Origin: Limnochorda sp. L945t
Lineage (GTDB): Bacteria; Bacillota; Limnochordia; Limnochordales; Geochordaceae
Assembly (NCBI RefSeq): GCF_035593305.1
Contig: NZ_CP141615.1
Span: 3,007,722 to 3,071,721 of the forward strand
Direction of reading: 5' to 3'
DNA length: 64,000 bases
Below the pieces are notes generated by a model that worked only from the letters and a program-made list of their open reading frames with translations, ran no database searches and was not told where the DNA came from. Made by a program: the position numbers and the translations under genes. How positions within the stretch are numbered: position 1 is the first letter of the stretch; each line of letters begins with the position of its first letter. Of the stretch, positions 1 through 64,000 are shown piece by piece.

Positions 1-882
1 GTGGCCGTAGGGCTGGCCCGCCTGGGGGCATCGGTGGGGTTCGTCGGCGTGGTGGGAGACGACCCCTTCGGGCGGTATCTCAAGGCCTTCCTCCGGCAAA
101 ACGGCGTGGACGTGACGTACATGCGTGTCACCAAGGAGGCGCTCACCACCCTGGCCTTCGTCGCGCTGGGGCCGCGGGGTGAGACCGAGTTTTCTTTCTA
201 CCGCAGGCCCGGCGCGGACACTCTGGTGAGCCCGGAGGACCTCTCTCCCGCCTACCTGGCATCGGCACGGCTGTTCCATTTCGGCACCGTCAGCATGGCA
301 GAGCAGCCGTCGCAGTCGGCGGTGTGGGCAGGCATCGAGAGGGCCGCCGCTGCGGGCCTCTCGATCTCCCTGGACGTCAATTACCGCCCCGCGCTCTGGG
401 CCGATCCGGCGCAAGCGCTGGTACTGACGCGCCGTGCCCTCGAGGCAGTTCATCTGCTCAAGACCAGCGGCGACGAGTTGGAGATGTTGAGCGGCTCCCG
501 GGACGAGGCAGGCGCTCGCAGGCTGCTCGACGACTACTCCCGGCTTTCGCTCGTCGTCGTCACCGAAGGGCCGCAGGGCAGCTGGGCGGTGACCCGCGGC
601 GGAGCGGTGGCCCGAGCGGCTGCCTTCGAGGTCGAGGCGGTGGACACGACCGGCGCAGGAGATGCGTTTTGGGCGGCGGCGCTATGGCAGTTGCTCGGCC
701 TGGCCCGCCGCGCCGGCCGTTCTCCGAAAGAGGTGGCCGCGGCGCTGGATGCCCCCGCGCTCCGGCGCCTGCTCGCCACCGCCAACGCGGCCGGCGCCCT
801 GACGGTACAGGTCCAGGGCGCGATGACGGCCCTGCCGACCCGGGAGGAGTTGGATCGGTTCACGGCTCGTATAGCATCTTGA
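1..882 (+). CDS. PfkB-family sugar kinase, 5' end cut by the window
   Basis: ATP-dependent sugar kinase of the PfkB (ribokinase) fold, closest in feel to fructokinases or 2-keto-3-deoxygluconate kinases, acting in cytosolic sugar catabolism. The C-terminal signature DTTGAGDAF is present, with the catalytic base at about D221 of the visible part, and LDVNYRP (about residues 124-130) is typical of the KDG/fructokinase branch. The visible protein opens at VGLARLG, which in the family lies after an N-terminal stretch of about 30 residues holding the GG motif, so the true start lies before the window and the GTG at base 1 is only an internal codon. Its last 23 bases overlap the convergent SDR gene. 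The exact substrate cannot be read from the sequence. Confidence 0.85.
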   Translation: MAVGLARLGASVGFVGVVGDDPFGRYLKAFLRQNGVDVTYMRVTKEALTTLAFVALGPRGETEFSFYRRPGADTLVSPEDLSPAYLASARLFHFGTVSMAEQPSQSAVWAGIERAAAAGLSISLDVNYRPALWADPAQALVLTRRALEAVHLLKTSGDELEMLSGSRDEAGARRLLDDYSRLSLVVVTEGPQGSWAVTRGGAVARAAAFEVEAVDTTGAGDAFWAAALWQLLGLARRAGRSPKEVAAALDAPALRRLLATANAAGALTVQVQGAMTALPTREELDRFTARIAS

Positions 883-1630
883 CGGTCATGCCGCCGTCGA
901 GCACGACGTTGGCTCCCGTCATGAAGCCGGCGTCGTCGGAGACCAGGAAGAGGCATGCTGCCGCTACGTCCTCGGGCCTGCCCACCCTGCCTACGGGGTG
1001 CTGGGCGTGGTCGACGTGGCGCAGTTCGGGCGAGCGGCGACGGTCTCGCCGGCGCCACAACGAGGTCTCGATCCATCCCGGGCTGATGCAGTTGACGCGC
1101 ACGTGCGGCCCCAGGGTGATGGCCAGCGCGTGGGTAAGCGCCACGAGGCCGCCTTTGGAGGCCGAGTAAGGCTCGGTATTGGGCTCCGACATGAAGGCCC
1201 GGGTCGACGCGATGTTGACGATGGAGCCTCGTGCCCGCCGCAGATGGGGCGCCGAGGCCTGAGCGAGGATGAACGGCGCCCGGAGGTTGACGGCCAGCAC
1301 CCGGTCCCACTGCTCGACCGTGATCTCCTCGAACGGCGCGTGGATGCCGATGCCCGCGTTGTTGACCAGGATGTCCAGGCGGTGCCACCGCGCCAGTGCC
1401 TGATCGACGGCCCGGCGGGCCTGCGCCGGATCCCCGACGTCGGCCACCACGGCCATGGCGTCCACGCCGTGCTCCCGCAACTCCGCCTCGGCGTCTTTGG
1501 CTGAATCGGCGTCGATCTCGACGACGGCCACCGCCGCGCCGGCCTCCCCGAGCCTCATTGCGATCGCCCGCCCGATGCCTTCTCCGGCCCCCGTGACGAG
1601 GGCCAGTTTGCCTCGCAACGACGTGCTCAC
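860..1630 (-). CDS. SDR-family NAD(P)-dependent oxidoreductase
   Basis: Classical short-chain dehydrogenase/reductase of 256 residues, a usual length. The Rossmann motif TGAGEGIG lies near the N-terminus, NNAGIG marks strand 4, and the catalytic Ser and YSASK are in place. The acidic residue at the end of strand 2 (VVEID) suggests NAD rather than NADP. The GTG start is set by a strong ribosome site, GGGAGGTGA, about six bases upstream. It converges on the sugar kinase and overlaps its 3' end, so the two are not co-transcribed. The alcohol or sugar substrate is unknown; related proteins are often labelled glucose 1-dehydrogenase or 3-oxoacyl reductase. Confidence 0.88.
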   Translation of the reverse strand: MSTSLRGKLALVTGAGEGIGRAIAMRLGEAGAAVAVVEIDADSAKDAEAELREHGVDAMAVVADVGDPAQARRAVDQALARWHRLDILVNNAGIGIHAPFEEITVEQWDRVLAVNLRAPFILAQASAPHLRRARGSIVNIASTRAFMSEPNTEPYSASKGGLVALTHALAITLGPHVRVNCISPGWIETSLWRRRDRRRSPELRHVDHAQHPVGRVGRPEDVAAACLFLVSDDAGFMTGANVVLDGGMTVKMLYEP

Positions 1631-1744
1631 GCCTCACCTCCCGCAGCTGCACCCCGACCGGTGGCGCGCGCTATCTGCCCGGTACCGACAGGGGATCAAA
1701 CGGCGCGCCGGACACGCTGCGCGCGGCTGCGGCCCTCGCCGCAC

Positions 1745-1984
1745 TCAGGTGGCCGCCTTGTAGCAAGGCTGACAGAGGATCTCGCAGTTGCTGGCCGTGG
1801 CCGGTCTGGCGGGGTCATAGGGGCGGGCCTCCCAGCCCCCGGGCCCGTCGTGGCCCCGTAACTCCCACTGCAGGCGCTTGGGGCACCGGACCGGATGGCC
1901 GTGCCCGCTGCGGGTGCACTCGCACCGGGCCCCCGCCCGGCGAAACGCCTGCTCCACGACAGCCTCGGGAAACGCCTCGACCAT
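1745..1984 (-). CDS. small Cys-rich protein, possible zinc treble-clef (HNH-like)
   Basis: A 79-residue protein with a CEC pair, another Cys near the middle and a terminal NCEILCQPCY motif. This Cys spacing, after a helix of the type AVVEQAFRRAG, resembles the zinc-binding core of HNH-type domains, but no HNH catalytic histidines are apparent, so a binding or structural role is more likely than nuclease activity. The frame is open further upstream, but the internal ATG at 1984 has a good ribosome site (GGAGGGGG, about nine bases away) and the upstream part is low-complexity, so this start is preferred. It lies between the SDR and hppA, divergent from the latter. Confidence 0.55.
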   Translation of the reverse strand: MVEAFPEAVVEQAFRRAGARCECTRSGHGHPVRCPKRLQWELRGHDGPGGWEARPYDPARPATASNCEILCQPCYKAAT

Positions 1985-2311
1985 GGGAGGCACCCCCTCC
2001 GGCCTGCTTTGCTCCCCTCCTACGGGTTCGCCGGCCGGAAGAGGCCTCCTGCTGCGCTCTGCCGCCTCTCCGCGTGCCGTACGCAGCGGGGGGCGCGGGC
2101 GCGCCGGCGCATTCAACACGGGGAGGCATACGAGCTAGATTCCAATACGATTACGCGCTGATCCGGCGAGGCACGGCGGCGATGCACTTGAACGAAGCGG
2201 GCCGCGTATTCGTCACGTCTGGCGCGTAGCGCAGGATGGCTCTCGTGCAGGACTCGTCGCACGACTGTCGAAGTCCCGGCCGTTCCAAGGAGACGGAGGC
2301 GAGTACGAGGT
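1985..2311. other. intergenic region between the Cys-rich gene and hppA
   Basis: About 330 bases with no convincing gene. A locally AT-richer patch near 2135-2160 is where divergent promoters would be expected, but no clear -35/-10 pair could be assigned. The hppA ribosome site, GGAG, lies about 20 bases before its ATG. Confidence 0.4.
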
Positions 2312-4642
2312 ATGGGCGGGTTGACGCTGACACCGTTCGAAACGGGCGCACTGTGGGTCGTGCTTCTCGTGGCGGTCGCCGGTCTCGCCTACGCAGCCTT
2401 CCTCAGATCCCAGGTGATGCGGGAGGAGACGGGCACCGCCAGGATGCGGGAGGTATGGGACGCCATCCGCCAGGGCGCCGACGCCTACCTGCGCCGGCAG
2501 CTCGGGACCATCCTGCCTTTCATCGGCGTCTTGACGGTGCTGCTCTTCTTGAGCGTTTACGTGGTGCCGCCGAGCCCGCAGGCAGTCGAGCGGTTCGCCG
2601 GGTACGATCCCGGGACCGTCCGGCTCATCGTGGGGCTGGGGCGGGCCATCGCGTTCATCATGGGCGCGGTCTTCTCCTTGCTCGTAGGGCAGCTTGGCAT
2701 GCGGATGGCGGTGCAAGGCAACATCCGGGTGGCGGCCGCGGCGCGCTCGAGCTTCGATCGGGCGCTGCGGATCGCCTACCGTAGCGGCACCGTCACCGGG
2801 ATGTTGACCGACGGGCTGGGGCTCCTGGGTGGCACGGTGATCTTCATGTACTTCGGCAAGGCAGCCCCTGACGCCTTGCTCGGGTTCGGCTTCGGCGGTA
2901 CGCTCCTGGCGCTGTTCATGCGGGTGGGCGGTGGGATTTACACCAAGGCTGCAGACGTGGGGGCCGACCTGGTCGGCAAGGTGGAGAAGGACATCCCCGA
3001 GGACGACCCCCGCAACGCCGCCGTCATCGCCGACCTCGTGGGCGACAACGTGGGCGACTGCGCCGGGATGGCGGCAGACATCTTCGAGTCCTACGAGGTG
3101 ACCATCGTTTCCGGCTTGATCTTGGGCCTTACGCTTGTTCACCTGACAGGCGACATCAAGTGGATCATCTTCCCGCTGTTGGTGCGGGCCATCGGCGTGT
3201 TCGCCTCGATCGTGGGCACGTACCGGGTACGGGGGCACTCGGACGAGCGGGGCGACGCAATGGGCGCCATCAACCGGGGGTTTTATACTTCGGCGGCGGT
3301 CTCCATCGTGGGCTTCGCGCTGGTGGCGGCGTTTTACATGCACGAGTGGCGGGCGTTTGCCTCGGTGGTGGCCGGTGTGATCCTGGCCATCGTCATCGAT
3401 GAGCTGACCCGCTACTTCACCGACGGCCGCTACGCCCCCGTACGAGAGATCCAGCGCAGCACCGACGGCGGGCCGGCGACGACCATCATCACAGGCCTGG
3501 CGGTGGGGTACGAGTCGACCGTCTGGGCGGTGCTGGTCATCGGAGCCACCATCCTGAGCGCCATCGCCATCTACTGGAGCTATCCGGTGGCCTCGCTGGC
3601 GGACAAGGTCCACTACATCCTCTACGGCGTGGCGATGACAGGCATCGGCATGCTGACGCTGACGGGCAACAACGTGGCGATGGACTCCTATGGCCCCATC
3701 TCCGATAACGCCAACGGCATCGGGGAGATGGCAGGCCTCGAGCCCAAGGCCCGGCAGATCATGGCCGACCTCGACGCCGTCGGCAACACCACGAAGGCCA
3801 TCACCAAGGGCGTCGCCATCGGATCGGCCGTCATCGCGGCGGTGTCGCTGTTCGGTTCGTTCGTGGCGGACGTCAGCATGATCGACCCGCAGGCGCTGGC
3901 CAACGGCATCCGGGTCTCGGAGCCCATGGTCTTTGTCGGGCTGCTCATCGGAGGGTCGGTGCCGTGGCTGTTCTCCTCGCTCTCCATCAAGGCGGTGGGC
4001 CGGGCAGCGGGCCTCATCGTGCAGGAGGTGCGCCGGCAGTTTCGCATCCCCGGCATCATGGAGGGCACCGTCAAGCCTGACTACGCCAGGGCCGTGCAGA
4101 TCTCGACCGTGGCAGCGCAAAAGGAGCTCGTCAGCCTTGCCACGCTGGCGGTCATGGGGCCCATCGTGGTCGGGTTGGCGCTGGGTGTCGAGGCGCTGGG
4201 CGGCTTCCTCGCGGGCGCCATCCTCTCGGGGCAGCTGCTGGCGGTTTTCATGGCCAATGCCGGCGGGGCCTGGGACAACGCCAAGAAGCTCATCGAGGAC
4301 GAGCCGAGGGATCTGGCCCGTAACACGGGTAAGGGCTCCGAACGCCACAAGGCCGGGGTCGTGGGCGACACCGTGGGCGACCCGTTGAAGGACACCGCCG
4401 GGCCTGCCCTCAACCCCATGATCAAGGTCGTCAACCTGGTGAGCCTCATCATTGCTCCCATCATCGTGCGTTACCAGGGCATCAGCCTGGGCACCGGCCT
4501 CGTGATCGTGCTGGCCCTGGCCGCCGTGGCGTGGGCCATCCGGACCTCCAAGCGGGAGGCGCCCGCTTTCGGCGCGGTGGGCGCCGAGCAGGTGGCAGCC
4601 TCGGCCTCCGGCAGCACGCCGCCGGGCGGCCTGGCCGGCTGA
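2312..4642 (+). CDS. hppA: K+-independent H+-translocating inorganic pyrophosphatase
   Basis: Membrane pyrophosphatase that hydrolyses cytosolic PPi and pumps protons. At 776 residues it is somewhat longer than many bacterial members and has the expected many-helix hydrophobic profile. The substrate-site motifs are intact: DVGADLVGKVEKD, then DNVGDCAGMAAD (about residues 220-255), DNANGIGEMAG in mid-protein, and VGDTVGDPLKDTAGPA near the C-terminus. The position that separates the two subfamilies carries Lys (GNTTKA, K495) where K+-dependent enzymes have Ala, so this is the K+-independent, proton-pumping type. It stands alone, followed by a 12-bp hairpin. It would recover energy from PPi made in biosynthesis, for example by the acyl-CoA ligase nearby, though a direct link is only inference. 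Confidence 0.97.
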   Translation: MGGLTLTPFETGALWVVLLVAVAGLAYAAFLRSQVMREETGTARMREVWDAIRQGADAYLRRQLGTILPFIGVLTVLLFLSVYVVPPSPQAVERFAGYDPGTVRLIVGLGRAIAFIMGAVFSLLVGQLGMRMAVQGNIRVAAAARSSFDRALRIAYRSGTVTGMLTDGLGLLGGTVIFMYFGKAAPDALLGFGFGGTLLALFMRVGGGIYTKAADVGADLVGKVEKDIPEDDPRNAAVIADLVGDNVGDCAGMAADIFESYEVTIVSGLILGLTLVHLTGDIKWIIFPLLVRAIGVFASIVGTYRVRGHSDERGDAMGAINRGFYTSAAVSIVGFALVAAFYMHEWRAFASVVAGVILAIVIDELTRYFTDGRYAPVREIQRSTDGGPATTIITGLAVGYESTVWAVLVIGATILSAIAIYWSYPVASLADKVHYILYGVAMTGIGMLTLTGNNVAMDSYGPISDNANGIGEMAGLEPKARQIMADLDAVGNTTKAITKGVAIGSAVIAAVSLFGSFVADVSMIDPQALANGIRVSEPMVFVGLLIGGSVPWLFSSLSIKAVGRAAGLIVQEVRRQFRIPGIMEGTVKPDYARAVQISTVAAQKELVSLATLAVMGPIVVGLALGVEALGGFLAGAILSGQLLAVFMANAGGAWDNAKKLIEDEPRDLARNTGKGSERHKAGVVGDTVGDPLKDTAGPALNPMIKVVNLVSLIIAPIIVRYQGISLGTGLVIVLALAAVAWAIRTSKREAPAFGAVGAEQVAASASGSTPPGGLAG

Positions 4643-4710
4643 GGGCGGGGTCGAGCCCGCGCTCCGGTTGAGGCAGCTCTGGGCCGGCGTGGGATAGACG
4701 AGACGAACTT

Positions 4711-4749
4711 GGGCACCGGCGCTGCGATCCTGCCGTGGCGCCGGTGCCC
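4711..4749 (+). terminator. hairpin after hppA
   Basis: Perfect 12-bp inverted repeat, GGGCACCGGCGC (4711-4722) with GCGCCGGTGCCC (4738-4749) and a 15-base loop, about 70 bases past the hppA stop. The following bases contain only a short T group, so it is a weak intrinsic terminator or an RNA 3' end structure. Confidence 0.5.
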
Positions 4750-4860
4750 GGCTTTCGTTGACCAGCACACCCACCCCAACAGGGCGCCCCGCGGTGTCCA
4801 CCGGCCGGGGATCCTGCATAAGCCGAGGAGGCCGGTGCGACCGAGGAAGGGGGAGCTGGC

Positions 4861-5238
4861 ATGCACCGGGTCGGAAGGGCGGGACGGCCCGGTCTGGCGA
4901 GGTTGCGGCCGTCGGCGCTGCTGCGATCTTGGGTGGCTGCGCTCAAGGCGGCCCGGATCATGGACGTCTGGTCGGGAGGCGCCGGGCGCTCGCTGGTACG
5001 GCCGGAGCACCGGGCCGTGCTGGACTGGTACCGAGCGCGCCTGGGCGTACCCAGGGTCGCGGAAGCGGATTGCTTGCTCGGGTGGATGACGACGCGGGGC
5101 ATGGGACCCGAGGTGGTGGTGCTGGCCATCGAGGCGACGGCCCACAGCCGCCAGCCCGGTTTCACCCAGTTGGAAGCGACGCTCCGGCGGTGGTACGAGC
5201 AGGGCGTCCGGTGCTGGACGGACCTGTGCCGCCGTTGA
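4861..5238 (+). CDS. DnaD/DnaB-type domain protein, short
   Basis: A 125-residue protein whose C-terminal half (about residues 75-122) resembles the DnaD_2 helical domain of Bacillota replication proteins: a helix rich in hydrophobics (VVVLAIEA), a Phe/Leu-led helix and a YEQGV.C turn where the family has W...GI. Family members help load the replicative helicase or occur in phage replication proteins. Full-length DnaD is about 230 residues with an N-terminal winged helix that is missing here, so this is either a minimal paralogue or a remnant. The ATG start is not supported by a strong ribosome site. The function assignment is tentative. Confidence 0.55.
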   Translation: MHRVGRAGRPGLARLRPSALLRSWVAALKAARIMDVWSGGAGRSLVRPEHRAVLDWYRARLGVPRVAEADCLLGWMTTRGMGPEVVVLAIEATAHSRQPGFTQLEATLRRWYEQGVRCWTDLCRR

Positions 5239-5257
5239 CGGGGCAAGCCCCGTCCGC

Positions 5258-6097
5258 CTAACGCCGAGGCGCTTGCCCGGCCGCTCGGGCGATGCGGGTC
5301 ATGTGGCGGAAGAGGTTGATGAGCAGCTCCACCTCGTGGGGGTCGGGCACGGCTCGCAGCAGGAGAGCTTCCAGGCGGGAAAGCGCCGCCGCCCGGCGGG
5401 CGGGGCTGGTGTGTGGATGCAGTGTCTCGAGCAGCTCCTCGATCGCCCCCACCATCTCGGCGCGCTGGGACCCCGGCGCGATGGGCCGGTCGACGGGTAC
5501 CGCCATCGGGTGCCCCGTCTCGGCTCTCGTTCTCTCTGGGCGCGCCTCTTCGCACCACGCCACGTACAGCTCGTAGAGCACGATCCCGGCGGCGTGCGAC
5601 AGGTTGAGCGAGTGGTGGCCGGGGTCGGTGGGGATCGTGACCAGCGCGTGCGCCCGGTCAATGACGGAGTTGGGCAGGCCGTCCCGCTCGCGCCCGAAGA
5701 GGACGGCCGCGGGCGCGCCCGGATTGGCCGAGGCGGCCTGCAGCAAAGCCCGGGCGGCCTGGCGGGGCGTCAGCCTCTCCCTCACGAGCTCGCGGGGCCG
5801 CCCCGTCGTCGCGAGCACCAGGCTGCAGTCCGCGAGGGCCTCCTCCAGCGTCGCGAACCGCCGCGCGGCGGCCAGCACTTCCTGCCCTCCGTGCGCGATG
5901 GCCTCGATCCGCCAGGGGTCCCACGCGGCAGGCTCCACCAGCCGGAGCCCCGTCACCTCGAAGTTGGTCATGAGCCGCACGACGCTCGCGACGTTGACGA
6001 GGTCCTCGGGCTGGTAGAGTACGACCACGACGTTGTCGAGAAGTCCCCGTCCCCGGGTGGCCGCGCTCTGCGGCACCGCCTTCTCCCGCTCCTCCAT
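5258..6097 (-). CDS. SPOUT-family RNA 2'-O-methyltransferase, TrmJ-like
   Basis: SAM-dependent RNA ribose methyltransferase of the SpoU/TrmH fold, most like TrmJ, which modifies position 32 of tRNA. Motif 1 is N-terminal (VNVASVVRLM in place of the usual H/N-x-GN pattern). The knot region reads LFGRERDGLP, then VTIPTDPGHHSLNLSHAAGI, the SAM-binding trefoil. The last 80 residues form helices like the TrmJ dimerisation extension (LEALLLRAV, EVELLINLFRHM). The 279 residues are a little longer than usual because of an unrelated linker near residues 175-205. The ATG start has GGGAG six bases upstream. It is transcribed away from gnd, sharing a short divergent region. Confidence 0.85.
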   Translation of the reverse strand: MEEREKAVPQSAATRGRGLLDNVVVVLYQPEDLVNVASVVRLMTNFEVTGLRLVEPAAWDPWRIEAIAHGGQEVLAAARRFATLEEALADCSLVLATTGRPRELVRERLTPRQAARALLQAASANPGAPAAVLFGRERDGLPNSVIDRAHALVTIPTDPGHHSLNLSHAAGIVLYELYVAWCEEARPERTRAETGHPMAVPVDRPIAPGSQRAEMVGAIEELLETLHPHTSPARRAAALSRLEALLLRAVPDPHEVELLINLFRHMTRIARAAGQAPRR

Positions 6098-6203
6098 CGA
6101 CTCCCTCGCCCTCTTCCCCAGCTTCTATGTCGCGCTCCGGGCGCCTTCCCGCAAAGGGCGGGCGCCGGTGGGGAGACTAACCGGGGACAAGGGGGACGCA
6201 CGC

Positions 6204-7154
6204 ATGGAAGTCGCGGTGATCGGGCTGGGCCGGATGGGGGGCAACATGGCCCGGCGCCTGCTGAGCAAAGGCCACAGAGTGGTCGTCTGGAACCGATCGC
6301 CCGGCCCCCTCGAAGCACTGGAGAAAGAAGGCGCCGAGCCTGCCCGCTCCTTCGATGAGGTCGTTGAACGGCTGGAGCCGCCCCGCGTGGCCTGGCTGAT
6401 GCTGCCCGCAGGCGAGGTCACGTCCCACGCGGTGGAAGAGTTCGCACGCCGGCTGCATCCGGGAGACGTCCTGGTCAACGGGGCCAACAGCTACTACCGG
6501 GATTCCATGGCTTACGCCGAACGGCTGCACCCCAGAGGCATCGGGTTCGCAGACGTCGGGGTGTCGGGAGGCATCTGGGGGCGAGAGTACGGCTACGGCC
6601 TCATGGCAGGCGGCTCCGACGAGGTCATCGCCCACCTGCGCCCGCTCCTCGAAGCGCTGGCCCCTGCTCCGGACCGCGGGTGGGTCCACGCTGGCCCGGT
6701 CGGGGCAGGCCACTACGCCAAGATGGTGCACAACGCCATCGAGTACGCCCTCATGCAGGCTTACGCCGAGGGGTTCGAACTCTTGAGGCGCAAGGAGTTC
6801 GACATCGACCTGGCGGCGGTGGCGGAGGCCTGGAGGCACGGGACGGTCATCCGGAGCTGGCTGCTCGACCTGATTGCCGCCGAACTCCGGTCGGATCCAC
6901 GGCTTTCCGGTGTCGCGCCGGTGGTCGCCGACTCGGGGGAGGGGCGCTGGGCCGCGCACGAGGCCATCGACCTCGGGGTTGCAGCACCGCTTCTGGCGCT
7001 GGCTCTTCACGAGCGGTTCAAGAGTCAGGACGCAACACACTATCCTTACCGAGTGCTGGCCGTGCTGCGGCGTGCCTTCGGCGGGCACGCCGTGGCCGTG
7101 CGCGACGCCACCGACCCCGCGCAGCAGGAGCATCAAGGGCAGGAGCGCGCCTGA
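6204..7154 (+). CDS. gnd: 6-phosphogluconate dehydrogenase, decarboxylating (short class)
   Basis: Oxidises and decarboxylates 6-phosphogluconate to ribulose 5-phosphate, the third step of the oxidative pentose-phosphate path. The N-terminus has [10 protein letters not shown] (dinucleotide fold), followed by [10 protein letters not shown] and the substrate motif [18 protein letters not shown] carries the catalytic Lys and the substrate-binding Asn. Its 316 residues match the short YqeC/GntZ class rather than the 470-residue class. The residues after strand 2 (VVVWNRS) resemble those of NADP-using enzymes, unlike most NAD-type short forms; this is inference. The ATG has GGGGGAC eight bases upstream. 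It is the first gene of gnd-zwf-pgl, overlapping zwf by one base (TGATG). Confidence 0.93.
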
Positions 7155-8617
7155 TGGGTCGCAGGCGGACCGCGGGGCCCAGGGATCTCGCCATCGTCAT
7201 TTTCGGCGCGAGCGGCGACCTTGCCAGGCGCAAGCTCTTCCCCGCGCTCTTCCGGCTCGACTGCCAGGGGCAGCTGCCGCCCGCCCTGGAGATCATCGGG
7301 GTCGCCCGCCGGAGGTGGGACGATGCGGCCTTCCGCGCGCACGTCGGCGCCGCGCTGGAGGAGTTCGTGTCCGGGCACGACCGGGAGGAGCGGGCGCGGT
7401 TCGAGGCGCGCCTTCGGTTCGTCGCCGGAGGCATGGACGAGGAGGCGGTCAAGGCGGTAGCCGCCCGGGTGCCCGGGCAGGCGGTCTTCTACCTGGCCCT
7501 TCCGCCGGGGCTCTTCGGCGAGGCGGCCCGGCTGCTGGCAGGGGCGGGTCTTCACCGGGAGGAGGGGGGCTTCCGTCGGCTCGTGGTGGAGAAGCCTTTC
7601 GGCCGGGACCTGGCCAGCGCCCGGCACCTCGACGCGCAGGTGCGGCGAGACTGGCAGGAGGCGCAAATCTACCGGATCGATCATTTCCTGGGAAAGGAAG
7701 CCGTTCAAAACCTGCTGGTGTTCCGGTTCGCCAACGCGTTTCTCGAACCGGTCTGGAATCGCGACCACGTCGACCACGTCCAGGTGACGGTGGCCGAGAC
7801 TCTGGGAATGGAGGGCCGCGCCCGGTACTACGACAGCCTGGGGGCCTTGCGCGACATGGTGCAAAACCACCTCCTGCAGCTGGTCACGCTCACGGCCATG
7901 GAGCCGCCGGCCCGGCTCGACGGCGACGACCTGCACGACGAGAAGGTCAAGGTGCTGAAAAGCGTGCGCCCCGTCGACGAGGACGTGGACGGTGCGGTCG
8001 TTCGGGCGCAGTATGGCCCCGGGGAGGTCGACGGCCGGGGAGTGCCCGGCTACCGGGACGAAGAAGGCGTCCGTCCGGGTTCCAGGACCGAGACGTACGT
8101 GGCGCTGCGGCTGCTGGTGGATAACTGGCGGTGGCTGGGCGTGCCCTTCTACCTGCGGACCGGCAAGCGCCTGGCTGCCAGCCGCAGCGAGGTGGCCATC
8201 CGGTTCAAGGTGCCTCCCCAGAAGTTTCTGGAACCTGCCACGCTCGGGCGGCTCGAGCCCAACTGGCTCGTGCTGTCCATGAAGCCCGACGAGTGCCTCA
8301 GCCTGGTCGTGCAGGCCAAGCAGGTCGGACTGAAGCTCACGCCCCGGACGGTCGTCCTGCAGGCGGCGTACCGGGCGCAGGGAGACCCCGAGGTCGATGC
8401 CTACGAGAGCCTCTTGCTGGACGTCCTCGAAGGTAACCGTACCTACTTTCTGCGGTACGACGAGGTGGACTGGGCGTGGCGGGTCCTGGATCCGGTGCTG
8501 GAGTATTGGGACCGCCGACCGGACGGGCTGGCCTCTTACCCCGCCGGCTCGGAAGGGCCTGCAGAGGCCGGCCGGATCTTCCTCCACCGGGGGCACGTGT
8601 GGCTTCCCCTGAAGTGA
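7154..8617 (+). CDS. zwf: glucose-6-phosphate 1-dehydrogenase
   Basis: First enzyme of the oxidative pentose-phosphate path: glucose 6-phosphate plus NADP(+) to 6-phosphogluconolactone and NADPH. The coenzyme fingerprint [11 protein letters not shown] is at residues 16-26, EKPFGRDL follows, and the substrate/active-site signature RIDHFLGKE starts at R174 with the catalytic His downstream. The 487-residue length is standard. The start ATG shares one base with the gnd stop, so the genes are translationally coupled, and pgl begins inside the zwf stop codon. The order gnd-zwf-pgl gives a complete NADPH-producing branch in one transcript. Confidence 0.97.
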
Positions 8618-9292
8618 CCTGGTACCATCTGGGCCACTCGGCGCGAGCCGTCGCAGCTGCAACGGCGTGGCTCGTGCGGCGCCTGCGCGACCCGGGCCCC
8701 GGCACGGGCACGCTGGTGCTGGCGGGGGGGCAGGACACCGGTGGCCCTCTACGAACGGCTGGCACAGGCCCCCATCCCCTGGGAGCGCCTGGTGCTCGTG
8801 CCGAGCGATGAACGGTGCCTCCCCGAAGGAGCCCCTGAGCGCAACGATGTCATGCTGGCCCGAGCCCTCCTCTCCCGGCTGCCGGTGAAGCCCGGGGGGT
8901 TCGTGCCCATCCCCGCCCACAAGGGGCCGGCGGTGGCGGCCGCCGAGTTCGAAAAGGTGGCCTTGGGCGTGCCGCCCATCCGGGCGGCGATCCTGGGCCT
9001 GGGGGAGGACGGGCACACGGCGAGCCTGTTCCCGGGGGACGAGGCCCTCGAGGCGAGGGGATGGGCGGCGCCGGTGTGGCGGGCGCCCAAGCCGCCGCCC
9101 GAGCGGGTGACGCTCACCCTGGAGGCGCTCGGGCGGGCCGACGACGTCCTCTTCCTGGCGTTGGGGACTGCCAAGGAGGATGCGCTGCGGCGCTGGATGG
9201 CCGGGGAGGCGCTGCCCGCGGCGCGGGTGCACCCCCGAAAGAGCCTCGCCGTCTTTACCGATAGAGATCCTGCCTTCTCGTCACAGCGTTGA
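8614..9292 (+). CDS. pgl: 6-phosphogluconolactonase, frame broken at a 7-G run
   Basis: Hydrolyses 6-phosphogluconolactone to 6-phosphogluconate, the step between Zwf and Gnd. The N-terminal part starts at GTG 8614, overlapping the zwf stop as GTGA (GTG 8599 is an alternative), and is read to LVLAGG. The rest ([31 protein letters not shown]) lies in the next frame. Removing one G from the run at 8724-8730 joins the two into the family motif [14 protein letters not shown]. Both halves are otherwise fully conserved, with no further stops, so the shift is either a homopolymer sequencing error, a fresh mutation or a slippage site. Read as it stands, only the C-terminal 183 residues from GTG 8741 would be made, lacking the phosphate-binding N-terminus. 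Confidence 0.85.
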
Positions 9293-9479
9293 GGGCATCC
9301 CGTCGCATTCGAAGCACAGGATGACGCCCGCACGCCAAATGACCCGGGCCGGGGTCGCGAGGTGCCCGGACCGGGCGGCGGCGTCGCAACGACAACTGCC
9401 GGCGATTTCCGACAGGACTGGCGAGCGCTCTCCGAGAAGGCAGTCGCTGAGACGTCTGGAGACGAGAGGTGGGGCCAGG

Positions 9480-10466
9480 GTGGTAAGCATGCGAGGCCTG
9501 GTCGGAGCAGTCGGGATGGGGATGACCCTCGCCCTGGCAGTAGTGGTCGCCGGCACCTCCACCGGTGCGCAGGCAGCTCCGGGCACTACGTCATCTGCGG
9601 GTATCGTGTCGCTTTCAGAGATGGCGGATCCTGGGGGCTTGGGCACGAGCGCCAGGGTTGCCGGCATGGGCGGGGCGTTCGTGGCATTGGCGGATGACGG
9701 CGCCTCCGTTTTCTACAACCCTGCCGGCCTGGCGTTCCTGGAAGGACCCGAGATCCAGGGTGCCTACGCGTCGGGGCCGGCCGGGACGCCGGGAGGGCAG
9801 CCGGCGACCCGGGTGGGTGGGCTCGTCGCGACCCGGCACGTCGGGTTGGGAGCGACCCGGCTGGCCGTGCCGGGGGAGGGCGGCGATCTCGAGAGCTGGG
9901 ACGCGACCGCCGCTGTCGCTGCCCGGATGTGGGTCGTCGGCCTGGGCGTCTCGGGCCACTACCTGGCGTCCGCGATGGGCGGGGCCGACCAGGAGCGGGG
10001 CTGGAGCGCCGACGCCGGCGTCCTGGTCAGCGCCGGGCCCTTACGGGTAGGGGCCGTGATGCGCAACGCCGCCGGCAGCCTCACGGGGGCAGACCAGACC
10101 CAACGGGACGTTTCGGGCATGCGCCAGGTGGCGTATGGGGCGGCCCTGAGGCTCGGCTTTGCCAACCTCGCGGCAGACTACGTGCAGCCGCCCTCCGGGT
10201 GGGGGGAGGATGCCCCGGCGGTGGTGCGAGCGGGAGCCGAGATCAGGTTGGGGCCAATCGCCTTGAGGGCTGGCGGCTCCCGGCCGCAGCGTGAGGACTC
10301 CTCTTTCCCGTTCCTCAAAGAACGGCGCACCGTGGGCGCCTCCCTCCAGCTGGGGGGCCTGCGCCTCGACTATGCGGCGTCAGAGCCGTGGAACGATGGC
10401 GACCCTCTCTGGGGAGCGCACCCCCAGGACCGCGTCCAGAGCCTCGGGCTGCGGGCGGCCTTTTAG
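9480..10466 (+). CDS. UPF0164/PorV-like outer-membrane beta-barrel protein
   Basis: Exported protein with a Sec signal peptide (residues 1 to about 34, ending near GAQAAP) followed by ARVAGMGGAFVALADDGAS and FYNPAGLA, the hallmark opening of the UPF0164/PorV-type barrels of Gram-negative-type bacteria. The rest is alternating Gly/aromatic beta-strand sequence (LRVGAVM, LRLGFANLAADY, LRLDYAASEP) and the final residue is Phe, the typical C-terminal signal for outer-membrane assembly. GTG 9480 is chosen because GAGGTGGGG lies about six bases before it; ATG 9489 is possible but spaced too far. It follows the pgl gene by 187 bases and is probably a separate unit. Cargo or partner is unknown. Confidence 0.75.
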   Translation: MVSMRGLVGAVGMGMTLALAVVVAGTSTGAQAAPGTTSSAGIVSLSEMADPGGLGTSARVAGMGGAFVALADDGASVFYNPAGLAFLEGPEIQGAYASGPAGTPGGQPATRVGGLVATRHVGLGATRLAVPGEGGDLESWDATAAVAARMWVVGLGVSGHYLASAMGGADQERGWSADAGVLVSAGPLRVGAVMRNAAGSLTGADQTQRDVSGMRQVAYGAALRLGFANLAADYVQPPSGWGEDAPAVVRAGAEIRLGPIALRAGGSRPQREDSSFPFLKERRTVGASLQLGGLRLDYAASEPWNDGDPLWGAHPQDRVQSLGLRAAF

Positions 10467-10990
10467 CCTGGTGTCCTGCCGGTCGCGTCGGGCGAGACGG
10501 CCAGGGTCCTTCGAGGCCGGGACCGCGCCGGGCCCATGCGGTACGTTGCCATGCTGCGCGCGGCGGGCTCCGCGCTGCGAGGTGCCGAGCCCGAGTGCGT
10601 GGCGCCCCTGACCCAGGGGGATTCCGGCGTCACGTACGAAGAGGCCCGGGGTTGAAGGCTGCGCGGGTAGTGTGACCGGCTGGCCGGGGGCGAATCGGCC
10701 GGTTCATCCGGAGACGAAGGGGAGTCTGGCTGCGAGGTGTCCGCCGGCGAGGGAGGCGCAGGCGCCGTTGAAACCTCCTTCGGACCGGACTGGACGACGG
10801 GCTCGGCCCTCTGCGCTCTGCGCGGGGGGCTTTGAGCGGCTGACGCCAGCATGGCCCAGACGAGGCGCTCCGGGTAGAGGCCCGTCAGGTCCGTATCGGG
10901 GAACCTGACCGCCCCGCCTCGCGGATACGAGTTCGCACCGCTGCCCTCCGGCGTCGCGTCGACCAGGCGCTGGTTGCAGTTGCAGCCCAT
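10463..10990 (-). CDS. hypothetical Pro/Ser-rich protein starting MGCNC
   Basis: An open frame of 175 codons with AAGGAGAG about 12 bases before its ATG. It lies downstream of the CAP-domain gene on the same strand and overlaps the last four bases of the barrel gene on the other strand. The first 50 residues include CNCNQ and a normal-looking TDLTGLYPERLVWAML segment; the remainder is low-complexity Pro/Ser/Arg and may be partly spurious. No family was recognised, and no signal peptide or membrane segment is visible. Confidence 0.4.
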   Translation of the reverse strand: MGCNCNQRLVDATPEGSGANSYPRGGAVRFPDTDLTGLYPERLVWAMLASAAQSPPRRAQRAEPVVQSGPKEVSTAPAPPSPADTSQPDSPSSPDEPADSPPASRSHYPRSLQPRASSYVTPESPWVRGATHSGSAPRSAEPAARSMATYRMGPARSRPRRTLAVSPDATGRTPG

Positions 10991-11149
10991 GTCACGAGTT
11001 CTCTCCTTCGGGATCTCAGTGCCGGTGCGCGTCCGTCTCGCGCCCGGCGTGCTCCATGGTATGAGACGTGAGCCGGGAGGGGGTCTTGCCAGGCCCCCTC
11101 CCGGCTCCCAAAAACCGCTACGAGCGCGGCGCGGCTCGTCGCGGCTCGT

Positions 11150-11737
11150 CTACCGAAAGAGCTGGACGACGAGGATGCCCCCGTTGCGGCTCCTCGCGAT
11201 ACCGATCCCGACCTCTGTGTAGCGCGGGTCCAGCAGGGTCTTCGCATGAGAGGGGCTACCCATCAACAGCCAGTGCGCCGTCTCCACGTTCGGGGCTCCC
11301 GTGAGGTTCTCAGCCAGGTACGGGTAGACGTAACCGGGCACGTAATGGTTGGAGTATCCGTTGGCCACCATGTATTCGGCCTTCTGCTGGGCCATGCTGC
11401 TGAGACCCTGGTCGAGCCGGAGCGGCCCCGCGCCGGCTCGAGCGCGTGCCTGGTTGATCAGGGTGAGCATCCGCTGCTGGTCCGTCCCGGCCGGGTTCGG
11501 AGTCGGAGCCGGGGGCGCCGGTTGATCCGGCGGCAGCGTGGGAGCAGCAGGAGTCTGCGGAGCGACGGGCGTCTGCACCACCGAGGAACCATTGGGGCGA
11601 TACCGCTGGTAGAACGTCCAGTCGTAGATAGACCCGGATGCGGCTGCTTTCTCCGGCCCGACCAGGCCGAGGGCGGCCGTCACCAGCAGCAGGAGCAGAC
11701 TCGACAGGAGAACGGTGCACGAGGGCTTGCGAGGCAC
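11150..11737 (-). CDS. secreted CAP-domain (YkwD/SCP-like) protein
   Basis: A 195-residue exported protein: signal peptide (residues 1-35, hydrophobic Leu-rich core, AAAS cleavage area), a Pro-rich linker (about 50-85), then a CAP domain (about 88-195) with LINQARARAG, LRLDQGLSSMAQQKAEYM, the N-x-H pattern in YSNHYVPGY, and GSPSHAKTLLDPRYTEVGIG. CAP proteins of this YkwD type are widespread in spore-forming Bacillota and are secreted or spore-associated, though their activity is mostly unknown. It starts at GTG with GGGGGGAT about eight bases upstream. The domain is short compared with eukaryotic SCP proteins but usual for bacteria. Confidence 0.88.
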   Translation of the reverse strand: MPRKPSCTVLLSSLLLLLVTAALGLVGPEKAAASGSIYDWTFYQRYRPNGSSVVQTPVAPQTPAAPTLPPDQPAPPAPTPNPAGTDQQRMLTLINQARARAGAGPLRLDQGLSSMAQQKAEYMVANGYSNHYVPGYVYPYLAENLTGAPNVETAHWLLMGSPSHAKTLLDPRYTEVGIGIARSRNGGILVVQLFR

Positions 11738-11972
11738 TTCGGTGATCCCCCCAACTCGGCATTTCCTCCGCCGATTCTAGGGGACAACCTCCGGCCGCTC
11801 ACTAGGGGATTGCTGAGGCCGGTGGGGACTTGACCCAGGCGGCCGCCCGATCGGATCCCGATCCTCCCCGTGGGGAAGATGGTGCCCCCGCACCAGGCAA
11901 ACCTGGGCTTGGTTTCATAGGATGCCACCGCTTCAGGGATTCGCGACGCACGAGAGGAGGAGAATCGACCCC

Positions 11973-12608
11973 ATGCAGGACGCGGAGCCCTCCGTTCTCG
12001 CAAGCCAGAAGCCAACGGAGTCGCTCTCCAAGAAAGAGCAGGTGTGTATCCTCGCGCTGAAGGTCTTCGACTGGTGCGTCAAACCGCTGACGGAGACGGA
12101 CTGTTTCACGATCCCGGCGGAGTGCGCCCCACCCGTGCCCCCGGATCTCCCGGTAGAATGCCGTATCGTCGGCCTCACCGCGAGCATCGTGGCCCAGACG
12201 CCGGGCCCGGAGAACATCCACACCGTTACGGCCCGTGTCGACAAGGAGAAGGAGATCACCATTCTCGAATCCGTGGAGCCGCGGGTGGTCCGCTGCACCT
12301 TCACGGTGACCGCGACGTCGTTCCACACGACGACGCTGTTCGCGCCGCCGGGCACCACCAAGCAGGTGGAGGTATCGGGCGAGTGCGGGCCCTGCCGGAT
12401 CTCCGCCGACGGCCGCACGGTCTGCTGTGAGGAGGCCATCTGCCTGCAGTTCGAGTCCAAGGCCCCCATCAAGCTCTGCGTACCGGCCGAGCTGTGTACC
12501 CCGAGGGTTTGCACCCAGGCGCAACCGCCGTGTCCACCCACGCCGCCAGATCAGCGCGTACCCTTGTGCGGGCCGCCGTATCCGGCCAATGCCCCGTCAC
12601 ATGCTTGA
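11973..12608 (+). CDS. hypothetical Cys-rich protein, possible spore or surface component
   Basis: A 211-residue protein with about 15 Cys, including CGPC, CC and CTPRVC groups, and no signal peptide. The middle (about residues 60-140) is beta-rich with Thr/Val (TVTARVDKEKEITILE, FTVTATSFHTTTLF). The C-terminus is Pro/Cys-rich (CPPTPP). The ATG at 11973 is chosen because GAGGAGGAGAA lies about nine bases upstream. Non-exported, Cys-rich, beta-rich proteins of this kind are common among Bacillota spore coat or appendage proteins, but I do not recognise the family and the role is inference. It is the last gene before the tRNA-Arg. Confidence 0.65.
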   Translation: MQDAEPSVLASQKPTESLSKKEQVCILALKVFDWCVKPLTETDCFTIPAECAPPVPPDLPVECRIVGLTASIVAQTPGPENIHTVTARVDKEKEITILESVEPRVVRCTFTVTATSFHTTTLFAPPGTTKQVEVSGECGPCRISADGRTVCCEEAICLQFESKAPIKLCVPAELCTPRVCTQAQPPCPPTPPDQRVPLCGPPYPANAPSHA

Positions 12609-12688
12609 GCCCGCGAGGAAGACCCGCCGGACGTTCCCCGCCGGGAGGGTGCTGCTGCACGCTCCCGGCTCTTGTTCGGTCCGGACTC

Positions 12689-12718
12689 TTGGCGCATGGC
12701 CGACGCGGGTGGTAAACT
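12689..12718 (+). promoter_or_regulatory. sigma-70-type promoter for tRNA-Arg
   Basis: TTGGCG (12689-12694) and TAAACT (12713-12718) with an 18-base spacer. Transcription would begin near 12725, a few bases before the tRNA 5' end at 12733. Confidence 0.5.
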
Positions 12719-12732
12719 GCTGTTCGGCGGGT

Positions 12733-12809
12733 GGGCCCGTAGCTCAGGCGGACAGAGCAGCGGTTTCCTAAACCGCGGGTCGGGGGTTCGAGTCCCTTCG
12801 GGCCCACCA
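12733..12809 (+). tRNA. tRNA-Arg, anticodon CCT
   Basis: Complete cloverleaf of 77 bases including an encoded CCA. The acceptor stem GGGCCCG pairs perfectly with CGGGCCC, the D stem is GCTC/GAGC, and the anticodon stem GCGGT/ACCGC encloses the loop TTCCTAA, giving anticodon CCT (codon AGG). The T arm has TTCGAGT. The sequence just downstream holds a decayed gene, as often seen at tRNA integration sites. Confidence 0.97.
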
Positions 12810-13044
12810 CTTCTGGCAAGGCTCCCGAGCGACGGGGCGGCAGGGACTGCGCGGGGCTGCGCCACTGTCGCCAGGACGTGAAAAACGCCTCCTGCGCACT
12901 CCGGACGTTTGGCACCGCCGTGGGTTGTCTGTGCCCGCTTGAGTTTCCCGCAGCGACCGTCGTTGGGCCGGCCTTTTCTCGTCGGAGCCACGCTCGACGC
13001 CGGCGTTCCCGGCTTGCATACTGGCTACGGCGGGTGTCGTATCG

Positions 13045-13567
13045 GTGACAGCAGGGAATTCGGAACCGGCCCGCCTGGATCGCGTAGCGTTCAAGAACTA
13101 CAAGAACATGGGTTCACCTGGAGCGCGCGCTCCGGCTGGCTCTGGTCAAGGTAGACGATCCCGCCATCCTCGTGCTCTTCGATGCCGATGACGATTGTCC
13201 CGCAACGATGGGTCCCGGGCTTCTTCAAATGGCTGAGCAAGTACTGGGCCGACAGGCGCCCGTCGCGGTGGTGCTCGCAAAGGCGGAATACGAGACCTGG
13301 TTCGTGGCATGTCTTGACCAATTGCACGGGAAGAGGGGCATTCGAAGAGACGCCCGGGTACCCCACGACCCTGAGGCCATTCGGGGAGCCAAGGAGTATC
13401 TCGAGCAGCAAATGACGCCGGGGCGCTTCTACTCTGAAACCGTGGATCAGCCGGCCCTGACGCAGCTCATCGACGTCGAGCGCACCCGATCCCGCTCGCC
13501 TTCGTTCGACAAGCTGTGGCGAGAGGTCGAGCGGCTCGTCCTGCGGGGCCGTCCTTCTCCTTCCTGA
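13045..13567 (+). pseudogene. DUF4276 family protein remnant, 5'-truncated and frameshifted
   Basis: The C-terminal part of a DUF4276 protein is clear from about 13112 on: LERALRLAL, then VLFDADDDCPA, AKAEYETWFVA, DQPALTQLID, and RSRSPSFDKLW. No start codon exists in that frame after the in-frame stop at 13085. In the neighbouring frame, starting at GTG 13045, the sequence reads LDRVAFKNYKNM, which resembles the N-terminus of AAA/OLD-type ATPases, the usual upstream partner of DUF4276 genes. The two frames meet near 13108-13112. The simplest reading is a deletion that fused the start of an ATPase gene to the end of its DUF4276 partner. GTG 13172 could still start a 131-residue piece. Confidence 0.6.
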
Positions 13568-13698
13568 GCGACCTCGATCGGGCTCGCGGCACCACGTCCA
13601 CCCCTCGGGCGGGCGCATAGCATGAGGCCGGCCGCTCCCGCAAGGATGGCGCAGCGGCCTGCCTTGCGCGAAGCGGCCTGAGGAGGTGAACAGGCGTC

Positions 13699-14262
13699 AT
13701 GGCGCTGTTGCTGCGGGCGTATACCACTCCTGCCAACACTACGGCGACGCCGCCGGGCGCGCCCGCCGTGGCGGTCAGCGCACCGTTTCCGCTGTGGCCC
13801 CGGATCAACGACAACGTCGTCGACGGCACGCCCGTGAGCTACCTCTGGAACGTCGACCCGCTCACCCAACCCGACGTCGATGCCGGGCAGGTCGTCACCT
13901 TCACCACCACGCTGGCGTTGCCAACCCTGATAGCGGCCGTGGCCGCCACCGTCGTCGTGGCCGTCTTCGCCGATAACGGATCGACGACCAGCCTGGCCCT
14001 CAACGGGGTGCCGGTCTCCTTCTCCGTCGTCAACCCTCTCGTCAACGGCGGTCCCGTCGTGACCTTCGGGGAGGACAACGCGCCTCCCTACTTCTGGGAC
14101 AACGTCGTGGTGGGCGTGGCCGAGGTGACGCTGGCCGTGGGGGCCAACACCCTGACCCTGACGACCACGGTAGCCAACTACGCGACGCCGGGCATACCGG
14201 CGATCAGCAACCCTGCAGGGTACCTGGCAGAGGTCCGCGTCTACGCTCCCATCGCAGTCTGA
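13699..14262 (+). CDS. hypothetical beta-sandwich protein
   Basis: A 187-residue protein without signal peptide or Cys, very rich in Val, Thr, Ala, Asn and Pro. The second half has the pattern of galactose-binding-like or carbohydrate-binding sandwiches: VTLAVGANTLTLTT, then a loop and NPAGYLAEVRV. It has an excellent ribosome site, AGGAGGTGA, nine bases before ATG. It is followed directly by a 13-bp hairpin, so it is a single-gene unit with strong translation signals, as expected for an abundant protein. A structural or surface (for example spore-layer) role is possible but not shown; the family is not recognised. Confidence 0.65.
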   Translation: MALLLRAYTTPANTTATPPGAPAVAVSAPFPLWPRINDNVVDGTPVSYLWNVDPLTQPDVDAGQVVTFTTTLALPTLIAAVAATVVVAVFADNGSTTSLALNGVPVSFSVVNPLVNGGPVVTFGEDNAPPYFWDNVVVGVAEVTLAVGANTLTLTTTVANYATPGIPAISNPAGYLAEVRVYAPIAV

Positions 14263-14271
14263 GCGCAAGCC

Positions 14272-14301
14272 CCCCGAGCCCGGCTCGCGCCGGGCTCGGG
14301 G
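14272..14301. terminator. 13-bp hairpin between two convergent genes
   Basis: Perfect inverted repeat CCCCGAGCCCGGC/GCCGGGCTCGGGG with a TCGC loop, ten bases after one gene and about 40 bases beyond the end of motB on the other strand. It is suited to act in both directions. No U tract follows on either side. Confidence 0.65.
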
Positions 14302-14343
14302 CCCTGGCCAGATCACGGCTCGTGCGCGTGGGCGCAGGCCCGT

Positions 14344-15159
14344 TCAATGCGGCGGAGCGACGCGCTCGCCGAAGCCCACGCGCACCCGGTCCCTCAGCAC
14401 GACGATGTCGACCCGCCGGTTGCGTGCCCGCCCGTCGGGCGTGCGGTTATCGAAAGCCGGCCGGTACTCCGCGTACCCTACCACCAGGAACCGCCGTGGA
14501 TCCAACCCCTCCACTTCGACCAGGTAGCGAACCACTTCCGTCGCCCGGCGGGTGGAGAGTTCCCAGTTGGACGGAAACGCGGCGTTATGAATCGGGCGGT
14601 CGTCGGCCGACCCCTCCACGCTGATGTCATAGGGGAGGGCCCGCAACCGGAGCGCGACGGTGTGGAGGGTGGCCTTTGCCTCGGGCTTCAGTACAGCCTG
14701 CCCCGTGTCGAACAGCGCGCTCCCGAGCATGCTCAGCACGACGCCGCGTTGCGAGGCATAGACGACGAACCGTCCGTCCTGTGCGAAGTCGGCGGCCAGG
14801 TTACGACCCAGGCGGGCAAACGGATCTTCGGACGCCGCCGCCTGCGGCGCCTCGTCCGAGGACGTATGCTCCGAGCCCGAGGACCCGGGAAGCGGTGTCT
14901 CGGGAGCCACGGGGAGATCCCGCGGTACCGGCACCGCGCCGGCCCCCTCCCCCGCCTGCCCACCGCCTTCTCCCGGTAGCAGGCCCGCCCCGCCTCCCAG
15001 GGCCATCTGGAGCGAACTTGCCAACCGGGCGTACCGCTGCTTGTCGATGTTGGCCATGGTGAACAGCACGATGAAGAAGATCATGAGCAGGGTGATCATG
15101 TCGGCGTACGTCAGAAGCCACCGCATGAGCCCGCCACCACCGTGCGGGTTGCCCGCCAT
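14344..15159 (-). CDS. motB: flagellar stator protein MotB
   Basis: Stator subunit that couples ion flow to flagellar rotation and anchors the stator to peptidoglycan. It has one N-terminal membrane helix with the motif LLTYADMITLL, where D20 is the conserved ion-binding Asp, a Pro/Gly/Glu-rich linker (about 50-105) and an OmpA-like peptidoglycan-binding domain (about 130-260: ISVEGSADDRP, NWELSTRRATEVVRYL, RARNRRVDIVV). The 271-residue length is typical. It lies 38 bases after motA on the same strand, the usual operon. Whether protons or sodium are used cannot be decided safely from this motif. Confidence 0.95.
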   Translation of the reverse strand: MAGNPHGGGGLMRWLLTYADMITLLMIFFIVLFTMANIDKQRYARLASSLQMALGGGAGLLPGEGGGQAGEGAGAVPVPRDLPVAPETPLPGSSGSEHTSSDEAPQAAASEDPFARLGRNLAADFAQDGRFVVYASQRGVVLSMLGSALFDTGQAVLKPEAKATLHTVALRLRALPYDISVEGSADDRPIHNAAFPSNWELSTRRATEVVRYLVEVEGLDPRRFLVVGYAEYRPAFDNRTPDGRARNRRVDIVVLRDRVRVGFGERVAPPH

Positions 15160-15197
15160 GGCTGCGCCGTCCCCCCTTCCCGTGTCGCTGCGTCCCG

Positions 15198-16031
15198 TCA
15201 GTCACGCTGCGGGTGGTCGGTGGCCATATCCATCTCGCCTGGTGCAGCAGGAGCGGGAGCCCACGTGCTCCGTTGCGCCCGGCCCGATTCGTCCCGAAGG
15301 TAAGTCTCCAGCTTTTCACGCAGCCTGCTCGGTGTATCCCCGGTGTGGATGGCGGTGACGCCGAGGATGATCATCCGGGCATGTTCTTCGAAGCGTTCCG
15401 CCTGGCCCCGGAGTTTGGTACCCAGGGGCAGCCAGAAGAAGTTGGCCGTGAAGATGCCGTAGAAGGTGGCCATGAAGGCGGCCGCGATCGCCGGCCCGAG
15501 CCGCTCCGTGTCGCCCAGGTTGCTCAACACGTGGACGAGACCCATGACCGTCCCGATAATGCCCACCGTGGGGGCATATCCTCCGGCTTGCTCCAGGACG
15601 GCGGCCATGGACTCCAGCCGGCGGCGCTGGATCGCGACCTCCTGGTCGAGCACTTCCCGCACCGCCTGTGGATCCATCCCGTCGATGACGAGGCTGAGCC
15701 CCCGGCGCAGCAGGGGGTCGCCGAACTGGGCCAGCCGGTTTTGCAGCTCCAGAAGGCCCTGCTTACGCGCGGTGTCGGCGATTCCCACGATCTCCTCGGC
15801 GATGGCCGCGCGGTCTTCCCGTGCGGCGGAAAACGCCCTTGCCACGGCCTTGGGCAGCATGGAGAAGTCTTTGGTACGAAACGTCGTGAGGGTGAAGCCC
15901 ACGGTGCCGCCGAGGACGAGGATGAGCGCCGAGGGGTTCCAGAGCTGGGCGAGGCTGCCGCCTTCCATGAAAATGGAGACCACGAGAGCTACCAGCGCGA
16001 GCGCCATACCGAGCGGTGTGGCCGCGTCCAT
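15198..16031 (-). CDS. motA: flagellar stator protein MotA
   Basis: Four-helix stator protein partnering MotB. It starts MDAATPLGMALALVALV; two N-terminal membrane helices precede a cytoplasmic loop rich in charged residues (about 70-145), followed by GGYAPTVGIIGTVMGLVHVL with the conserved Pro and the last two helices (AAAFMATFYGIFTANFFWLP). The 277-residue length is normal. The frame is open upstream, but ATG 16031 gives the family N-terminus and has a G-rich ribosome site. It is transcribed divergently from the GntR regulator, with 261 bases between, so it is not part of that operon. No other flagellar genes are in the window. Confidence 0.95.
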   Translation of the reverse strand: MDAATPLGMALALVALVVSIFMEGGSLAQLWNPSALILVLGGTVGFTLTTFRTKDFSMLPKAVARAFSAAREDRAAIAEEIVGIADTARKQGLLELQNRLAQFGDPLLRRGLSLVIDGMDPQAVREVLDQEVAIQRRRLESMAAVLEQAGGYAPTVGIIGTVMGLVHVLSNLGDTERLGPAIAAAFMATFYGIFTANFFWLPLGTKLRGQAERFEEHARMIILGVTAIHTGDTPSRLREKLETYLRDESGRAQRSTWAPAPAAPGEMDMATDHPQRD

Positions 16032-16292
16032 CCCCCTACCCCCCGACCCAGTGGATCGACCTGCTCCCGTCCGATCTGTAGCGGTGGTGGGGAACCACGC
16101 TCGGGTTGGGCGGAGCATCGTCGCGGACGCCGCCCGGTTCCCTACCTGGGTGGTCGTCGGGGCCCCCTCGAGGCTCATGATGGCTCGGTTCCGATGCGGC
16201 TCGGCCGTGTAGGTTCTGCGGCGCCCTCCCGGGCGCCCGGAGGCCGCGGAAGGAAACAGCGGTCGCGCGGCGAAGAAGAGTTCTAGAACACC

Positions 16293-17117
16293 ATGCGACG
16301 CACGGCGGTTCCCGCTCGGTACCAATCCGTTGCCCGCACCCTGCGCCAGCGCCTCCTGGACGGGGAGTACCCGCCGCGCTCGCGCCTACCCAACCAGCGC
16401 CAGCTGGCCCGCCAGTTCGGCACCACGCTGATGACGATCCGGCAGGCGCTGGCGCTGTTGCGCGACGAGGGGCTGGTGGAGGCCCGTCACGGCCGGGGCA
16501 CCTTCGTCGCCGACCTGGGGAGCATGCAGGACCCCATCTACCTGGCCAGCTTCGCGGAAGTGATGGCGCAACGCGGTATCGACGTAGAGACCGTCATCGT
16601 GTCCCGAGCGGTGGAAGCGGCCTCCCCCGCGGTGGCGGATGCGCTCAGGCTGCCGCTCGACCGGGGCCGGGTGGTGGCGCTCGGCCGCGTCCGCCGGGTG
16701 GCCGGCGTGCCGATCGTTTACCAGCGCTCGTTTCTGCCGGGGTCGCTGGAGGCTCTGATGGCTCGTTACGACGCCGCGGTCCCGCTCTACGCGTTCCTGA
16801 GGGACCACGCCGGGATCGTGGCCGTGCGTTCCGTCGAGATGCTGAGGCCGTGCACCCTGGGCCACGAGGAGGCGGCCATGTTGCAGGCGCCCCTCGCGAC
16901 CCCGGCCTTTCACTCCGTCCGGGTCAGCTTCGACGGGGACGGCAGACCGTTTCTTTACGACGAGGCCGTCCTGCGCGGGGACCGGGTGGAGCTGCGCATA
17001 GCCCAAGAGGGCATCCACGCCAGCACTTCGTATCACATCCTACCCCCCGGTACCGGGAAGGCCCCGGCCGTATGCGCCATGACGGCACAGCCCACGGGAG
17101 GCGAGGGCCCACGATGA
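16293..17117 (+). CDS. GntR-family regulator (HutC/UTRA type)
   Basis: Transcription regulator of 274 residues. An N-terminal winged helix (about 5-75: RQRLLDGEYPPRSRLP, QRQLARQFGTTLMTIRQAL, GLVEARHGRGTFV) is followed by a UTRA effector-binding domain (about 95-250) of the type that senses sugars, sugar phosphates or amino-acid derivatives. It is the first gene of the operon that follows, and its stop overlaps the ATPase start as ATGA, so it probably controls its own transcript and responds to the imported sugar or its phosphate. The operator was not identified in the 261-base region upstream. Confidence 0.92.
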   Translation: MRRTAVPARYQSVARTLRQRLLDGEYPPRSRLPNQRQLARQFGTTLMTIRQALALLRDEGLVEARHGRGTFVADLGSMQDPIYLASFAEVMAQRGIDVETVIVSRAVEAASPAVADALRLPLDRGRVVALGRVRRVAGVPIVYQRSFLPGSLEALMARYDAAVPLYAFLRDHAGIVAVRSVEMLRPCTLGHEEAAMLQAPLATPAFHSVRVSFDGDGRPFLYDEAVLRGDRVELRIAQEGIHASTSYHILPPGTGKAPAVCAMTAQPTGGEGPR

Positions 17118-18649
17118 ACCCACTCCTGGTGGCCAGAGGCCTGGTCAAACAGTTCCCGTCCCTGCGGGCACTGGACGGGGTCAACCTCACCCTTCGCCCT
17201 GGCGAGGTGCACGGCCTCGTGGGGCAAAACGGAGCCGGCAAGTCGACCCTCATCCGGGTCCTGACGGGAGTCATGCAGCCGGACGAGGGCAGCATCGAGG
17301 TGCATGGCCGGCCCGTGCGTTATCGATCTCCCGCCGAAGCGCTGGCGGACGGCATCGCGGTGGTCCATCAGGAGCTCAGCGTGGTCCGGACCCTGGACGC
17401 CGCTGAAAACCTGTTTCTGGGAAGGCCGTACCCGCGCCGTGGCCTCTCTCCGTTGGTCGACTGGGGCCGGCTGCGCGAGACTGCTCGCACCACCCTGCAT
17501 CGCCTGCACCCGGACATCCCTGTGGACGTGCCGGTGGGCCGCCTCTCCCCGGCCCTCCAGACGCTCGTCGCCATCGCCCGGGCGTTGTTGGCGGATGCGC
17601 GCGTCCTCATCCTGGACGAGCCCACCGCCTCGCTGGCTCCCGAAGAGGTGCGGCACCTCTTTGACGTGATCCGCGCCTTGCGGGAGGAAGGGAGGGGGAT
17701 CCTCTACGTGTCGCACCGGCTGGGTGAGGTGCTCGAGTTGTGCGACCAGGTCACCATCCTGCGCGACGGACGGGTGGTGGCGAGCCGCCCGGCCCCGGAT
17801 CTGGACGCCGCGGCGACCGTCCGCCTGATGACGGGCCGCCGGGTCGACGGGGCCGCGGCCTCAGCCGTTGTCGCCCAAACGGCGGCCGGAGCGAAGACGC
17901 CCTCGGAGGCCACGGCTCGGCCTCTGCTCGAGGTGCGTCACCTGAGCGGGCGGCGGGTTCGGGACGTCTCGTTCTCGGTGTATCGGGGTGAGGTGGTCGG
18001 GGTGGCCGGTCTGATGGGCTCAGGCCGCTCGGAGCTGCTGCGGCTGTTGGGCGGCGCCGAGCGCCCGGCTGCGGGGGAGATCCGGTTGGAAGGCCGGGTC
18101 GTCACGCTTCGGTCGCCGGCACAGGCGTTGAGGATCGGCATCGCCCGGGTCCCCGAGGAGCGGCGAGCCCACGCGCTCATCGCCAAAGCGTCCGTTCGGG
18201 ACAACATCACCCTGGCCCACCTCGGGGAGTTTGCAGCCGGCGGATGGTGGCTGCGCCTTGGCCGGGAGCGCCAGGCCGCCGCGGCCATGGTGAGCCGCCT
18301 GCAGATTCGGGTGCGGGATCCGGGGCAGCCCATCTGGCAGCTATCCGGCGGTAACCAGCAGAAGGCCGTCTTCGCCCGCTTCTTGCTGCGGCCGCCACGC
18401 CTGTTGCTGCTCGACGAGCCAACCCGGGGGGTCGACGTGGCCACCCGGTGGGAGATCTACCGGCTGGTGCGGGAGCTCAAGTCTCATGGCACCGCCGTGC
18501 TGATGGTCTCTTCGGAGCTCGCGGAGGTGCTGGAGATGTCCGACCGGATCCTGGTGCTCCAAGACGGCCGGCTCGTGACCACGCTGGACGGAGCGACGGC
18601 CACGGAGCAGGCGCTATCCATCCACATGGTCGGGAGGCAAACCGCATGA
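17114..18649 (+). CDS. ribose-type sugar ABC transporter ATPase (RbsA/MglA-like)
   Basis: Tandem ABC ATPase of 511 residues. The first domain has Walker A GQNGAGKST, Walker B VLILDEPTASL and a degenerate signature region. The second has a weakened Walker A (GLMGSGRSE), intact LSGGNQQKAVFAR and LLLLDEPTRGVD. This asymmetric pattern is usual for RbsA/MglA/XylG proteins. It powers uptake by the permease encoded directly downstream (ATGA overlap). Its position after the GntR gene and before the permease, TrpA-like protein, kinase and binding protein marks one sugar-utilisation operon. Confidence 0.95.
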   Translation: MNPLLVARGLVKQFPSLRALDGVNLTLRPGEVHGLVGQNGAGKSTLIRVLTGVMQPDEGSIEVHGRPVRYRSPAEALADGIAVVHQELSVVRTLDAAENLFLGRPYPRRGLSPLVDWGRLRETARTTLHRLHPDIPVDVPVGRLSPALQTLVAIARALLADARVLILDEPTASLAPEEVRHLFDVIRALREEGRGILYVSHRLGEVLELCDQVTILRDGRVVASRPAPDLDAAATVRLMTGRRVDGAAASAVVAQTAAGAKTPSEATARPLLEVRHLSGRRVRDVSFSVYRGEVVGVAGLMGSGRSELLRLLGGAERPAAGEIRLEGRVVTLRSPAQALRIGIARVPEERRAHALIAKASVRDNITLAHLGEFAAGGWWLRLGRERQAAAAMVSRLQIRVRDPGQPIWQLSGGNQQKAVFARFLLRPPRLLLLDEPTRGVDVATRWEIYRLVRELKSHGTAVLMVSSELAEVLEMSDRILVLQDGRLVTTLDGATATEQALSIHMVGRQTA

Positions 18650-19632
18650 CGAGCGTTTCCGAGGCCCCCGCCGGGACGTCTTTGCGGTACCGCTGGCGGC
18701 TCCGCCCGGCGAGCTATGGGACCTTCCTCGGGTTCCTGTTGATCCTGGCGCTCTTTTCAGCGCTGCGCCCGGACGCTTTCCTCAGCCCGACCAACTTGCG
18801 CAATATTCTGGAGCAAGTGGCCATCCTGGCCGTCATCACCGCGACGATGACCATCGTCATGGTGGCGGGCGACTTCGACCTCTCCGTTGGGTCGCTCGCG
18901 AGCCTGGCGGGGGTGACGACCGCCTCGCTGCTCGTGCGCGGGGTCGGGGTGCTGCCGGCGGTCGCGGCCGGATTCCTGCTCGGAGCCGCGGCCGGAGCGC
19001 TCAACGGACTGCTGGTGGCCTACCTCGGGCTTTCGGCGTTCGTGACGACCCTGGCCACGATGACCGCCTTCCGGGGGCTGGCGCTGTGGTACACGGACGG
19101 CTCCACCATCTTCGGCTTGCCGGACGCCTTCCTCGGGCTCGGCCAGGGCACCGTGGGGCCCGTCCCCGCGCCCGTGATCGTGATGGCCCTGGCCATGGCG
19201 GCCGTGTGGGTGGTGCTGGCCCAGACCACCACCGGCCGGCGATGGTACGCCGTCGGAGGGAACCCCGAGGCGGCGTATCTCTCGGGGGTCAACGTACAGC
19301 GTCTCCGCTTCGGGGCTTTCGTGCTGTCCGGGATCGGGGCGGCCGTGGCCGGGGTGGTGCTGACGAGCCGGCTCGCCTCCGCTCATCCCCTGGCCGGAGA
19401 GCCGTTCATGCTCACCTCCATCGCGGCCGTGTTCCTGGGGATGACCATGTTCAAGGACGGCCAGCCCAACGTGCCCGGCTCTCTGGTCGGCGTGTTGATC
19501 CTGGGCGTGCTCAGCAACGGCCTCAACATTCTCCAGGTCAACACCTACATCCAGGACGTGCTCACCGGCCTCATCATCGTAGCGGCCGTGCTCGTCTCCC
19601 GGCTGGCCGGAACGGGCGGGCGCCGCTCGTGA
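18646..19632 (+). CDS. ribose-type sugar ABC transporter permease (RbsC-like)
   Basis: Integral membrane permease of 328 residues with about eight to ten hydrophobic segments. Family markers are MVAGDFDLSVGS near residue 80, GLSAFVTTLATM, and the coupling region AVGGNPEAAYLSGVNV. RbsC-type permeases dimerise and pair with one tandem ATPase. It overlaps the ATPase gene upstream and the TrpA-like gene downstream by ATGA and GTGA. The cargo is a pentose, hexose or related sugar that is not identifiable from sequence. Confidence 0.95.
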   Translation: MTSVSEAPAGTSLRYRWRLRPASYGTFLGFLLILALFSALRPDAFLSPTNLRNILEQVAILAVITATMTIVMVAGDFDLSVGSLASLAGVTTASLLVRGVGVLPAVAAGFLLGAAAGALNGLLVAYLGLSAFVTTLATMTAFRGLALWYTDGSTIFGLPDAFLGLGQGTVGPVPAPVIVMALAMAAVWVVLAQTTTGRRWYAVGGNPEAAYLSGVNVQRLRFGAFVLSGIGAAVAGVVLTSRLASAHPLAGEPFMLTSIAAVFLGMTMFKDGQPNVPGSLVGVLILGVLSNGLNILQVNTYIQDVLTGLIIVAAVLVSRLAGTGGRRS

Positions 19633-20435
19633 TCACCCCGCGGGCGGGCACGTCTCTTTCGGAGGCCTTTGCCTCGGCGCGGCGCGCAGGGCGGCGGGCG
19701 CTCATCGGGTACCTGCCGGCCGGGTTTCCCGACGGAGACACCTTCGTGGACGTCGTCCGGGCGGCGGCGGGGGCAGGGCTCGACGTGCTGGAGCTCGGCC
19801 TGCCGGTCGCCGATCCGTATCTCGACGGCCCGGTCATCCAGGCCGCGCTTTCCCGGCAGCGGGCCGCCGGCGTGACCTTGCCGGAAGCCCTGGCGCTCGC
19901 CTGCCGGGTACGACGGGCGGCGGGCATCCCCGTGGTGGCCATGGGCTACGGCAAGCAACTGCCGGAGCCGGCGAGCGCACTCGTGCAGGCCCTGGCGGAG
20001 CGCGGCATCGACGGGGTGTTGCTGCCGGACCTGGATGAACGCGAGTTCGAAGCCCTGGCGAAGGCGGCCGCCGGGGCAGGCGTCGCAGCGGTGGCCTTCG
20101 CTTCGGCGGACTTACCCGAAGAGGCGCTGCAGCGCAGGGTGGCCGCTTGCGGCGGGTTCGTCTACGTGCAAAGCGGCGCACGGCGTACGGGCACACCCAT
20201 CGACCCCGGCGAGGCGGGCATGCTCGTGCGGCGCGTGGATGCGGCCCGGGCCGGCCGCCCCATCCCGCTGGCCGTGGGCTTCGGGATCCGGGGGCCCGGG
20301 GACGTCCGGGCGGTGGCCGAGTTGCCGGTGGACGGGGTCATCGTCGGCACGGCCCTGGTCGAGGCCGCCGCGTCGAGCACCGAAGCGCTTCGCCGGGCGG
20401 TGCGCCGGCTCGCCGAAGCCGCCACCGGCCGCTGA
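19629..20435 (+). CDS. TrpA-like TIM-barrel lyase inside a sugar operon
   Basis: A 268-residue homologue of the tryptophan synthase alpha subunit. It retains the equivalents of the catalytic residues: the Glu in VLELGLPV and the Asp in DPYLDGP, the Tyr in FVYVQSG, the loop-6 Thr in RRTGTP, and the phosphate-binding GFGI and VGTALV segments. No trpB or other trp gene is nearby. Instead it starts inside the permease stop codon (GTGA) and precedes an FGGY kinase. TrpA performs a retro-aldol cleavage releasing glyceraldehyde 3-phosphate, so here it may cleave the phosphorylated sugar made by the kinase. That role is inference. The loss of the usual PFSDP motif (here PVADP) also argues for a divergent function. 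Confidence 0.82.
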   Translation: MITPRAGTSLSEAFASARRAGRRALIGYLPAGFPDGDTFVDVVRAAAGAGLDVLELGLPVADPYLDGPVIQAALSRQRAAGVTLPEALALACRVRRAAGIPVVAMGYGKQLPEPASALVQALAERGIDGVLLPDLDEREFEALAKAAAGAGVAAVAFASADLPEEALQRRVAACGGFVYVQSGARRTGTPIDPGEAGMLVRRVDAARAGRPIPLAVGFGIRGPGDVRAVAELPVDGVIVGTALVEAAASSTEALRRAVRRLAEAATGR

Positions 20436-20463
20436 GGCCATAGGCGAAAGGAGGAGCGCCTGC

Positions 20464-22017
20464 GTGACAGGAGAGGAGGTGGTCGCCTGCGTCGACGTGG
20501 GCACCACGGCCACCAAGGTGGCGCTGATGCGCCGGGACGGTGCCGTGGCGGCATCGGCGGCAAGCCGTGCCTATCCGACCATCACCGGCCCGGGCGGGCG
20601 AGTGGAACAGGACCCCGAGCAATGGTGGGCGGCGACGGGCGAGGCGCTGCGAGCCTGCGCGCCGCAACGCTTCCGTGTCGAGGCGCTGGTGCTGGGCGGC
20701 CAGATGCAGGACCTCATCGCGGTCGGCGTCCCTGCCGGGGAAGGCGAGAGGGTGGGCGGGAGCCGCGAGGCGCCGGATGATGGCCCGGGGACGCAGGAGA
20801 GATGGGGCGTGCTGCGGCCCGCCATCCTGTACGCCGACGTGAGAGCGACTCAGGAAGCGGAGCGTATACGCGCAGTGGTCGGCGCGCGCCGCTGGCACCA
20901 GTTGACCGGCAACCTTCAGGACGCCTCGAGCCTCCCGGCCAAGCTTCTGTGGCTGCAGCACCACGAGCCGGAGATGTACCGCCGGGCCCGGGCGATCTTC
21001 CTCGGCGCGCACGACTACGTCACGTGGCGGGCGTGCGGGGCGGTCGTGACCGACCCCACCACGGCGTCCACGACCGGCCTTCTCGACCTGGCGACCCGGC
21101 GATGGGCCCTCGACCTGCTCGAGGCGGTCGGCCTCCGGGGCGACTTCCTTCCCAGGCTGGTGCCACCCAGCGCGGTGGTGGGGGCCCTGTCCAGGGAAGC
21201 GGGCCGCCACCTGGGTTTACCGGCTGGGACCCCGGTCGTGCACGGCGCCGGCGACGCGGCCACGACGGCCCTGGGCGCCGGGGCGGGAGACCCGGGCCCG
21301 AGTTTCCTGTACCTCGGGACCAGCGGATGGCTTGCCCGGACCACCGGCGGCAAGCGGGCCGACCCGGATACGGGGGTCTTCACGCTGGCCCACCCGGAGC
21401 GCGGCAGGACCCTGCTCATCGGGCCCATGCTGACGGCGGCGGGCAATCTGGAGTGGATCCGCCGGGCCCTGGGAGGGCCCTCTTACGACGAACTCTCCGA
21501 GCTCGCCGGATCCGCCCCGCCGGGAAGCGGCGGCGTCCTCTACCTTCCCTATCCGGCGGGCGAACGCTCCCCTTTCCGCAACGCCGGGGCGCGAGCGTCG
21601 TTCGTGGGCATCCACCCGGCCACGGAGCGCGCCCACCTGGTGCGGGCGGTCATGGAGGGCGTGGCGTTCGCGTTTCGCACCATCGCAGAGGCCATGGGGG
21701 AGCCTGCGCGGAGTGCCGAGCCGTTGCTGGTGGCGGGAGGGGGCGCGCGCTCAGAGGTGTGGTGCAGCATCGTTGCCGGCGTCATGGGACGGCCCGTGCA
21801 CCGCCTGGCGCGGGCCGAGGACGTGGGAGCGCGGGGCGGCGCCATCCTGGGAGGCATCGCCCTGGGGTGGTTCAACTCCTATCGCCCGGCGCCGGGATTT
21901 TTCCCCGTGGACAAGGTGTTCGAGCCGGGTGCCGATACGCCGGAGTATGAGAGCTCGTACCGGCGGTTCCGTGAGGTCAATCCTTATCTCGAAACGAAGA
22001 GGGGGTCCATGCAATGA
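20464..22017 (+). CDS. FGGY-family carbohydrate kinase (xylulokinase-like)
   Basis: Sugar kinase of 517 residues with the actin-like fold. The N-terminal phosphate motif VDVGTTATKVAL (about residues 10-21) is followed by LGGQMQDL where xylulokinases have SGQMH, and by YADVR, GAGDAATTALGAG, YLGTSGWLA and the C-terminal signature AGGGARSEVW. It would phosphorylate the imported keto-sugar. A Gly/Glu-rich insertion of about 20 residues (near 95-115) is not typical. The GTG start has AAAGGAGGAG eight bases upstream. The stop overlaps the binding-protein start (ATGA). The substrate is unknown; xylulose is only the nearest guess. Confidence 0.88.
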   Translation: MTGEEVVACVDVGTTATKVALMRRDGAVAASAASRAYPTITGPGGRVEQDPEQWWAATGEALRACAPQRFRVEALVLGGQMQDLIAVGVPAGEGERVGGSREAPDDGPGTQERWGVLRPAILYADVRATQEAERIRAVVGARRWHQLTGNLQDASSLPAKLLWLQHHEPEMYRRARAIFLGAHDYVTWRACGAVVTDPTTASTTGLLDLATRRWALDLLEAVGLRGDFLPRLVPPSAVVGALSREAGRHLGLPAGTPVVHGAGDAATTALGAGAGDPGPSFLYLGTSGWLARTTGGKRADPDTGVFTLAHPERGRTLLIGPMLTAAGNLEWIRRALGGPSYDELSELAGSAPPGSGGVLYLPYPAGERSPFRNAGARASFVGIHPATERAHLVRAVMEGVAFAFRTIAEAMGEPARSAEPLLVAGGGARSEVWCSIVAGVMGRPVHRLARAEDVGARGGAILGGIALGWFNSYRPAPGFFPVDKVFEPGADTPEYESSYRRFREVNPYLETKRGSMQ

Positions 22018-23018
22018 AGGTTGCTGGAGTGCATCGGCGGAGTCTGGCCCTTCTCACGGTGGCCGTCGCCGTGGCAGCGGCGGCGTTGGGCCCGCAGCCG
22101 GACGTCTGGGGCGGCATCGCAGGTAGCCTCGGGCCCGGCATCGGCCCGGCCACGGCCGCGGCGGCGTCCCCTACCCGGCAGATCGCCGTGGTGACGCCAT
22201 ACATGGCCAACGCCACCACGCGGGACGTCATCCGCCTCTTCGAGCGCTACGCGGCGGAGAAGGGCTGGAAGGTGTCCACCACGGACACGGCCGGCGACTT
22301 CAACCGGCTCGTCGGCGCCATCGAGAACGCCGTGGCGCTCAAGGTGGACGCCATCGTGCTCGGCATGGGCGACCCTGCGCAGATGAGCAAGGGCCTCAAG
22401 GAGGCACAGGCCGCAGGCATTCCCGTCTTCGGCATCGATGCCGGGCTGGGCCCGGGGGTGCTGGCCAACGTCACCTCGGACAACGCCGCGCTGGGCCGGA
22501 TGAGCGCCCGCGACCTCATCCAGCGCATCGGCGAGAAGGGCAACGTGGTGATGTTCACGCACGATCCGCACCCGGGAGTCAACGCCCGGGCCCGTGCGGC
22601 GGAAGCGGAGTTTGCCAGGTATCCCGGCATCAAGGTGGTCGCCAAGCGTCACATCAACGTGCCCGGCCCGGTGGACAACGCCCGCAAGGTGATGCAGGAT
22701 CTGCTCGCCGCCTATCCGCAGCCGGGCTCCATCGCCGGCGTCTGGGCCGCGTGGGACGAGCCGGCCATCGGCGCCGTGCAGGCGCTCAACGCGGCGGGCC
22801 GGCGTGAGGTCGCCGTCGTGGGCGTGGACGGGACGGACTTCGCCGTTGCCGAGATCAAGAAGGGCGGGCCGTTCAAGTCGTCGGTGGCCCAGGACTGGGA
22901 CGCCATCGCCCGCAGGACCGTGGAGCTCGTCCAGGCGTACTTCGACGGCCAGAGGTGGGCCCCGCAGGTGTACACGCTGCCGGGCCGGCTCATCACGCAG
23001 GAGACGCTGGCGCGCTGA
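22014..23018 (+). CDS. ribose-type ABC transporter sugar-binding protein
   Basis: Periplasmic-binding-protein-like domain (type 1) of 334 residues; a long N-terminal export signal ends around residue 48 (ATAAAASPT). The core opens IAVVTPYMANATTRDVI and contains VDAIVLGMGDP, PVFGIDAGLG, AAWDEPAIGAVQAL and VVGVDGTDFAV, matching RbsB-like proteins. There is no lipobox Cys, unusual for Bacillota with a single membrane and consistent with a soluble periplasmic protein. It is the last gene of the GntR-ABC-TrpA-like-FGGY operon, whereas binding proteins usually come first. Confidence 0.92.
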   Translation: MKVAGVHRRSLALLTVAVAVAAAALGPQPDVWGGIAGSLGPGIGPATAAAASPTRQIAVVTPYMANATTRDVIRLFERYAAEKGWKVSTTDTAGDFNRLVGAIENAVALKVDAIVLGMGDPAQMSKGLKEAQAAGIPVFGIDAGLGPGVLANVTSDNAALGRMSARDLIQRIGEKGNVVMFTHDPHPGVNARARAAEAEFARYPGIKVVAKRHINVPGPVDNARKVMQDLLAAYPQPGSIAGVWAAWDEPAIGAVQALNAAGRREVAVVGVDGTDFAVAEIKKGGPFKSSVAQDWDAIARRTVELVQAYFDGQRWAPQVYTLPGRLITQETLAR

Positions 23019-23063
23019 CCTCCTCCGGGCTACCTCCGGGCCACGGGAGGCGCTCGACAGCCG

Positions 23064-24512
23064 CTAAGGCACCCGGCGGCCGGGCCTGCCAGGGGAGCTC
23101 CCTCGCTCCCTGATGACCGCTTCGAGCCGCTTGCGGAGCTGCTCCGGCGTGTTGCGGCCCGCCGGGTCCTCCAGGGCCCACTCCAAGAGCGCCTCTTTGA
23201 GGCGGCCGACTTCGGGCCCTGGCCCGATGCCGGCTGCCTGCATGATGGCGTGGCCGTCGAGGGCCAGGGTGAAGTGTCCCTCGGGCTCCTCCAGCACCTC
23301 CCGGAGCCCGGGGATGACGGCGAGCATGCGCTCGGCGCCCTCGGGGATGGGTGGCTCGGGTGGGGCCCGGTGTGCCAGCACGTCGCACGCCCGCAGCAGC
23401 ATCAACCTCACGAACCGTTCCCGGCTGCCCGCCTTCGCCCGCAGGCGGCGCAGCCCCCTGGGGCCGATATGCGGGTCGAGCATGTGGTGGGCGACGAGCC
23501 ACGCCACCTCGTCGACGACGCTCGTGGGGAACGTGAGCGTGCGCAGGTCCTGCCGGGCCAGCTGTGCAGAGAGGTGCTCGTGCCCGAAGAAGTGGATGAC
23601 GCCTCCCGCCTCGGAAAACGTGGCCGGCTTGCCCACGTCGTGATAGAGCACGGCCAGCTGCCCTGGCGTCCCCAGCCGCCCCGCCACCTCGCCGCTCCAC
23701 TGCACGGCCAGCATCGTGTGGTCGAATACGTCCCTGGCGTGGTACCGGGAGTCCTGGGCCTGCCCCTTCGTGGCCGCCACCGCAGGGAAAACCTGCGACA
23801 ACAGCCCGAGCGCGTCCATCTGGCGCAAAATGCCGTACAGGGCCCGCCCGGGAAGGATGCGCTCCAGCTCCTGGCGGATCCGTTCCCGGGGAACGTAGCC
23901 GAGGAGCGGTGCCGCGGCGCGGATCGCCCGGGCAGTGGCCGGCTCGACGGTGAACGCGAGCTGGGCGGCCAGGCGCAGCGCCCGCAGCATCCTCAAGGGA
24001 TCCTCGTAGAACCGGGCCGGTGGGTGCCCCACCGCCCGGATCACGCGGGCGGCGAGGTCTGCCCGCCCGCCGAAGGGGTCGATGAGCTGCGAGCTTACCG
24101 CCGGGTCTTCGGGGAACGGGAGCGCCATGGCGTTGATGGTGAAGTCGCGCCGGCCCAGGTCTTCCTCGATGGATCCGGCCAACGTCACCTCATCGGGGTG
24201 TCGGAAGTCGGAGTACGGGCCCTCGCCTCGCAGCGTGGTAATCTCGGCGGTGACGGCACCCTGCGTGGCGGTGACGGTGCCGAACCGTGCCCCGGTGGGC
24301 CGGGAGCCGGGCAGCAGGCGCAGGACCTCCTGGGGCACGGCCTCCGTGGCCAGGTCCCAGTCGACGGGGGACTCGCCCCGGAGCAGGTCGCGCAGCGACC
24401 CGCCCACGAGCCAGACCCGATATCCGGCGCTCGTCAGGCGCCGGGCGATGGCCCTCAGGTCCTCCGGCACGCCCTGCCAGGTGAGGCCCGGGCCAGGACG
24501 ATGGAGAAGCAT
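23064..24512 (-). CDS. cca: CCA tRNA nucleotidyltransferase with HD domain
   Basis: Adds or repairs the 3' CCA of tRNA. The N-terminal nucleotidyltransferase head has VGGSLRDLLRG and DWDLAT (the catalytic Asp pair) and RRDFTINAMA. The neck/body with FYEDPLRMLRALRLAAQLAF follows, and the second half carries an HD domain (VFDHTML, LAVLYHDVGKP, FFGHEHLSA, AHHML) that may hydrolyse cyclic phosphates. The 482-residue size fits the class with a C-terminal HD region. The tRNA in this window encodes its own CCA, so repair is the likelier role there. A candidate promoter lies about 80-110 bases upstream. Confidence 0.95.
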   Translation of the reverse strand: MLLHRPGPGLTWQGVPEDLRAIARRLTSAGYRVWLVGGSLRDLLRGESPVDWDLATEAVPQEVLRLLPGSRPTGARFGTVTATQGAVTAEITTLRGEGPYSDFRHPDEVTLAGSIEEDLGRRDFTINAMALPFPEDPAVSSQLIDPFGGRADLAARVIRAVGHPPARFYEDPLRMLRALRLAAQLAFTVEPATARAIRAAAPLLGYVPRERIRQELERILPGRALYGILRQMDALGLLSQVFPAVAATKGQAQDSRYHARDVFDHTMLAVQWSGEVAGRLGTPGQLAVLYHDVGKPATFSEAGGVIHFFGHEHLSAQLARQDLRTLTFPTSVVDEVAWLVAHHMLDPHIGPRGLRRLRAKAGSRERFVRLMLLRACDVLAHRAPPEPPIPEGAERMLAVIPGLREVLEEPEGHFTLALDGHAIMQAAGIGPGPEVGRLKEALLEWALEDPAGRNTPEQLRKRLEAVIRERGSSPGRPGRRVP

Positions 24513-24592
24513 CCTGTGCAGTCACCCATCCGGGCTGCCGTCACACCGGGCCGGCGCATTCCCGGCCCGATGCCGCCCGTATGCCCGGCCCC

Positions 24593-24622
24593 ACCATACC
24601 ATTGCCCGCTCCGGGAGCACAA
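24593..24622 (-). promoter_or_regulatory. candidate promoter for cca
   Basis: On the minus strand, TTGTGC (24617-24622) and TATGGT (24593-24598) are separated by 18 bases, about 80 bases before the cca start. Confidence 0.35.
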
Positions 24623-24636
24623 CGATGCGCTCCAGG

Positions 24637-24642
24637 TATAAT
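24637..24642 (+). promoter_or_regulatory. perfect -10 box before the D12 methylase
   Basis: TATAAT lies about 48 bases before the TTG start of the methylase. No good -35 box is found 16-18 bases upstream, so it may need an activator or be coincidental, though such a match is rare in this GC-rich DNA. Confidence 0.4.
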
Positions 24643-24689
24643 GGGGCCGGTGAAGCCGGATGGCGCAGCGGACGTAGGGAGGCAGGCTC

Positions 24690-25553
24690 TTGGCGAGACT
24701 GTTCGACCGGTCGAGCAGCGCTCACCCTGAGACCGCGGACGAAGTCGTCAAACCCAGGCCGCCGGTGAAATGGGCGGGCGGCAAAGCCGGCCTGATTCAA
24801 CAGTTCGAGCCGTTGTTCCCCAGGGTTGACTGGAGCCTTTACGTGGAACCCTTCGTGGGCGGCGGGGCGGTGTTGTTCCACCTCTTGCCCCGGCGTGCGG
24901 TGCTCATCGACAACAACGAGGAACTCATCAATTTCTACCAGGTCGTCCGGGATCACCTCGAAGCGCTGCTCGTGGACCTTCGCAGACACGAGAACACCGC
25001 GGAGTATTACTATCGCATCCGTGCCCTGGACCCCGGGCAGCTGACGCCCGTGGAGCGGGCGTCCCGTTTCCTGTATCTCAACAAAACGGGCTACAATGGG
25101 CTCTGGCGTGTCAACGGCAAGGGACGGCACAACGTTCCGTTCGGTCGATACAAGCACGCCAACATCGTGGACGAGCCCAACCTGCGCCTGGTGAGCAGGG
25201 CCATCGCCCGTGCCGAGATCGTTGTCGGAGATTTCAGCCTCGCTCTCCACTACGCGGAGCCCGGTACCTTCGTCTACATGGACCCGCCCTATCACCCTCT
25301 CTCGGAGACGGCCCGATTCACCGGTTACACGAGGGCCGGTTTCGGCGAAGAGGACCAAAGACGCTTGGCGGACGTCTTCCGGCAGCTCGACCGGCGAGGG
25401 TGCCTCGTGATGCTGAGCAATTCCGACACCCCCTTCATCCGGGGGCTCTACGCCGGTTATGACATCCGGGTGGTCTACGCAAGGCGCGCCATCAACTGCC
25501 GTGGCGACAGGCGAGGCCCCATTGCCGAGCTCGTCATCCGCAATTTCTCGTGA
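24690..25553 (+). CDS. DNA adenine methylase, D12 class (Dam-like)
   Basis: N6-adenine methyltransferase of the Dam/DpnII-A family (287 residues). Order of motifs: PPVKWAGGKAGLI (N-terminal D12 signature), VEPFVGGGAVLF (SAM site), a target-recognition region with FLYLNKTGYNGLWRVN, and the catalytic YMDPPYHPL. The TTG start has GGGAGG about seven bases before it. No restriction endonuclease or second methylase is adjacent, so it acts as an orphan here; GATC is the likely target of the family but is not proved. It ends 17 bases before the M20 gene, and both may share a transcript. Confidence 0.93.
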   Translation: MARLFDRSSSAHPETADEVVKPRPPVKWAGGKAGLIQQFEPLFPRVDWSLYVEPFVGGGAVLFHLLPRRAVLIDNNEELINFYQVVRDHLEALLVDLRRHENTAEYYYRIRALDPGQLTPVERASRFLYLNKTGYNGLWRVNGKGRHNVPFGRYKHANIVDEPNLRLVSRAIARAEIVVGDFSLALHYAEPGTFVYMDPPYHPLSETARFTGYTRAGFGEEDQRRLADVFRQLDRRGCLVMLSNSDTPFIRGLYAGYDIRVVYARRAINCRGDRRGPIAELVIRNFS

Positions 25554-25569
25554 AGGGCGGGACGCTGCG

Positions 25570-26772
25570 TTGGAACGCCCCCGGTACCGGCAAGACGTGC
25601 TGGACTCCGTCGGCCGCCGCGCGGCCACGCTGGTGGCCCTCAGCCGGTGGCTGCACGAGCATCCCGAGCTCGGCAACGAGGAGCACCGGGCAGCTGCGCG
25701 CCTCACGGAGCTCCTGGAGCGGGAGGGTTTCACCGTGGAGCGGGGGGTGGCCGGCCTGGCCACCGCCTTCCGGGCCGCTTTCCGGGGAGGGGCAGGGCCC
25801 ACCGTCGCCTTCCTCGCCGAATACGATGCGCTGCCCGAGCTCGGTCACGCCTGCGGGCACAACCTCATCGCCGCCTCGTGTGTGGGAGCAGCTCTCGTGC
25901 TGCGAGACCTGGGCCCGGCCCTCCCCGGGACGGTCGTGGTCATGGGCTGCCCTGCCGAGGAAACCTCGGGAGGGAAGATCCCGCTGCTCGAGGCCGGTGC
26001 GTTCGCCGGAGTGGACGTGGCCATGAGCGTCCACCCGGGCGGGCGCAACAGCATAGGGGGTTCGTCCCTGGCCTCCCACCCGGTCGAGCTCGAGTTCTTC
26101 GGCAAGGCCAGCCACGCGGCGGCCGCCCCCGACCAGGGGATCAACGCGCTCCAGGCCCTGGTCCTCGCCCTCCAGGCGATCTGGGCGCTGCGCTCCCAGC
26201 TGCGCGATGACGTCCGGCTGCCCGGCATCATCCTGGACGGGGGCAAGGCACCCAACGTCGTGCCCGACTACGCGAGGGCCAGGCTCAGCGTGCGGGCGGC
26301 GGACGCTGCCTACCTGGAGCAGGTGGTGGTGCCCCGGATCCGGGCCGCGGCCGAGGGGGCTGCGCTCGCTACCGGCGCCTCGGTCAGGGTACGTCACTAC
26401 GAGCCTCTTTACGAAGAGCTGTGGCAAAATGACGCCTTGAGCCAGGTCTTCCGGCGCCACCTGGAGTCCCTGGGCCGCTCCGTCCAGCAACTGGCACCCT
26501 GGGAGCGCGCCGGGAGCACCGACGTGGGCAACGTCAGCCACGCCATCCCCACCATCCACCCCACGATCGCGGTCGCTTCGCCCGGCGTGCCGGCCCATAC
26601 CCGGGAGTTTGCCGAAGCTTGTGGGACCGAGGCCGGGGAGCAGGGCATGCTGGACGCCGCGAGGGCCATGGCCCTGACCGCCCTGGAGTGGATGCACGAT
26701 GCGGAGCTCCGGGACCAGGTGAGGCTAGAGCACGAGCGGCGGCGGCAAAGTTCGGGAGGAACCCCGCGCTAG
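25570..26772 (+). CDS. M20-family amidohydrolase (AbgB-like)
   Basis: Zinc-dependent amidohydrolase/peptidase of 400 residues. The metal-site landmarks are LAEYDALPELGHACGHN (residues about 78-95), GCPAEETSGGK with the catalytic Glu pair, and a dimerisation domain starting near FFGKASHAAAAPDQG. This branch includes p-aminobenzoyl-glutamate hydrolase subunit B and amidohydrolases acting on N-acyl amino acids. TTG 25570 is the first usable start after the methylase stop. It precedes a peptide-type ABC binding protein and two permeases, so it probably hydrolyses the imported peptide or amide; this is inference from context. Confidence 0.88.
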   Translation: MERPRYRQDVLDSVGRRAATLVALSRWLHEHPELGNEEHRAAARLTELLEREGFTVERGVAGLATAFRAAFRGGAGPTVAFLAEYDALPELGHACGHNLIAASCVGAALVLRDLGPALPGTVVVMGCPAEETSGGKIPLLEAGAFAGVDVAMSVHPGGRNSIGGSSLASHPVELEFFGKASHAAAAPDQGINALQALVLALQAIWALRSQLRDDVRLPGIILDGGKAPNVVPDYARARLSVRAADAAYLEQVVVPRIRAAAEGAALATGASVRVRHYEPLYEELWQNDALSQVFRRHLESLGRSVQQLAPWERAGSTDVGNVSHAIPTIHPTIAVASPGVPAHTREFAEACGTEAGEQGMLDAARAMALTALEWMHDAELRDQVRLEHERRRQSSGGTPR

Positions 26773-26823
26773 CCGCCGAACGATTGCGGCCAAGCAACCC
26801 AGGGGGGCGAGGTGGCCGCAGCG

Positions 26824-28464
26824 ATGACGCTTCGTGACGCTTTGCGAAGGCTTTCACCGGCTCTTGTTCGCGCAGGGCTCCTCGTGACGGTCGTCTGTGC
26901 GGGTGCCTGGGGCGGCGTCGGGACGCTCCGAGGGGCGGCAGGAGCGGCAGCGGGGGCTCCCCGGTACGGCGGCACCTTCACCAAGTCGCTCAACTACGGG
27001 GATCCGGGAAGCCTCGACCCCATCGCCAAGCCCGAGGTGGCGGCCATGATGGTGACCATGAACCTCTTCGACCGGCTCGTGGCCGTCGACCCCGTGGCAA
27101 AGAAGGTCGTGCCGTCCCTGGCCGAACGGTGGGAGATCCGGGACGGCGGGCTCACGTACGTCTTCCACTTGCGCAAGAACGCCCGGTTTCACAACGGTCG
27201 GGAGATCACCGCCCGGGACGTCAAGTACTCCCTCGAGCGCCTGAGCGACCCGAAAAACGCCTCCCCCAGCGCCAATCTGCTCGTAGGGGTGGAGGGCCTG
27301 GAGGCGTTCCAGGAGGGGAAGGCGCCCGAGATTGCGGGCGTGCAGGCGCCGGATCCGTATACGCTGGTCGTCCGCCTGGAAAGACCCAAACCCACGTTGC
27401 TCATGGACCTGTCGGCTCCGGCCGCCGGCGTGGTGCCGCGGGAGGAGGTGGAGCGCCTGGGGCTCGACTTCGGCCAGCGCCCCGTGGGCAGCGGTCCCTT
27501 CCGGCTGGCGAGCTGGCGCAAGGATGACGAGATCGTGCTGGAGGCAGTGCGCGACTACTGGGCGGGACGGCCGTACGTGGACCGGGTCGTTTTCCGCATC
27601 ATGCGGGAGGAGGCGACCCGGGACGCGGAGTTCCAGGCCGGCAACCTGGATGCCATGACGCTCGGCGAGGCCCAGTATCGCCGATATTCCAACGACCCCG
27701 CCTGGAAGCCCTACCTCGTGGAGGTGCCGGAGCTCTTCACGCGAGCCATCTTCTTCAACCTGCGCCGGCCGCCCCTGGACCAGGTGAAGGTGCGCCAGGC
27801 GCTCAACTACGCCGTGGACAAGCGGGCCGTCGTCGAGAAGGTGCTCAGCAACAAAGCGTATCCGGCCCTCGGCCCCTTGCCGTCGTCGAGCTCCGCCTTC
27901 GATCCGAACCTGGAGGCCTACCCCTACGACCCCGAAAAGGCCCGGCAGCTGCTGCGGGAGGCGGGGTTCCCCCAGGGGTTCGAGCTCGAGGTGCTGGCTA
28001 CGGCGGCCGGGGCCCGGACGGTCGAAGCCGTGGCGGGCTTTCTGGCCGACGCCGGGGTGCGGGTGCGGATCGTGCGGCTGGAGAGCACGACCCTCTTCGA
28101 GCGGGTGCGCTCGGGCGACTTCCAGGCGGCCTTTTACTCCACGGGAGGGGAGTTCGATCCCGTCACGTTCTTGTACGCCCGTTTGCATACCGCCAACTTC
28201 GGCCGGGCCGGCAACGTCACGTACTACGACAACCCGGAGGTCGACCGGCTGCTTGCCGAGGGCATGAGCGTGACCGACGAGGCCCGGCGGATCGCCATCG
28301 CCCGCCAGGTGGAGGGCATCGTGACCCGGGAGGCGCCGTGGCTGTTCCTCAACTACAACAAGGCGGTGGTGCTCCATCAGCCGTGGGTGCACGGGCTGCA
28401 GCCGGTACCGACCGACATCGACTTCCAGGATCTCACGAAGGTATGGGTGGAGCCCCGGCGGTAG
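26824..28464 (+). CDS. peptide/nickel-type ABC transporter binding protein (SBP_bac_5)
   Basis: Family 5 extracytoplasmic binding protein, 546 residues. An N-terminal signal (about 1-40) has a Cys inside the hydrophobic core but no lipobox at the cleavage point, so it looks soluble rather than lipid-anchored. Characteristic segments are GSLDPI, LAERWEIRDGG, FHLRKNARFHNGR, PVGSGPFRLASW, VRQALNYAVDKRAVV and YPYDPEKARQLLREAGFP. ATG 26824 is preferred over GTG 26812 because GAGGTGG is about eight bases before it. It forms a set with the two permeases downstream. No ATPase gene accompanies it. The ligand is unknown. Confidence 0.93.
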   Translation: MTLRDALRRLSPALVRAGLLVTVVCAGAWGGVGTLRGAAGAAAGAPRYGGTFTKSLNYGDPGSLDPIAKPEVAAMMVTMNLFDRLVAVDPVAKKVVPSLAERWEIRDGGLTYVFHLRKNARFHNGREITARDVKYSLERLSDPKNASPSANLLVGVEGLEAFQEGKAPEIAGVQAPDPYTLVVRLERPKPTLLMDLSAPAAGVVPREEVERLGLDFGQRPVGSGPFRLASWRKDDEIVLEAVRDYWAGRPYVDRVVFRIMREEATRDAEFQAGNLDAMTLGEAQYRRYSNDPAWKPYLVEVPELFTRAIFFNLRRPPLDQVKVRQALNYAVDKRAVVEKVLSNKAYPALGPLPSSSSAFDPNLEAYPYDPEKARQLLREAGFPQGFELEVLATAAGARTVEAVAGFLADAGVRVRIVRLESTTLFERVRSGDFQAAFYSTGGEFDPVTFLYARLHTANFGRAGNVTYYDNPEVDRLLAEGMSVTDEARRIAIARQVEGIVTREAPWLFLNYNKAVVLHQPWVHGLQPVPTDIDFQDLTKVWVEPRR

Positions 28465-28483
28465 TGCCGGGTGCTGACAGGCG

Positions 28484-29428
28484 ATGGGTGGGCTCGGCCG
28501 GTACCTCGCACGGCGGCTCTTGCTCCTGGTGCCCGTGATCCTGGGTATCACGCTGGTCGTCTTCGTCCTGATGAACGTCGTACCGGGCGACCCGCTCTAC
28601 TCCCTCATCGACGAACGTTCGGCCGGGCTCGATCCGGCGGTGGCGGAGGCGATCCGCCGCCAGTGGGGGCTCGACCGGCCGCTGTACGTGCAGTATGTGC
28701 GGTTCCTGGCCAACGCCATCCAGGGCGATCTGGGCCGATCCTTCGTGAGCCGCCAGCGGGTCACCGAGGCGGTGGTGGAGCGGCTCGGGGCCACGTTGCG
28801 GTTGGGGCTCGCGGCGCTGGTGGTCGCCGTCGGCGTGGGGCTGCCCGCCGGGATCGTGGCGGCCACCCGGAGGGGCTCGGCCGTCGACGCGGCGAGCATG
28901 GTAGCGGCCATGGCCGGCGTCTCCATGCCGGTGTTCTGGCTCGGGCTCCTGCTCATGTACCTGCTGGCGGTCTCCCACCGGTGGTTGCCGCCGTCGGGGT
29001 ACGGCGGCGGAGCGCTGCGCTACCTGGTGCTGCCGGCCCTTACCCTGGGCCTGCCCGTGGCGGCGGTGGTGGCCCGCATCGCCCGATCCGCCATGCTCGA
29101 GGTGCTGCGCCGCGAGTACGTGGTCACGGCCAGGGCCAAGGGGTTGCCCGAGGGGGCGGTGCTGGTGCGCCACGGGCTCCGCAACGCCCTCATCCCCATC
29201 GTGACCATCGTAGGAGTCCAGGCCGGGGGGTTGCTCTCGGGCGCGGTGGTGACCGAGACGATCTTCAACTGGCCCGGCGTGGGAAGGCTCCTCATCGACG
29301 CGATCGGCAGACGGGACATGCCCGTCGTCCAGGGGGCGGTGATCTTCATCGCGGTCCTTTTCGCGCTGGTCAACCTGATCGTGGACGTCACCTATGCGTT
29401 CATCGATCCCAGGGTCCGCTACGAGTAG
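28484..29428 (+). CDS. DppB-type ABC permease
   Basis: First permease of the dipeptide/nickel class, 314 residues. The usual N-terminus YLARRLLLLVPVILGITLVV precedes NVVPGDPLYSL and a periplasmic loop with WGLDRPLYVQYVRFL. The coupling loop near the C-terminal half reads EYVVTARAKGLPEGAVLVRHGLRNALIP, and the end DVTYAFIDPRVRY is standard. It overlaps the start of the next permease by 35 bases. It moves solute delivered by the binding protein encoded 20 bases upstream. Confidence 0.93.
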   Translation: MGGLGRYLARRLLLLVPVILGITLVVFVLMNVVPGDPLYSLIDERSAGLDPAVAEAIRRQWGLDRPLYVQYVRFLANAIQGDLGRSFVSRQRVTEAVVERLGATLRLGLAALVVAVGVGLPAGIVAATRRGSAVDAASMVAAMAGVSMPVFWLGLLLMYLLAVSHRWLPPSGYGGGALRYLVLPALTLGLPVAAVVARIARSAMLEVLRREYVVTARAKGLPEGAVLVRHGLRNALIPIVTIVGVQAGGLLSGAVVTETIFNWPGVGRLLIDAIGRRDMPVVQGAVIFIAVLFALVNLIVDVTYAFIDPRVRYE

Positions 29429-30320
29429 CGGGGCAAGGCGGCGGGGCGTCCGTTCGCCCGCCGCCCGTGCTCCCGGCAGCCCTGACCGGCCCTCTGCGGC
29501 CTTCACAGGGGTTCTGCGCCAGCCGGGGCCGCTCTTGGGCGCGCTCGTGCTGGCGGCCGTAGCCGGCATGGCCGTACTGGCGCCGGTCCTGACCCCTTAC
29601 TCCCCCACCCGCAACGACCTGGTGCACTCTCTGGAGCCCCCGTCCGGCGCCCACCCGATGGGCACGGATCTCCTGGGGCGGGATGTGCTCACCCGCATCC
29701 TGTACGGGGCGCGCCTGTCCATCTCGCTCGGCCTCACGGTCCAGGCGGTGTCGGTGGCCTTGGGGACGGCCTTGGGGCTGCTGGCCGGCTACTACGGGCG
29801 ATGGGTCGACGACGTGGTGACGGCAGTGACGACCGTCGTGCAGGCCTTTCCGGGGCTGCTCTTCGCCATTGCCGTCATGGCGGTGCTCGGCCCCAGCGTC
29901 ACCAACGTCCTCGTGGCCCTCGCCCTGGTCGGCTGGCCGACCGTCAGCCGCCTGGTGCGCGGCGAGACCCTGGCGATCAAGGAGCAGCTCTACGTGGAGG
30001 GAGCCCGGGCCGCAGGCGCTCCCGACGTCCACATCTTGCTGCGCCACGTGCTGCCCAACTGCGCCGGGCCCATCATCGTCGTCGCCACCCTGGGGCTCGG
30101 CGGCACCATCCTGGCCGAGGCGACCCTCAGCTTCCTGGGGTTGGGGGTCCAGCCGCCTGCCCCGAGCTGGGGCTCCATGCTGGCGGATGCCCGGGACCGG
30201 ATCTGGGACGCCCCGTGGCTCATGCTCTACCCCGGCCTCGCCATCTTCGTCACCATTCTGGCCCTCAACCTGTTGGGAGACGGCTTGCGTGACGTGCTCG
30301 ACCCGCGGTTGCGGGAGTAG
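29394..30320 (+). CDS. DppC-type ABC permease
   Basis: Second permease of the pair, 308 residues, with a longer Arg/Ser/Pro-rich cytoplasmic N-terminus than usual (about 35 residues), then the first membrane helix. Family signs are HPMGTDLLGRDVLTRILYGAR, EQLYVEGARAAGAPDVHILLRHVLPN (ATPase coupling loop), EATLSFLGLGVQPPAPSWG and LLGDGLRDVLDPRL. It ends the transporter unit. The DppD/DppF ATPases are not encoded within this window, so the system must borrow ATPases from elsewhere. Confidence 0.93.
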   Translation: MRSSIPGSATSSGARRRGVRSPAARAPGSPDRPSAAFTGVLRQPGPLLGALVLAAVAGMAVLAPVLTPYSPTRNDLVHSLEPPSGAHPMGTDLLGRDVLTRILYGARLSISLGLTVQAVSVALGTALGLLAGYYGRWVDDVVTAVTTVVQAFPGLLFAIAVMAVLGPSVTNVLVALALVGWPTVSRLVRGETLAIKEQLYVEGARAAGAPDVHILLRHVLPNCAGPIIVVATLGLGGTILAEATLSFLGLGVQPPAPSWGSMLADARDRIWDAPWLMLYPGLAIFVTILALNLLGDGLRDVLDPRLRE

Positions 30321-30384
30321 GCCGCAGGCAGGGCGGATGGTGTCCGTAAAGGGATCGAGTACCACCTGTCGAACCCCGGTGCCA

Positions 30385-30404
30385 ACCTGCCACCGCCGGC
30401 AGGT
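30385..30404. other. short hairpin before the acyl-CoA ligase gene
   Basis: Perfect 7-bp inverted repeat ACCTGCC/GGCAGGT with a 6-base loop, 19 bases before the ligase ATG and just before its G-rich ribosome site. It could end the permease transcript or mask the ribosome site; the evidence is weak. Confidence 0.25.
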
Positions 30405-30422
30405 ACACGGGGGGTGGGTCTC

Positions 30423-32018
30423 ATGAAGCTGCCGCAAACGCCTCTGCGCTTCCTGGAGCGCACCGCTCGCCTGTACCGGGACAAGGTCGGCATCGTCTGC
30501 CGGGATCACCGGGAGACCTACGGAGCGTATCAGGGGAGGGTCTACCAGTTTGCCCGGGCGATGATGGAGCTCGGGGTCCGCAAAGGCGACCGGGTCGCCT
30601 ACCTGGGGATGAACTGCCACCGGCTCCTCGAGGCTTACTACGGCGTGCTCCCCATCGGGGCCATCCTGCTGCCCCTCAACATTCGCCTCAGCCCTTCTGA
30701 AATCGCGTTCATACTCAACGACGCGGCGCCGAAGGTGCTCGTCGTCGGTAAGGAACTGGTTGCCGTGGCGGAGGCCGTCCGTCACCAGGTGCCGGTCTCG
30801 TCGTACGTACTGGCCGACGAGGATGCACCGCTTCCGCCCGGGTGGCAGCGTTTCGACCCACTCCTGGCGCGCCAGTCTGCCGACCCGATCGAGGCGTGGG
30901 ACGTCGACGAGGACGACGTGGCGGAGATCTTCTACACGTCCGGCACGACGGGCCGCCCCAAAGGGGCCATGCTCACGCACAGGGCCCTCTACACCCACGC
31001 GCTCCAGGCCCTCGTCACGCTGCAGCTGACCGATGCCGACGTGCAGATCGTGGGGACGGTGCCTCTCTTCCACGTCAACGCGTGGGGTTCGCCGCACTTC
31101 CTGGTGGCCGTGGGGGCCACCCAGGTGGTGGTGCCGCGGTTCGACCCGGAGATCTTTGCCCGGGCCGTGCAAGAGCACCGGGCCACGGTGGCGCTGATGG
31201 TGCCCACCATGCTCAACGCACTGCTCAACTGGCCGGGCCGCAAGGCCTACGACCTGTCGAGCCTGCGCACCCTGGTGCTGGGCGGGGCGCCGGCCCCTTA
31301 TGCGCTCGTGGAGGCAGCGCGGCGTGAAATCGGTTGTAAGACCATGGTGGGCTACGGCCTCACCGAGACCACGCCGGTGCTGACCGTCGCCGTGTTGAAG
31401 GGCACTCTGGCCGACCGCCCGCAGGAGGAGAAGGACCGGCGGATGGCGATGACCGGGCTGCCCACCGTCGGCGTCGAGCTTCGCGTGGTGCGTGAGGACG
31501 GCACCGAAGTGCGCTCGGACGGGCAGGAGGTGGGGGAGATCGTGGTCCGGGGCGACAGCGTCATGAAAGGGTACTGGAACCGCCCCGAGGAGACGGAGGA
31601 GGCGTTCCGCGGGGGGTGGTTCCACACCGGGGACATGGCGGTGGTGGACGCGGAAGGGTACGTCCAGATCGTCGACCGCAAGAAAGACATCATCATCTCC
31701 GGCGGGGAAAACATCAGCAGCGTCGAGGTGGAAAACTGCATCTACAGCCACCCGGCGGTGCTCGAGTGCGCGGTCATCGCGGCCACCGACCCGCACTGGG
31801 GCGAGGTCCCCAAGGCGCTGGTCGTACCCAAGCCGGGGCAGACCGTCACGCCGGAGGAGCTCAGCGCCTACTGCCGCGACCGGATCGCCCACTTCAAGGT
31901 GCCCCGCCACTGGGTCATCCTCGACCGGGAACTCCCCAAGACCGGCACCGGCAAGGTCATGAAGGCAGAGCTGCGTAAGCTGTACGGCGGCGGCCAGGCC
32001 GCGGCCACGCCTGCTTGA
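30423..32018 (+). CDS. AMP-dependent acyl-CoA synthetase
   Basis: Adenylate-forming ligase (531 residues) that activates a carboxylic acid with ATP to an acyl-AMP and then to acyl-CoA, releasing PPi. Motifs: the P-loop IFYTSGTTGRPKGAML, VPLFHVNAWG, VGYGLTETTPV, GGWFHTGDMAV, the hinge IVDRKKDIIISGGENI, and the C-terminal catalytic Lys in KTGTGKVMK. The HVNAWG signature is typical of medium/long-chain or fatty-acid-type ligases. ATG 30423, preceded by GGGGGGTGGG, is the chosen start. It sits 100 bases after the Dpp-type permeases and 190 before the anion carrier. Its acid substrate is unknown. Confidence 0.92.
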   Translation: MKLPQTPLRFLERTARLYRDKVGIVCRDHRETYGAYQGRVYQFARAMMELGVRKGDRVAYLGMNCHRLLEAYYGVLPIGAILLPLNIRLSPSEIAFILNDAAPKVLVVGKELVAVAEAVRHQVPVSSYVLADEDAPLPPGWQRFDPLLARQSADPIEAWDVDEDDVAEIFYTSGTTGRPKGAMLTHRALYTHALQALVTLQLTDADVQIVGTVPLFHVNAWGSPHFLVAVGATQVVVPRFDPEIFARAVQEHRATVALMVPTMLNALLNWPGRKAYDLSSLRTLVLGGAPAPYALVEAARREIGCKTMVGYGLTETTPVLTVAVLKGTLADRPQEEKDRRMAMTGLPTVGVELRVVREDGTEVRSDGQEVGEIVVRGDSVMKGYWNRPEETEEAFRGGWFHTGDMAVVDAEGYVQIVDRKKDIIISGGENISSVEVENCIYSHPAVLECAVIAATDPHWGEVPKALVVPKPGQTVTPEELSAYCRDRIAHFKVPRHWVILDRELPKTGTGKVMKAELRKLYGGGQAAATPA

Positions 32019-32209
32019 CCGTTCGCAGGGAGCCGCGGCGAGGCACAGGGGCATCTGTCTCTGTCGGCGGTGGCCATGGGGTGGCCCCGAAATGGACTTT
32101 CGTCCCCGCCGTTCGTGAAGGAGCGCACAATCGCGACTTCGAATCCATCGCGACGTCGGGACACTGGATCCAGCTCGTACGCGAGCGGTGGAGGGAGAGG
32201 GGACGTCAT

Positions 32210-33664
32210 ATGGCGCTGTCCGGGGCCAAGACGGTCAAAGCTGTGGGATCGAGCCCTGGCCCGTCCGTGGCGGTGAGGGCGGCCATCCCGATAGCGGTCG
32301 CGGTCATCGTCTGGCTGCTTCCTCCCATCTGGGGGCTCCAGGCTGGGGCCATGCACATGATCGGCCTGTTCCTCGGCACGATCCTCGGCCTCATCCTCCA
32401 ACCCCTGCCGCAGGGAGCCGTGGTGATCCTCGGCGTGGCCCTCACGGCGATCACCGGCACCCTTTCGATCGGGGACTCGCTCAGCGGTTTTGCCAACACG
32501 ACGGTATGGCTCATCGTCTCGGCGTTCTTGTTCGCTCGCGGCTTCATCAAGACCGGCCTGGGCCGGCGCATCTCCTACATCATGATCCGGGCCTTCGGCA
32601 AGAGCACGCTCGGGCTCGCTTACGCGATCGCCGCCAGCGACCTGGTGATCGCTCCTGCCACTCCTTCCAACACGGCCCGGGCGGGCGGCATCCTCTTCCC
32701 CATCGTCCGCAGCCTGGCGGCGAGCTTCGGGTCCGAGCCGGGGCCGACCGCCCGGAAGGCGGGCGCCTTCTTGATGTTGACCGAGTACCAGGTCAACCTG
32801 GTCACGTCGGCCATGTTCCTGACGTCGGTGGCGCCGGCGCCGCTGGTGGCGGAGCTCGCCCGCAAGAACTTCGATGTCAACGTCACGTGGATCGGGTGGG
32901 CGGCTGCCGCCGTCGTGCCGGGCCTCGTGGCCCTGGCGCTGATCCCGTACCTGCTCTACCGGCTCTACCCGCCCGAGGTCAGCACGTCGCCCGATGCGCC
33001 CCGCATGGCGGCCCGGGAGCTCGAGTCGATGGGCCCGATGAGCCGGGGCGAGAAAGCCATGCTCGGCGTCTTTCTCCTGACCCTGGTGCTGTGGGCCACC
33101 GGCCAGTGGAACCACCTGCACGAGACGGCCGTCGCGCTGGCCGGTGTCGCGTTGCTCATCGTTCTCGGGGTGGTCAACTGGAAAGACGTCCTCGGCGAGT
33201 CGGGCGGATGGGATGCCCTGATCTGGTTCGGCGGTCTGGTGGCCATGGCCAACGGGCTCAGCAAGTGGGGTGTCATCGGGGCGCTCGCCGACAACGTGAA
33301 ACTGGCCCTGGGCGACGCCGGGAGCTGGATGCTGGTCCTCTTCCTCGTGGTGCTCCTCTACGTCTACCTGCACTACTTCATCGCCAGCATGACGGCTCAC
33401 GTCACTGCCTTCTTCGTCCCTCTGGCCGCCGTGGCCATCGCGCTGGGCGCACCGGCGTACCTGGTCACCATCGCTCTCGGCGTCTTTTCGAGCCTCAACG
33501 CGTCCCTCACCCACTACGGCACCGGCCCGGCGCCCATCTACTTCGGGGCGGGCTACGTCGATCAGACCACCTGGTGGAAGTTCGGCTTCCTGCTCTCGGT
33601 GGTCAACCTCATCGTGTGGGTGGGGCTCGGCGGGCTGTGGTGGAAAGTGCTGGGGCTCTGGTGA
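32210..33664 (+). CDS. DASS-family dicarboxylate transporter (2-oxoglutarate/malate carrier type)
   Basis: Anion:anion or anion:cation carrier of the SLC13/DASS group, 484 residues with about 12-14 membrane segments. The substrate motif SNT is present in IAPATPSNTARAGG, and the C-terminal half ends with SLTHYGTGPAPIYFGAGYV, the counterpart motif of plastid 2-oxoglutarate/malate and bacterial CitT/TtdT-type carriers. ATG 32210 has GAGGGAGAGGGG upstream. Its stop overlaps the GTG of the adjacent malate/tartrate-type dehydrogenase gene, so uptake and oxidation of a C4 acid are probably coupled. Confidence 0.93.
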   Translation: MALSGAKTVKAVGSSPGPSVAVRAAIPIAVAVIVWLLPPIWGLQAGAMHMIGLFLGTILGLILQPLPQGAVVILGVALTAITGTLSIGDSLSGFANTTVWLIVSAFLFARGFIKTGLGRRISYIMIRAFGKSTLGLAYAIAASDLVIAPATPSNTARAGGILFPIVRSLAASFGSEPGPTARKAGAFLMLTEYQVNLVTSAMFLTSVAPAPLVAELARKNFDVNVTWIGWAAAAVVPGLVALALIPYLLYRLYPPEVSTSPDAPRMAARELESMGPMSRGEKAMLGVFLLTLVLWATGQWNHLHETAVALAGVALLIVLGVVNWKDVLGESGGWDALIWFGGLVAMANGLSKWGVIGALADNVKLALGDAGSWMLVLFLVVLLYVYLHYFIASMTAHVTAFFVPLAAVAIALGAPAYLVTIALGVFSSLNASLTHYGTGPAPIYFGAGYVDQTTWWKFGFLLSVVNLIVWVGLGGLWWKVLGLW

Positions 33665-34788
33665 TTCCCGAAGGGAGCGAAGGAGCGGTGGCGTCGAGCC
33701 GCGGGCAGCAAGCACAGGTGCATCGCATCGCGGTGATCCCGGGGGACGGCATCGGGCTCGAGGTGGTGCCGGCGGGCATGGAGGTGCTCGACGCGGCGGC
33801 GTCCGTGGACGGTACGTTTCAAATGCGCTACGAGACGTTCCCGTGGAGCTGCCGGTACTATCACGAGACGGGCCGCATGGCGCCTCCGGACTTCCTCGAA
33901 CAGCTGCGCGGCTACGACGCCATCTTCCTGGGAGCCGTGGGCGACCCGTCCGTGCCCGACCACGTCTCCCTGTGGGGGTTGCTGCTCCCGATACGGCGTA
34001 CGTTCCGGCAGTACGTCAACCTGCGCCCTGCCCGGCTCCTTCGTGGAGTGCCCACGCCGCTGGCGGGGCGCGGGCCTGCCGACATCGACTTCTGGGTGGT
34101 GCGCGAAAACAACGAGGGCGAGTACTCCAATATGGGGGGACGTCTGTACCCGGGCACTCCCGATGAAATCGTCATTCAAAACTCGGTCTTCACCCGCCGC
34201 GGCGTCGAACGGGTCATGCGCTACGCCTTCGAGCTGGCTCGCCGCCACCCCAAGCGGAGGCTCACGTCGGCCACCAAGTCCAACGGGATCAACCACACCA
34301 TGCCGTTTTGGGACGAGGTCTTCCGGGCACTGTCGAGCGAGTATCCCGACGTCGCGACCGACCAGTACCACATCGACGCCCTGGCAGCTCGCTTCGTGAC
34401 CCACCCCCAGCGCTTCGGCGTGGTGGTGGCCTCCAACCTGTTCGGCGACATCCTCACGGACCTGGGGGCGGCCATCGCGGGGAGCATCGGGATCGCACCA
34501 TCGGCCAACCTCAATCCCGAGCGTGTTTACCCGTCGATGTTCGAGCCCATTCACGGCTCCGCTCCCGACATTGCCGGACAGGGCATCGCCAACCCCATCG
34601 GCCAGATCTGGTCAGGGGCGATGATGCTGGAGCACCTCGGCCACCCCGGAGCGGCCCGGAGGATCATGGCCGCGGTCGAGCACACGCTGGGCGACCGCGG
34701 GGTCAAGACCCCAGACCTGGGCGGCAAGGCCACCACCCGGCAGGTGACGCAAACCATCATCGACGCGCTCCTCGAGGGCGAGCATTGA
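33661..34788 (+). CDS. tartrate/D-malate dehydrogenase-like enzyme (DmlA/TtuC type)
   Basis: Beta-decarboxylating hydroxyacid dehydrogenase of the isocitrate/isopropylmalate family, about 365-375 residues. Motifs: AVIPGDGIGLEVV, LGAVGDPSVPDHVSLWGLLL, NLRPARLL, VVRENNEGEYSNMGG, TSATKSNG (catalytic Lys), QYHIDALAARFV, SNLFGDILTDLGA and FEPIHGSAPDIAG. The VPDHVSLWG segment separates the tartrate/D-malate group from LeuB and isocitrate enzymes. GTG 33661 overlaps the carrier stop (GTGA). GTG 33688 with AGGGAG ten bases upstream is an alternative start. With the DASS carrier it would turn imported malate or tartrate into pyruvate or oxaloglycolate-type products. Confidence 0.9.
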   Translation: MIPEGSEGAVASSRGQQAQVHRIAVIPGDGIGLEVVPAGMEVLDAAASVDGTFQMRYETFPWSCRYYHETGRMAPPDFLEQLRGYDAIFLGAVGDPSVPDHVSLWGLLLPIRRTFRQYVNLRPARLLRGVPTPLAGRGPADIDFWVVRENNEGEYSNMGGRLYPGTPDEIVIQNSVFTRRGVERVMRYAFELARRHPKRRLTSATKSNGINHTMPFWDEVFRALSSEYPDVATDQYHIDALAARFVTHPQRFGVVVASNLFGDILTDLGAAIAGSIGIAPSANLNPERVYPSMFEPIHGSAPDIAGQGIANPIGQIWSGAMMLEHLGHPGAARRIMAAVEHTLGDRGVKTPDLGGKATTRQVTQTIIDALLEGEH

Positions 34789-34848
34789 AGAAGGCGGGGC
34801 CGGGGGCCTCTCGAGGGGCGCACGTGCGTCCACCTCGGAGGCTTTCGC

Positions 34849-35640
34849 TCACCAGGCAGTGGAACCACCCTCGACGGGAAGCACGACGCCGGTCACGAAA
34901 GAGGCATCGTCCGAGGCGAGGAACGCTGCTGCCGCTGCGATTTCCTCTGGCCTGCCGACGCGTCCCATCGGGCACGCTGCGGCGATCCGAGCCGCTTCGG
35001 CCGGCTTTGCGAGCAGATCGGCCGTCATCGGCGTCGCGATCCACCCGGGGGCGATGGCATTGACCCGAATGCCCCTGCCGGCGTAGCTGACGGCCATCGC
35101 CCGGGTCAAGGCCACCACGCCCCCTTTGCTGGCGGAGTACGCGTGGGTATCCGTCGGGGGAGGCGCTCCGACGAGAGCCTCGTCCGAGGCGATGTTGACG
35201 ATGGCTCCGCCGCCGTTTCGCAGCATGAGCGGCACCAGGTACTTGCTGCACAAGAAGACGCCCGTCAGGTTGACCGCCAGCAGGCGGTCCCACGCCTCCA
35301 GGCTGCAGCGGTCCACGGGCCCGTCGCCGATGGGGCGGCCGCTGATGCCGGCGTTGTTGACCAGAACGTCGCACCGGCCAAAGGCCTGGTCCACGTGACG
35401 AGCCATCGCCTCGACCTGGGGGGCGTCGCTCACGTCGGCCTGCACGAAAAGGGCTCGGCAGCCCGTACGCCGGCCGATGTCCTCCACCATGCGTGCGGTC
35501 TGGTGCCCCTCCTCCATGCGGAGATCCACGACGACCACGACGTGGGCGCCCTCTTCGGCCAGCCGGAGGGCAATGGACCGGCCGATGCCCCGGGCGGCTC
35601 CCGTCACCACCGCGACGCGCCCGGTAAACCTCAGGGTCAT
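34849..35640 (-). CDS. SDR-family NAD(P)-dependent oxidoreductase
   Basis: Classical short-chain dehydrogenase of 263 residues: TGAARGIG coenzyme motif, NNAGISG, catalytic Ser in NIASDE, YSASKGG, and the C-terminal FVTGVVLPVEGG. The Asp after strand 2 (VVVDLR) points to NAD. An insertion of about four residues (PPPTD) precedes the YxxxK helix. The ATG has GGGAGGT about 11 bases upstream. It converges with the DmlA-like gene, 60 bases apart. It is only distantly similar to the SDR near the start of the window. Substrate unknown. Confidence 0.9.
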   Translation of the reverse strand: MTLRFTGRVAVVTGAARGIGRSIALRLAEEGAHVVVVVDLRMEEGHQTARMVEDIGRRTGCRALFVQADVSDAPQVEAMARHVDQAFGRCDVLVNNAGISGRPIGDGPVDRCSLEAWDRLLAVNLTGVFLCSKYLVPLMLRNGGGAIVNIASDEALVGAPPPTDTHAYSASKGGVVALTRAMAVSYAGRGIRVNAIAPGWIATPMTADLLAKPAEAARIAAACPMGRVGRPEEIAAAAAFLASDDASFVTGVVLPVEGGSTAW

Positions 35641-35988
35641 GTCGGTCTCGACCTCCCGAGGCGGGGATTCGGAGGCGAAGGGTTCGCTCCTGGGTGGGGA
35701 GGGGTGTCCCGGGTGCTCCCGGCGAGGCCGGGGTCAGGGTACGAGCCTCGACGGCGGCGGAGAAACCCGGGGTGGGGGTTGGGTTCCCGCCTGCTCACGC
35801 GGTAAGGTCCCACAGACGCCGGTAGCACCCGGGCCGGGGCCGGTAGTCCGGTTGCCCCTCCACTACCCATATGCGTTCGCAGGAGACATGGTAATTTGCG
35901 ACTACCCCTGGATGAGAGTGGAGTTTTACCATGGGCATGGGAGAAGGCGCTTTTTCATCGAGCGCCGAATCCACCGCCCGGAAGGGTC
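35641..35988. other. intergenic region before nagZ
   Basis: About 350 bases with no convincing gene. The first 200 are very G-rich. The part from about 35860 is AT-richer and should hold the nagZ promoter, but no standard box pair is evident. The nagZ frame is open back to a TTG at 35896, which lacks a ribosome site. Confidence 0.4.
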
Positions 35989-37698
35989 ATGGAGGTGCCT
36001 GAGGGACCGTTTCTGGATGCCGGTGCCATGGCCGCGGCGCTGCCACTGGAGCGTCAGGTCGGGCAGCTGCTCATGGTGGGGTTCCCCGGCGTGGAGCCGC
36101 CGCCGTCCCTGCTGGAGCGGATCGAGCGGGGCGAGGTCGGCGGCGTTATCCTCTTTTCCCGCAACGTGAAGACCCCTGACCAGGTGCGGAGCCTCGTGCG
36201 GCAGCTCCAGGACGTCTCCCTTCACGCCGGGGTACCGGGAGGGCAGGCGGGCATCGGGCTGTTGATCGCGACCGACCAGGAAGGAGGCCGCGTCGTCCGG
36301 CTGAAGCCGCCCGCCACCTGGTTCCCGTCCGCCATGGCCCTCGGCGCGACGGGGGACGTCGAGCTGGTCGAGGCGCTGGCCCTGGCCATGGGCCGGCAGC
36401 TCCGGGCCGTCGGCGTCAACATGGATCTGGCTCCCGTGCTCGACGTCAACAACAACCCGGCCAATCCGGTCATCGGGCTGCGCTCCTACGGGGAGGACCC
36501 TCAGCTCGTGGCCCGCCTGGGCGCCGCCGCGGTGCGGGGGCTGCAGTCCGCGGGCGTCGCGGCCACCGGCAAGCATTTCCCCGGCCATGGCGACACGGCC
36601 CTCGACTCTCACGTGGACCTTCCGGTGGTGCCCCACGACCGGGAGAGGCTCGAGCGCGTCGAGCTCGTGCCCTTCCGGGCGGCCATAGCCGGGGGTATCA
36701 GTGCCATCATGACCTCCCACGTGGTCTTCCCCGCCATCGAGCCGGAGCCGGGGCGGCCTGCGACGCACTCCCGGGCGGTCCTGGAGGGGCTGTTGCGGGG
36801 GGAGTTGGGGTTCGGAGGGCTCATCGTCACCGACTGCCTCGAGATGCGCGCCATATCGGATCGCTTCGAGCCGGGCGAGGCCGCCGTGCGCGCCTTCGAG
36901 GCGGGGGCGGACCTCATCCTGGTGAGCCACACGGAGAGCCGCCAGCGTGAGGCGTACCGGGCGCTCGTGGATGCCGCCCGCTCCGGGCGCATTTCCCGGC
37001 AACGCCTCAGGGAGTCGGTCGAGCGGGTGCTGGCGCTCAAGCGGCGATATGGAGCCCTGGGTGCCGGCGTCGACGATCTCCTGCCCGACGTGCCCTTGAG
37101 CGACGCCGCGGACCTGCAGGCGGCCGAGCTCCTGGCTATCCGAGCGTCTACCCACGCCGTCACCGCCGTGGAGAGTGCGGATCTACCTCTGCGCAGCCTC
37201 GTCGAGCGCATTGCGCAGCCCGAGACAGGGGTGGTGGTGCTCGAGCTGGGGGAGGGGATCGCCACCATGGCAGAGGAGCGCCATGCGAGTCCCCTGCGGC
37301 TGGCCGAGGCGCTTCGCCACGAGATGGGGCAGGCCGCCACGCCGGTTCCTGTCGAGGAGATCCGGGTGGCTTCCGGCACTCCGCCCGAGCAAGACGAGCA
37401 GGCGTTGCAGCACCTGCGGGCGGCGGTCCTGCAACGACGCCGCATCCCGGTGGTCGTCACGCGCACGGCCTCTCGACACCCCGACCAGGTCGCGTGGGCC
37501 CGCCTCGCCATCGAGCTCGCGCCCCAGGCTTCCGCTCTGGTGGCGATGGGCACGCCTTACGACCTGGGGGCCCTCGGGCGCAGGCCGGCCTGGTATCTGG
37601 CAGCCTATGGCGACCAGCCGCCGCACGTGAGGGCGGTGGCCGCCGTGCTGGCCGGCAAGGCCCAGCCGTCCGGCCGGTTCCCCGTGACGGTCGCTTAG
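35989..37698 (+). CDS. nagZ: glycoside hydrolase family 3, beta-N-acetylhexosaminidase-like
   Basis: Likely removes GlcNAc from peptidoglycan fragments during cell-wall recycling. No signal peptide is seen, so it acts in the cytoplasm. The N-terminal barrel (about residues 18-350) has QLLMVGFPG, GVILFSRNV, the NagZ signature KHFPGHGDTALDSHVDLP, and IVTDCLEMRAI with the nucleophile Asp. A second domain of about 200 residues follows (to 569), as in the longer Bacillota enzymes of this family. ATG 35989 gives a normal N-terminus; ATG 36028 is possible. It converges with the L,D-transpeptidase gene, another wall enzyme. Confidence 0.9.
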   Translation: MEVPEGPFLDAGAMAAALPLERQVGQLLMVGFPGVEPPPSLLERIERGEVGGVILFSRNVKTPDQVRSLVRQLQDVSLHAGVPGGQAGIGLLIATDQEGGRVVRLKPPATWFPSAMALGATGDVELVEALALAMGRQLRAVGVNMDLAPVLDVNNNPANPVIGLRSYGEDPQLVARLGAAAVRGLQSAGVAATGKHFPGHGDTALDSHVDLPVVPHDRERLERVELVPFRAAIAGGISAIMTSHVVFPAIEPEPGRPATHSRAVLEGLLRGELGFGGLIVTDCLEMRAISDRFEPGEAAVRAFEAGADLILVSHTESRQREAYRALVDAARSGRISRQRLRESVERVLALKRRYGALGAGVDDLLPDVPLSDAADLQAAELLAIRASTHAVTAVESADLPLRSLVERIAQPETGVVVLELGEGIATMAEERHASPLRLAEALRHEMGQAATPVPVEEIRVASGTPPEQDEQALQHLRAAVLQRRRIPVVVTRTASRHPDQVAWARLAIELAPQASALVAMGTPYDLGALGRRPAWYLAAYGDQPPHVRAVAAVLAGKAQPSGRFPVTVA

Positions 37699-37722
37699 CC
37701 AGAGGGTACGGGAGCACGTCCC

Positions 37723-38778
37723 CTAGCTTCCGGTGCGCAGCCCGAGCGCCCGGAAGAGGTCGGGCGTGCCCGCCGGCACGGGCGGCAGCCCCAGCACCCG
37801 CTGCGCTTCAGAGATGGCCCGCATCGTCCCCGGGCCCAGCCTTGCGTCCGCCCGCCCCGGATCGAAGCCGTGGCGGCGCAACGCCCACTGCAGGAGCGGC
37901 ACGTGCCAGTCCACGGTGCCGGCCGGGAGGGCGATGTTCCACTCGAGGGACGGCAGCACGCCCGTGATGGTGACGGGAGTGCCCTCCGGCACGAGGTCGT
38001 AGAGGTGCTCCACGTCGTGGTTGAACATCCGGATACACCCGGCGCTGGCGTAGGTGCCGATGGACCAGGGACGGTTGGTCCCGTGGATGCCGTAGCTGCC
38101 GAACGGTATGTCGATCCCCATCCACCGCGTCCCGAAGACGCCTTCCGCGTATCCCTTGTCTACGATTCTCCATTCCCCGACGGGCGTCATCGTCGTGAAC
38201 TTGCCCACGGCGATGGGCCAGCGGCCTTGCACCTTGCCGTCCTTGTACAGCGTGAGGTTGAGGTGGGCGGTGTCGATGACGATCCAGTAGCCTCCGGGCT
38301 CGACGCCCGGGTGGGGCAAGAGGTCGTCCGGGCCGGGAGCCTCCTGCGCGGCCGCCGATTGGGCGGCCATGAGCGGCCTGGCCTCCCGCTCGAAGGCCCG
38401 GGCCAGGGCGGCCATGGTCTCCGGCCCCGCCACTCCGGTCGGCTCGATCCCTGCCTTGCGCTGGAAGGCGCGGACGGCTTCCCGGGTGTGGGGGTCGTAA
38501 CGCCCGTCGATGGGGTAGTCGAACAGCGCCAGCAGGCGCAGGCCCAGCTGGAGCTCGCGCACCGCCTCGGGCGCGTCTTCGTGTCCGGGGGCGCCGATGA
38601 CCTGGACTTCCCCGCACATGGGGCGGGTACTCGTCTCCCCGCCCGCCGCGAAAGCCGCGCAGGCGCCACCTCCCGCCAGGACGACGAGCAAGACACAGGC
38701 CCAGGCAGCCAGGGCGTTGGCGATGCGGCGCAGGATGCGGCGCCGGTCGATGCCGGTGATCAGCATGCTGTTGGACAT
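37723..38778 (-). CDS. L,D-transpeptidase with peptidoglycan-binding domains
   Basis: Exported wall cross-linking enzyme, 351 residues. It has a membrane/signal segment (about 20-45), a PG_binding_1 domain (about 70-128: LRLLALFDYPIDGRYDPHTREAVRAFQ), a linker, and a YkuD domain (about 165-275) opening YWIVIDTAHLNLTLYKDG. The catalytic motif is IHGTNRPWSIGTYASAGCIRM, with H232 and C248. A second, more divergent peptidoglycan-binding repeat closes the protein (about 290-345). The wall-binding modules flank the catalytic domain, which is uncommon but known. The frame continues upstream, but ATG 38778 gives a sensible signal peptide. Confidence 0.92.
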   Translation of the reverse strand: MSNSMLITGIDRRRILRRIANALAAWACVLLVVLAGGGACAAFAAGGETSTRPMCGEVQVIGAPGHEDAPEAVRELQLGLRLLALFDYPIDGRYDPHTREAVRAFQRKAGIEPTGVAGPETMAALARAFEREARPLMAAQSAAAQEAPGPDDLLPHPGVEPGGYWIVIDTAHLNLTLYKDGKVQGRWPIAVGKFTTMTPVGEWRIVDKGYAEGVFGTRWMGIDIPFGSYGIHGTNRPWSIGTYASAGCIRMFNHDVEHLYDLVPEGTPVTITGVLPSLEWNIALPAGTVDWHVPLLQWALRRHGFDPGRADARLGPGTMRAISEAQRVLGLPPVPAGTPDLFRALGLRTGS

Positions 38779-39004
38779 CCCGCATGCTGATGTATGCGGG
38801 TTCTTCGGCGGCCATACCCGTCCAGCGCGTCCCATGCCCTGGCGTGCAAGTGGCATGGCCCGGCCACGGGTGGTACACTCTACCGGCGGGACGGCCCGGC
38901 CGGCGCCGCCAGGATGCCGGCTGCGGGCCGGTCCGCGCGGGAGCACGGAGGTTCGTAGCGGAGCCCACCGGCTTCCTCATTTTTGCCCAAGGAGGCAGAG
39001 GGCC

Positions 39005-39607
39005 ATGGACAGCGTTCGACTCGGGGACCGGGTCCCGGACCTGCAACTCCCGGCTTACTTTCCCACCACCGGCGAGGAGGGGACCGTCCGGCTCGCCGAC
39101 TACAGGGGCCGCTGGCTCGTTCTCGTCTTCTACCCGGCCGACTTCACCTTCGTGTGCCCGACCGAGCTTGCCGACTACGGCGAGCTGTACGACGAGTTCC
39201 GGCAACGCAACGCCGAGGTGGTAGGGATCAGTACCGACACGGTCTATACCCACAAGGCATGGCTCGAGGCCGAAAAGACCCTCGAGCACGTTCGCTACCC
39301 GATGGCATCCGATCGGACGGGCCACGTAGCGCGCCTGTTCGGCGTCCTGGACGAGACGAGCGGCAACGCCCGGCGAGGGACCTTCATCCTCGACCCCGAA
39401 GGGCGGGTTCGGGACGTCGAGATGACCTGGGATAACGTCGGGCGCAACGCCTCAGAGACCCTGCGCCGGCTGGATGCCCTGATCTTCGTCGACGCCCACC
39501 CGGGCATGGCGTGTCCTGCAAAGTGGACGAAGGGCGCCAGATCGCTCAGGACCGGCGTCGCGGTGGCAGGGCGGGTCTACCAGGAACTGCACGCCAACGG
39601 GCGGTGA
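39005..39607 (+). CDS. 2-Cys peroxiredoxin (AhpC/Prx1 type)
   Basis: Thiol peroxidase of 200 residues that reduces H2O2 and organic peroxides. The peroxidatic site is FTFVCPTEL (C51) and the resolving Cys is in GMACPAKW (C170), the typical 2-Cys arrangement. YRGRWLVLVFYPADFTF and RGTFILDPEGRV are family landmarks. ATG has AAGGAGG nine bases upstream. No reductase (AhpF or thioredoxin) gene is adjacent. A TACACT box (38874-38879) is a possible -10 element. Confidence 0.94.
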   Translation: MDSVRLGDRVPDLQLPAYFPTTGEEGTVRLADYRGRWLVLVFYPADFTFVCPTELADYGELYDEFRQRNAEVVGISTDTVYTHKAWLEAEKTLEHVRYPMASDRTGHVARLFGVLDETSGNARRGTFILDPEGRVRDVEMTWDNVGRNASETLRRLDALIFVDAHPGMACPAKWTKGARSLRTGVAVAGRVYQELHANGR

Positions 39608-39754
39608 CGCTACCGCCTCCCTCCCCGAGGCCGGCAGGAGTCGCGCCCGGGGTGCCGAACCATGCGGCAATACCCGGGAGGGGCCGCAGCAGCCCCGCAT
39701 CGCAGCGCCTGATCCTGTTCGCGCCATGCGTCCTACGGGATGGAGGGGGTCAGC

Positions 39755-41362
39755 ATGTCCCTTTCTTACCGCTTGGCCCGCATCGTGGGGATGGTCTCGG
39801 CAGCGTTCCTGGCCGTGTTGCTGGCGGGAGTCGGCGCCGGTGCGCCCGCGGCGGCCGCCGCCAGCATCGTCGTGGGGCTGCAGGCGGAGCCGACGGCACT
39901 GGATCCCCACCAGATCAGCGACTACAACTCCAGCCGGGCCACCATGGGGATGTACGACAGCCTGTTGCGGTTCAAGGACGGCTCGACCGAGCTCGAGCCC
40001 GGCCTGGCCCAGTCGTGGACGGTCTCCAAGGACGGCCTCGTATACACCCTCAAGCTGCGGCGAGGGGTCCGATTCCATGACGGGACGCCGTTCGACGCGG
40101 ATGCGGTCGTGTTCAACATCCAGCGCCAGATCGATCCGTCTCATCCCTACCACCAGACGGGGACGTTCCCGTACGCGGAGTTTACCTTCGGAAAGGTCAA
40201 GCGGGTGGAGAAGGTCGACGCGTACACGGTCCGGTTCGTGCTCGAGCAGCGCTACGCGCCTTTCCTCGCCAACCTGGCCATGCACGCGGCGGCCATGGTC
40301 TCGCCTGCGGCCATCCGCAAGTACGGGAAGGAGATCGCCAAACACCCGGTGGGGACAGGGCCCTTCCGGTTCGTGCGGTGGACGCCGGGCGTGGAGGTCG
40401 TCGTGGAGCGGAACCCGGACTACTGGGACAAGGCCCGGGTGCCGCGCATCCAGCAGGTCGTCTACCGTCCCGTCGTGGAGGACCAGACGCGGCTTGCCCA
40501 GCTGGAGGCCGGAGAGCTGGACTTCATTGTCAACGTGCCTCCCGACGACCTGCCGCGCTTGCGAAGCGACGCACGCTGGCAGGTGATCGAACAGCCCGGC
40601 ATGCACATCTGGTACCTCGTCCTCAACAACCAGAAGCCGCCCTTCAACGACGTGCGGGTGCGGCGCGCCGTCAACTACGCGATCAACCGCCGGGCCATCG
40701 TGGAAGGCATCTTGAAGGGCACGGGAGTCCTGGCGGACAATTACATCCCGCCCGTTCTCTGGGGTTACGACGAGGAGGTCCACGCCTACCCGTACGATCC
40801 GGAGAAGGCACGCCAGCTGCTGGCCGAAGCCGGCTACCCCAAGGGCCTGTCGGTGGATTTCTGGGTGCCGCAGTCCGGGTCGGGCATGCAGCAGCCCGTG
40901 GCCATGGCGCAGGCCATTCAGAGCGACCTCGCAAAGGTGGGGATCCGGGTCAACATTCAAACGTTCGAGTGGGGGACCTACCTGGACAAGGTCTTCGCCT
41001 CCGACCCGGCGCAGGTGGCGGAGATGCACGAGATGAGCTGGGTAGGGGACAACGGCGACCCGGACAACTTCCTGTACATCCTCCTCTCGGGCCACCAGTG
41101 GCCTCCCAACGGGTTCAACGAGAGCTTCTACCGCAACCCTGAAGTCGATCGACTGCTGGTGGCGGCGCAGCAGTCGTCGGACCGGACGGAGCGAGCCGGC
41201 CTGTACAAGAGGGCGCAGGCACTCATCATGAGGGACGCGCCCTGGGTGCCCTTCGACCACGAGACGCAGATCGTGGTCGCCCGTAAGGAGATCCAGGGCT
41301 TCGTGCTCCACCCCACGGGAGTCTTCCGGTTCGAGACGGTGCGCCTGCAAGGCCAGGAGTGA
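39755..41362 (+). CDS. peptide-type ABC transporter binding protein (SBP_bac_5), second copy
   Basis: Family 5 solute-binding protein, 535 residues. Signal peptide about 1-35 (ending PAAAAAS) without lipobox Cys. Core motifs: LQAEPTALDPHQ, LAQSWTVSKDGLVYTLKLR, RFHDGTPFDADAVVFNI, PVGTGPFRFVRWTPG, VRRAVNYAINRRAIV and YPYDPEKARQLLAEAGYP. ATG 39755 is chosen over 39740 because GGAGGGGG is right before it. It precedes its own pair of permeases, again without ATPases. It is clearly diverged from the binding protein at 26.8 kb, so the two transporters likely take different ligands. Confidence 0.93.
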   Translation: MSLSYRLARIVGMVSAAFLAVLLAGVGAGAPAAAAASIVVGLQAEPTALDPHQISDYNSSRATMGMYDSLLRFKDGSTELEPGLAQSWTVSKDGLVYTLKLRRGVRFHDGTPFDADAVVFNIQRQIDPSHPYHQTGTFPYAEFTFGKVKRVEKVDAYTVRFVLEQRYAPFLANLAMHAAAMVSPAAIRKYGKEIAKHPVGTGPFRFVRWTPGVEVVVERNPDYWDKARVPRIQQVVYRPVVEDQTRLAQLEAGELDFIVNVPPDDLPRLRSDARWQVIEQPGMHIWYLVLNNQKPPFNDVRVRRAVNYAINRRAIVEGILKGTGVLADNYIPPVLWGYDEEVHAYPYDPEKARQLLAEAGYPKGLSVDFWVPQSGSGMQQPVAMAQAIQSDLAKVGIRVNIQTFEWGTYLDKVFASDPAQVAEMHEMSWVGDNGDPDNFLYILLSGHQWPPNGFNESFYRNPEVDRLLVAAQQSSDRTERAGLYKRAQALIMRDAPWVPFDHETQIVVARKEIQGFVLHPTGVFRFETVRLQGQE

Positions 41363-41373
41363 CAGAGGACGGG

Positions 41374-42321
41374 ATGGGCGCATACGTTCTCAAGCGGCTC
41401 GTGGCGGTCGTACCGGTGCTGGTGGGGATCACCGTGGTGGTGTTCCTCACCATGCACCTGTCGCCCGGGGACCCGGCCCTCATCATGCTGGGCCCCCACG
41501 CCACCGAGCCGGCGCTCGCCCAGCTCCGCCACGACCTGGGGTTGGATCTACCCATCGCGGTGCAGTACGTGCGGTGGATAGGCAAGCTGGTGTCGGGGGA
41601 CTGGGGACACTCCATCCAGCTCAAGCGCAGCGTGATCGAGCTCCTCGGCGCGAGGGCCGGGGGCACGGCTCTGCTGGCCGTCTCCGCTCTTGTGCTCGCG
41701 GTGGGACTCGGGTTGCCGGCCGGCGTGCTGGCAGCGGTATGGGGTCGTAGCGCGGCCGACCGGGCCCTCATGATCGCGATGCTGGCGGGTTTCTCCATGC
41801 CCGTCTTCTGGCTTGGGTTGCTGCTGCAATTGGGCTTCGGGTTGCGCCTGGGGTGGTTTCCCATCTCCGGCATGTATGCGCCCGGATCGTCGGACGCGTC
41901 CGATCTGGTCCGGCACCTGGTGCTGCCGGCCGTCGCCCTGGCCGTCGGCCCGGCGGCGACGGTGGCGCGCATGACCCGCGCCAGCATGCTGGACGTGGCC
42001 CGGCAGGAGTACATCCGGGCGGCCCGCGCCCGGGGGGTGGGCCGGTGGTCCCTGGTCTTCCGCCACGGGCTGCGTAACGCGATGATTCCGACGGTCACGG
42101 TCATCGGGATGCAGGCCGGATACCTGCTCGGCGGCGAAGTACTCGTGGAGATGCTCTTCAACTGGCCCGGCCTGGGGATGCTGATGATCAACGGCATCCT
42201 GGCCCGGGATTTCCCCGTGGTTCAAGGCGGCATCCTGGTCATATCGGCCATGTACGTCTTCACCAACCTGGCGGTCGACGTGCTGTACGCGTACCTGGAT
42301 CCTCGCATCACCTACGCGTGA
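41374..42321 (+). CDS. DppB-type ABC permease, second copy
   Basis: Permease of 315 residues with N-terminus YVLKRLVAVVPVLVGITVVV, then HLSPGDPALIML, LGLDLPIAVQYVRWIGKLVSGDWG and the coupling loop EYIRAARARGVGRWSLVFRHGLRNAMIP. ATG 41374 has GAGGA nearby; GTG 41359, overlapping the binding-protein stop as GTGA, is an alternative that adds five residues. It pairs with the following DppC-type permease. Confidence 0.93.
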   Translation: MGAYVLKRLVAVVPVLVGITVVVFLTMHLSPGDPALIMLGPHATEPALAQLRHDLGLDLPIAVQYVRWIGKLVSGDWGHSIQLKRSVIELLGARAGGTALLAVSALVLAVGLGLPAGVLAAVWGRSAADRALMIAMLAGFSMPVFWLGLLLQLGFGLRLGWFPISGMYAPGSSDASDLVRHLVLPAVALAVGPAATVARMTRASMLDVARQEYIRAARARGVGRWSLVFRHGLRNAMIPTVTVIGMQAGYLLGGEVLVEMLFNWPGLGMLMINGILARDFPVVQGGILVISAMYVFTNLAVDVLYAYLDPRITYA

Positions 42322-42336
42322 GAAGAGGCCTGGACG

Positions 42337-43254
42337 GTGGCGCAAGAACTGTCCCTGCGGGTACACCCTGAAGCACCGGCAGCTCCCAGCGGCTTGGCCA
42401 GGGCGTGGGCGCGGTTGCGTCGCGATCCCGTCATGATCGCTGCCGCCCTCGTCGTGGCGGGGCTGCTCGGAGGTGGCCTCCTGGCCCCTCTTCTCACGCC
42501 CTACAGCCCCCATGACGCGGACGTCCTGGCCAGGCTGGAGCCGCCCGGCTCATCCGGCCATCTGCTCGGCACCGACCACCTGGGCCGGGACCTCCTGGCC
42601 CGGCTGCTCTACGGCGGCCGCACGAGCTTGCTCGTGGGGTTCGCCGCCGTTTTGCTGGCCATGGCCATCGGGGTGCCCGTGGGCTTGATCTCGGGGTTTT
42701 ACGGGGGCCGGGTGGACGCGGTGCTCATGCGGCTGGTCGACGTCTTGATGGCCTTTCCCTCCGTGCTCCTGGCCATCGCCATCATCGCCGCCCTGGGTCC
42801 CGGGCTGATGAAGACGATGGTGGCCGTGGCCATCGTGGGCGTACCCTATTACGCCCGGATCGTGCGAGGGCTCGCGCTGTCGCTCAAGGAAAAGGAGTTC
42901 GTCGAGGCGGCCCGGGGGATCGGGGCGCCGGCGTGGTGGATCATGGTGCGTCATATCCTCCCCCACAGCTCGGGCCCTTTGCTGGTGGCGGCCACGCTCG
43001 ACGTGGGTTGGATGATCACCGCGGCGGCGGGCATGAGCTTCCTCGGGCTCGGAGCGCAGCCCCCGACGGCCGAGTGGGGCATCATGCTGAGCGAGGGGCG
43101 CCAGTACATCCGGGTAGCGCCCCACGTGTCGGTGCTGCCCGGGATGGCCATCTTCCTCGTGGTTCTCTCCCTCAACTTGCTCGGCGACGGCCTGCGGGAT
43201 CTGTGGGACCCCCACCAGAGGGGCAGCGGCGAGAGCGCCGGGTACTGGTCCTGA
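42337..43254 (+). CDS. DppC-type ABC permease, second copy
   Basis: Permease of 305 residues. HLLGTDHLGRDLLARLLYGGR, KEFVEAARGIGAPAWWIMVRHILPHSSGP (ATPase coupling), GMSFLGLGAQPPTAEWG and LLGDGLRDLWDPHQ identify the DppC group. It starts at GTG 16 bases after the DppB-type gene. It is followed after 224 bases by DUF167 and LarA-like genes, which may be co-transcribed. No ATPase follows. Confidence 0.93.
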   Translation: MAQELSLRVHPEAPAAPSGLARAWARLRRDPVMIAAALVVAGLLGGGLLAPLLTPYSPHDADVLARLEPPGSSGHLLGTDHLGRDLLARLLYGGRTSLLVGFAAVLLAMAIGVPVGLISGFYGGRVDAVLMRLVDVLMAFPSVLLAIAIIAALGPGLMKTMVAVAIVGVPYYARIVRGLALSLKEKEFVEAARGIGAPAWWIMVRHILPHSSGPLLVAATLDVGWMITAAAGMSFLGLGAQPPTAEWGIMLSEGRQYIRVAPHVSVLPGMAIFLVVLSLNLLGDGLRDLWDPHQRGSGESAGYWS

Positions 43255-43478
43255 CCGGGCCGCCGGGCAAGGGCTTCGTTCACGGCCGCCCCGATCTTGG
43301 CCATGGCAGGCCACGAGGTTTCTGCGGACGCCCGCACGTGGACGTTCACGCTGCGTAAAAGGGTCGACCTGCCAGGAGTGGGCGGTGCGAGCATCGAAGA
43401 CACGGCACTCGTGACCGAGACGGGCGGCGAGGCCCCGATCGGGTTGAGGGGGCCATGGGTGGTTGAGGAGAGCCGGCC

Positions 43479-43841
43479 GTGGCTGAACGGCCTTCGGTGC
43501 CGCGCGAAGGGAGCGCTCCGCCGGCAACGGGCCCAGGCGCATGGGAGTGCCTGCGCCAGGAAGGCGGGCGTCTCATCCTCACCGTGTACGTCCAGCCGGG
43601 GGCGAGCCGCTCGGAGATCGCCGGCTTGCACGGCAGGGCGCTCAAGGTACGGGTGAGCGCGCCGCCGGTCGAAGGGCGCGCCAACGATGCCGTACGGGAC
43701 CTGCTCGCAGCGGCCCTCGATGTGCCCCGGTCGTCCTTGGCGCTGGTGCGGGGCGGTGCTGCACGGACCAAGTGGTGGGCGGTGCAGGGGCTACCCCTCG
43801 AGGAGGCGAAGCGACGCCTGGGGCCATACGTGAGGAGCTGA
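43479..43841 (+). CDS. DUF167 (YggU) family protein
   Basis: A 120-residue protein with the full DUF167 core: VYVQPGASRSEIAGLHG, LKVRVSAPPVEGRANDAV and a final Lys-containing strand. The family is small, widely conserved and without an agreed function. The first 25 residues are low-complexity and may be an extension. GTG has GAGGAG about seven bases upstream. It ends six bases before the LarA-like gene, so the two are probably co-translated. Confidence 0.85.
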   Translation: MAERPSVPREGSAPPATGPGAWECLRQEGGRLILTVYVQPGASRSEIAGLHGRALKVRVSAPPVEGRANDAVRDLLAAALDVPRSSLALVRGGAARTKWWAVQGLPLEEAKRRLGPYVRS

Positions 43842-43847
43842 CAGGCC

Positions 43848-45122
43848 ATGGCGATGCGCGTCGACTTCCCTTACGGTCAGGGTCACGTAACGGCGGAGCT
43901 CCCCGACGATACCACCGTCATCGAGCCTCACCCGCAGCCCGGCCTGGAAGATGAGCGAGCGGCGTTCGTCTCGGCGCTCCGGGCGCCCATCGGGTCGGCT
44001 CCTCTACGGCAGCTCGTGGGGCCGGACGACCGGGTCGTCATCGTCATTGCGGATGGGACCCGCGCCGCGCCCAGCGAGCGCATGGTGCCCTGGATCCTCG
44101 AGGAGCTGGACGCCGTCCCTCGCGACCGCGTCACGGTGCTGGTCGGTACGGGCACCCACCGGCCCAACACGCCAGCCGAGCTGGAGCGCATGCTGGGGCG
44201 ACGACTGCTCCAGGAGGTCCGGGTCGTCAACCACTCGGCTTACGACGACGCCGGCCTGGTGCACCTCGGAGAGGTGCCCGGCGGGGGCCCCGTGTGGCTC
44301 AACCGGCACTACGTCGAGGCCTCCGTCCGCATCGTGACCGGCTTCATCGAACCCCACTTCTTCGCCGGGTTTTCGGGTGGCCCCAAAGGCGTGGCGCCGG
44401 GAGTGGCGGGCCTGGAGACCATCCTCTGGCTGCACGGCGCCAGGCTCATTGGCGACCCTCGGGCCACCTGGGGAGTGCTCGACGGCAATCCCGTCCACGA
44501 GGCGATTCGTGCGGCGGTGAAGCTCGCCCCGCCCCACTTCCTCGCCAACGTGACGCTCAACGAGCGCCGCCAGATCACCGGTGTCTTCGCGGGAAACTAC
44601 CTGGAGGCGCACCGGGCCGGGTGCGAGGCGTGCCGGCGTGCCAGCACGCGCGCGGTCGACCGGTGGTTCGACGTGGTCGTGACGTCCAACAGCGGCTTCC
44701 CGCTGGACCAAAACCTCTACCAGACGGTCAAAGGGCTCAGTGCCGCCGCCCGTATCGTGCGGCCGGGCGGCGCCATCGTGGCCGTCTCCGAGTGTGCCGA
44801 CGGCGTGCCTTCCCACGGCCGGTTCGGCGAGCTCCTGAGCCGGGGGCGGGGTCCCCGGGATTGGCTGCGCATGGTGGAAGAGCCCGGTTTCCGATCCCTC
44901 GACCAGTGGCAGGTGCAAATCCTCGCGATGGTGCTCGAACGAGCGCGGGTCTATCTGCTCTCCTCGCTGCCGCCGGCCACGGTGGAAGCGGCCGGGCTCG
45001 TCCCCGTCACCGGCGTCGAGGAGGCACTGGACGCGGAGGCCCACCGGTCCGGCGCTCCCCGGCCCCTGGCCGTGGCCGCCCTTCCGATGGGCCCCCTTAC
45101 CATTCCCTACGTCAGAATCTGA
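43848..45122 (+). CDS. LarA-family nickel-pincer racemase/epimerase homologue
   Basis: DUF2088/LarA protein, 424 residues. LarA racemises lactate using a nickel-pincer nucleotide. All four residues known to hold or serve the cofactor in the Lactiplantibacillus enzyme (H108, H174, K184, H200) are matched with a constant offset: H104 in GTGTHRPN, H170 and K180 in PHFFAGFSGGPKG, and H196 in LWLHGARL. So it is probably a genuine Ni-pincer enzyme, acting on lactate or another 2-hydroxy acid. The cofactor-making genes larB, larC and larE are not in the window. It follows an ABC peptide-type transporter and DUF167. Confidence 0.9.
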   Translation: MAMRVDFPYGQGHVTAELPDDTTVIEPHPQPGLEDERAAFVSALRAPIGSAPLRQLVGPDDRVVIVIADGTRAAPSERMVPWILEELDAVPRDRVTVLVGTGTHRPNTPAELERMLGRRLLQEVRVVNHSAYDDAGLVHLGEVPGGGPVWLNRHYVEASVRIVTGFIEPHFFAGFSGGPKGVAPGVAGLETILWLHGARLIGDPRATWGVLDGNPVHEAIRAAVKLAPPHFLANVTLNERRQITGVFAGNYLEAHRAGCEACRRASTRAVDRWFDVVVTSNSGFPLDQNLYQTVKGLSAAARIVRPGGAIVAVSECADGVPSHGRFGELLSRGRGPRDWLRMVEEPGFRSLDQWQVQILAMVLERARVYLLSSLPPATVEAAGLVPVTGVEEALDAEAHRSGAPRPLAVAALPMGPLTIPYVRI

Positions 45123-45144
45123 CGACGACAGAATCTGACGACGA
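45113..45144. repeat. 16-bp tandem duplication at the LarA stop codon
   Basis: CAGAATCTGACGACGA occurs twice in tandem (45113-45128, 45129-45144). The first copy contains the stop of the LarA-like gene. A third partial match, GTCAGAACTTGAC, follows and holds the stop of the convergent Nramp-like gene. Confidence 0.8.
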
Positions 45145-45146
45145 CG

Positions 45147-46640
45147 TCAGAACTTGACGCCGAAGAAGTTGGCCAGCGCCGACATCGTCGCGAACGTCGC
45201 CCAGAACAGGATCCCGAGCGACAGGAGTACCGTCGAGACGGCTCCCGGGCGGATCTCCCTGGGCAGGTACCTGTGGTTGAGGTAGAGTGTCACGATGCCC
45301 GTGAGCGCCAGCACTACGTTGCTCATGTTGGCGGCCAGCAGGATGAGGAAGATCGGCTGCGCCTGGATCCCGTACACCATGATGAACGCGGCCAGCGCCC
45401 AGACCACGAACAGCGCCAGGACGGTATAGTAAACCTTCTTGATCTGGTCGCCGGACCACGCCCGCACCCTGGGCGACGTGAACCACAGGACGTCCGTCAC
45501 CGTACGGGTGAACATGTCCACCGAGCCGAGCTGCGTCGAGAACAGGATCCAGAAGCCCGCCAGGATGGGGATGAACCACCCGGCCGGGCCGATGGCGTTC
45601 TTGAGGGCGTCGGCCTGATAGGCGGCGATGCTCCACTGGGCGAGCTCGCTACCCCTCGGGATGACCGCCGTCACCAGCACGTTGGGCAGCAGCATTCCGA
45701 TGAACGCCCCCACCGTGAACACCCCGACGATGTCGATGACCGTGAGGCGGCGCCAGATCCGCCACCGGCGCAGGTTGTCCTCGGTCGGCTCGAACACCTT
45801 GCCCGAAGCCGAGACGGTAATCTTGCGCCCTCCGATGGCAGCCGGAATGGCTCCCACGACCTGGCCCATCCCGAATCCCTTGTCGCGATAATAGTTGCTG
45901 ATGGTCGTGTTGTTGAGCCCGCCGGCTCCCGCGTATCCGGCCAGGGCTGCCAGCAGGGTGATACTCGCCCCGGCCGGCCAGAAGCCGAACTTGAAGAACC
46001 CCGCGATGGTCTCGCTCCACGCCGCCGCCGGCGAGACGATGAGGTTGATGGCGATGAGGAACAGCAAGATCAAGCCGATCATGATCCACTGCGCGATCTC
46101 GAGGGTCCGCTCGATGACGCCTCCCACCGAGACCAGAACCACGCACACCAGCAGGAGCAGCGCGCCCAGGCCGATGATGAGCATCGAATCCTGCGGCCCT
46201 GCCAGCCGGCCCAGGCTCAACACGGCCACGGCCGTGGCTGCCGTGAACGCCCACCCCGGCCAGGCCCGCTCGAGGAACGAGATGATGACGAGGAGCCAGC
46301 CCCAGAAGCGGCTGCCCGGGCGCAGGCGGGCCATGCCCACGAAGATCGGCTCACCGGTGTAGGTGGTGTAACGAACCATTTCGAGGTTGAGCACCGTCTG
46401 CAGGATGATGGAAACGGTTGCAATCCACAGAAGCGCAGGACCGTACTTGGCGGTCACGGACGGGCCGATGAGCCATTCACCGCTGCCGATGGCGACTCCC
46501 AGTACGATGGCGCTGGGGCCGATGATCTTCAGCACGCTCCTCCAGTCCATGGGGGGCGGCTCGGGAAGCCGCTCGACCGCCAGCGGAGGCCCTGAGCCGA
46601 TCTCGACCTGCCGGACGCCACGTCTCTCGGCAACTGCCAC
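45147..46640 (-). CDS. Nramp-fold transporter lacking the canonical metal motifs
   Basis: Membrane carrier of about 497 residues with about 11-12 helices and the overall pattern of the Nramp (PF01566) family. TM1 reads GVAIGSGEWLIGP where true Mn/Fe carriers have DPGN, and no MPH motif is seen in TM6 (AGYAGAGGLNNTTISNYY). A subset of Nramp-related proteins shares this GSGEW sequence, and their cargo is unclear. The frame is open to an ATG at 46766, but GTG 46640 is preferred: AGGAAGGGG lies eight bases before it, and the upstream part contains direct repeats that look regulatory. It is the gene after pstA on the same strand but is separated by about 210 bases. Confidence 0.8.
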   Translation of the reverse strand: MAVAERRGVRQVEIGSGPPLAVERLPEPPPMDWRSVLKIIGPSAIVLGVAIGSGEWLIGPSVTAKYGPALLWIATVSIILQTVLNLEMVRYTTYTGEPIFVGMARLRPGSRFWGWLLVIISFLERAWPGWAFTAATAVAVLSLGRLAGPQDSMLIIGLGALLLLVCVVLVSVGGVIERTLEIAQWIMIGLILLFLIAINLIVSPAAAWSETIAGFFKFGFWPAGASITLLAALAGYAGAGGLNNTTISNYYRDKGFGMGQVVGAIPAAIGGRKITVSASGKVFEPTEDNLRRWRIWRRLTVIDIVGVFTVGAFIGMLLPNVLVTAVIPRGSELAQWSIAAYQADALKNAIGPAGWFIPILAGFWILFSTQLGSVDMFTRTVTDVLWFTSPRVRAWSGDQIKKVYYTVLALFVVWALAAFIMVYGIQAQPIFLILLAANMSNVVLALTGIVTLYLNHRYLPREIRPGAVSTVLLSLGILFWATFATMSALANFFGVKF

Positions 46641-46706
46641 CAGGGTCACCCCTTCCTGAGGATGTACCCGGGAATTCGCCTTGGAAGATACCGGTTCCTC
46701 TCGGAT

Positions 46707-46744
46707 CTTGACGACACGGGACATTCGGGCCTTGACGACACGGG
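46707..46744. repeat. 14-bp direct repeats upstream of the Nramp-like gene
   Basis: CTTGACGACACGGG at 46707-46720 and again at 46731-46744, spaced 24 bases start to start. Flanking identity extends to about 20 bases with two mismatches. They lie 67-104 bases before GTG 46640, fitting a pair of operator sites for a regulator. Confidence 0.5.
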
Positions 46745-46851
46745 GCGTGCGGTCTGTTGCTGCCATGGAACGCGGTAGAGAAGAAACGGCGGAGCCTTGT
46801 TCAACGTATTGAATACCATGGGCAGGCGCTGCCCGGAGAGGGCGCCGGACC

Positions 46852-47748
46852 TCACCGCGTCCCTCGCGGCCTCGGCCGGCCCCCGGGGCCCGCTCGTGTA
46901 CGGATCCAGAGCACGGTCCCGTTGAGCGCCAGGGTGACCAGCAGCAGTACCGCCATGGTCGCGTAAAGGTTCGGCTTGGTCATCTCCACGTCGGGCGACT
47001 GGGTGGCCAGCACGAAGACGTGATAGCCCAGTTCCATGAACTGGTCGGACGGCTCGAGCGGCAGGGAGGGGGCGAAGTACGCGACCCCGGTGAACATGAT
47101 GGGAGCCACCTCTCCGACGGCCCGGCTCACGGCGACGAGAGCCCCGGTCAGCACGCCCCTGCCGACCAGGGGCAGCACCCCGAATCGCACGGCATCCCAG
47201 GGGCCGAGCCCAAGGGCTCGCCCGGCCCGCCGGTGGTTGGGCGGCACTTCCCCGAGCGCCCGCTCCGTCGAGCTGACCACCACGGGCAACGTGTACGCTG
47301 CCATGGTGAGACCCGCCCACACCACCGCGGGCTGGCCGTAGACCAGGTTGCTTCCGGAGAACCACCGATCCAGCTGCTGGCCGACCCCGAGCACGAAGAA
47401 ACCCAGGCCGAACAAGCCGTACACGATGGCGGGCAGCCCCGCCAGGCGGCTCACGCTCCACCGCATGGCCCGCCCCGTGAGGGAGCGCTCGTCCGAGAAG
47501 GCCGCCAGGTAGATGCCGCCCAGCACCCCCACCGGCACGGTGATCAACCCCACCATCGCCACCAGCGCGAGCGTCCCTACGATGGCCGGCAGGATGCCCC
47601 CGGAGGCGAGTCCCTCTTCCGGCGGGAGGGTGAAGAAGTCCCGGCTGAAGCGAGGCACTCCCAGCGCCAGCACGGCGACGACGAGCGCAACGAAGCTAGC
47701 GACGACGAGGGCGCTGGCTGCGGCCGAAAGCCACCGCAACAGCCTCAT
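46852..47748 (-). CDS. pstA: phosphate ABC transporter permease PstA
   Basis: One of two membrane subunits of the high-affinity phosphate importer, 298 residues, six hydrophobic segments. Family features: ASGGILPAIVGTLALVAMV, VPVGVLGGIYLAAFSDE, SRLAGLPAIVYGLFGLGFF, and the coupling loop RALGLGPWDAVRFGVLPLVGRGVLTG, followed by SRAVGEVAPIMFTG. It overlaps the 3' end of pstC by 53 bases. The C-terminus is Arg/Gly/Pro-rich and unusual but harmless looking. Confidence 0.95.
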   Translation of the reverse strand: MRLLRWLSAAASALVVASFVALVVAVLALGVPRFSRDFFTLPPEEGLASGGILPAIVGTLALVAMVGLITVPVGVLGGIYLAAFSDERSLTGRAMRWSVSRLAGLPAIVYGLFGLGFFVLGVGQQLDRWFSGSNLVYGQPAVVWAGLTMAAYTLPVVVSSTERALGEVPPNHRRAGRALGLGPWDAVRFGVLPLVGRGVLTGALVAVSRAVGEVAPIMFTGVAYFAPSLPLEPSDQFMELGYHVFVLATQSPDVEMTKPNLYATMAVLLLVTLALNGTVLWIRTRAGPGGRPRPRGTR

Positions 47749-48688
47749 GGCCGTTCTCCGGGTCGCCGGGCACGAGCAGGGGCGGCGCCGGGCGAGTCAG
47801 CCGGGCCAGCAGTTCGTGCGCCGCCAGCGAGACCGCCAGCAGGATGGCCCCCAGCATGAACAGCACGCTGTAGTGGGTGCTGCCGTACACCACGGATCCC
47901 ATCTCGGCGGCGATGGTGCCGGCCAGGGTCCGCGCCGAGTCGAGCGGGGAGAGGGAAAGCACTGCGGCGTTGCCGGTCAGCATGACCGGGATCATGGTCT
48001 CGCCGAAGGCCCGGGCGAACGCCGCCACCCCGGCTCCTGCGAACCACCGCCACCCCGCCGGCAAGGCCAGGTGAACCCACGCTCCCCCCTCGGGGATACC
48101 GAGGGCCCGGGCGGCCCGGTAGACTCCGGATGGCAGGGCGGACAGGCCGTCCGCCGCCATCCGGAAGACCAGGGGCACGGACCATAGCCCCAGCACGACC
48201 GCCGCGAGGCAAGCGTTGAGCTCGGAGGGGGCCCCCGTCACCTGCTGCAGGGGCGTCGCCAGGAAGAGCAACCCTGCCGCACCCAGCACCACCGTCGGCA
48301 CCCCGTCCAACAACTCCATCACGGCTGCCACCGCCGTCCTCACCGCCGGGTGGGCGTGGCGGGTAACGTGGAAGGCCGCGAGCGAGCCGAGCGGCCACGC
48401 CACCGCCAGCGACAGCAGGCTCACCCGGGTGGTCCCCACCAGCAGGGGCACGATGGAGTACTTGGGCCGCAGGGCCACGGGCTGCCACACGTACGGACGA
48501 GAAGGCGCAGGGCCGGGCTCGTCGCCCCACCAGAGATGGGCAGGGTGGAGCGCTTCCCCCGGCAGCGGTTGGGTCCAGACCAGGAGCGCCTCGCGCAGGA
48601 TGAAGTAGAGGATCGCCAGCACGCCCAGCACGCTCACCCAGGCGGCCGCACCCGAGAGCCCGATCCAGCCCCGCTCCGCGCGACGCAT
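47696..48688 (-). CDS. pstC: phosphate ABC transporter permease PstC
   Basis: Partner of PstA, 330 residues. SIVPLLVGTTRVSLLSLAVA, the ELLDGVPTVVLG segment and the coupling loop ARALGIPEGGAWVHLALPAG then FARAFGETMIPVMLTGNAA are typical. A Pro-rich periplasmic insert (about 40-70, LWWGDEPGPAPSRP) separates the first helix from the core, longer than in most PstC proteins. It sits 27 bases after pstS on the same strand. Together the genes read pstS-pstC-pstA. Confidence 0.95.
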   Translation of the reverse strand: MRRAERGWIGLSGAAAWVSVLGVLAILYFILREALLVWTQPLPGEALHPAHLWWGDEPGPAPSRPYVWQPVALRPKYSIVPLLVGTTRVSLLSLAVAWPLGSLAAFHVTRHAHPAVRTAVAAVMELLDGVPTVVLGAAGLLFLATPLQQVTGAPSELNACLAAVVLGLWSVPLVFRMAADGLSALPSGVYRAARALGIPEGGAWVHLALPAGWRWFAGAGVAAFARAFGETMIPVMLTGNAAVLSLSPLDSARTLAGTIAAEMGSVVYGSTHYSVLFMLGAILLAVSLAAHELLARLTRPAPPLLVPGDPENGHEAVAVAFGRSQRPRRR

Positions 48689-48715
48689 GGCTCCGATACG
48701 CGTCCACCGCTCCTC

Positions 48716-49561
48716 TCAGCGCAGCGGGATGTAGCCCACTTCGGCGACGACGGCCTGGCCCTCGTCGGAGAGCACCCAGTCGAGCAGCTGCCGGGCCAAA
48801 GGGCCGGGCTCTCCGAGGGTGTACCAGTAGAGCGGCCGGCTCAGCGGGTACGTGCCGTTTCGCACGGTCTCCAGGGAAGGCGCCACTGCAGGGGCCCCTT
48901 CATGCGCCCGGATCCGCAGAGCCCGCACCCCGTGCGCGTACGCGATGCCGCCGAAGCCGATGCCGTTGGGGGTCCGGGCCACTGCGTTGACCAGCGCCGC
49001 CGTACCCGGCATGGTCTGGGCCCTCGGGGTATAGTCCTCGTTTTGCATGACGTGTTCCCGGAAGAAGACGTAGGTGCCGGAGTTGTGCTCCCGGCTGTAT
49101 ACGATGATGGGTTGGTCCAGCCCCCCGACTTCCGACCATCGCCGGATGCGCCCGGTGAAGATGCCCCGCAGCTGGTCGACCGTCAGCGCCTCGACCGGAT
49201 TGGCCTCGTTGACGTAGACGGTGACGCCGTCCTTCGCCACCACGAACTCGTGCACCTCTTTGCCCCTGCGCTGCCGGGCCAGCGCCCGCTCCTGGGCGGT
49301 CATGGGGCGCGACGCCTCCGCGATGTCGGTCGTGCCGTTGATCAGGGCGGCGATCCCGGATCCCGAGCCGCCTCCCGTGACCTGGACGGCGATGTCCGGG
49401 TTTTTCCTGGCGAACTGCTCTGCCCACCGCTGTCCCAGGATGACCATGGTATCCGAACCCTTGATGGTGAGCGCCTGCCGGGCCATCGCGGGATGGCTTC
49501 CCCAGCCCTCCAGCGCCGCCAGCAGGAGCAGTGGCGCTCCCCACTTCCAGGCGCCTTTCAT
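48716..49561 (-). CDS. pstS: phosphate-binding protein PstS
   Basis: Periplasmic phosphate-binding protein, 281 residues. Signal peptide (1 to about 28, ending AMARQA) with no lipobox Cys. Phosphate-contact regions are recognisable: LTIKGSDTM near the start, TGGGSGSGIAAL, DIAEASRPMT, YSREHNSGTYVFFREHV, and GIGFGGIAYAHG. This form, with SGTYVFF, belongs to the shorter Bacillota-type PstS group. It is transcribed with pstC and pstA. The gene directly upstream on the same strand is the EAL-CBS-GGDEF gene, only 23 bases away. Confidence 0.94.
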   Translation of the reverse strand: MKGAWKWGAPLLLLAALEGWGSHPAMARQALTIKGSDTMVILGQRWAEQFARKNPDIAVQVTGGGSGSGIAALINGTTDIAEASRPMTAQERALARQRRGKEVHEFVVAKDGVTVYVNEANPVEALTVDQLRGIFTGRIRRWSEVGGLDQPIIVYSREHNSGTYVFFREHVMQNEDYTPRAQTMPGTAALVNAVARTPNGIGFGGIAYAHGVRALRIRAHEGAPAVAPSLETVRNGTYPLSRPLYWYTLGEPGPLARQLLDWVLSDEGQAVVAEVGYIPLR

Positions 49562-49584
49562 CGCACGGCCTCCTTCCGCTCGTC

Positions 49585-51357
49585 CTACATCACGATGGCG
49601 TTTCCCTCCTGGATCTTGGCCTTCCGTTTCAACTGCCCCACGTTGGAGACGAACTCCAGGTACGACCGTACGTGGCCGCGCGGATTGTGGAGGATGGCGA
49701 TCGAGAGGGTCATGATGCCGAAACGGGTACGGTTGCCTCTACGGTCCTCTCCTTCGATGTACCCGCGAGCCAGGTCTTCGGGAGAGTAGAGCAGGCGTAC
49801 GCGGCTGTCGAAGGCTTCCACCACGGCTCGGGCCACCTCGGGCCCGGAGTCGCCGGGCACCACCATGACGAAGTCGTCCCCTCCCACGTGCCCGACGAAG
49901 CTTTCTCCCGGAGGAAACCGGGCAGCCTGGGCCTGCAACACTTCGGCCAGAGCGCGGATGGCCTGGTCGCCGCGCTTGAAGTCGTAATGGTCGTTGAACG
50001 CTTTGAAATCGTCGATGTCGCAATAGAGCACCGAGAAGTCGGCTCCGTGCTCCAACCGTCGCGCCACCTCGCGTTCGATGACGCGGTTGCCCGGCAAGCC
50101 GGTCAGCGGGTTGGCGTCGCGGGCGGCCTCGATCTGCAGCTGGGTGATGCGCTGCAAGAGCCGCCGCACGGTCACGAGACCCTGATAACGCCCGTCGTCC
50201 GTCACGATGATGCTGTCGTACGCCGACGACTCCTGGCGCTGGGTGGCCCGGTACGCGACTTCGGAGAGAGGGGTCGAGCCGTCCACGACGAGGGGGACGG
50301 GATCGGCCGCGAGCCGCACGGGCCGCGCGGAGAAGATGGCCCGCCCGTACCGGCGGCCCAGGAGATAAAAGAGCCGGTCCCTCATGACAAGGCCTACCGG
50401 ATGCCCGTGTTCGACCACGGCCACGGCGCTGAGGCCCGGATCCTGCTCGAAGCGTTGAAGGACCGCGGTGACCTGGCAATCGGGTTCGACCGGGGGCACG
50501 CTCTCGGCGAGTTCGCCGACCGGGGGTTCGGCGTGCCCGGTGCCCAGAAAGATCCGCTGGGCCGCCCTCAGTTCCGCGAGGCTCTCCGGCGACACCGGCG
50601 GCGGCACCGGCTGCGGGCGGGCGAGCAGGAATCCCTGGCCCATGTCGACGCCGGCCCGCACCAGGAACCGGAGCTCTTCGAGCCGCTCGATGCCTTCCGC
50701 CACGACCTGGATCGAAGCGGAGTGAGCCGCCTCCACGATGCCCCGCACCAGGTGCTGGCGCATCGGGTCCTGGTCGACGTGGTCGATGAGGCTGCGGTCG
50801 ATCTTCACGAAATCGGGTTTGAGCGTCAGGAGGCTCTGGAGGGAGCTGTGCCCGGCCCCCATGTCGTCGATGCCGATGGCAAATCCCTGCCGGCGATAGT
50901 GGCGAATGGCTCCCTCGATGTGGCGGCCCTCGTCCAGGGAAGCCGCCTCGGTCAGCTCCAGCACCACCGCCTCCAGGGGCAAGCGGGCTGCATCCACCCA
51001 TTGGCGGGTGAGCCCCTGCCGGAAGCCGGGCTCGGAGAGGCTCAGCGGGTGGACGTTGAGGAAAAGCCGGGGTGACGGGCCGTCCGCGCTGCCTTCTGCG
51101 CGAGGCAGGGCTTTGCGCACCAGCTCGGCCCAGCGGTGAATCGCCAGGCGCCGGCTGGCCGCGTCGACCTCCCAAAGGCGGCCGCTCGCCCGCGCCCAGG
51201 CGAACAGGCTTGCGGCGCTCTCGATGGCGCTACCCTCGGGACCGCGGGTCAGGGCTTCGTAACCGGCGACGGTCCCGTCCCTGAGGCGCACGATCGGCTG
51301 GTAGAAGGTACGCAGGCTCGGGAGTTGGGCGCCGGGTGCGGTGGGGGCATCGCCCAT
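49585..51357 (-). CDS. EAL-CBS-GGDEF c-di-GMP signalling protein
   Basis: Cytosolic signalling protein of 590 residues. The N-terminal EAL phosphodiesterase domain (about 12-255) keeps the residues expected for c-di-GMP hydrolysis: EAL at E34, the Asn in FLNVHP, ELTEAAS, IDDMGAGHSS, the Lys in FVKID and the Glu in VVAEGIE. A pair of CBS motifs follows (about 285-410), which may bind adenine nucleotides. The C-terminal domain (about 415-580) starts ANPLTGLPGNR and has GGDDF (492-496) instead of GGDEF, with no RxxD inhibitory site, so cyclase activity is doubtful. It lies between a PstB-like ATPase and pstSCA on one strand, suggesting control by or of phosphate uptake. Confidence 0.93.
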   Translation of the reverse strand: MGDAPTAPGAQLPSLRTFYQPIVRLRDGTVAGYEALTRGPEGSAIESAASLFAWARASGRLWEVDAASRRLAIHRWAELVRKALPRAEGSADGPSPRLFLNVHPLSLSEPGFRQGLTRQWVDAARLPLEAVVLELTEAASLDEGRHIEGAIRHYRRQGFAIGIDDMGAGHSSLQSLLTLKPDFVKIDRSLIDHVDQDPMRQHLVRGIVEAAHSASIQVVAEGIERLEELRFLVRAGVDMGQGFLLARPQPVPPPVSPESLAELRAAQRIFLGTGHAEPPVGELAESVPPVEPDCQVTAVLQRFEQDPGLSAVAVVEHGHPVGLVMRDRLFYLLGRRYGRAIFSARPVRLAADPVPLVVDGSTPLSEVAYRATQRQESSAYDSIIVTDDGRYQGLVTVRRLLQRITQLQIEAARDANPLTGLPGNRVIEREVARRLEHGADFSVLYCDIDDFKAFNDHYDFKRGDQAIRALAEVLQAQAARFPPGESFVGHVGGDDFVMVVPGDSGPEVARAVVEAFDSRVRLLYSPEDLARGYIEGEDRRGNRTRFGIMTLSIAILHNPRGHVRSYLEFVSNVGQLKRKAKIQEGNAIVM

Positions 51358-51385
51358 GGAGTGGCTCGTGCTCCTTTCTGTGTGT

Positions 51386-52222
51386 TCATCCCTGGTGCAG
51401 CAAGCGCTCCGTACGGGGGTCCGAAGGATTCAGGAGGATGTCGGCGACAGGGCCGGACTCCACGAGCTCTCCGTCGAGGAGGACGGCGACCGTATCGCCC
51501 AGGCGGGCGGCTCGTTCGGGCGACTGGGTGGCCACGACGACCGGCCTCCCGGCGGCGATGCGGCGGAGCACCGCCTCCACGGCGAGCCCTGCGTGGGGGC
51601 CGAGGGTGGCGGCGGGTTCGTCCACCAGCAGGACGTGCGGGTCGCCCACCAGCGCCCGCGCCAGGGAAAGCTGGTAAGCCTGGGCCGGCGAAAGGTGCTC
51701 GACACGGCGGGAGAGGCCACCCGGCCACAGCTCCGCCAGACCCGCATCCTCGAGCGCCCTGCGCATGGCGGCCAGCTGGAGCGGCCGGGGCTGGCGGCGC
51801 AGTGACGGGGCCAGAGAGAGATTGCGCAGGACCGTGCCGGGGAAGAGGTAGGGCTCCTCCATCACGACGGGGGCCAGGTGGCGATACGAAGCGGCCGGGC
51901 CGCCGGCCGGCAGCACCCGGCGGTCGCGCACCCACACTTCGCCTCTGGCCGCGGTGCCTGCCTCGTCCTCCAGCAGCCCGTTGATGGCCCACAGGATCGT
52001 GGACTTCCCCGCGCCCGGCGGCCCGAGCAGCACGGTAACGCCGGTGGCCGGGACGTCGAGGCTGAGATCCCGCACCGCCAGGCGCCCCGCCCAGGAGATG
52101 GTCAGCTGCCGTATGCGAATGACGGCTTGCTCCGGCTGGCGCAACGGCGCATTCCCCGTATGCCATGGACTGGATCGATTGGTCTGCGTTTCCTGTGCAG
52201 CAGGGTAGCACCGGCGGGTCAC
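51386..52222 (-). CDS. PstB-like phosphate ABC ATPase with degenerate motifs
   Basis: ABC ATPase of up to 278 residues, whose C-terminus (GELVESGPVADILLNPSDPR) follows the PstB pattern, and which sits upstream of the phosphate genes. Walker A is GPPGAGKST and Walker B VLLVDEPAATL. However, the signature is LSPAQAYQ instead of LSGGQ, and the switch His is replaced by Gln (VVATQSPE where PstB has THN). These changes usually lower ATPase activity, so it may be slow, regulated or a non-transport paralogue. The GTG 52222 start adds about 35 atypical N-terminal residues; TTG near 52144 would give a more typical length. It precedes the EAL-CBS-GGDEF gene by 28 bases. Confidence 0.82.
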   Translation of the reverse strand: MTRRCYPAAQETQTNRSSPWHTGNAPLRQPEQAVIRIRQLTISWAGRLAVRDLSLDVPATGVTVLLGPPGAGKSTILWAINGLLEDEAGTAARGEVWVRDRRVLPAGGPAASYRHLAPVVMEEPYLFPGTVLRNLSLAPSLRRQPRPLQLAAMRRALEDAGLAELWPGGLSRRVEHLSPAQAYQLSLARALVGDPHVLLVDEPAATLGPHAGLAVEAVLRRIAAGRPVVVATQSPERAARLGDTVAVLLDGELVESGPVADILLNPSDPRTERLLHQG

Positions 52223-52230
52223 AAGTGTGC

Positions 52231-52254
52231 AACGGCCGGGTTCACCCGGCCGTT
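52231..52254 (-). terminator. hairpin after ybjQ
   Basis: Perfect 10-bp inverted repeat AACGGCCGGG/CCCGGCCGTT with a 4-base loop, 26 bases beyond the YbjQ-family gene and before the PstB-like gene on the same strand. No U tract follows. Confidence 0.55.
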
Positions 52255-52280
52255 ACATCGACAACGGTGGGGCCCGGGCG

Positions 52281-52625
52281 TCAGGCGCGGGGCGAGGAGG
52301 CGATCCGGACCGCCGTGCCCGAGGCGCTGACCATCAGCATGCTACCCCCGGACCCCACGACTTCGTAGTCCAGGTCTATGCCGACGACGGCGTTGCCGCC
52401 GAGCTCGCGGCAGCGCTCCGCCATCTCCGACAGGGCGATCTCCCGGGCTCTGGCCAACTCCTGCTCGTAGGCCGCACTGCGGCCTCCTACGATGTCGCGG
52501 ATCACGGCGAACATGTCTCGGAAGACGTTGGCTCCCAGGATGGCTTCCCCCGTCACGATTCCCAGGTACTCCTCGATGGGCCGTCCCTCGACGCCCGGCG
52601 TCGTGGTCATGATCACGCCGTACAT
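52281..52625 (-). CDS. YbjQ/UPF0145 family protein
   Basis: A 114-residue protein of the YbjQ (DUF74) family, which forms pentameric rings and is sometimes called heavy-metal-binding, though its role is not settled. Core segments: [46 protein letters not shown] and a final small-residue strand. The ATG at 52625 is supported by AAAGGAGG about nine bases upstream. It is a single gene between a hairpin and the divergent RNA methyltransferase gene. Confidence 0.9.
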
Positions 52626-52837
52626 GCGCGATGCCTCCTTTCGGGTGCCGTCCGGACCTGCCGGACGGCACGAGTGCCTCTCGACGGTGCGTCACTGGCC
52701 ACAAGCCAGGGGTTCATGGGGCCGGGCGGCCTGGGCGGCGGTGTCCAGGCAGTGTACCATGAGGTAGGGCCGGAAAGCGCCGGGACCTTGGCCCGGCGAA
52801 GCCGTGGCCGGCCGGTTGGCCAGGAGGAAGGGCTCCG

Positions 52838-53830
52838 GTGTCGTCGACCAGGACGCAGCCGCTGCGGTTGCCGGACGCCTTCGTCCAGCGGCTGCGGGAC
52901 TCGTGGGGGCCGCTCGAGGTGGACCGGATGCTGGCGGGCATGCGCGCGCCCCGGCCCGTCACGCTCCGGGTCAATACGCTGCGCACCAACGTGCGAGCCA
53001 CTATCGCGGCCCTCTGGCAAGCCGGCATCAAGGTGGAACGGGTGAGCTGGTACCCCGACGCGCTCATCGTCAAGAACGCGCGCGAATCCCGGCTCGAGGC
53101 GCTACCCGAGTATCGCGACGGCCACTTCTACCTTCAGAGCCTCTCCAGCATGGTCCCGCCCCTCGTGCTGGCGCCGCGGCCGGGCGAGCGGGTACTGGAC
53201 GTGGCGGCGGCGCCTGGGAGCAAGACCACGCAGATGGCGGCCATGATGGAAAACCGAGGCGCCATCCTCGCCATCGAGACGAGCGCGGTGCGGGCCGAGC
53301 GGCTGCGTTTCAACCTGCAGCGCCAGCAGGTGACCATCGCCGAGGTCAGGGTGGGCGACGGGCGACGCCTTGGGCCCGGCTCGCGAGGGCAGTTCGACCG
53401 GGTCCTGCTGGACGCCCCGTGCAGCGGCGAGGGGCGGTTCGTGATGGGGGACGTCTCCACGTACCGGCACTGGTCCGAGCGGCTCGTGCGGCGTCTCGTG
53501 CCGCTGCAGCGGCAGTTGCTCTCGAGCGCCCTGAGGGCCGTGAGGCCCGGCGGCGTGGTGGTCTACTCCACGTGCACCATCAACCCTGACGAAAACGAGG
53601 GTGTCGTCGAGTGGGCGCTCGGGCGGTACGGGGACGCGCTCGAGGTGCTGCCCATCGAGCTTGCGCTACCCGCACGGTGGCCCGGGCTCACGGGCGGGGG
53701 AGGCCATCCGGCGCTCCGGCTCGCCTTGCGCATCCCGCCCTCGGCCACGATGGAGGGCTTCTTCGTCTGCAAGCTGAGAGTGAAGCGGCCGCTGCAAACC
53801 TCCCCTCCCGACGGTTCTCCTGGCAACTGA
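52838..53830 (+). CDS. NOL1/NOP2/Sun-family RNA m5C methyltransferase
   Basis: SAM-dependent rRNA or tRNA cytosine-5 methyltransferase, 330 residues, of the RsmB/RsmF group without the long PUA extension. An N-terminal RNA-recognition part (about 1-95) includes LRVNTLRT. The Rossmann domain has VLDVAAAPGSKTTQMAAMM and the two catalytic Cys motifs: DAPCSGEG and YSTCTINPDENE. GTG has AGGAGGAAGGG upstream. It is divergent from ybjQ and probably monocistronic. The target nucleotide cannot be told from sequence. Confidence 0.92.
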   Translation: MSSTRTQPLRLPDAFVQRLRDSWGPLEVDRMLAGMRAPRPVTLRVNTLRTNVRATIAALWQAGIKVERVSWYPDALIVKNARESRLEALPEYRDGHFYLQSLSSMVPPLVLAPRPGERVLDVAAAPGSKTTQMAAMMENRGAILAIETSAVRAERLRFNLQRQQVTIAEVRVGDGRRLGPGSRGQFDRVLLDAPCSGEGRFVMGDVSTYRHWSERLVRRLVPLQRQLLSSALRAVRPGGVVVYSTCTINPDENEGVVEWALGRYGDALEVLPIELALPARWPGLTGGGGHPALRLALRIPPSATMEGFFVCKLRVKRPLQTSPPDGSPGN

Positions 53831-54040
53831 TGGGTCTCGTTGGAAGAGCGTTCCCCATCAAAGCCGGGATCACGCGCCGTCCGGTGGCGGCGAAGACCGT
53901 ATCGCCAAACTGACGAGGTCCTGTTTGCGCATGGGTCGTATCGTCACGGCCGCCCTTGCTCACCCCGCTCCAGGTTGGGGGCGTCGTCTGTCAGGATGAG
54001 CGCAGATCGGATCGTCCGGGACCGGGTGCTGTTTTCCCCG

Positions 54041-54070
54041 TTGTGTTGCCGTGCCCGTTCGGCGTACGCT
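54041..54070 (+). promoter_or_regulatory. candidate promoter of the toxin-antitoxin pair
   Basis: TTGTGT (54041-54046) and TACGCT (54065-54070) with an 18-base spacer, 22 bases before the antitoxin GTG. The match is moderate. Such operons are usually repressed by their own products, so an operator would be expected here. Confidence 0.3.
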
Positions 54071-54092
54071 GTGACCATGGGAGGGATGTTTT

Positions 54093-54356
54093 GTGGAGCG
54101 CGTAGCCATCCGGCAGTTGAGGGACGGGCTGACCACCTTCCTGCGCCGGGTGCGAGCGGGCGAGTCCTTGCTCATCACGGATCGCAACACGCCCATCGCC
54201 CAGCTGACCCCGGTGGCACCAGGACATGCCAGTCTGGCTGGGCTGGTTGCGCAAGGATGGGTCGACTGGGGGGGCGGCAAACCGCGAGGAGCGGCTCGCC
54301 CGGCTCGCGTACGTGAGGGCCGGGTTTCGGACCTGGTGGTCGAAGCTCGACGGTGA
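54093..54356 (+). CDS. type II antitoxin, Phd/YefM-like
   Basis: An 87-residue antitoxin with the Phd/YefM N-terminal DNA-binding fold: VAIRQLRDGLTTFLRRVRAGESLLITDRNTPIAQL contains the family pattern R.....L..V..GE...IT..G.PVA.L. The C-terminal half is a flexible Arg/Gly/Pro-rich tail that would wrap the toxin. GTG start with GGGAGGG about nine bases upstream. Its stop overlaps the toxin start (GTGA), the standard TA arrangement, antitoxin first. Confidence 0.88.
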   Translation: MERVAIRQLRDGLTTFLRRVRAGESLLITDRNTPIAQLTPVAPGHASLAGLVAQGWVDWGGGKPRGAARPARVREGRVSDLVVEARR

Positions 54357-54787
54357 TCCTCTACCTGGATACGAGCGCCATCGTCAAGCTCTACGTCGAT
54401 GAGGATGGGTCGCCGCTCGTCCGGTCCGCAGTCGAGGCGGCCGAGGTAGTGGCCACTTCCCGCGTGGCCTACGCGGAGACTCGCGCCGCCCTGGCCGCAG
54501 CTTCCAGACAGGGGCGCATCGCTGAGGCCGAGCGGGCCGTGGCCGCGGCAGCGTTCCGGGCAGACTGGCGGTCGTTTTGCGTGGTCCACGTGACCCAGGA
54601 ATTGGTGGAGCTGGCCGCCGACCTGGCAGAGGAGAAGGCACTACGGGGGTTTGACGCCATCCACCTTGCCTCAGCCGTGTTTCTCCTACAGCGTACCGGT
54701 CAGGTCGTCCGTTTCCTGGCGTGGGATCGCCGCTTGAACCAGGCAGCAGCGGAGATGGGGTTGCAGGTCGAACGGGAGAGCGGATAG
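54353..54787 (+). CDS. PIN-domain toxin, VapC-like
   Basis: A 144-residue PIN-fold ribonuclease toxin. The conserved acidic residues are present: D6 in YLDTSAIVKLY, the Glu in YAETRAAL, the Asp in FDAIHLASA and the Asp in WDRRL. It cleaves RNA (tRNA or rRNA in characterised members) and is held in check by the antitoxin encoded just upstream. The GTG start overlaps the antitoxin stop. The pair stands next to a frameshifted gene, so the locus may be a mobile or decaying island. Confidence 0.92.
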   Translation: MILYLDTSAIVKLYVDEDGSPLVRSAVEAAEVVATSRVAYAETRAALAAASRQGRIAEAERAVAAAAFRADWRSFCVVHVTQELVELAADLAEEKALRGFDAIHLASAVFLLQRTGQVVRFLAWDRRLNQAAAEMGLQVERESG

Positions 54788-54814
54788 CCCCGCGAGCCCC
54801 ATCAGAGTTGCCCC

Positions 54815-55452
54815 ATGGATCGGCTTCCCGAATCGGCGGACCAGATCCGGGTGATGCCGGTCGAGGTGGCGAAGCGCTACGCACGGGACTCGCTGCAAAC
54901 CCCCCAGTACACCGCGGGGGCCAGGCGCTCGTACCGGTGGAAGGCCGGCTGAGCTGGGAGTTTCTCTTGGTGCCGAGCGGGGCGGTCATCAAGTGGCTCT
55001 TGCCGGCGGGCGGGGTGGCGGTGGTCGACGCGACCACACAGGAGAAAAACACCCGCCTGATCCAGCAGCCCATGCGGCCGGCCGAGGGCGTCTACCTCCG
55101 CGGCATCGTCGATGCCCTGTTCATCCACCAGGATCAGGTGAAGGTGACGGAGGTGTCCCGCGGCGAGGACGGCCCCGTCAACCGCCAGCCGTTCTTGATG
55201 GCCAATCCGCTGGTGGACTGGTCGGGGTTCGAGATCATCGAGCCGCTGCCGTTCGTGCGCGACGGGGTGCTCTACTGGAAAGTCGTGGTCATGCCCAAGG
55301 ACGCCGCCGGCATCGCGTACCAGGCTTTTGTCGACAGCCGCACCAACCGGGTCTACACCGTGCAGTCCGACATCGAGCAGCTCCTTGGGGAAATCCGGGA
55401 GCGGCTGGACGAGCTCGAGGTGCAGGTCGACCTGCTGAAGCAGGCCAGGTAG
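54815..55452 (+). pseudogene. hypothetical protein broken by a 1-base shift in a G run
   Basis: Two frames give one plausible protein of about 212 residues. From ATG 54815 the first frame reads IRVMPVEVAKRYARDSLQTPQYTAG, then the neighbouring frame continues QALVPVEGRLSWEFLLVPSGAVIKWL and runs without stop to 55452. Adding one G to the run at 54916-54920 joins them. The second part (LPFVRDGVLYWKVVVMP, YQAFVDSRTNRVYTV, ending in a short coiled segment ERLDELEVQVDLLKQ) resembles the C-terminal soluble part of larger membrane proteins of unknown function. It may therefore be both truncated and shifted, or the shift may be a sequencing error. Confidence 0.5.
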
Positions 55453-55459
55453 TCCCGCC

Positions 55460-56269
55460 CTACGGCCGGTCCGAGCGGCTGCGCTGCAGCTCCGGGTCGA
55501 GGGCCCCGTCGGCCGTGAACAGGCGCCGGTAGGCGGAGAGCACCAGCACCAGGCAGCCCAGGGCGACGGCGGCCGAGATCATGAGCATCACGACGATCTG
55601 GTACCGCACCGCCTGACGGGGGTCGGCACCCCCGAGGATCTGGCCGGTCATCATCCCCGGCAGGCTCACCAGGCCCACCACCATCATCGAGTTGATGGTG
55701 GGGGTCATGCCGGTGCGCACGGCCTCTTTGACGGACTCCCGCACGGCTTCCCACGGGGTCGCGCCGAAAGCGAGCAGTTCCTCGACTTCCGCAAGCCTCG
55801 CCCGGGTGGAGCCGTAGAGGCGCTGGAGTGCCAGGGCGACGCCGTTCATGGAGTTGCCCAGGATCATCCCGAAGATGGGGATGGCAACGCGGGCGGAGTA
55901 CCAGGGCTCCGGGCGGATGATGAGCCCGACCACGATGCCCCCTACGAGCACCGAGCTGGCGAAAAGCGCCGCAAAGGCCAGCTCCCTCGGGTAGCGCGCG
56001 ACGTCCCTCGTGCGCGCGGTGGCCGCCTGGGTTGCCACGGCGGTCATGGCCACGGCGACCAGGAAGAGGAGCCAGGGGCGGTTGGACTCGAAGATGAAGG
56101 CCAGCACGTAGCCGATGAGCATGAGCTGGACGAACGTGCGCAGCGTGCCCACGAGGAGCGGGCGCAGCAAGCCGAGCTGCAGCGCCGCCGATACGCCGCC
56201 GGCCAGGAGCACCAGCACCACCGAGAGGGCGAGCTGCGCGTCGCTGATGGGGATGACGCCGGTGTTCAC
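55460..56269 (-). CDS. fetB: FetB-type ABC permease (UPF0014)
   Basis: Membrane subunit of the FetAB (YbbL-YbbM) transporter, linked to iron export and peroxide tolerance in E. coli. It has 269 residues with about six or seven hydrophobic segments. Family landmarks: GLLRPLLVGTLRTFVQLMLIGYVL, IPIFGMILGNSMNGVALALQRL, a cytoplasmic loop LLAFGATPWEAV and TPTINSMMVVGLVSLPGMMTGQILGG. The GTG start overlaps the stop of the ATPase gene upstream (GTGA on the minus strand). It converges with the frameshifted gene, seven bases apart. Confidence 0.93.
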   Translation of the reverse strand: MNTGVIPISDAQLALSVVLVLLAGGVSAALQLGLLRPLLVGTLRTFVQLMLIGYVLAFIFESNRPWLLFLVAVAMTAVATQAATARTRDVARYPRELAFAALFASSVLVGGIVVGLIIRPEPWYSARVAIPIFGMILGNSMNGVALALQRLYGSTRARLAEVEELLAFGATPWEAVRESVKEAVRTGMTPTINSMMVVGLVSLPGMMTGQILGGADPRQAVRYQIVVMLMISAAVALGCLVLVLSAYRRLFTADGALDPELQRSRSDRP

Positions 56270-56949
56270 GGGGCCGCCCCCGTCCCGTTGTGGTGGAGGT
56301 CGACCGCGGTCACGGGAGAAAAGGCTCCGCCGTCTTCCTCCACGTGGGAAACCAGCACGAGACCTCGGCCTGGCCGGGCCTTCACCCATGTCCCGAGGAA
56401 CTGCAGCACCGTGCGGCGGGTATCGGCGTCGAGGGCTGCGGTCGGTTCGTCGAGCAAGAGCACGGACGGGCCGGCGAAGACGGCCCGGAGCAGGGCCACC
56501 CGGGCCAGTTCCCCACCCGACAGGGTGCGGGCGTCCTGGGCAGGGTCGCTCAGGCCCAGCCGGGTCATGGCCTCGACGACCCGGTCCCGACCGGGGGGCG
56601 GGAGGTCCTTGAAGATCCGCAGCCGGTACGGCACCAGGACGTTGTCGAGCGCGCTGCCGTCGAAGACCACGGGGCGCTGGGCCAGGTAGTGCACGAGCCG
56701 GCGCCAGAGCGGGGGAGAGAACTCCCCCATGTCCCGCCCGGCCAGCCACACCCGGCCGGAGACGATGGGCACCAGGCGGGCAAGGGCCCGCAGCAGGGTC
56801 GACTTGCCCGCACCGGACGGGCCACGCAGCACCAGCGCGCCCCCTTCGGGGACCGTCCCGGAGGCGACGATGCGGCGCAAGCCCCTGGCCGGCTCGCACA
56901 CCAGTCGATCGAAACGAAGAACGGGCCCGCAAGCGGAGTCGCTCGTCAT
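56266..56949 (-). CDS. fetA: FetA-type ABC ATPase
   Basis: ATPase partner of the FetB permease, about 227 residues, the short size usual for this family. Walker A GPSGAGKSTLLRAL, Q-loop YLAQRPVVFDG, signature LSGGELARVALLRA, Walker B VLLLDEPTAALD and the switch His in VLVSHVEED are all intact. The frame is open a little further upstream, but ATG 56949 gives a normal N-terminus. It is co-transcribed with fetB and follows the TauE-type gene on the same strand. Confidence 0.92.
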   Translation of the reverse strand: MTSDSACGPVLRFDRLVCEPARGLRRIVASGTVPEGGALVLRGPSGAGKSTLLRALARLVPIVSGRVWLAGRDMGEFSPPLWRRLVHYLAQRPVVFDGSALDNVLVPYRLRIFKDLPPPGRDRVVEAMTRLGLSDPAQDARTLSGGELARVALLRAVFAGPSVLLLDEPTAALDADTRRTVLQFLGTWVKARPGRGLVLVSHVEEDGGAFSPVTAVDLHHNGTGAAP

Positions 56950-57052
56950 CACAAAGGCGATGGTACGCTTCCGGGGACCGGCCGTCAAATGGGCCCGGCC
57001 CCCGGCGGCGTACCGGCCTCCAAGGGAGGATCCCCGGGGCGGGCGGCCGCCC

Positions 57053-58042
57053 TCAGCGCCCGCTCCGCTCCCATACCACCCGCTCGGCCGGGGGCTGCTG
57101 CCAGGCCTGAGGAGGCTGGGCAGGACGGGCGGGAAGGGCCCGCACGGGGCGGCGCGGGCGGGAGCCGAGGGCCAGCAGGAGGCTCGCCACCCCCAAGAGC
57201 CCCGCGGGCACGACCACCAGCGGGCGAAGCCGTTCGGGAAGGCCCGCAGCCTGCAGTACGACGGGCAGGTTGACCAGCACCACCATGCCGCCCACGGCCG
57301 CGGCCAGCAGGCGCTGGGGCATCCGGCTCACGATGTAGGCCGCCAGAGGGGCCGCGACCGCTCCGCCTGCCATCAGGGCGAGCACCCAGGCCGGCTGGAC
57401 GGCCTGCGTTCCCCTTGCGGCGAGAAAACCTGCCGAGGCAGCCGCCGTCACCAGAAACTCCGCCGTGTCGACCGAACCGATGACCTGCCGGGGAGCGGCC
57501 TCCTTACGGGCCAGCAGCAGCGGGGTGGCGACGGGCCCCCAGCCGCCCCCTCCCACCGCGTCGGCAAAGCCGGCGACCCCGCCGATGAGGGCGAGCAACC
57601 ACGGGCGACCGGGACGCGCTCCGGGCCGGCTCCCGCCGGCGGCGGGCAGGGAGGCTTGGCCCGGACCCTGCCCCCGGGCGTCTCGCACGCAGCGCACCAG
57701 GATGTAAGCACCGAGCGACAGCAGCAACACGGAGACGTACGGCCGGGCCAGGTGACCCGGTACGTGGGAAAGCGCCGTCGCCCCCAAGAACGCGCCCACC
57801 ATCCCCGGGAGGGCGATGGCGCCCACCAGGCGCCATCGGACGTTGCCGACCCGCCAGTGGGCGAGCCCCGACAGGGCGGTCGTGACCAGCTCGGCCACGT
57901 GCACCGTCGCCGACACCACGGCGGGAGCGATACCCGCCAGCGTCAGCAGGCTCGCGGAAGAGACTCCGTACGCCATGCCCATGGAGCCGTCCACGAGCTG
58001 GGCGATCAGGCCGACCAGCGCCAGGAAGAGCAGTCTTCCCAT
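57053..58042 (-). CDS. TauE/SafE-family sulfite/anion exporter-like permease
   Basis: Membrane protein of 329 residues with two homologous halves of about four helices each. Repeats of the family pattern: LVDGSMGMAYGVSSASLL in the first half and GVAGFADAVGGGGWGPVATPLLL in the second. Members export sulfite, sulfoacetate or other small organic anions. The C-terminal 40 residues are Arg/Pro-rich. ATG 58042 is preferred over an upstream in-frame start. It lies 103 bases upstream of fetA; a shared transcript is possible. No sulfur genes are nearby, so the cargo is unknown. Confidence 0.9.
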   Translation of the reverse strand: MGRLLFLALVGLIAQLVDGSMGMAYGVSSASLLTLAGIAPAVVSATVHVAELVTTALSGLAHWRVGNVRWRLVGAIALPGMVGAFLGATALSHVPGHLARPYVSVLLLSLGAYILVRCVRDARGQGPGQASLPAAGGSRPGARPGRPWLLALIGGVAGFADAVGGGGWGPVATPLLLARKEAAPRQVIGSVDTAEFLVTAAASAGFLAARGTQAVQPAWVLALMAGGAVAAPLAAYIVSRMPQRLLAAAVGGMVVLVNLPVVLQAAGLPERLRPLVVVPAGLLGVASLLLALGSRPRRPVRALPARPAQPPQAWQQPPAERVVWERSGR

Positions 58043-58172
58043 CCATGCGGCCCCCTCTTCGGCAATGAGGCTGAAGGCCGCGGCGCGCCGCACGCTCCGG
58101 TACCGGGCTAGTACGGCAGCAGTCTATGCAGGGGATGGGACACGGGTCCCGGGAACGGAGTACCAGGGAGAC

Positions 58173-59126
58173 CTAGCTGGGCCGGGGCGGCGAGGGGAGG
58201 GCCGCCAGCCGGTGGCGGGCCAGTTCGCAGTATTCGGGGACGATGTCGTAGCCCACGTAATGTCGCCCCGCAAGGCGGGCCGCGACGCACGTAGAGCCCG
58301 AGCCGCAAAACGGGTCGAGCACCACGTCGCCCACGTAGGAGTAAAGGCGAATGACCCGCTCCGCCAGCGCCACCGGGAACGGGGCCGGGTGGCCGACCCT
58401 GCGCGCCGACTCGGGCGGGATGTCCCACACGGAGATCGTGGCTTCGAGGAACTCCTCCGCCGGGATGTCCGACTCCCCGGCATCGGGCCGGCGAAACTCC
58501 CCTTTGGCGAACACCAGCAGATACTCGTGGACGTCTCGCAGCCGCGGAGCCCGCGCCGAACGCCAGCTGCCCCACGCGCAGCTGCCGCTCATGCTCTTGC
58601 CCTTGCGCCAGATGATCTCCCCGGCCGGCAAGAAGCCGGCGGCGGAGTGAACGGCGTAGAAATACGCGTGCATGGGCACGTAGGGTTTGCGCCCCAGGTT
58701 GGCCACGTTGACCACGTAGCGCCCGCCCGGCTTGAGCACGCGGTACACTTCGGCGGCGACCCGGCCGATGAGAGCGAGGTACGCACGCAGGTCGACGTCC
58801 GCGTCGTACTCCTTGCCGTCGTTGTACGGGGGCGAAGTGAAGGCGAGGCCCACGCTTCCGTCCGGCACGTGGTCCATCGCCTCGGACGTGTGGCAGTAGA
58901 TGCGGTCCGCCCACTGCTCCGGCGGCGTCCAGGGCACGGAACGGGCGGCCGATGGGGGCTGGAAAGAGGCGGCTGCCGGCTCCGGAGGGGCCGCCGGCTC
59001 AGGGGCGGGCGCGAGGCTCAGCGCAGGCAGGCCGTTGGCATACAGGGTGCGCGAGTAGAAGCCCGAGGCGTCATGGCTCTCCCGCTTGGAGACCCCGAAG
59101 CTGGAGGTCCGGGTCCTGCGCGCCAC
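58173..59126 (-). CDS. site-specific DNA methyltransferase, beta class, orphan
   Basis: Amino-methyltransferase of DNA (N4-cytosine or N6-adenine), about 317 residues. Motif order is catalytic [11 protein letters not shown] (motif IV, about residue 94) first and SAM-binding [22 protein letters not shown] (motif I) near the C-terminus, which defines the beta class. SPPY is common in N4-cytosine enzymes. The N-terminus [14 protein letters not shown] is also conserved in this group. The start is uncertain: GTG 59126 with a G-rich site is chosen over upstream in-frame GTGs. No endonuclease gene is adjacent, so it is an orphan in this window. Confidence 0.88.
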
Positions 59127-59192
59127 CGGTCGAACCACTCCCCCTGCGCTCGCAGTATTGGCTCCTTGCGCACGGCTCCCTGCACGAAGCGA

Positions 59193-59218
59193 GCCGGGGC
59201 GCTGCAAAGCGCCCCGGC
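59193..59218 (-). terminator. hairpin between the exported-protein and methyltransferase genes
   Basis: Perfect 11-bp inverted repeat GCCGGGGCGCT/AGCGCCCCGGC around a 4-base loop, about 100 bases past the end of the exported protein gene and about 65 before the methyltransferase start on the same strand. No U tract. Confidence 0.5.
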
Positions 59219-59317
59219 CCCTCACCCCGACCCGGAGGCGACACGGCCTTCGCGTCGTCTCGACGGCAGGCCTCGCGTCACTCGACCCGGGGGCCCTGCG
59301 AGCTCCGCCCTCCAGGG

Positions 59318-60034
59318 TCACCTGCCGGAATCGCCGTCCCGGACCCTCGACCACTCAGGGCCGAAGACCAGCGCCAGCCGATACTGGACACCGCTCAGGG
59401 CATCGCCGGGCGCGCCGCTGAGCGGGTCCGTCCCCCGCATGGTCGTCCAGCCCTTACCGGCCCGTGTGTCCCAGAAGTAAGCCGCCCCGGCCTGCAGGTG
59501 CAGGAACGGCGTGATCTTGAGGGACACGGACACATCGGGTACGATGCCGAGGATGAACCGCGTGTAAGTCGTTTGGTTCGGCGTACTCAGGTCGAACTTC
59601 CCCGACTCTGGCTCGAGTACCGTCAGGGTCGCACCCCCGAACGCCAGCCCGAGGCCGGCGTCCAGCGATACCGGACCGGCAATCGGTCGCTGGTAGCCCA
59701 CCCGTGGGCCGCCGTAGCCCAGGTCGAACCAGCGGGTGCGGCCATTGCTTGCTTTCGCCTCGACGTGGCCGCCGGCGCCGAACCCCCCTATGGTGAAGCC
59801 GTCGGCCCCGACCAGCGGGCCATAGCCGCCACCGCCGAGCAGCCACATGGCATTGCCGACTTCGGGTAGCCCTGCCGCCTTCAGCGCTTGGTTGAGCTCC
59901 GGTACGGACAGGGTCTGGTAGGTGGCCGTAAACCCGCCCCCGGCGAACGGGGCGGCCGCAACGATGCCCGACGACGCGACGACGGCGATGAGCGCCACCG
60001 CCAGCACGCGGAAAAGGTCGACACGCTTACCCAT
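59318..60034 (-). CDS. hypothetical exported Gly-rich protein, possible beta barrel
   Basis: A 238-residue protein with a clear signal peptide (about 1-28: [20 protein letters not shown]). The mature part starts with a helical segment ([18 protein letters not shown]), followed by Gly-rich strands ([32 protein letters not shown]) and later alternating beta strands with aromatic residues ([40 protein letters not shown]). Such patterns suit a small outer-membrane or surface protein. The ending does not finish in an aromatic residue. The ATG is preceded by AAGGAGG about 13 bases away. The family was not recognised. Confidence 0.65.
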
Positions 60035-60176
60035 CGTGATGCGTTGCCTCCTTCGTCCATTCAAGGCTGACCCGTTTCCCCACACCGTTGCTCTCGCCGG
60101 GTACGCCAGCGCCAAGAACCGATCCTGCCGCGAGCGCCTCACCTCTGCTTCTCAATTAATCCCAGACGCCGGGACT

Positions 60177-60202
60177 CCACCAGTGACCGCAGTCACTGGT
60201 GG
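60177..60202. promoter_or_regulatory. 11-bp palindrome in a divergent intergenic region
   Basis: CCACCAGTGAC and GTCACTGGTGG form a perfect inverted repeat around CGCA, in the 278-base region between two divergently transcribed genes (exported protein and thiL). Because it does not follow a gene end on either strand, an operator is more likely than a terminator. Confidence 0.45.
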
Positions 60203-60312
60203 GGTCACGAATCGGCGGGCTCAGGTTCACGGCTTAACGCGCGGGGCAAGAGCGTGCATCATGGGCGTGGGAGCACGGACGAGGCTGCCAATGAGACGAG
60301 GGGGACCCCGTG

Positions 60313-61338
60313 ATGAGCCATCCGGTCTCCGGCCTGGGAGAGTTTGCGCTGATCCGGCGGCTTGCCGCCAGGCTCGGGCCTGCTCGCCGGGACGTGGTCG
60401 TGGGGATCGGCGACGACGTCGCGGCCGTGGAAGTCCGCGCCGACCGCTACCTGCTCATGACCTGCGACGCACAGGTGGAGGGAGTGCACTTCCTGCCCGG
60501 CGTCACGCCCCCAGAACGGGTCGGCCGCAAGGCGGCGGCGGTCAACCTGAGCGACATCGCGGCGGCCGGGGGACGGCCCACCCACTTCCTCGTGTCGCTC
60601 CTGCTCCCGCCCGACACGGCCGTGGAGTGGATGGAGGCGGCCTACGACGGGATCGCCCACGAGGCGGCCCTCTTCGGGGCAGACGTGGTGGGGGGTAACG
60701 TCGCGCGGGCCGGCCAGCTCGCGCTCGATCTCACCCTCCTGGGCGAGGTGGAGCGCGACCGGATCGTGCGCCGAGCCGGCGCGAGACCGGGGGATCTCGT
60801 GCTCGTGACCGGGTCTCCCGGGATGGCCCGGGCGGGCCTGGCGCTGCTGAAGCAGCCCGCCCCCGGCCTGGCGGACGAGGAGCGCCGGAGGCTCGTGGAC
60901 GCCTACCAGCTCCCCGTGCCCCGCATCCGGGAGGCTCGCGCCATGGGCGACGTGGGGGGAGTCACGGCGATGATCGACGTGAGCGATGGGCTCGCGGCCG
61001 ACCTGGGCCACATTTGCGACGAGAGCGGCGTGGGCCTGCGCCTGCTGGCTCGGTCCTTGCCGGTCGACGAGGGGATGGGCCGGCTGGCCCGCAGCCTGGG
61101 CGTCGATCCGCTGGAGTGGGTGCTTGGCGGCGGCGACGACTACGAGCTCGCGCTCACGGCCCGCCCCGGTCGAGCGGAAGCGTTGCAGCGGGCGGTGCAC
61201 GACGCGACCGGTACCCCCCTGACCGTCATCGGAGAGATCGTGCCCCGGGAGGCGGGGCGGCATCTGGTGCTCGACGGTGGCCAGGAAGTTCCCCTCACCG
61301 TGGCCGGGTGGGAGCATTTCGGCGCTGGCCACCCTTGA
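60313..61338 (+). CDS. thiL: thiamine-monophosphate kinase
   Basis: Phosphorylates thiamine monophosphate to the active cofactor thiamine diphosphate. It has 341 residues with the usual motifs: GLGEFALIRRL at the start, VGIGDDVAAV (Mg/ATP Asp pair), TCDAQVEGVHF, KAAAVNLSDIAAAGG, VVGGNVAR, MIDVSDGLAADLGHI and the late GGGDDYELAL. ATG 60313 is chosen because GAGGGGG is about eight to ten bases upstream (GTG 60310 is possible). The next gene downstream is controlled by a TPP riboswitch, so the product of ThiL is the ligand that represses the neighbouring transporter. Confidence 0.95.
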   Translation: MSHPVSGLGEFALIRRLAARLGPARRDVVVGIGDDVAAVEVRADRYLLMTCDAQVEGVHFLPGVTPPERVGRKAAAVNLSDIAAAGGRPTHFLVSLLLPPDTAVEWMEAAYDGIAHEAALFGADVVGGNVARAGQLALDLTLLGEVERDRIVRRAGARPGDLVLVTGSPGMARAGLALLKQPAPGLADEERRRLVDAYQLPVPRIREARAMGDVGGVTAMIDVSDGLAADLGHICDESGVGLRLLARSLPVDEGMGRLARSLGVDPLEWVLGGGDDYELALTARPGRAEALQRAVHDATGTPLTVIGEIVPREAGRHLVLDGGQEVPLTVAGWEHFGAGHP

Positions 61339-61423
61339 CGGCGTCTGCCCGTGCCGGGTATCAAAACGTTGGTGGCGTCGCGTTGTGCAGGCCGTCCTGG
61401 GTTGCGGCGAGCGCCACCGGTCA

Positions 61424-61518
61424 AGGACCCGGGGAGCTGGGTGGAGCCCGGCTGAGAGGGCAGCCCGCAATGCTGCCGACCCGCTGCACCTGATCTGGGT
61501 AATGCCAGCGCAGGGAGA
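61424..61518 (+). promoter_or_regulatory. TPP (thiamine diphosphate) riboswitch
   Basis: Clear THI-box aptamer: GGGGAGC at 61431, GGCTGAGAG at 61450, then ACCTGATCTGGGTAATGCCA from 61488 and the closing AGCGCAGGGA ending at 61516. The order and sequence match the conserved thi-box core. The 3' edge (AGGGAGAAG, 61512-61520) also serves as the ribosome site of the GTG start at 61528, so binding of TPP would hide the ribosome site and block translation, without a separate expression platform. Confidence 0.95.
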
Positions 61519-61527
61519 AGCGATGTC

Positions 61528-63225
61528 GTGCAACAGCACCTGCAGGACCGCCACCCGGGCCGGGTGGCGGTTTCGTTGGACCACGGCCCGGCCGTACTCG
61601 CGCTCCTGGCATTGGTGGGCCTCTGGGAGGCCGCCGTCCGCCTCGGCGAGGTGAGCCCGTGGGTCTTGCCGGCGCCTTCCCGGGTGGCCCGGGCCCTCTG
61701 GGAGAGCCGCGTCCTCCTGCTGGCTCACGCCGCGCCCACCCTGGTCGAGGCGGCGGCCGGGACGGCCCTCGCGCTGTGGGCCGGCGCCCTTTTCGGCGCG
61801 GTGGTCCATGCGACTCCGCTGGCCCGCCGGGCGCTCTACCCCCTGCTGGTCGGCACCCAGAGCCTGCCGGTCATCGTGGTGGCGCCCTTGCTCACCATCT
61901 GGCTGGGGTACGGCATCCTGCCCAAGGTGGTGCTGGTCGCGTTCACCGGCTTTTTCCCGATTGCCGTGGCCGTGGCCGACGGCCTGCAATCGGCGGTTCC
62001 CGAGATGCTGCGCTTGGTGCGGTCGATGGGCGGAGGGGGGTGGCAGCTCTTCTGGAAAGTGCGGGTGCCCTCGGCGCTCCCGTCCTTCTTCACGGGGGTC
62101 AAGGTCTCCATCACCTACGCGCTCATCGCGGCCGTGGTCTCCGAGTGGATGGGCGCGAGCGAGGGGCTCGGGGTCTTCATGTCGCGGTCGGCGCGGGCCT
62201 TTCAGACCGACCGGCTCTTCGCGGCCGTGGTCGGCGTGAGCGCCTTGAGTGCCGCGCTCTTCCTGGCGGTGGAGGGGCTGGCCCGGTTCGCCATGCCGTG
62301 GCACTACGGCCGGGCGGCCCCCCGCCGGCGCCGTCCTGCTGCCACGGCCCTCGTCGCGGCTGCCGAGGGCGACGGCCCGGGCAACGGGACGGAGACGCCC
62401 CTCTCCGCCATGTCGCCCGGCGCACAGACCTCCCGCGCAACGCTCGTAGTCGAAGGCATCTCCAAGCGTTTTCGGATGCCCTCGGGTGACGAGGTCGGGG
62501 TGCTGGAGGGCGTCAGCCTGTCCGTGCGGCCGAACGAGCTGGTGGCGCTCATCGGCCCCAGCGGATGCGGCAAGAGCACCCTGCTGCACATCGTCGCCGG
62601 GGTCGAGGCGCCCGACGCAGGCCACATCCGTCTGTCGGGGTCGGATATCACGGGGCGTACGGGCCTGGTGCGCCTCATGCCCCAGCAGGACCTGCTCATG
62701 CCCTGGCGGACCGTGCTGGGCAACTGCCTGATGGGCCCCGAGGTACAACGTCGCAACCTTGCGGCAGCCCGAGCCCGAGCCCTGGCCATGCTACCCTTGT
62801 TTGGGCTGAGCGGCTTCGAGCACGTCTATCCGGCTTTGCTGTCCGGTGGCATGCGACAACGGGCCAGCCTGCTGCGGACCGTGCTCGCCGGGGAGGGGCC
62901 CCTCTTGCTGGACGAACCGTTCGGAGCGCTGGACGCGCTGACGCGCCGGCGCATGTGGGCGTGGCTGCTGCACGTGCGGGCCAGGCTCGGGGTCTCCGTT
63001 CTCCTGATCACCCACGACGTGGAAGAGGCCGTGGCCCTGGCCGACCGCGTGTACGTCCTGAGCCCGCGACCTGCACGGGTCATCGCGGAGCGGCGCGTCC
63101 GGGAGCGGCCCGGGGAGCCTCTCGAGGCGCGCCGCTCCCAGGAGCTGCGCCACGAACTGTTGGAGGCGCTGGGCGTGCCGCCGTCAACCGTGGCCGTTTG
63201 GGGAGCCGACGCTGTCCGGGGGTGA
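61528..63225 (+). CDS. fused permease-ATPase for a thiamine precursor (ThiX-ThiZ type)
   Basis: A 565-residue fusion. Residues about 20-265 form an ABC permease of the SsuC/TauC/ThiX group (WVLPAPSRVARALWES, VPEMLRLVRSMGGGGWQLFWKVRVPSALPSF). After a 50-residue Ala/Gly/Pro-rich linker, residues about 310-530 form an ATPase: GPSGCGKST, signature SGGMRQRASLLR, LLLDEPFGALDAL and LLITHDVEEA. The TPP riboswitch in front and thiL upstream point to uptake of a thiamine pyrimidine (HMP or formylaminopyrimidine), usually done by separate ThiX, ThiY and ThiZ. The binding protein ThiY is not adjacent. GTG 61528 is set by the AGGGAGAAG ribosome site. Confidence 0.9.
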   Translation: MQQHLQDRHPGRVAVSLDHGPAVLALLALVGLWEAAVRLGEVSPWVLPAPSRVARALWESRVLLLAHAAPTLVEAAAGTALALWAGALFGAVVHATPLARRALYPLLVGTQSLPVIVVAPLLTIWLGYGILPKVVLVAFTGFFPIAVAVADGLQSAVPEMLRLVRSMGGGGWQLFWKVRVPSALPSFFTGVKVSITYALIAAVVSEWMGASEGLGVFMSRSARAFQTDRLFAAVVGVSALSAALFLAVEGLARFAMPWHYGRAAPRRRRPAATALVAAAEGDGPGNGTETPLSAMSPGAQTSRATLVVEGISKRFRMPSGDEVGVLEGVSLSVRPNELVALIGPSGCGKSTLLHIVAGVEAPDAGHIRLSGSDITGRTGLVRLMPQQDLLMPWRTVLGNCLMGPEVQRRNLAAARARALAMLPLFGLSGFEHVYPALLSGGMRQRASLLRTVLAGEGPLLLDEPFGALDALTRRRMWAWLLHVRARLGVSVLLITHDVEEAVALADRVYVLSPRPARVIAERRVRERPGEPLEARRSQELRHELLEALGVPPSTVAVWGADAVRG

Positions 63226-63250
63226 GGGGCCGCAGGGGCGCGGCCGAGTT

Positions 63251-64000
63251 TCACGCAAGCGCCGGTCGCAGCCTGGCCAGCAGGGTCTTTAGGTTGGCCT
63301 CGGGCCGTTCGCACCGGGTCCCCGTGCACAGGACGTACGCGCCGTCGCCTTGTGCCGCCTCCCAGCGGAGTTCCAGGGACGGGTGAGGAAGGCGCAGAGC
63401 GCCTGCCAGCCCCTCGCGCGCAGCAGCCACCGAGGCCGTCATGGCGGTCAGGGTGGAGGTACCGCCGTCCAACCGGTCGAGTGCACACCACAGCGCGGCC
63501 GTGCCCGAAACGTGCTGTCGCATGAGGGGCCAGGCCGCCTCGACGACGTGGCGTCCCCGCTCCAGGTGCCGGGGGTCGTCCAGGAGAGCGGCGAGGCGGG
63601 CATGCACCGCCGCCATGGCCGCGTTGGGTGACGGGGTCGCCTGGTCCCAGACGTCCTGAGAACGCCCGATCGGCGAGGCGTGGTGCGTGCCGCTCAGGAA
63701 GTAGGCGCCGTCCTCGTGGAACTGCCGGAACGCCTCCTCGGCTCGGCGCTCCGCCCACTCCAGGTACCGGCGGTCGAGCGTGCAGGCGAACAGGTCGAGC
63801 GCCGCCAGCGCCGCAAAGGCGTAATCGTCGCAAAACGCCGGCACGGCGCGCCCGTCCGGGGTGGCGGGAGCATGCAACAATCCCAGCGCCGGATGAGTCA
63901 GGCGCTCGGTCACGAAGTCCCATCCGTCGAGGGCCGCCTTCAGATAACGCCGGGCCTGTTGGGGCTCGCCCGCCGTCCGGTAGCCCCAGGTGAGCGCCGA
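63251..64000 (-). CDS. YyaL/DUF255-type protein, C-terminal part only
   Basis: C-terminal piece (250 residues) of a YyaL-like protein: in the family an N-terminal thioredoxin-like domain is followed by an alpha/alpha-barrel. Only the barrel end is visible here: YLKAALDGWDFV, the conserved AFCDDYAFAALAALDLFACTLDRRYLEWA, and PSPNAAMAAVHARLAALLDDP. The frame continues to the window edge without a start, so GTG 63913 is internal. The function of the family is poorly known (human relative: SPATA20). It converges on the ThiX-ThiZ fusion gene, 25 bases apart. Confidence 0.85.
   Translation of the reverse strand, partial: SALTWGYRTAGEPQQARRYLKAALDGWDFVTERLTHPALGLLHAPATPDGRAVPAFCDDYAFAALAALDLFACTLDRRYLEWAERRAEEAFRQFHEDGAYFLSGTHHASPIGRSQDVWDQATPSPNAAMAAVHARLAALLDDPRHLERGRHVVEAAWPLMRQHVSGTAALWCALDRLDGGTSTLTAMTASVAAAREGLAGALRLPHPSLELRWEAAQGDGAYVLCTGTRCERPEANLKTLLARLRPALA

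What the first reader, a model, noticed from the sequence alone, without database searches (positions are those of the whole stretch)
48716..52222. c-di-GMP protein inside a phosphate-uptake cluster
An EAL-CBS-GGDEF gene lies 23 bases before pstS and 28 bases after a PstB-like ATPase, all on one strand. The EAL residues look active, the CBS pair may sense adenine nucleotides, and GGDEF is altered to GGDDF. This suggests a phosphodiesterase tuned by nucleotide levels and expressed with phosphate import. motAB, a target of c-di-GMP control in other bacteria, is in the same window. No phoU or phoBR gene is seen.
Basis: partly seen in the sequence, partly recalled or inferred. Interest (0 to 1): 0.65.

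Follow-up and report, generated by a model that had tools for sequence, protein, structure and literature searches.

The report
Phosphate-linked c-di-GMP enzyme in pst operon
A gene for an enzyme that probably breaks down the bacterial signal molecule c-di-GMP sits inside a phosphate-uptake operon; the same pairing recurs in many distant Bacillota, which suggests that phosphate shortage is wired to the swim-or-settle decision in this phylum, as it is through a related enzyme (RapA) in Pseudomonas.

Summary
A minus-strand cluster holds a PstB-like ATPase, an EAL-CBS-GGDEF protein (ECG), PstS, PstC and PstA, with gaps of 28, 23, 27 and -53 bases. All EAL catalytic residues are kept. GGDDF is not decay but a near-invariant family signature. 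Published work places RapA, the phosphate-starvation phosphodiesterase of Pseudomonas fluorescens, in this family. The linkage is not shared with the order, but recurs across Bacillota: 15 of 39 ECG genes lie within 8 kb of a full-scoring pstS, against 1 of 89 other EAL genes in the same genomes; some sit in complete phoB-phoR-ECG-pstSCAB-phoU clusters. Likeliest function: a RapA-type c-di-GMP phosphodiesterase co-expressed with a second Pst system. Adenine-nucleotide sensing is not supported (the CBS ribose Asp is missing). phoU, a PhoB/PhoR-like pair and a canonical pst set lie elsewhere in the genome; motAB is 33 kb away. Unexpectedly, this operon's PstB has lost its Q-loop Gln, LSGGQ glycines, D-loop Asp and H-loop His, so the 'transporter' may act as a phosphate sensor. 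I found no report of the Bacillota linkage in the papers searched. No expression or enzyme data exist.

The parts
49585..51357 (-). ECG protein, 590 aa, EAL-CBS-CBS-GGDEF, RapA/PA3258 type
   Evidence: Pfam EAL, CBS and GGDEF; full-length relatives across Bacillota; AlphaFold pLDDT 85.6; dN/dS about 0.18 against Bu05
50614..51318 (-). EAL domain (residues 14-248); E34, N101, E137, D164, D165, K185, E221 and Q241 all present
   Evidence: invariant in 41-50 homologues
50119..50472 (-). CBS pair (about residues 296-413); second repeat by Pfam, first by the model; no S/T-x-x-D ribose Asp
49594..50109 (-). GGDEF domain (about residues 417-588); D447, N455 and D464 kept
49870..49884 (-). GGDDF motif (residues 492-496), family signature GH[IV]GGDDF
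   Evidence: 53 of 57 GGDDF, 3 GGDDL, 1 GGDDW among rows that reach this motif and align
51386..52222 (-). PstB-like ATPase; Walker A and B kept; Q-loop Q to E, LSGGQ to LSPAQ, D-loop D to G, H-loop H to Q
   Evidence: same in Bu05
48716..49561 (-). PstS, phosphate-binding protein (TIGR02136); ligand-loop residues kept, strong purifying selection
47696..48688 (-). PstC-like permease
   Evidence: TIGR02138 130 bits (cut-off 196)
46852..47748 (-). PstA-like permease
   Evidence: TIGR00974 190.9 bits (cut-off 193.45)
52228..52257 (.). 14-nt inverted repeat (93%) between the ybjQ stop and the pstB start; probable upstream edge of the operon

Best explanation
ECG is a Bacillota member of the RapA/PA3258 family of EAL-CBS-GGDEF proteins and acts mainly as a c-di-GMP phosphodiesterase. 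It is made as part of a second, divergent Pst (phosphate) operon. When phosphate is scarce the operon is induced, PstS and the permease respond to phosphate, and ECG lowers c-di-GMP, pushing the cell away from attachment. The GGDDF domain most likely binds GTP and tunes the EAL domain, possibly with weak cyclase activity. The CBS pair is a dimerisation or ligand module of unknown specificity. Shown here: gene order, intact EAL site, family signature, recurrent pst/pho linkage. Inferred: activity, induction by low phosphate, and output.
For: All EAL catalytic residues are invariant in 41-50 homologues. Tight codirectional spacing, with no minus-strand terminator found. Same cluster in Bu05. Phylum-wide linkage: 15/39 ECG against 1/89 other EAL genes within 8 kb of pstS. 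Gene orders include phoB-phoR-orf-ECG-pstSCAB-phoU (L101; L089 and L093 similar), ECG-phoB-pstSCAB-phoU (L116, L121, L122) and pstB-ECG-pstS-pstC-pstA in G273 (L083), identical to the window. At least 8-12 changes of the linkage label on the ECG tree. RapA depletes c-di-GMP under phosphate starvation through PhoB (PMC3032545). [quoted passage not shown] The genome has 5 GGDEF proteins, 2 EAL and 1 PilZ.
Against: No expression, biochemical or phenotype data. Within Limnochordales the pairing occurs only in this species; G004 has a lone EAL relative by tig/clpP. 24 of 39 sampled ECG genes are not within 8 kb of a full-scoring pstS. No Pho box was sought with a dedicated model. PstB looks catalytically impaired, so the operon may not be an ordinary importer. 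RapA's own sequence was not compared here; its kinship rests on the cited papers.
Confidence: 0.62

Rival explanations
1. ECG is a true two-way enzyme: GGDDF makes c-di-GMP, EAL destroys it, and GTP or a CBS ligand sets the balance, so the operon can raise or lower c-di-GMP with nucleotide state.
For: GGDEF pocket residues D447, F451, K452, N455, D464 and GGDD are invariant. A GGDDF domain (GSU1937) is catalytically active (PMC8835794). PA3258 with its PDE abolished shows apparent DGC activity (PMC12900916).
Against: PA3258 did not raise c-di-GMP on overexpression in P. aeruginosa (cited in PMC8835794). Pfam covers only positions 5-94 of 161 of the GGDEF domain.
Confidence: 0.2
2. The Pst proteins of this operon work as a phosphate receptor rather than an importer: PstS with PstCA and a non-hydrolysing PstB passes phosphate status directly to ECG, in place of PhoU/PhoR.
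For: PstB lost the Q-loop Gln, signature glycines, D-loop Asp and H-loop His in both genomes of the species. PstS is far more constrained than B, C and A (Fisher p 0.001). No phoU in the operon. A full canonical pst set lies elsewhere. G273 shares the B-ECG-S-C-A order with a milder PstB change.
Against: No interaction evidence. Substitution counts are small. A PstB from the other locus could serve these permeases. The G273 PstB keeps the D-loop Asp and H-loop His.
Confidence: 0.1
3. The neighbourhood is accidental: a c-di-GMP gene landed in a pst operon with no functional tie.
For: Not conserved in the order; many ECG genes lie elsewhere.
Against: Strong enrichment against other EAL genes of the same genomes, and repeated, different arrangements inside pho clusters.
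Confidence: 0.08

Closest known systems
RapA of Pseudomonas fluorescens Pf0-1 (homologue PA3258 in P. aeruginosa)
   Same: Reported as homologous, EAL-CBS-GGDEF for PA3258; phosphodiesterase tied to phosphate starvation (PMC3032545, PMC12900916, PMC9394441)
   Different: RapA is described with its own Pho box; the PA3258-like gene examined (L140) lies next to a carboxy-terminal-processing peptidase, not in a pst operon. Here ECG is physically inside pst, and no LapD/LapG output is known
Bordetella DdpB (BB2957)
   Same: CBS pair between EAL and GGDEF, with GGDDF (PMC12805831)
   Different: EAL motif changed to ESL; no pst link reported in the passages read
Cupriavidus metallidurans RMET_RS24295
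   Same: CBS between EAL and GGDEF (PMC6629876)
   Different: Reported in a cadmium study. That L139 is this gene was not verified; no pst genes found within 8 kb in L139
Canonical pstSCAB-phoU
   Same: PstS, PstC, PstA and PstB homologues
   Different: Divergent subunits, no phoU, PstB split from the rest by ECG and lacking catalytic motifs

Membership tests
RapA/PA3258-type EAL-CBS-GGDEF proteins | EAL, CBS pair and GGDEF in this order over the full length | tested here: met
   35.6% identity over 97% to a P. aeruginosa protein (L140)
RapA/PA3258-type EAL-CBS-GGDEF proteins | GH[IV]GGDDF signature and complete EAL catalytic set | tested here: met
RapA/PA3258-type EAL-CBS-GGDEF proteins | c-di-GMP phosphodiesterase activity | not testable with these tools
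   residues only
RapA/PA3258-type EAL-CBS-GGDEF proteins | Induction by phosphate starvation via PhoB (RapA) | not testable with these tools
   only genomic linkage to pst and pho genes; no Pho-box model used
PstSCAB phosphate importer | PstS of the phosphate-binding family | tested here: met
   TIGR02136 246.6 bits, cut-off 206.6
PstSCAB phosphate importer | PstA, PstB and PstC pass equivalog cut-offs | tested here: not met
   the second locus L031 passes for all four subunits
PstSCAB phosphate importer | PstB with Q-loop, LSGGQ, D-loop and H-loop | tested here: not met
Adenosyl-binding CBS pair | G-h-h-[ST]-x-x-D ribose-binding motif | tested here: not met
   Asp absent from both repeats here; in the family it is not among the eight commonest residues in CBS1 (47 of 50 rows accounted for) and is in 5 of 50 in CBS2

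The most novel reading that the evidence does not exclude
In this species a second Pst complex has lost ATP hydrolysis and become a phosphate receptor that directly switches a c-di-GMP phosphodiesterase, a transporter-turned-sensor that replaces PhoU/PhoR.
Probability: 0.1. Interest if true: 0.8.

Novelty: new variant of a known kind. Interest (0 to 1): 0.52.

Why it matters
A phosphate-starvation phosphodiesterase was established in Pseudomonas. Finding its family embedded in pst/pho clusters of distant Bacillota suggests that low phosphate lowering c-di-GMP is an old or repeatedly selected circuit, testable in cultured thermophiles and clostridia. The impaired PstB offers a test of whether a Pst complex can signal without transporting.

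Tried and rejected
GGDDF as private degeneration: rejected. A c-di-GMP riboswitch near the operon: no Rfam match in the window, nor in eight related loci. Linkage inherited within Limnochordales: rejected. motAB as a linked target: 33 kb away, dropped. A solved structure of the whole architecture: sequence hits are to EAL or GGDEF domains only, and the best fold matches are EAL domains. Sigma-70 promoter scan: one site, near chance. Class-wide search around G273 for more B-ECG-S-C-A loci: only 7 genomes held, none new.

Full report
What is there. The window lies in a single-contig 3.31 Mb Limnochordales genome. MAG Bu05 carries the same cluster, and the paper describing Carboxydochorda subterranea L945T gives 97.13% AAI to Bu05 (PMC11456536), so the window most likely comes from that species or a very near one; this is an inference. 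On the minus strand lie a PstB-like ATPase (52222-51386), ECG (51357-49585), PstS (49561-48716), PstC (48688-47696) and PstA (47748-46852), with gaps of 28, 23, 27 and -53 bases. A 14-nt inverted repeat separates the cluster from ybjQ upstream, and the terminator scan found none on the minus strand. An operon is the natural reading but was not measured.

The protein. Pfam finds EAL, one CBS repeat and GGDEF. An AlphaFold model from 41 sequences (mean pLDDT 85.6, pTM 0.54, so domain placement is unsure) shows both CBS repeats. The EAL residues E34, N101, E137, D164, D165, K185, E221 and Q241 are invariant in the family, which predicts phosphodiesterase activity. GGDDF occurs in 53 of 57 aligned family members that reach the motif, with three GGDDL and one GGDDW (three further rows end before it and one distant row, L034, does not align). 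The other GTP-pocket residues are also invariant. So the motif is a family signature. A GGDDF enzyme from Geobacter is active (PMC8835794), and PA3258 shows PDE behaviour, with apparent DGC activity once PDE is abolished (PMC12900916). The CBS ribose Asp is absent in this protein and in most relatives, which weakens the adenine-nucleotide idea; that this Asp marks adenosyl sites is from general knowledge of CBS domains.

Is the linkage conserved? Within Limnochordales, no: among 60 relatives none other than the own genome gave a full-length ECG match, and the nearest EAL relative (G004) stands by tig/clpP. Across Bacillota, yes, recurrently. A sample of 398 genomes gave about 50 full-length or nearly full-length ECG genes. 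I fetched 55 loci and mapped pst genes and gene order. G273 has exactly the window's order B-ECG-S-C-A, with PstS 65% identical in the tblastn match. L101 has a PhoB-type regulator, PnpS/PhoR-type kinase, a CBS-chemoreceptor protein, ECG, PstS, PstC, PstA, PstB and PhoU, all on one strand; L089 and L093 are similar. L116, L121 and L122 have ECG, PhoB, PstSCAB, PhoU. L090 has an alkaline-phosphatase-like gene near ECG, and L092 has a phosphonate-binding protein.

Control. In 38 genomes I compared 39 ECG genes with 89 other EAL genes for distance to pstS. Within 8 kb of a pstS of 200 bits or more: 15 of 39 (9 of 26 families) against 1 of 89, Fisher p about 2e-8. The genes are not independent, so p is indicative. 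On an ECG tree the linkage needs at least 8-12 changes, slightly fewer than shuffled labels (21 of 500 shuffles as low); it has come or gone many times rather than once. The window itself is not in the 39.

Known relatives. The literature calls RapA of P. [quoted passage not shown] RapA is induced by PhoB in low phosphate, depletes c-di-GMP and triggers biofilm detachment (PMC3032545). I did not compare RapA's sequence directly; a P. aeruginosa protein beside a carboxy-terminal-processing peptidase (L140), probably PA3258, aligns over 97% of ECG at 35.6%. Bordetella DdpB also has the CBS pair and GGDDF (PMC12805831). Ten paper searches gave no report of ECG genes inside pst clusters of Bacillota; only open-licence papers are held, so this is weak evidence of novelty.

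The rest of the genome. A canonical pst set whose four proteins all pass curated cut-offs lies at 1.80 Mb, and a PhoB/PhoR-like pair with PhoU at 2.12 Mb. The genome has 5 GGDEF proteins, 2 EAL and 1 PilZ. The window's Pst is therefore a second, divergent system.

An unexpected detail. The window's PstB keeps Walker A and B but has E for the Q-loop Gln, LSPAQ for LSGGQ, G for the D-loop Asp and Q for the H-loop His; Bu05 has the same. PstB in the other ECG-linked loci surveyed keeps the D-loop Asp and H-loop His, and nearly all keep an LSGGQ-type signature. Against Bu05, PstS has 1 nonsynonymous and 15 synonymous changes, whereas B, C and A together have 28 and 27 (Fisher p 0.001). ECG has 13 and 25. 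The counts are small. They allow the reading that phosphate binding and c-di-GMP turnover matter more here than transport, but a PstB from the other locus could serve the permease.

Verdict. Nucleotide sensing by CBS, the motAB link and the meaning given to GGDDF are not supported. Function remains inferred from sequence and context.

Noticed in passing
L101:10211-11467 (-), L089:6238-7458 (+): A soluble protein with CBS and a chemoreceptor signalling domain lies between the PhoR-like kinase and ECG in pho clusters: phosphate genes next to both chemotaxis and c-di-GMP parts.
   Followed up: partly
window 51386-52222: PstB-like ATPase with four catalytic motifs altered, same in Bu05.
   Followed up: partly
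window 61420-61533: TPP riboswitch (63.7 bits) just upstream of an ABC-permease-like gene.
   Followed up: no
window 52281-52625: ybjQ-like gene beside the operon; the Bu05 alignment breaks at 52321 and Bu05 holds about 2.6 kb of other DNA there.
   Followed up: no
L033:14592-16209: The NRAMP-type gene after pstA is split over two frames in MAG Bu05, intact in the window; may be an assembly error.
   Followed up: no
L138 (NZ_CP154629.1): A 2.63 Mb Acetoanaerobium record listed as a plasmid is probably a chromosome.
   Followed up: no
L108:9839-10636 (-): A second, short EAL gene in tandem with ECG near pstSCAB-phoU-phoB-phoR.
   Followed up: no
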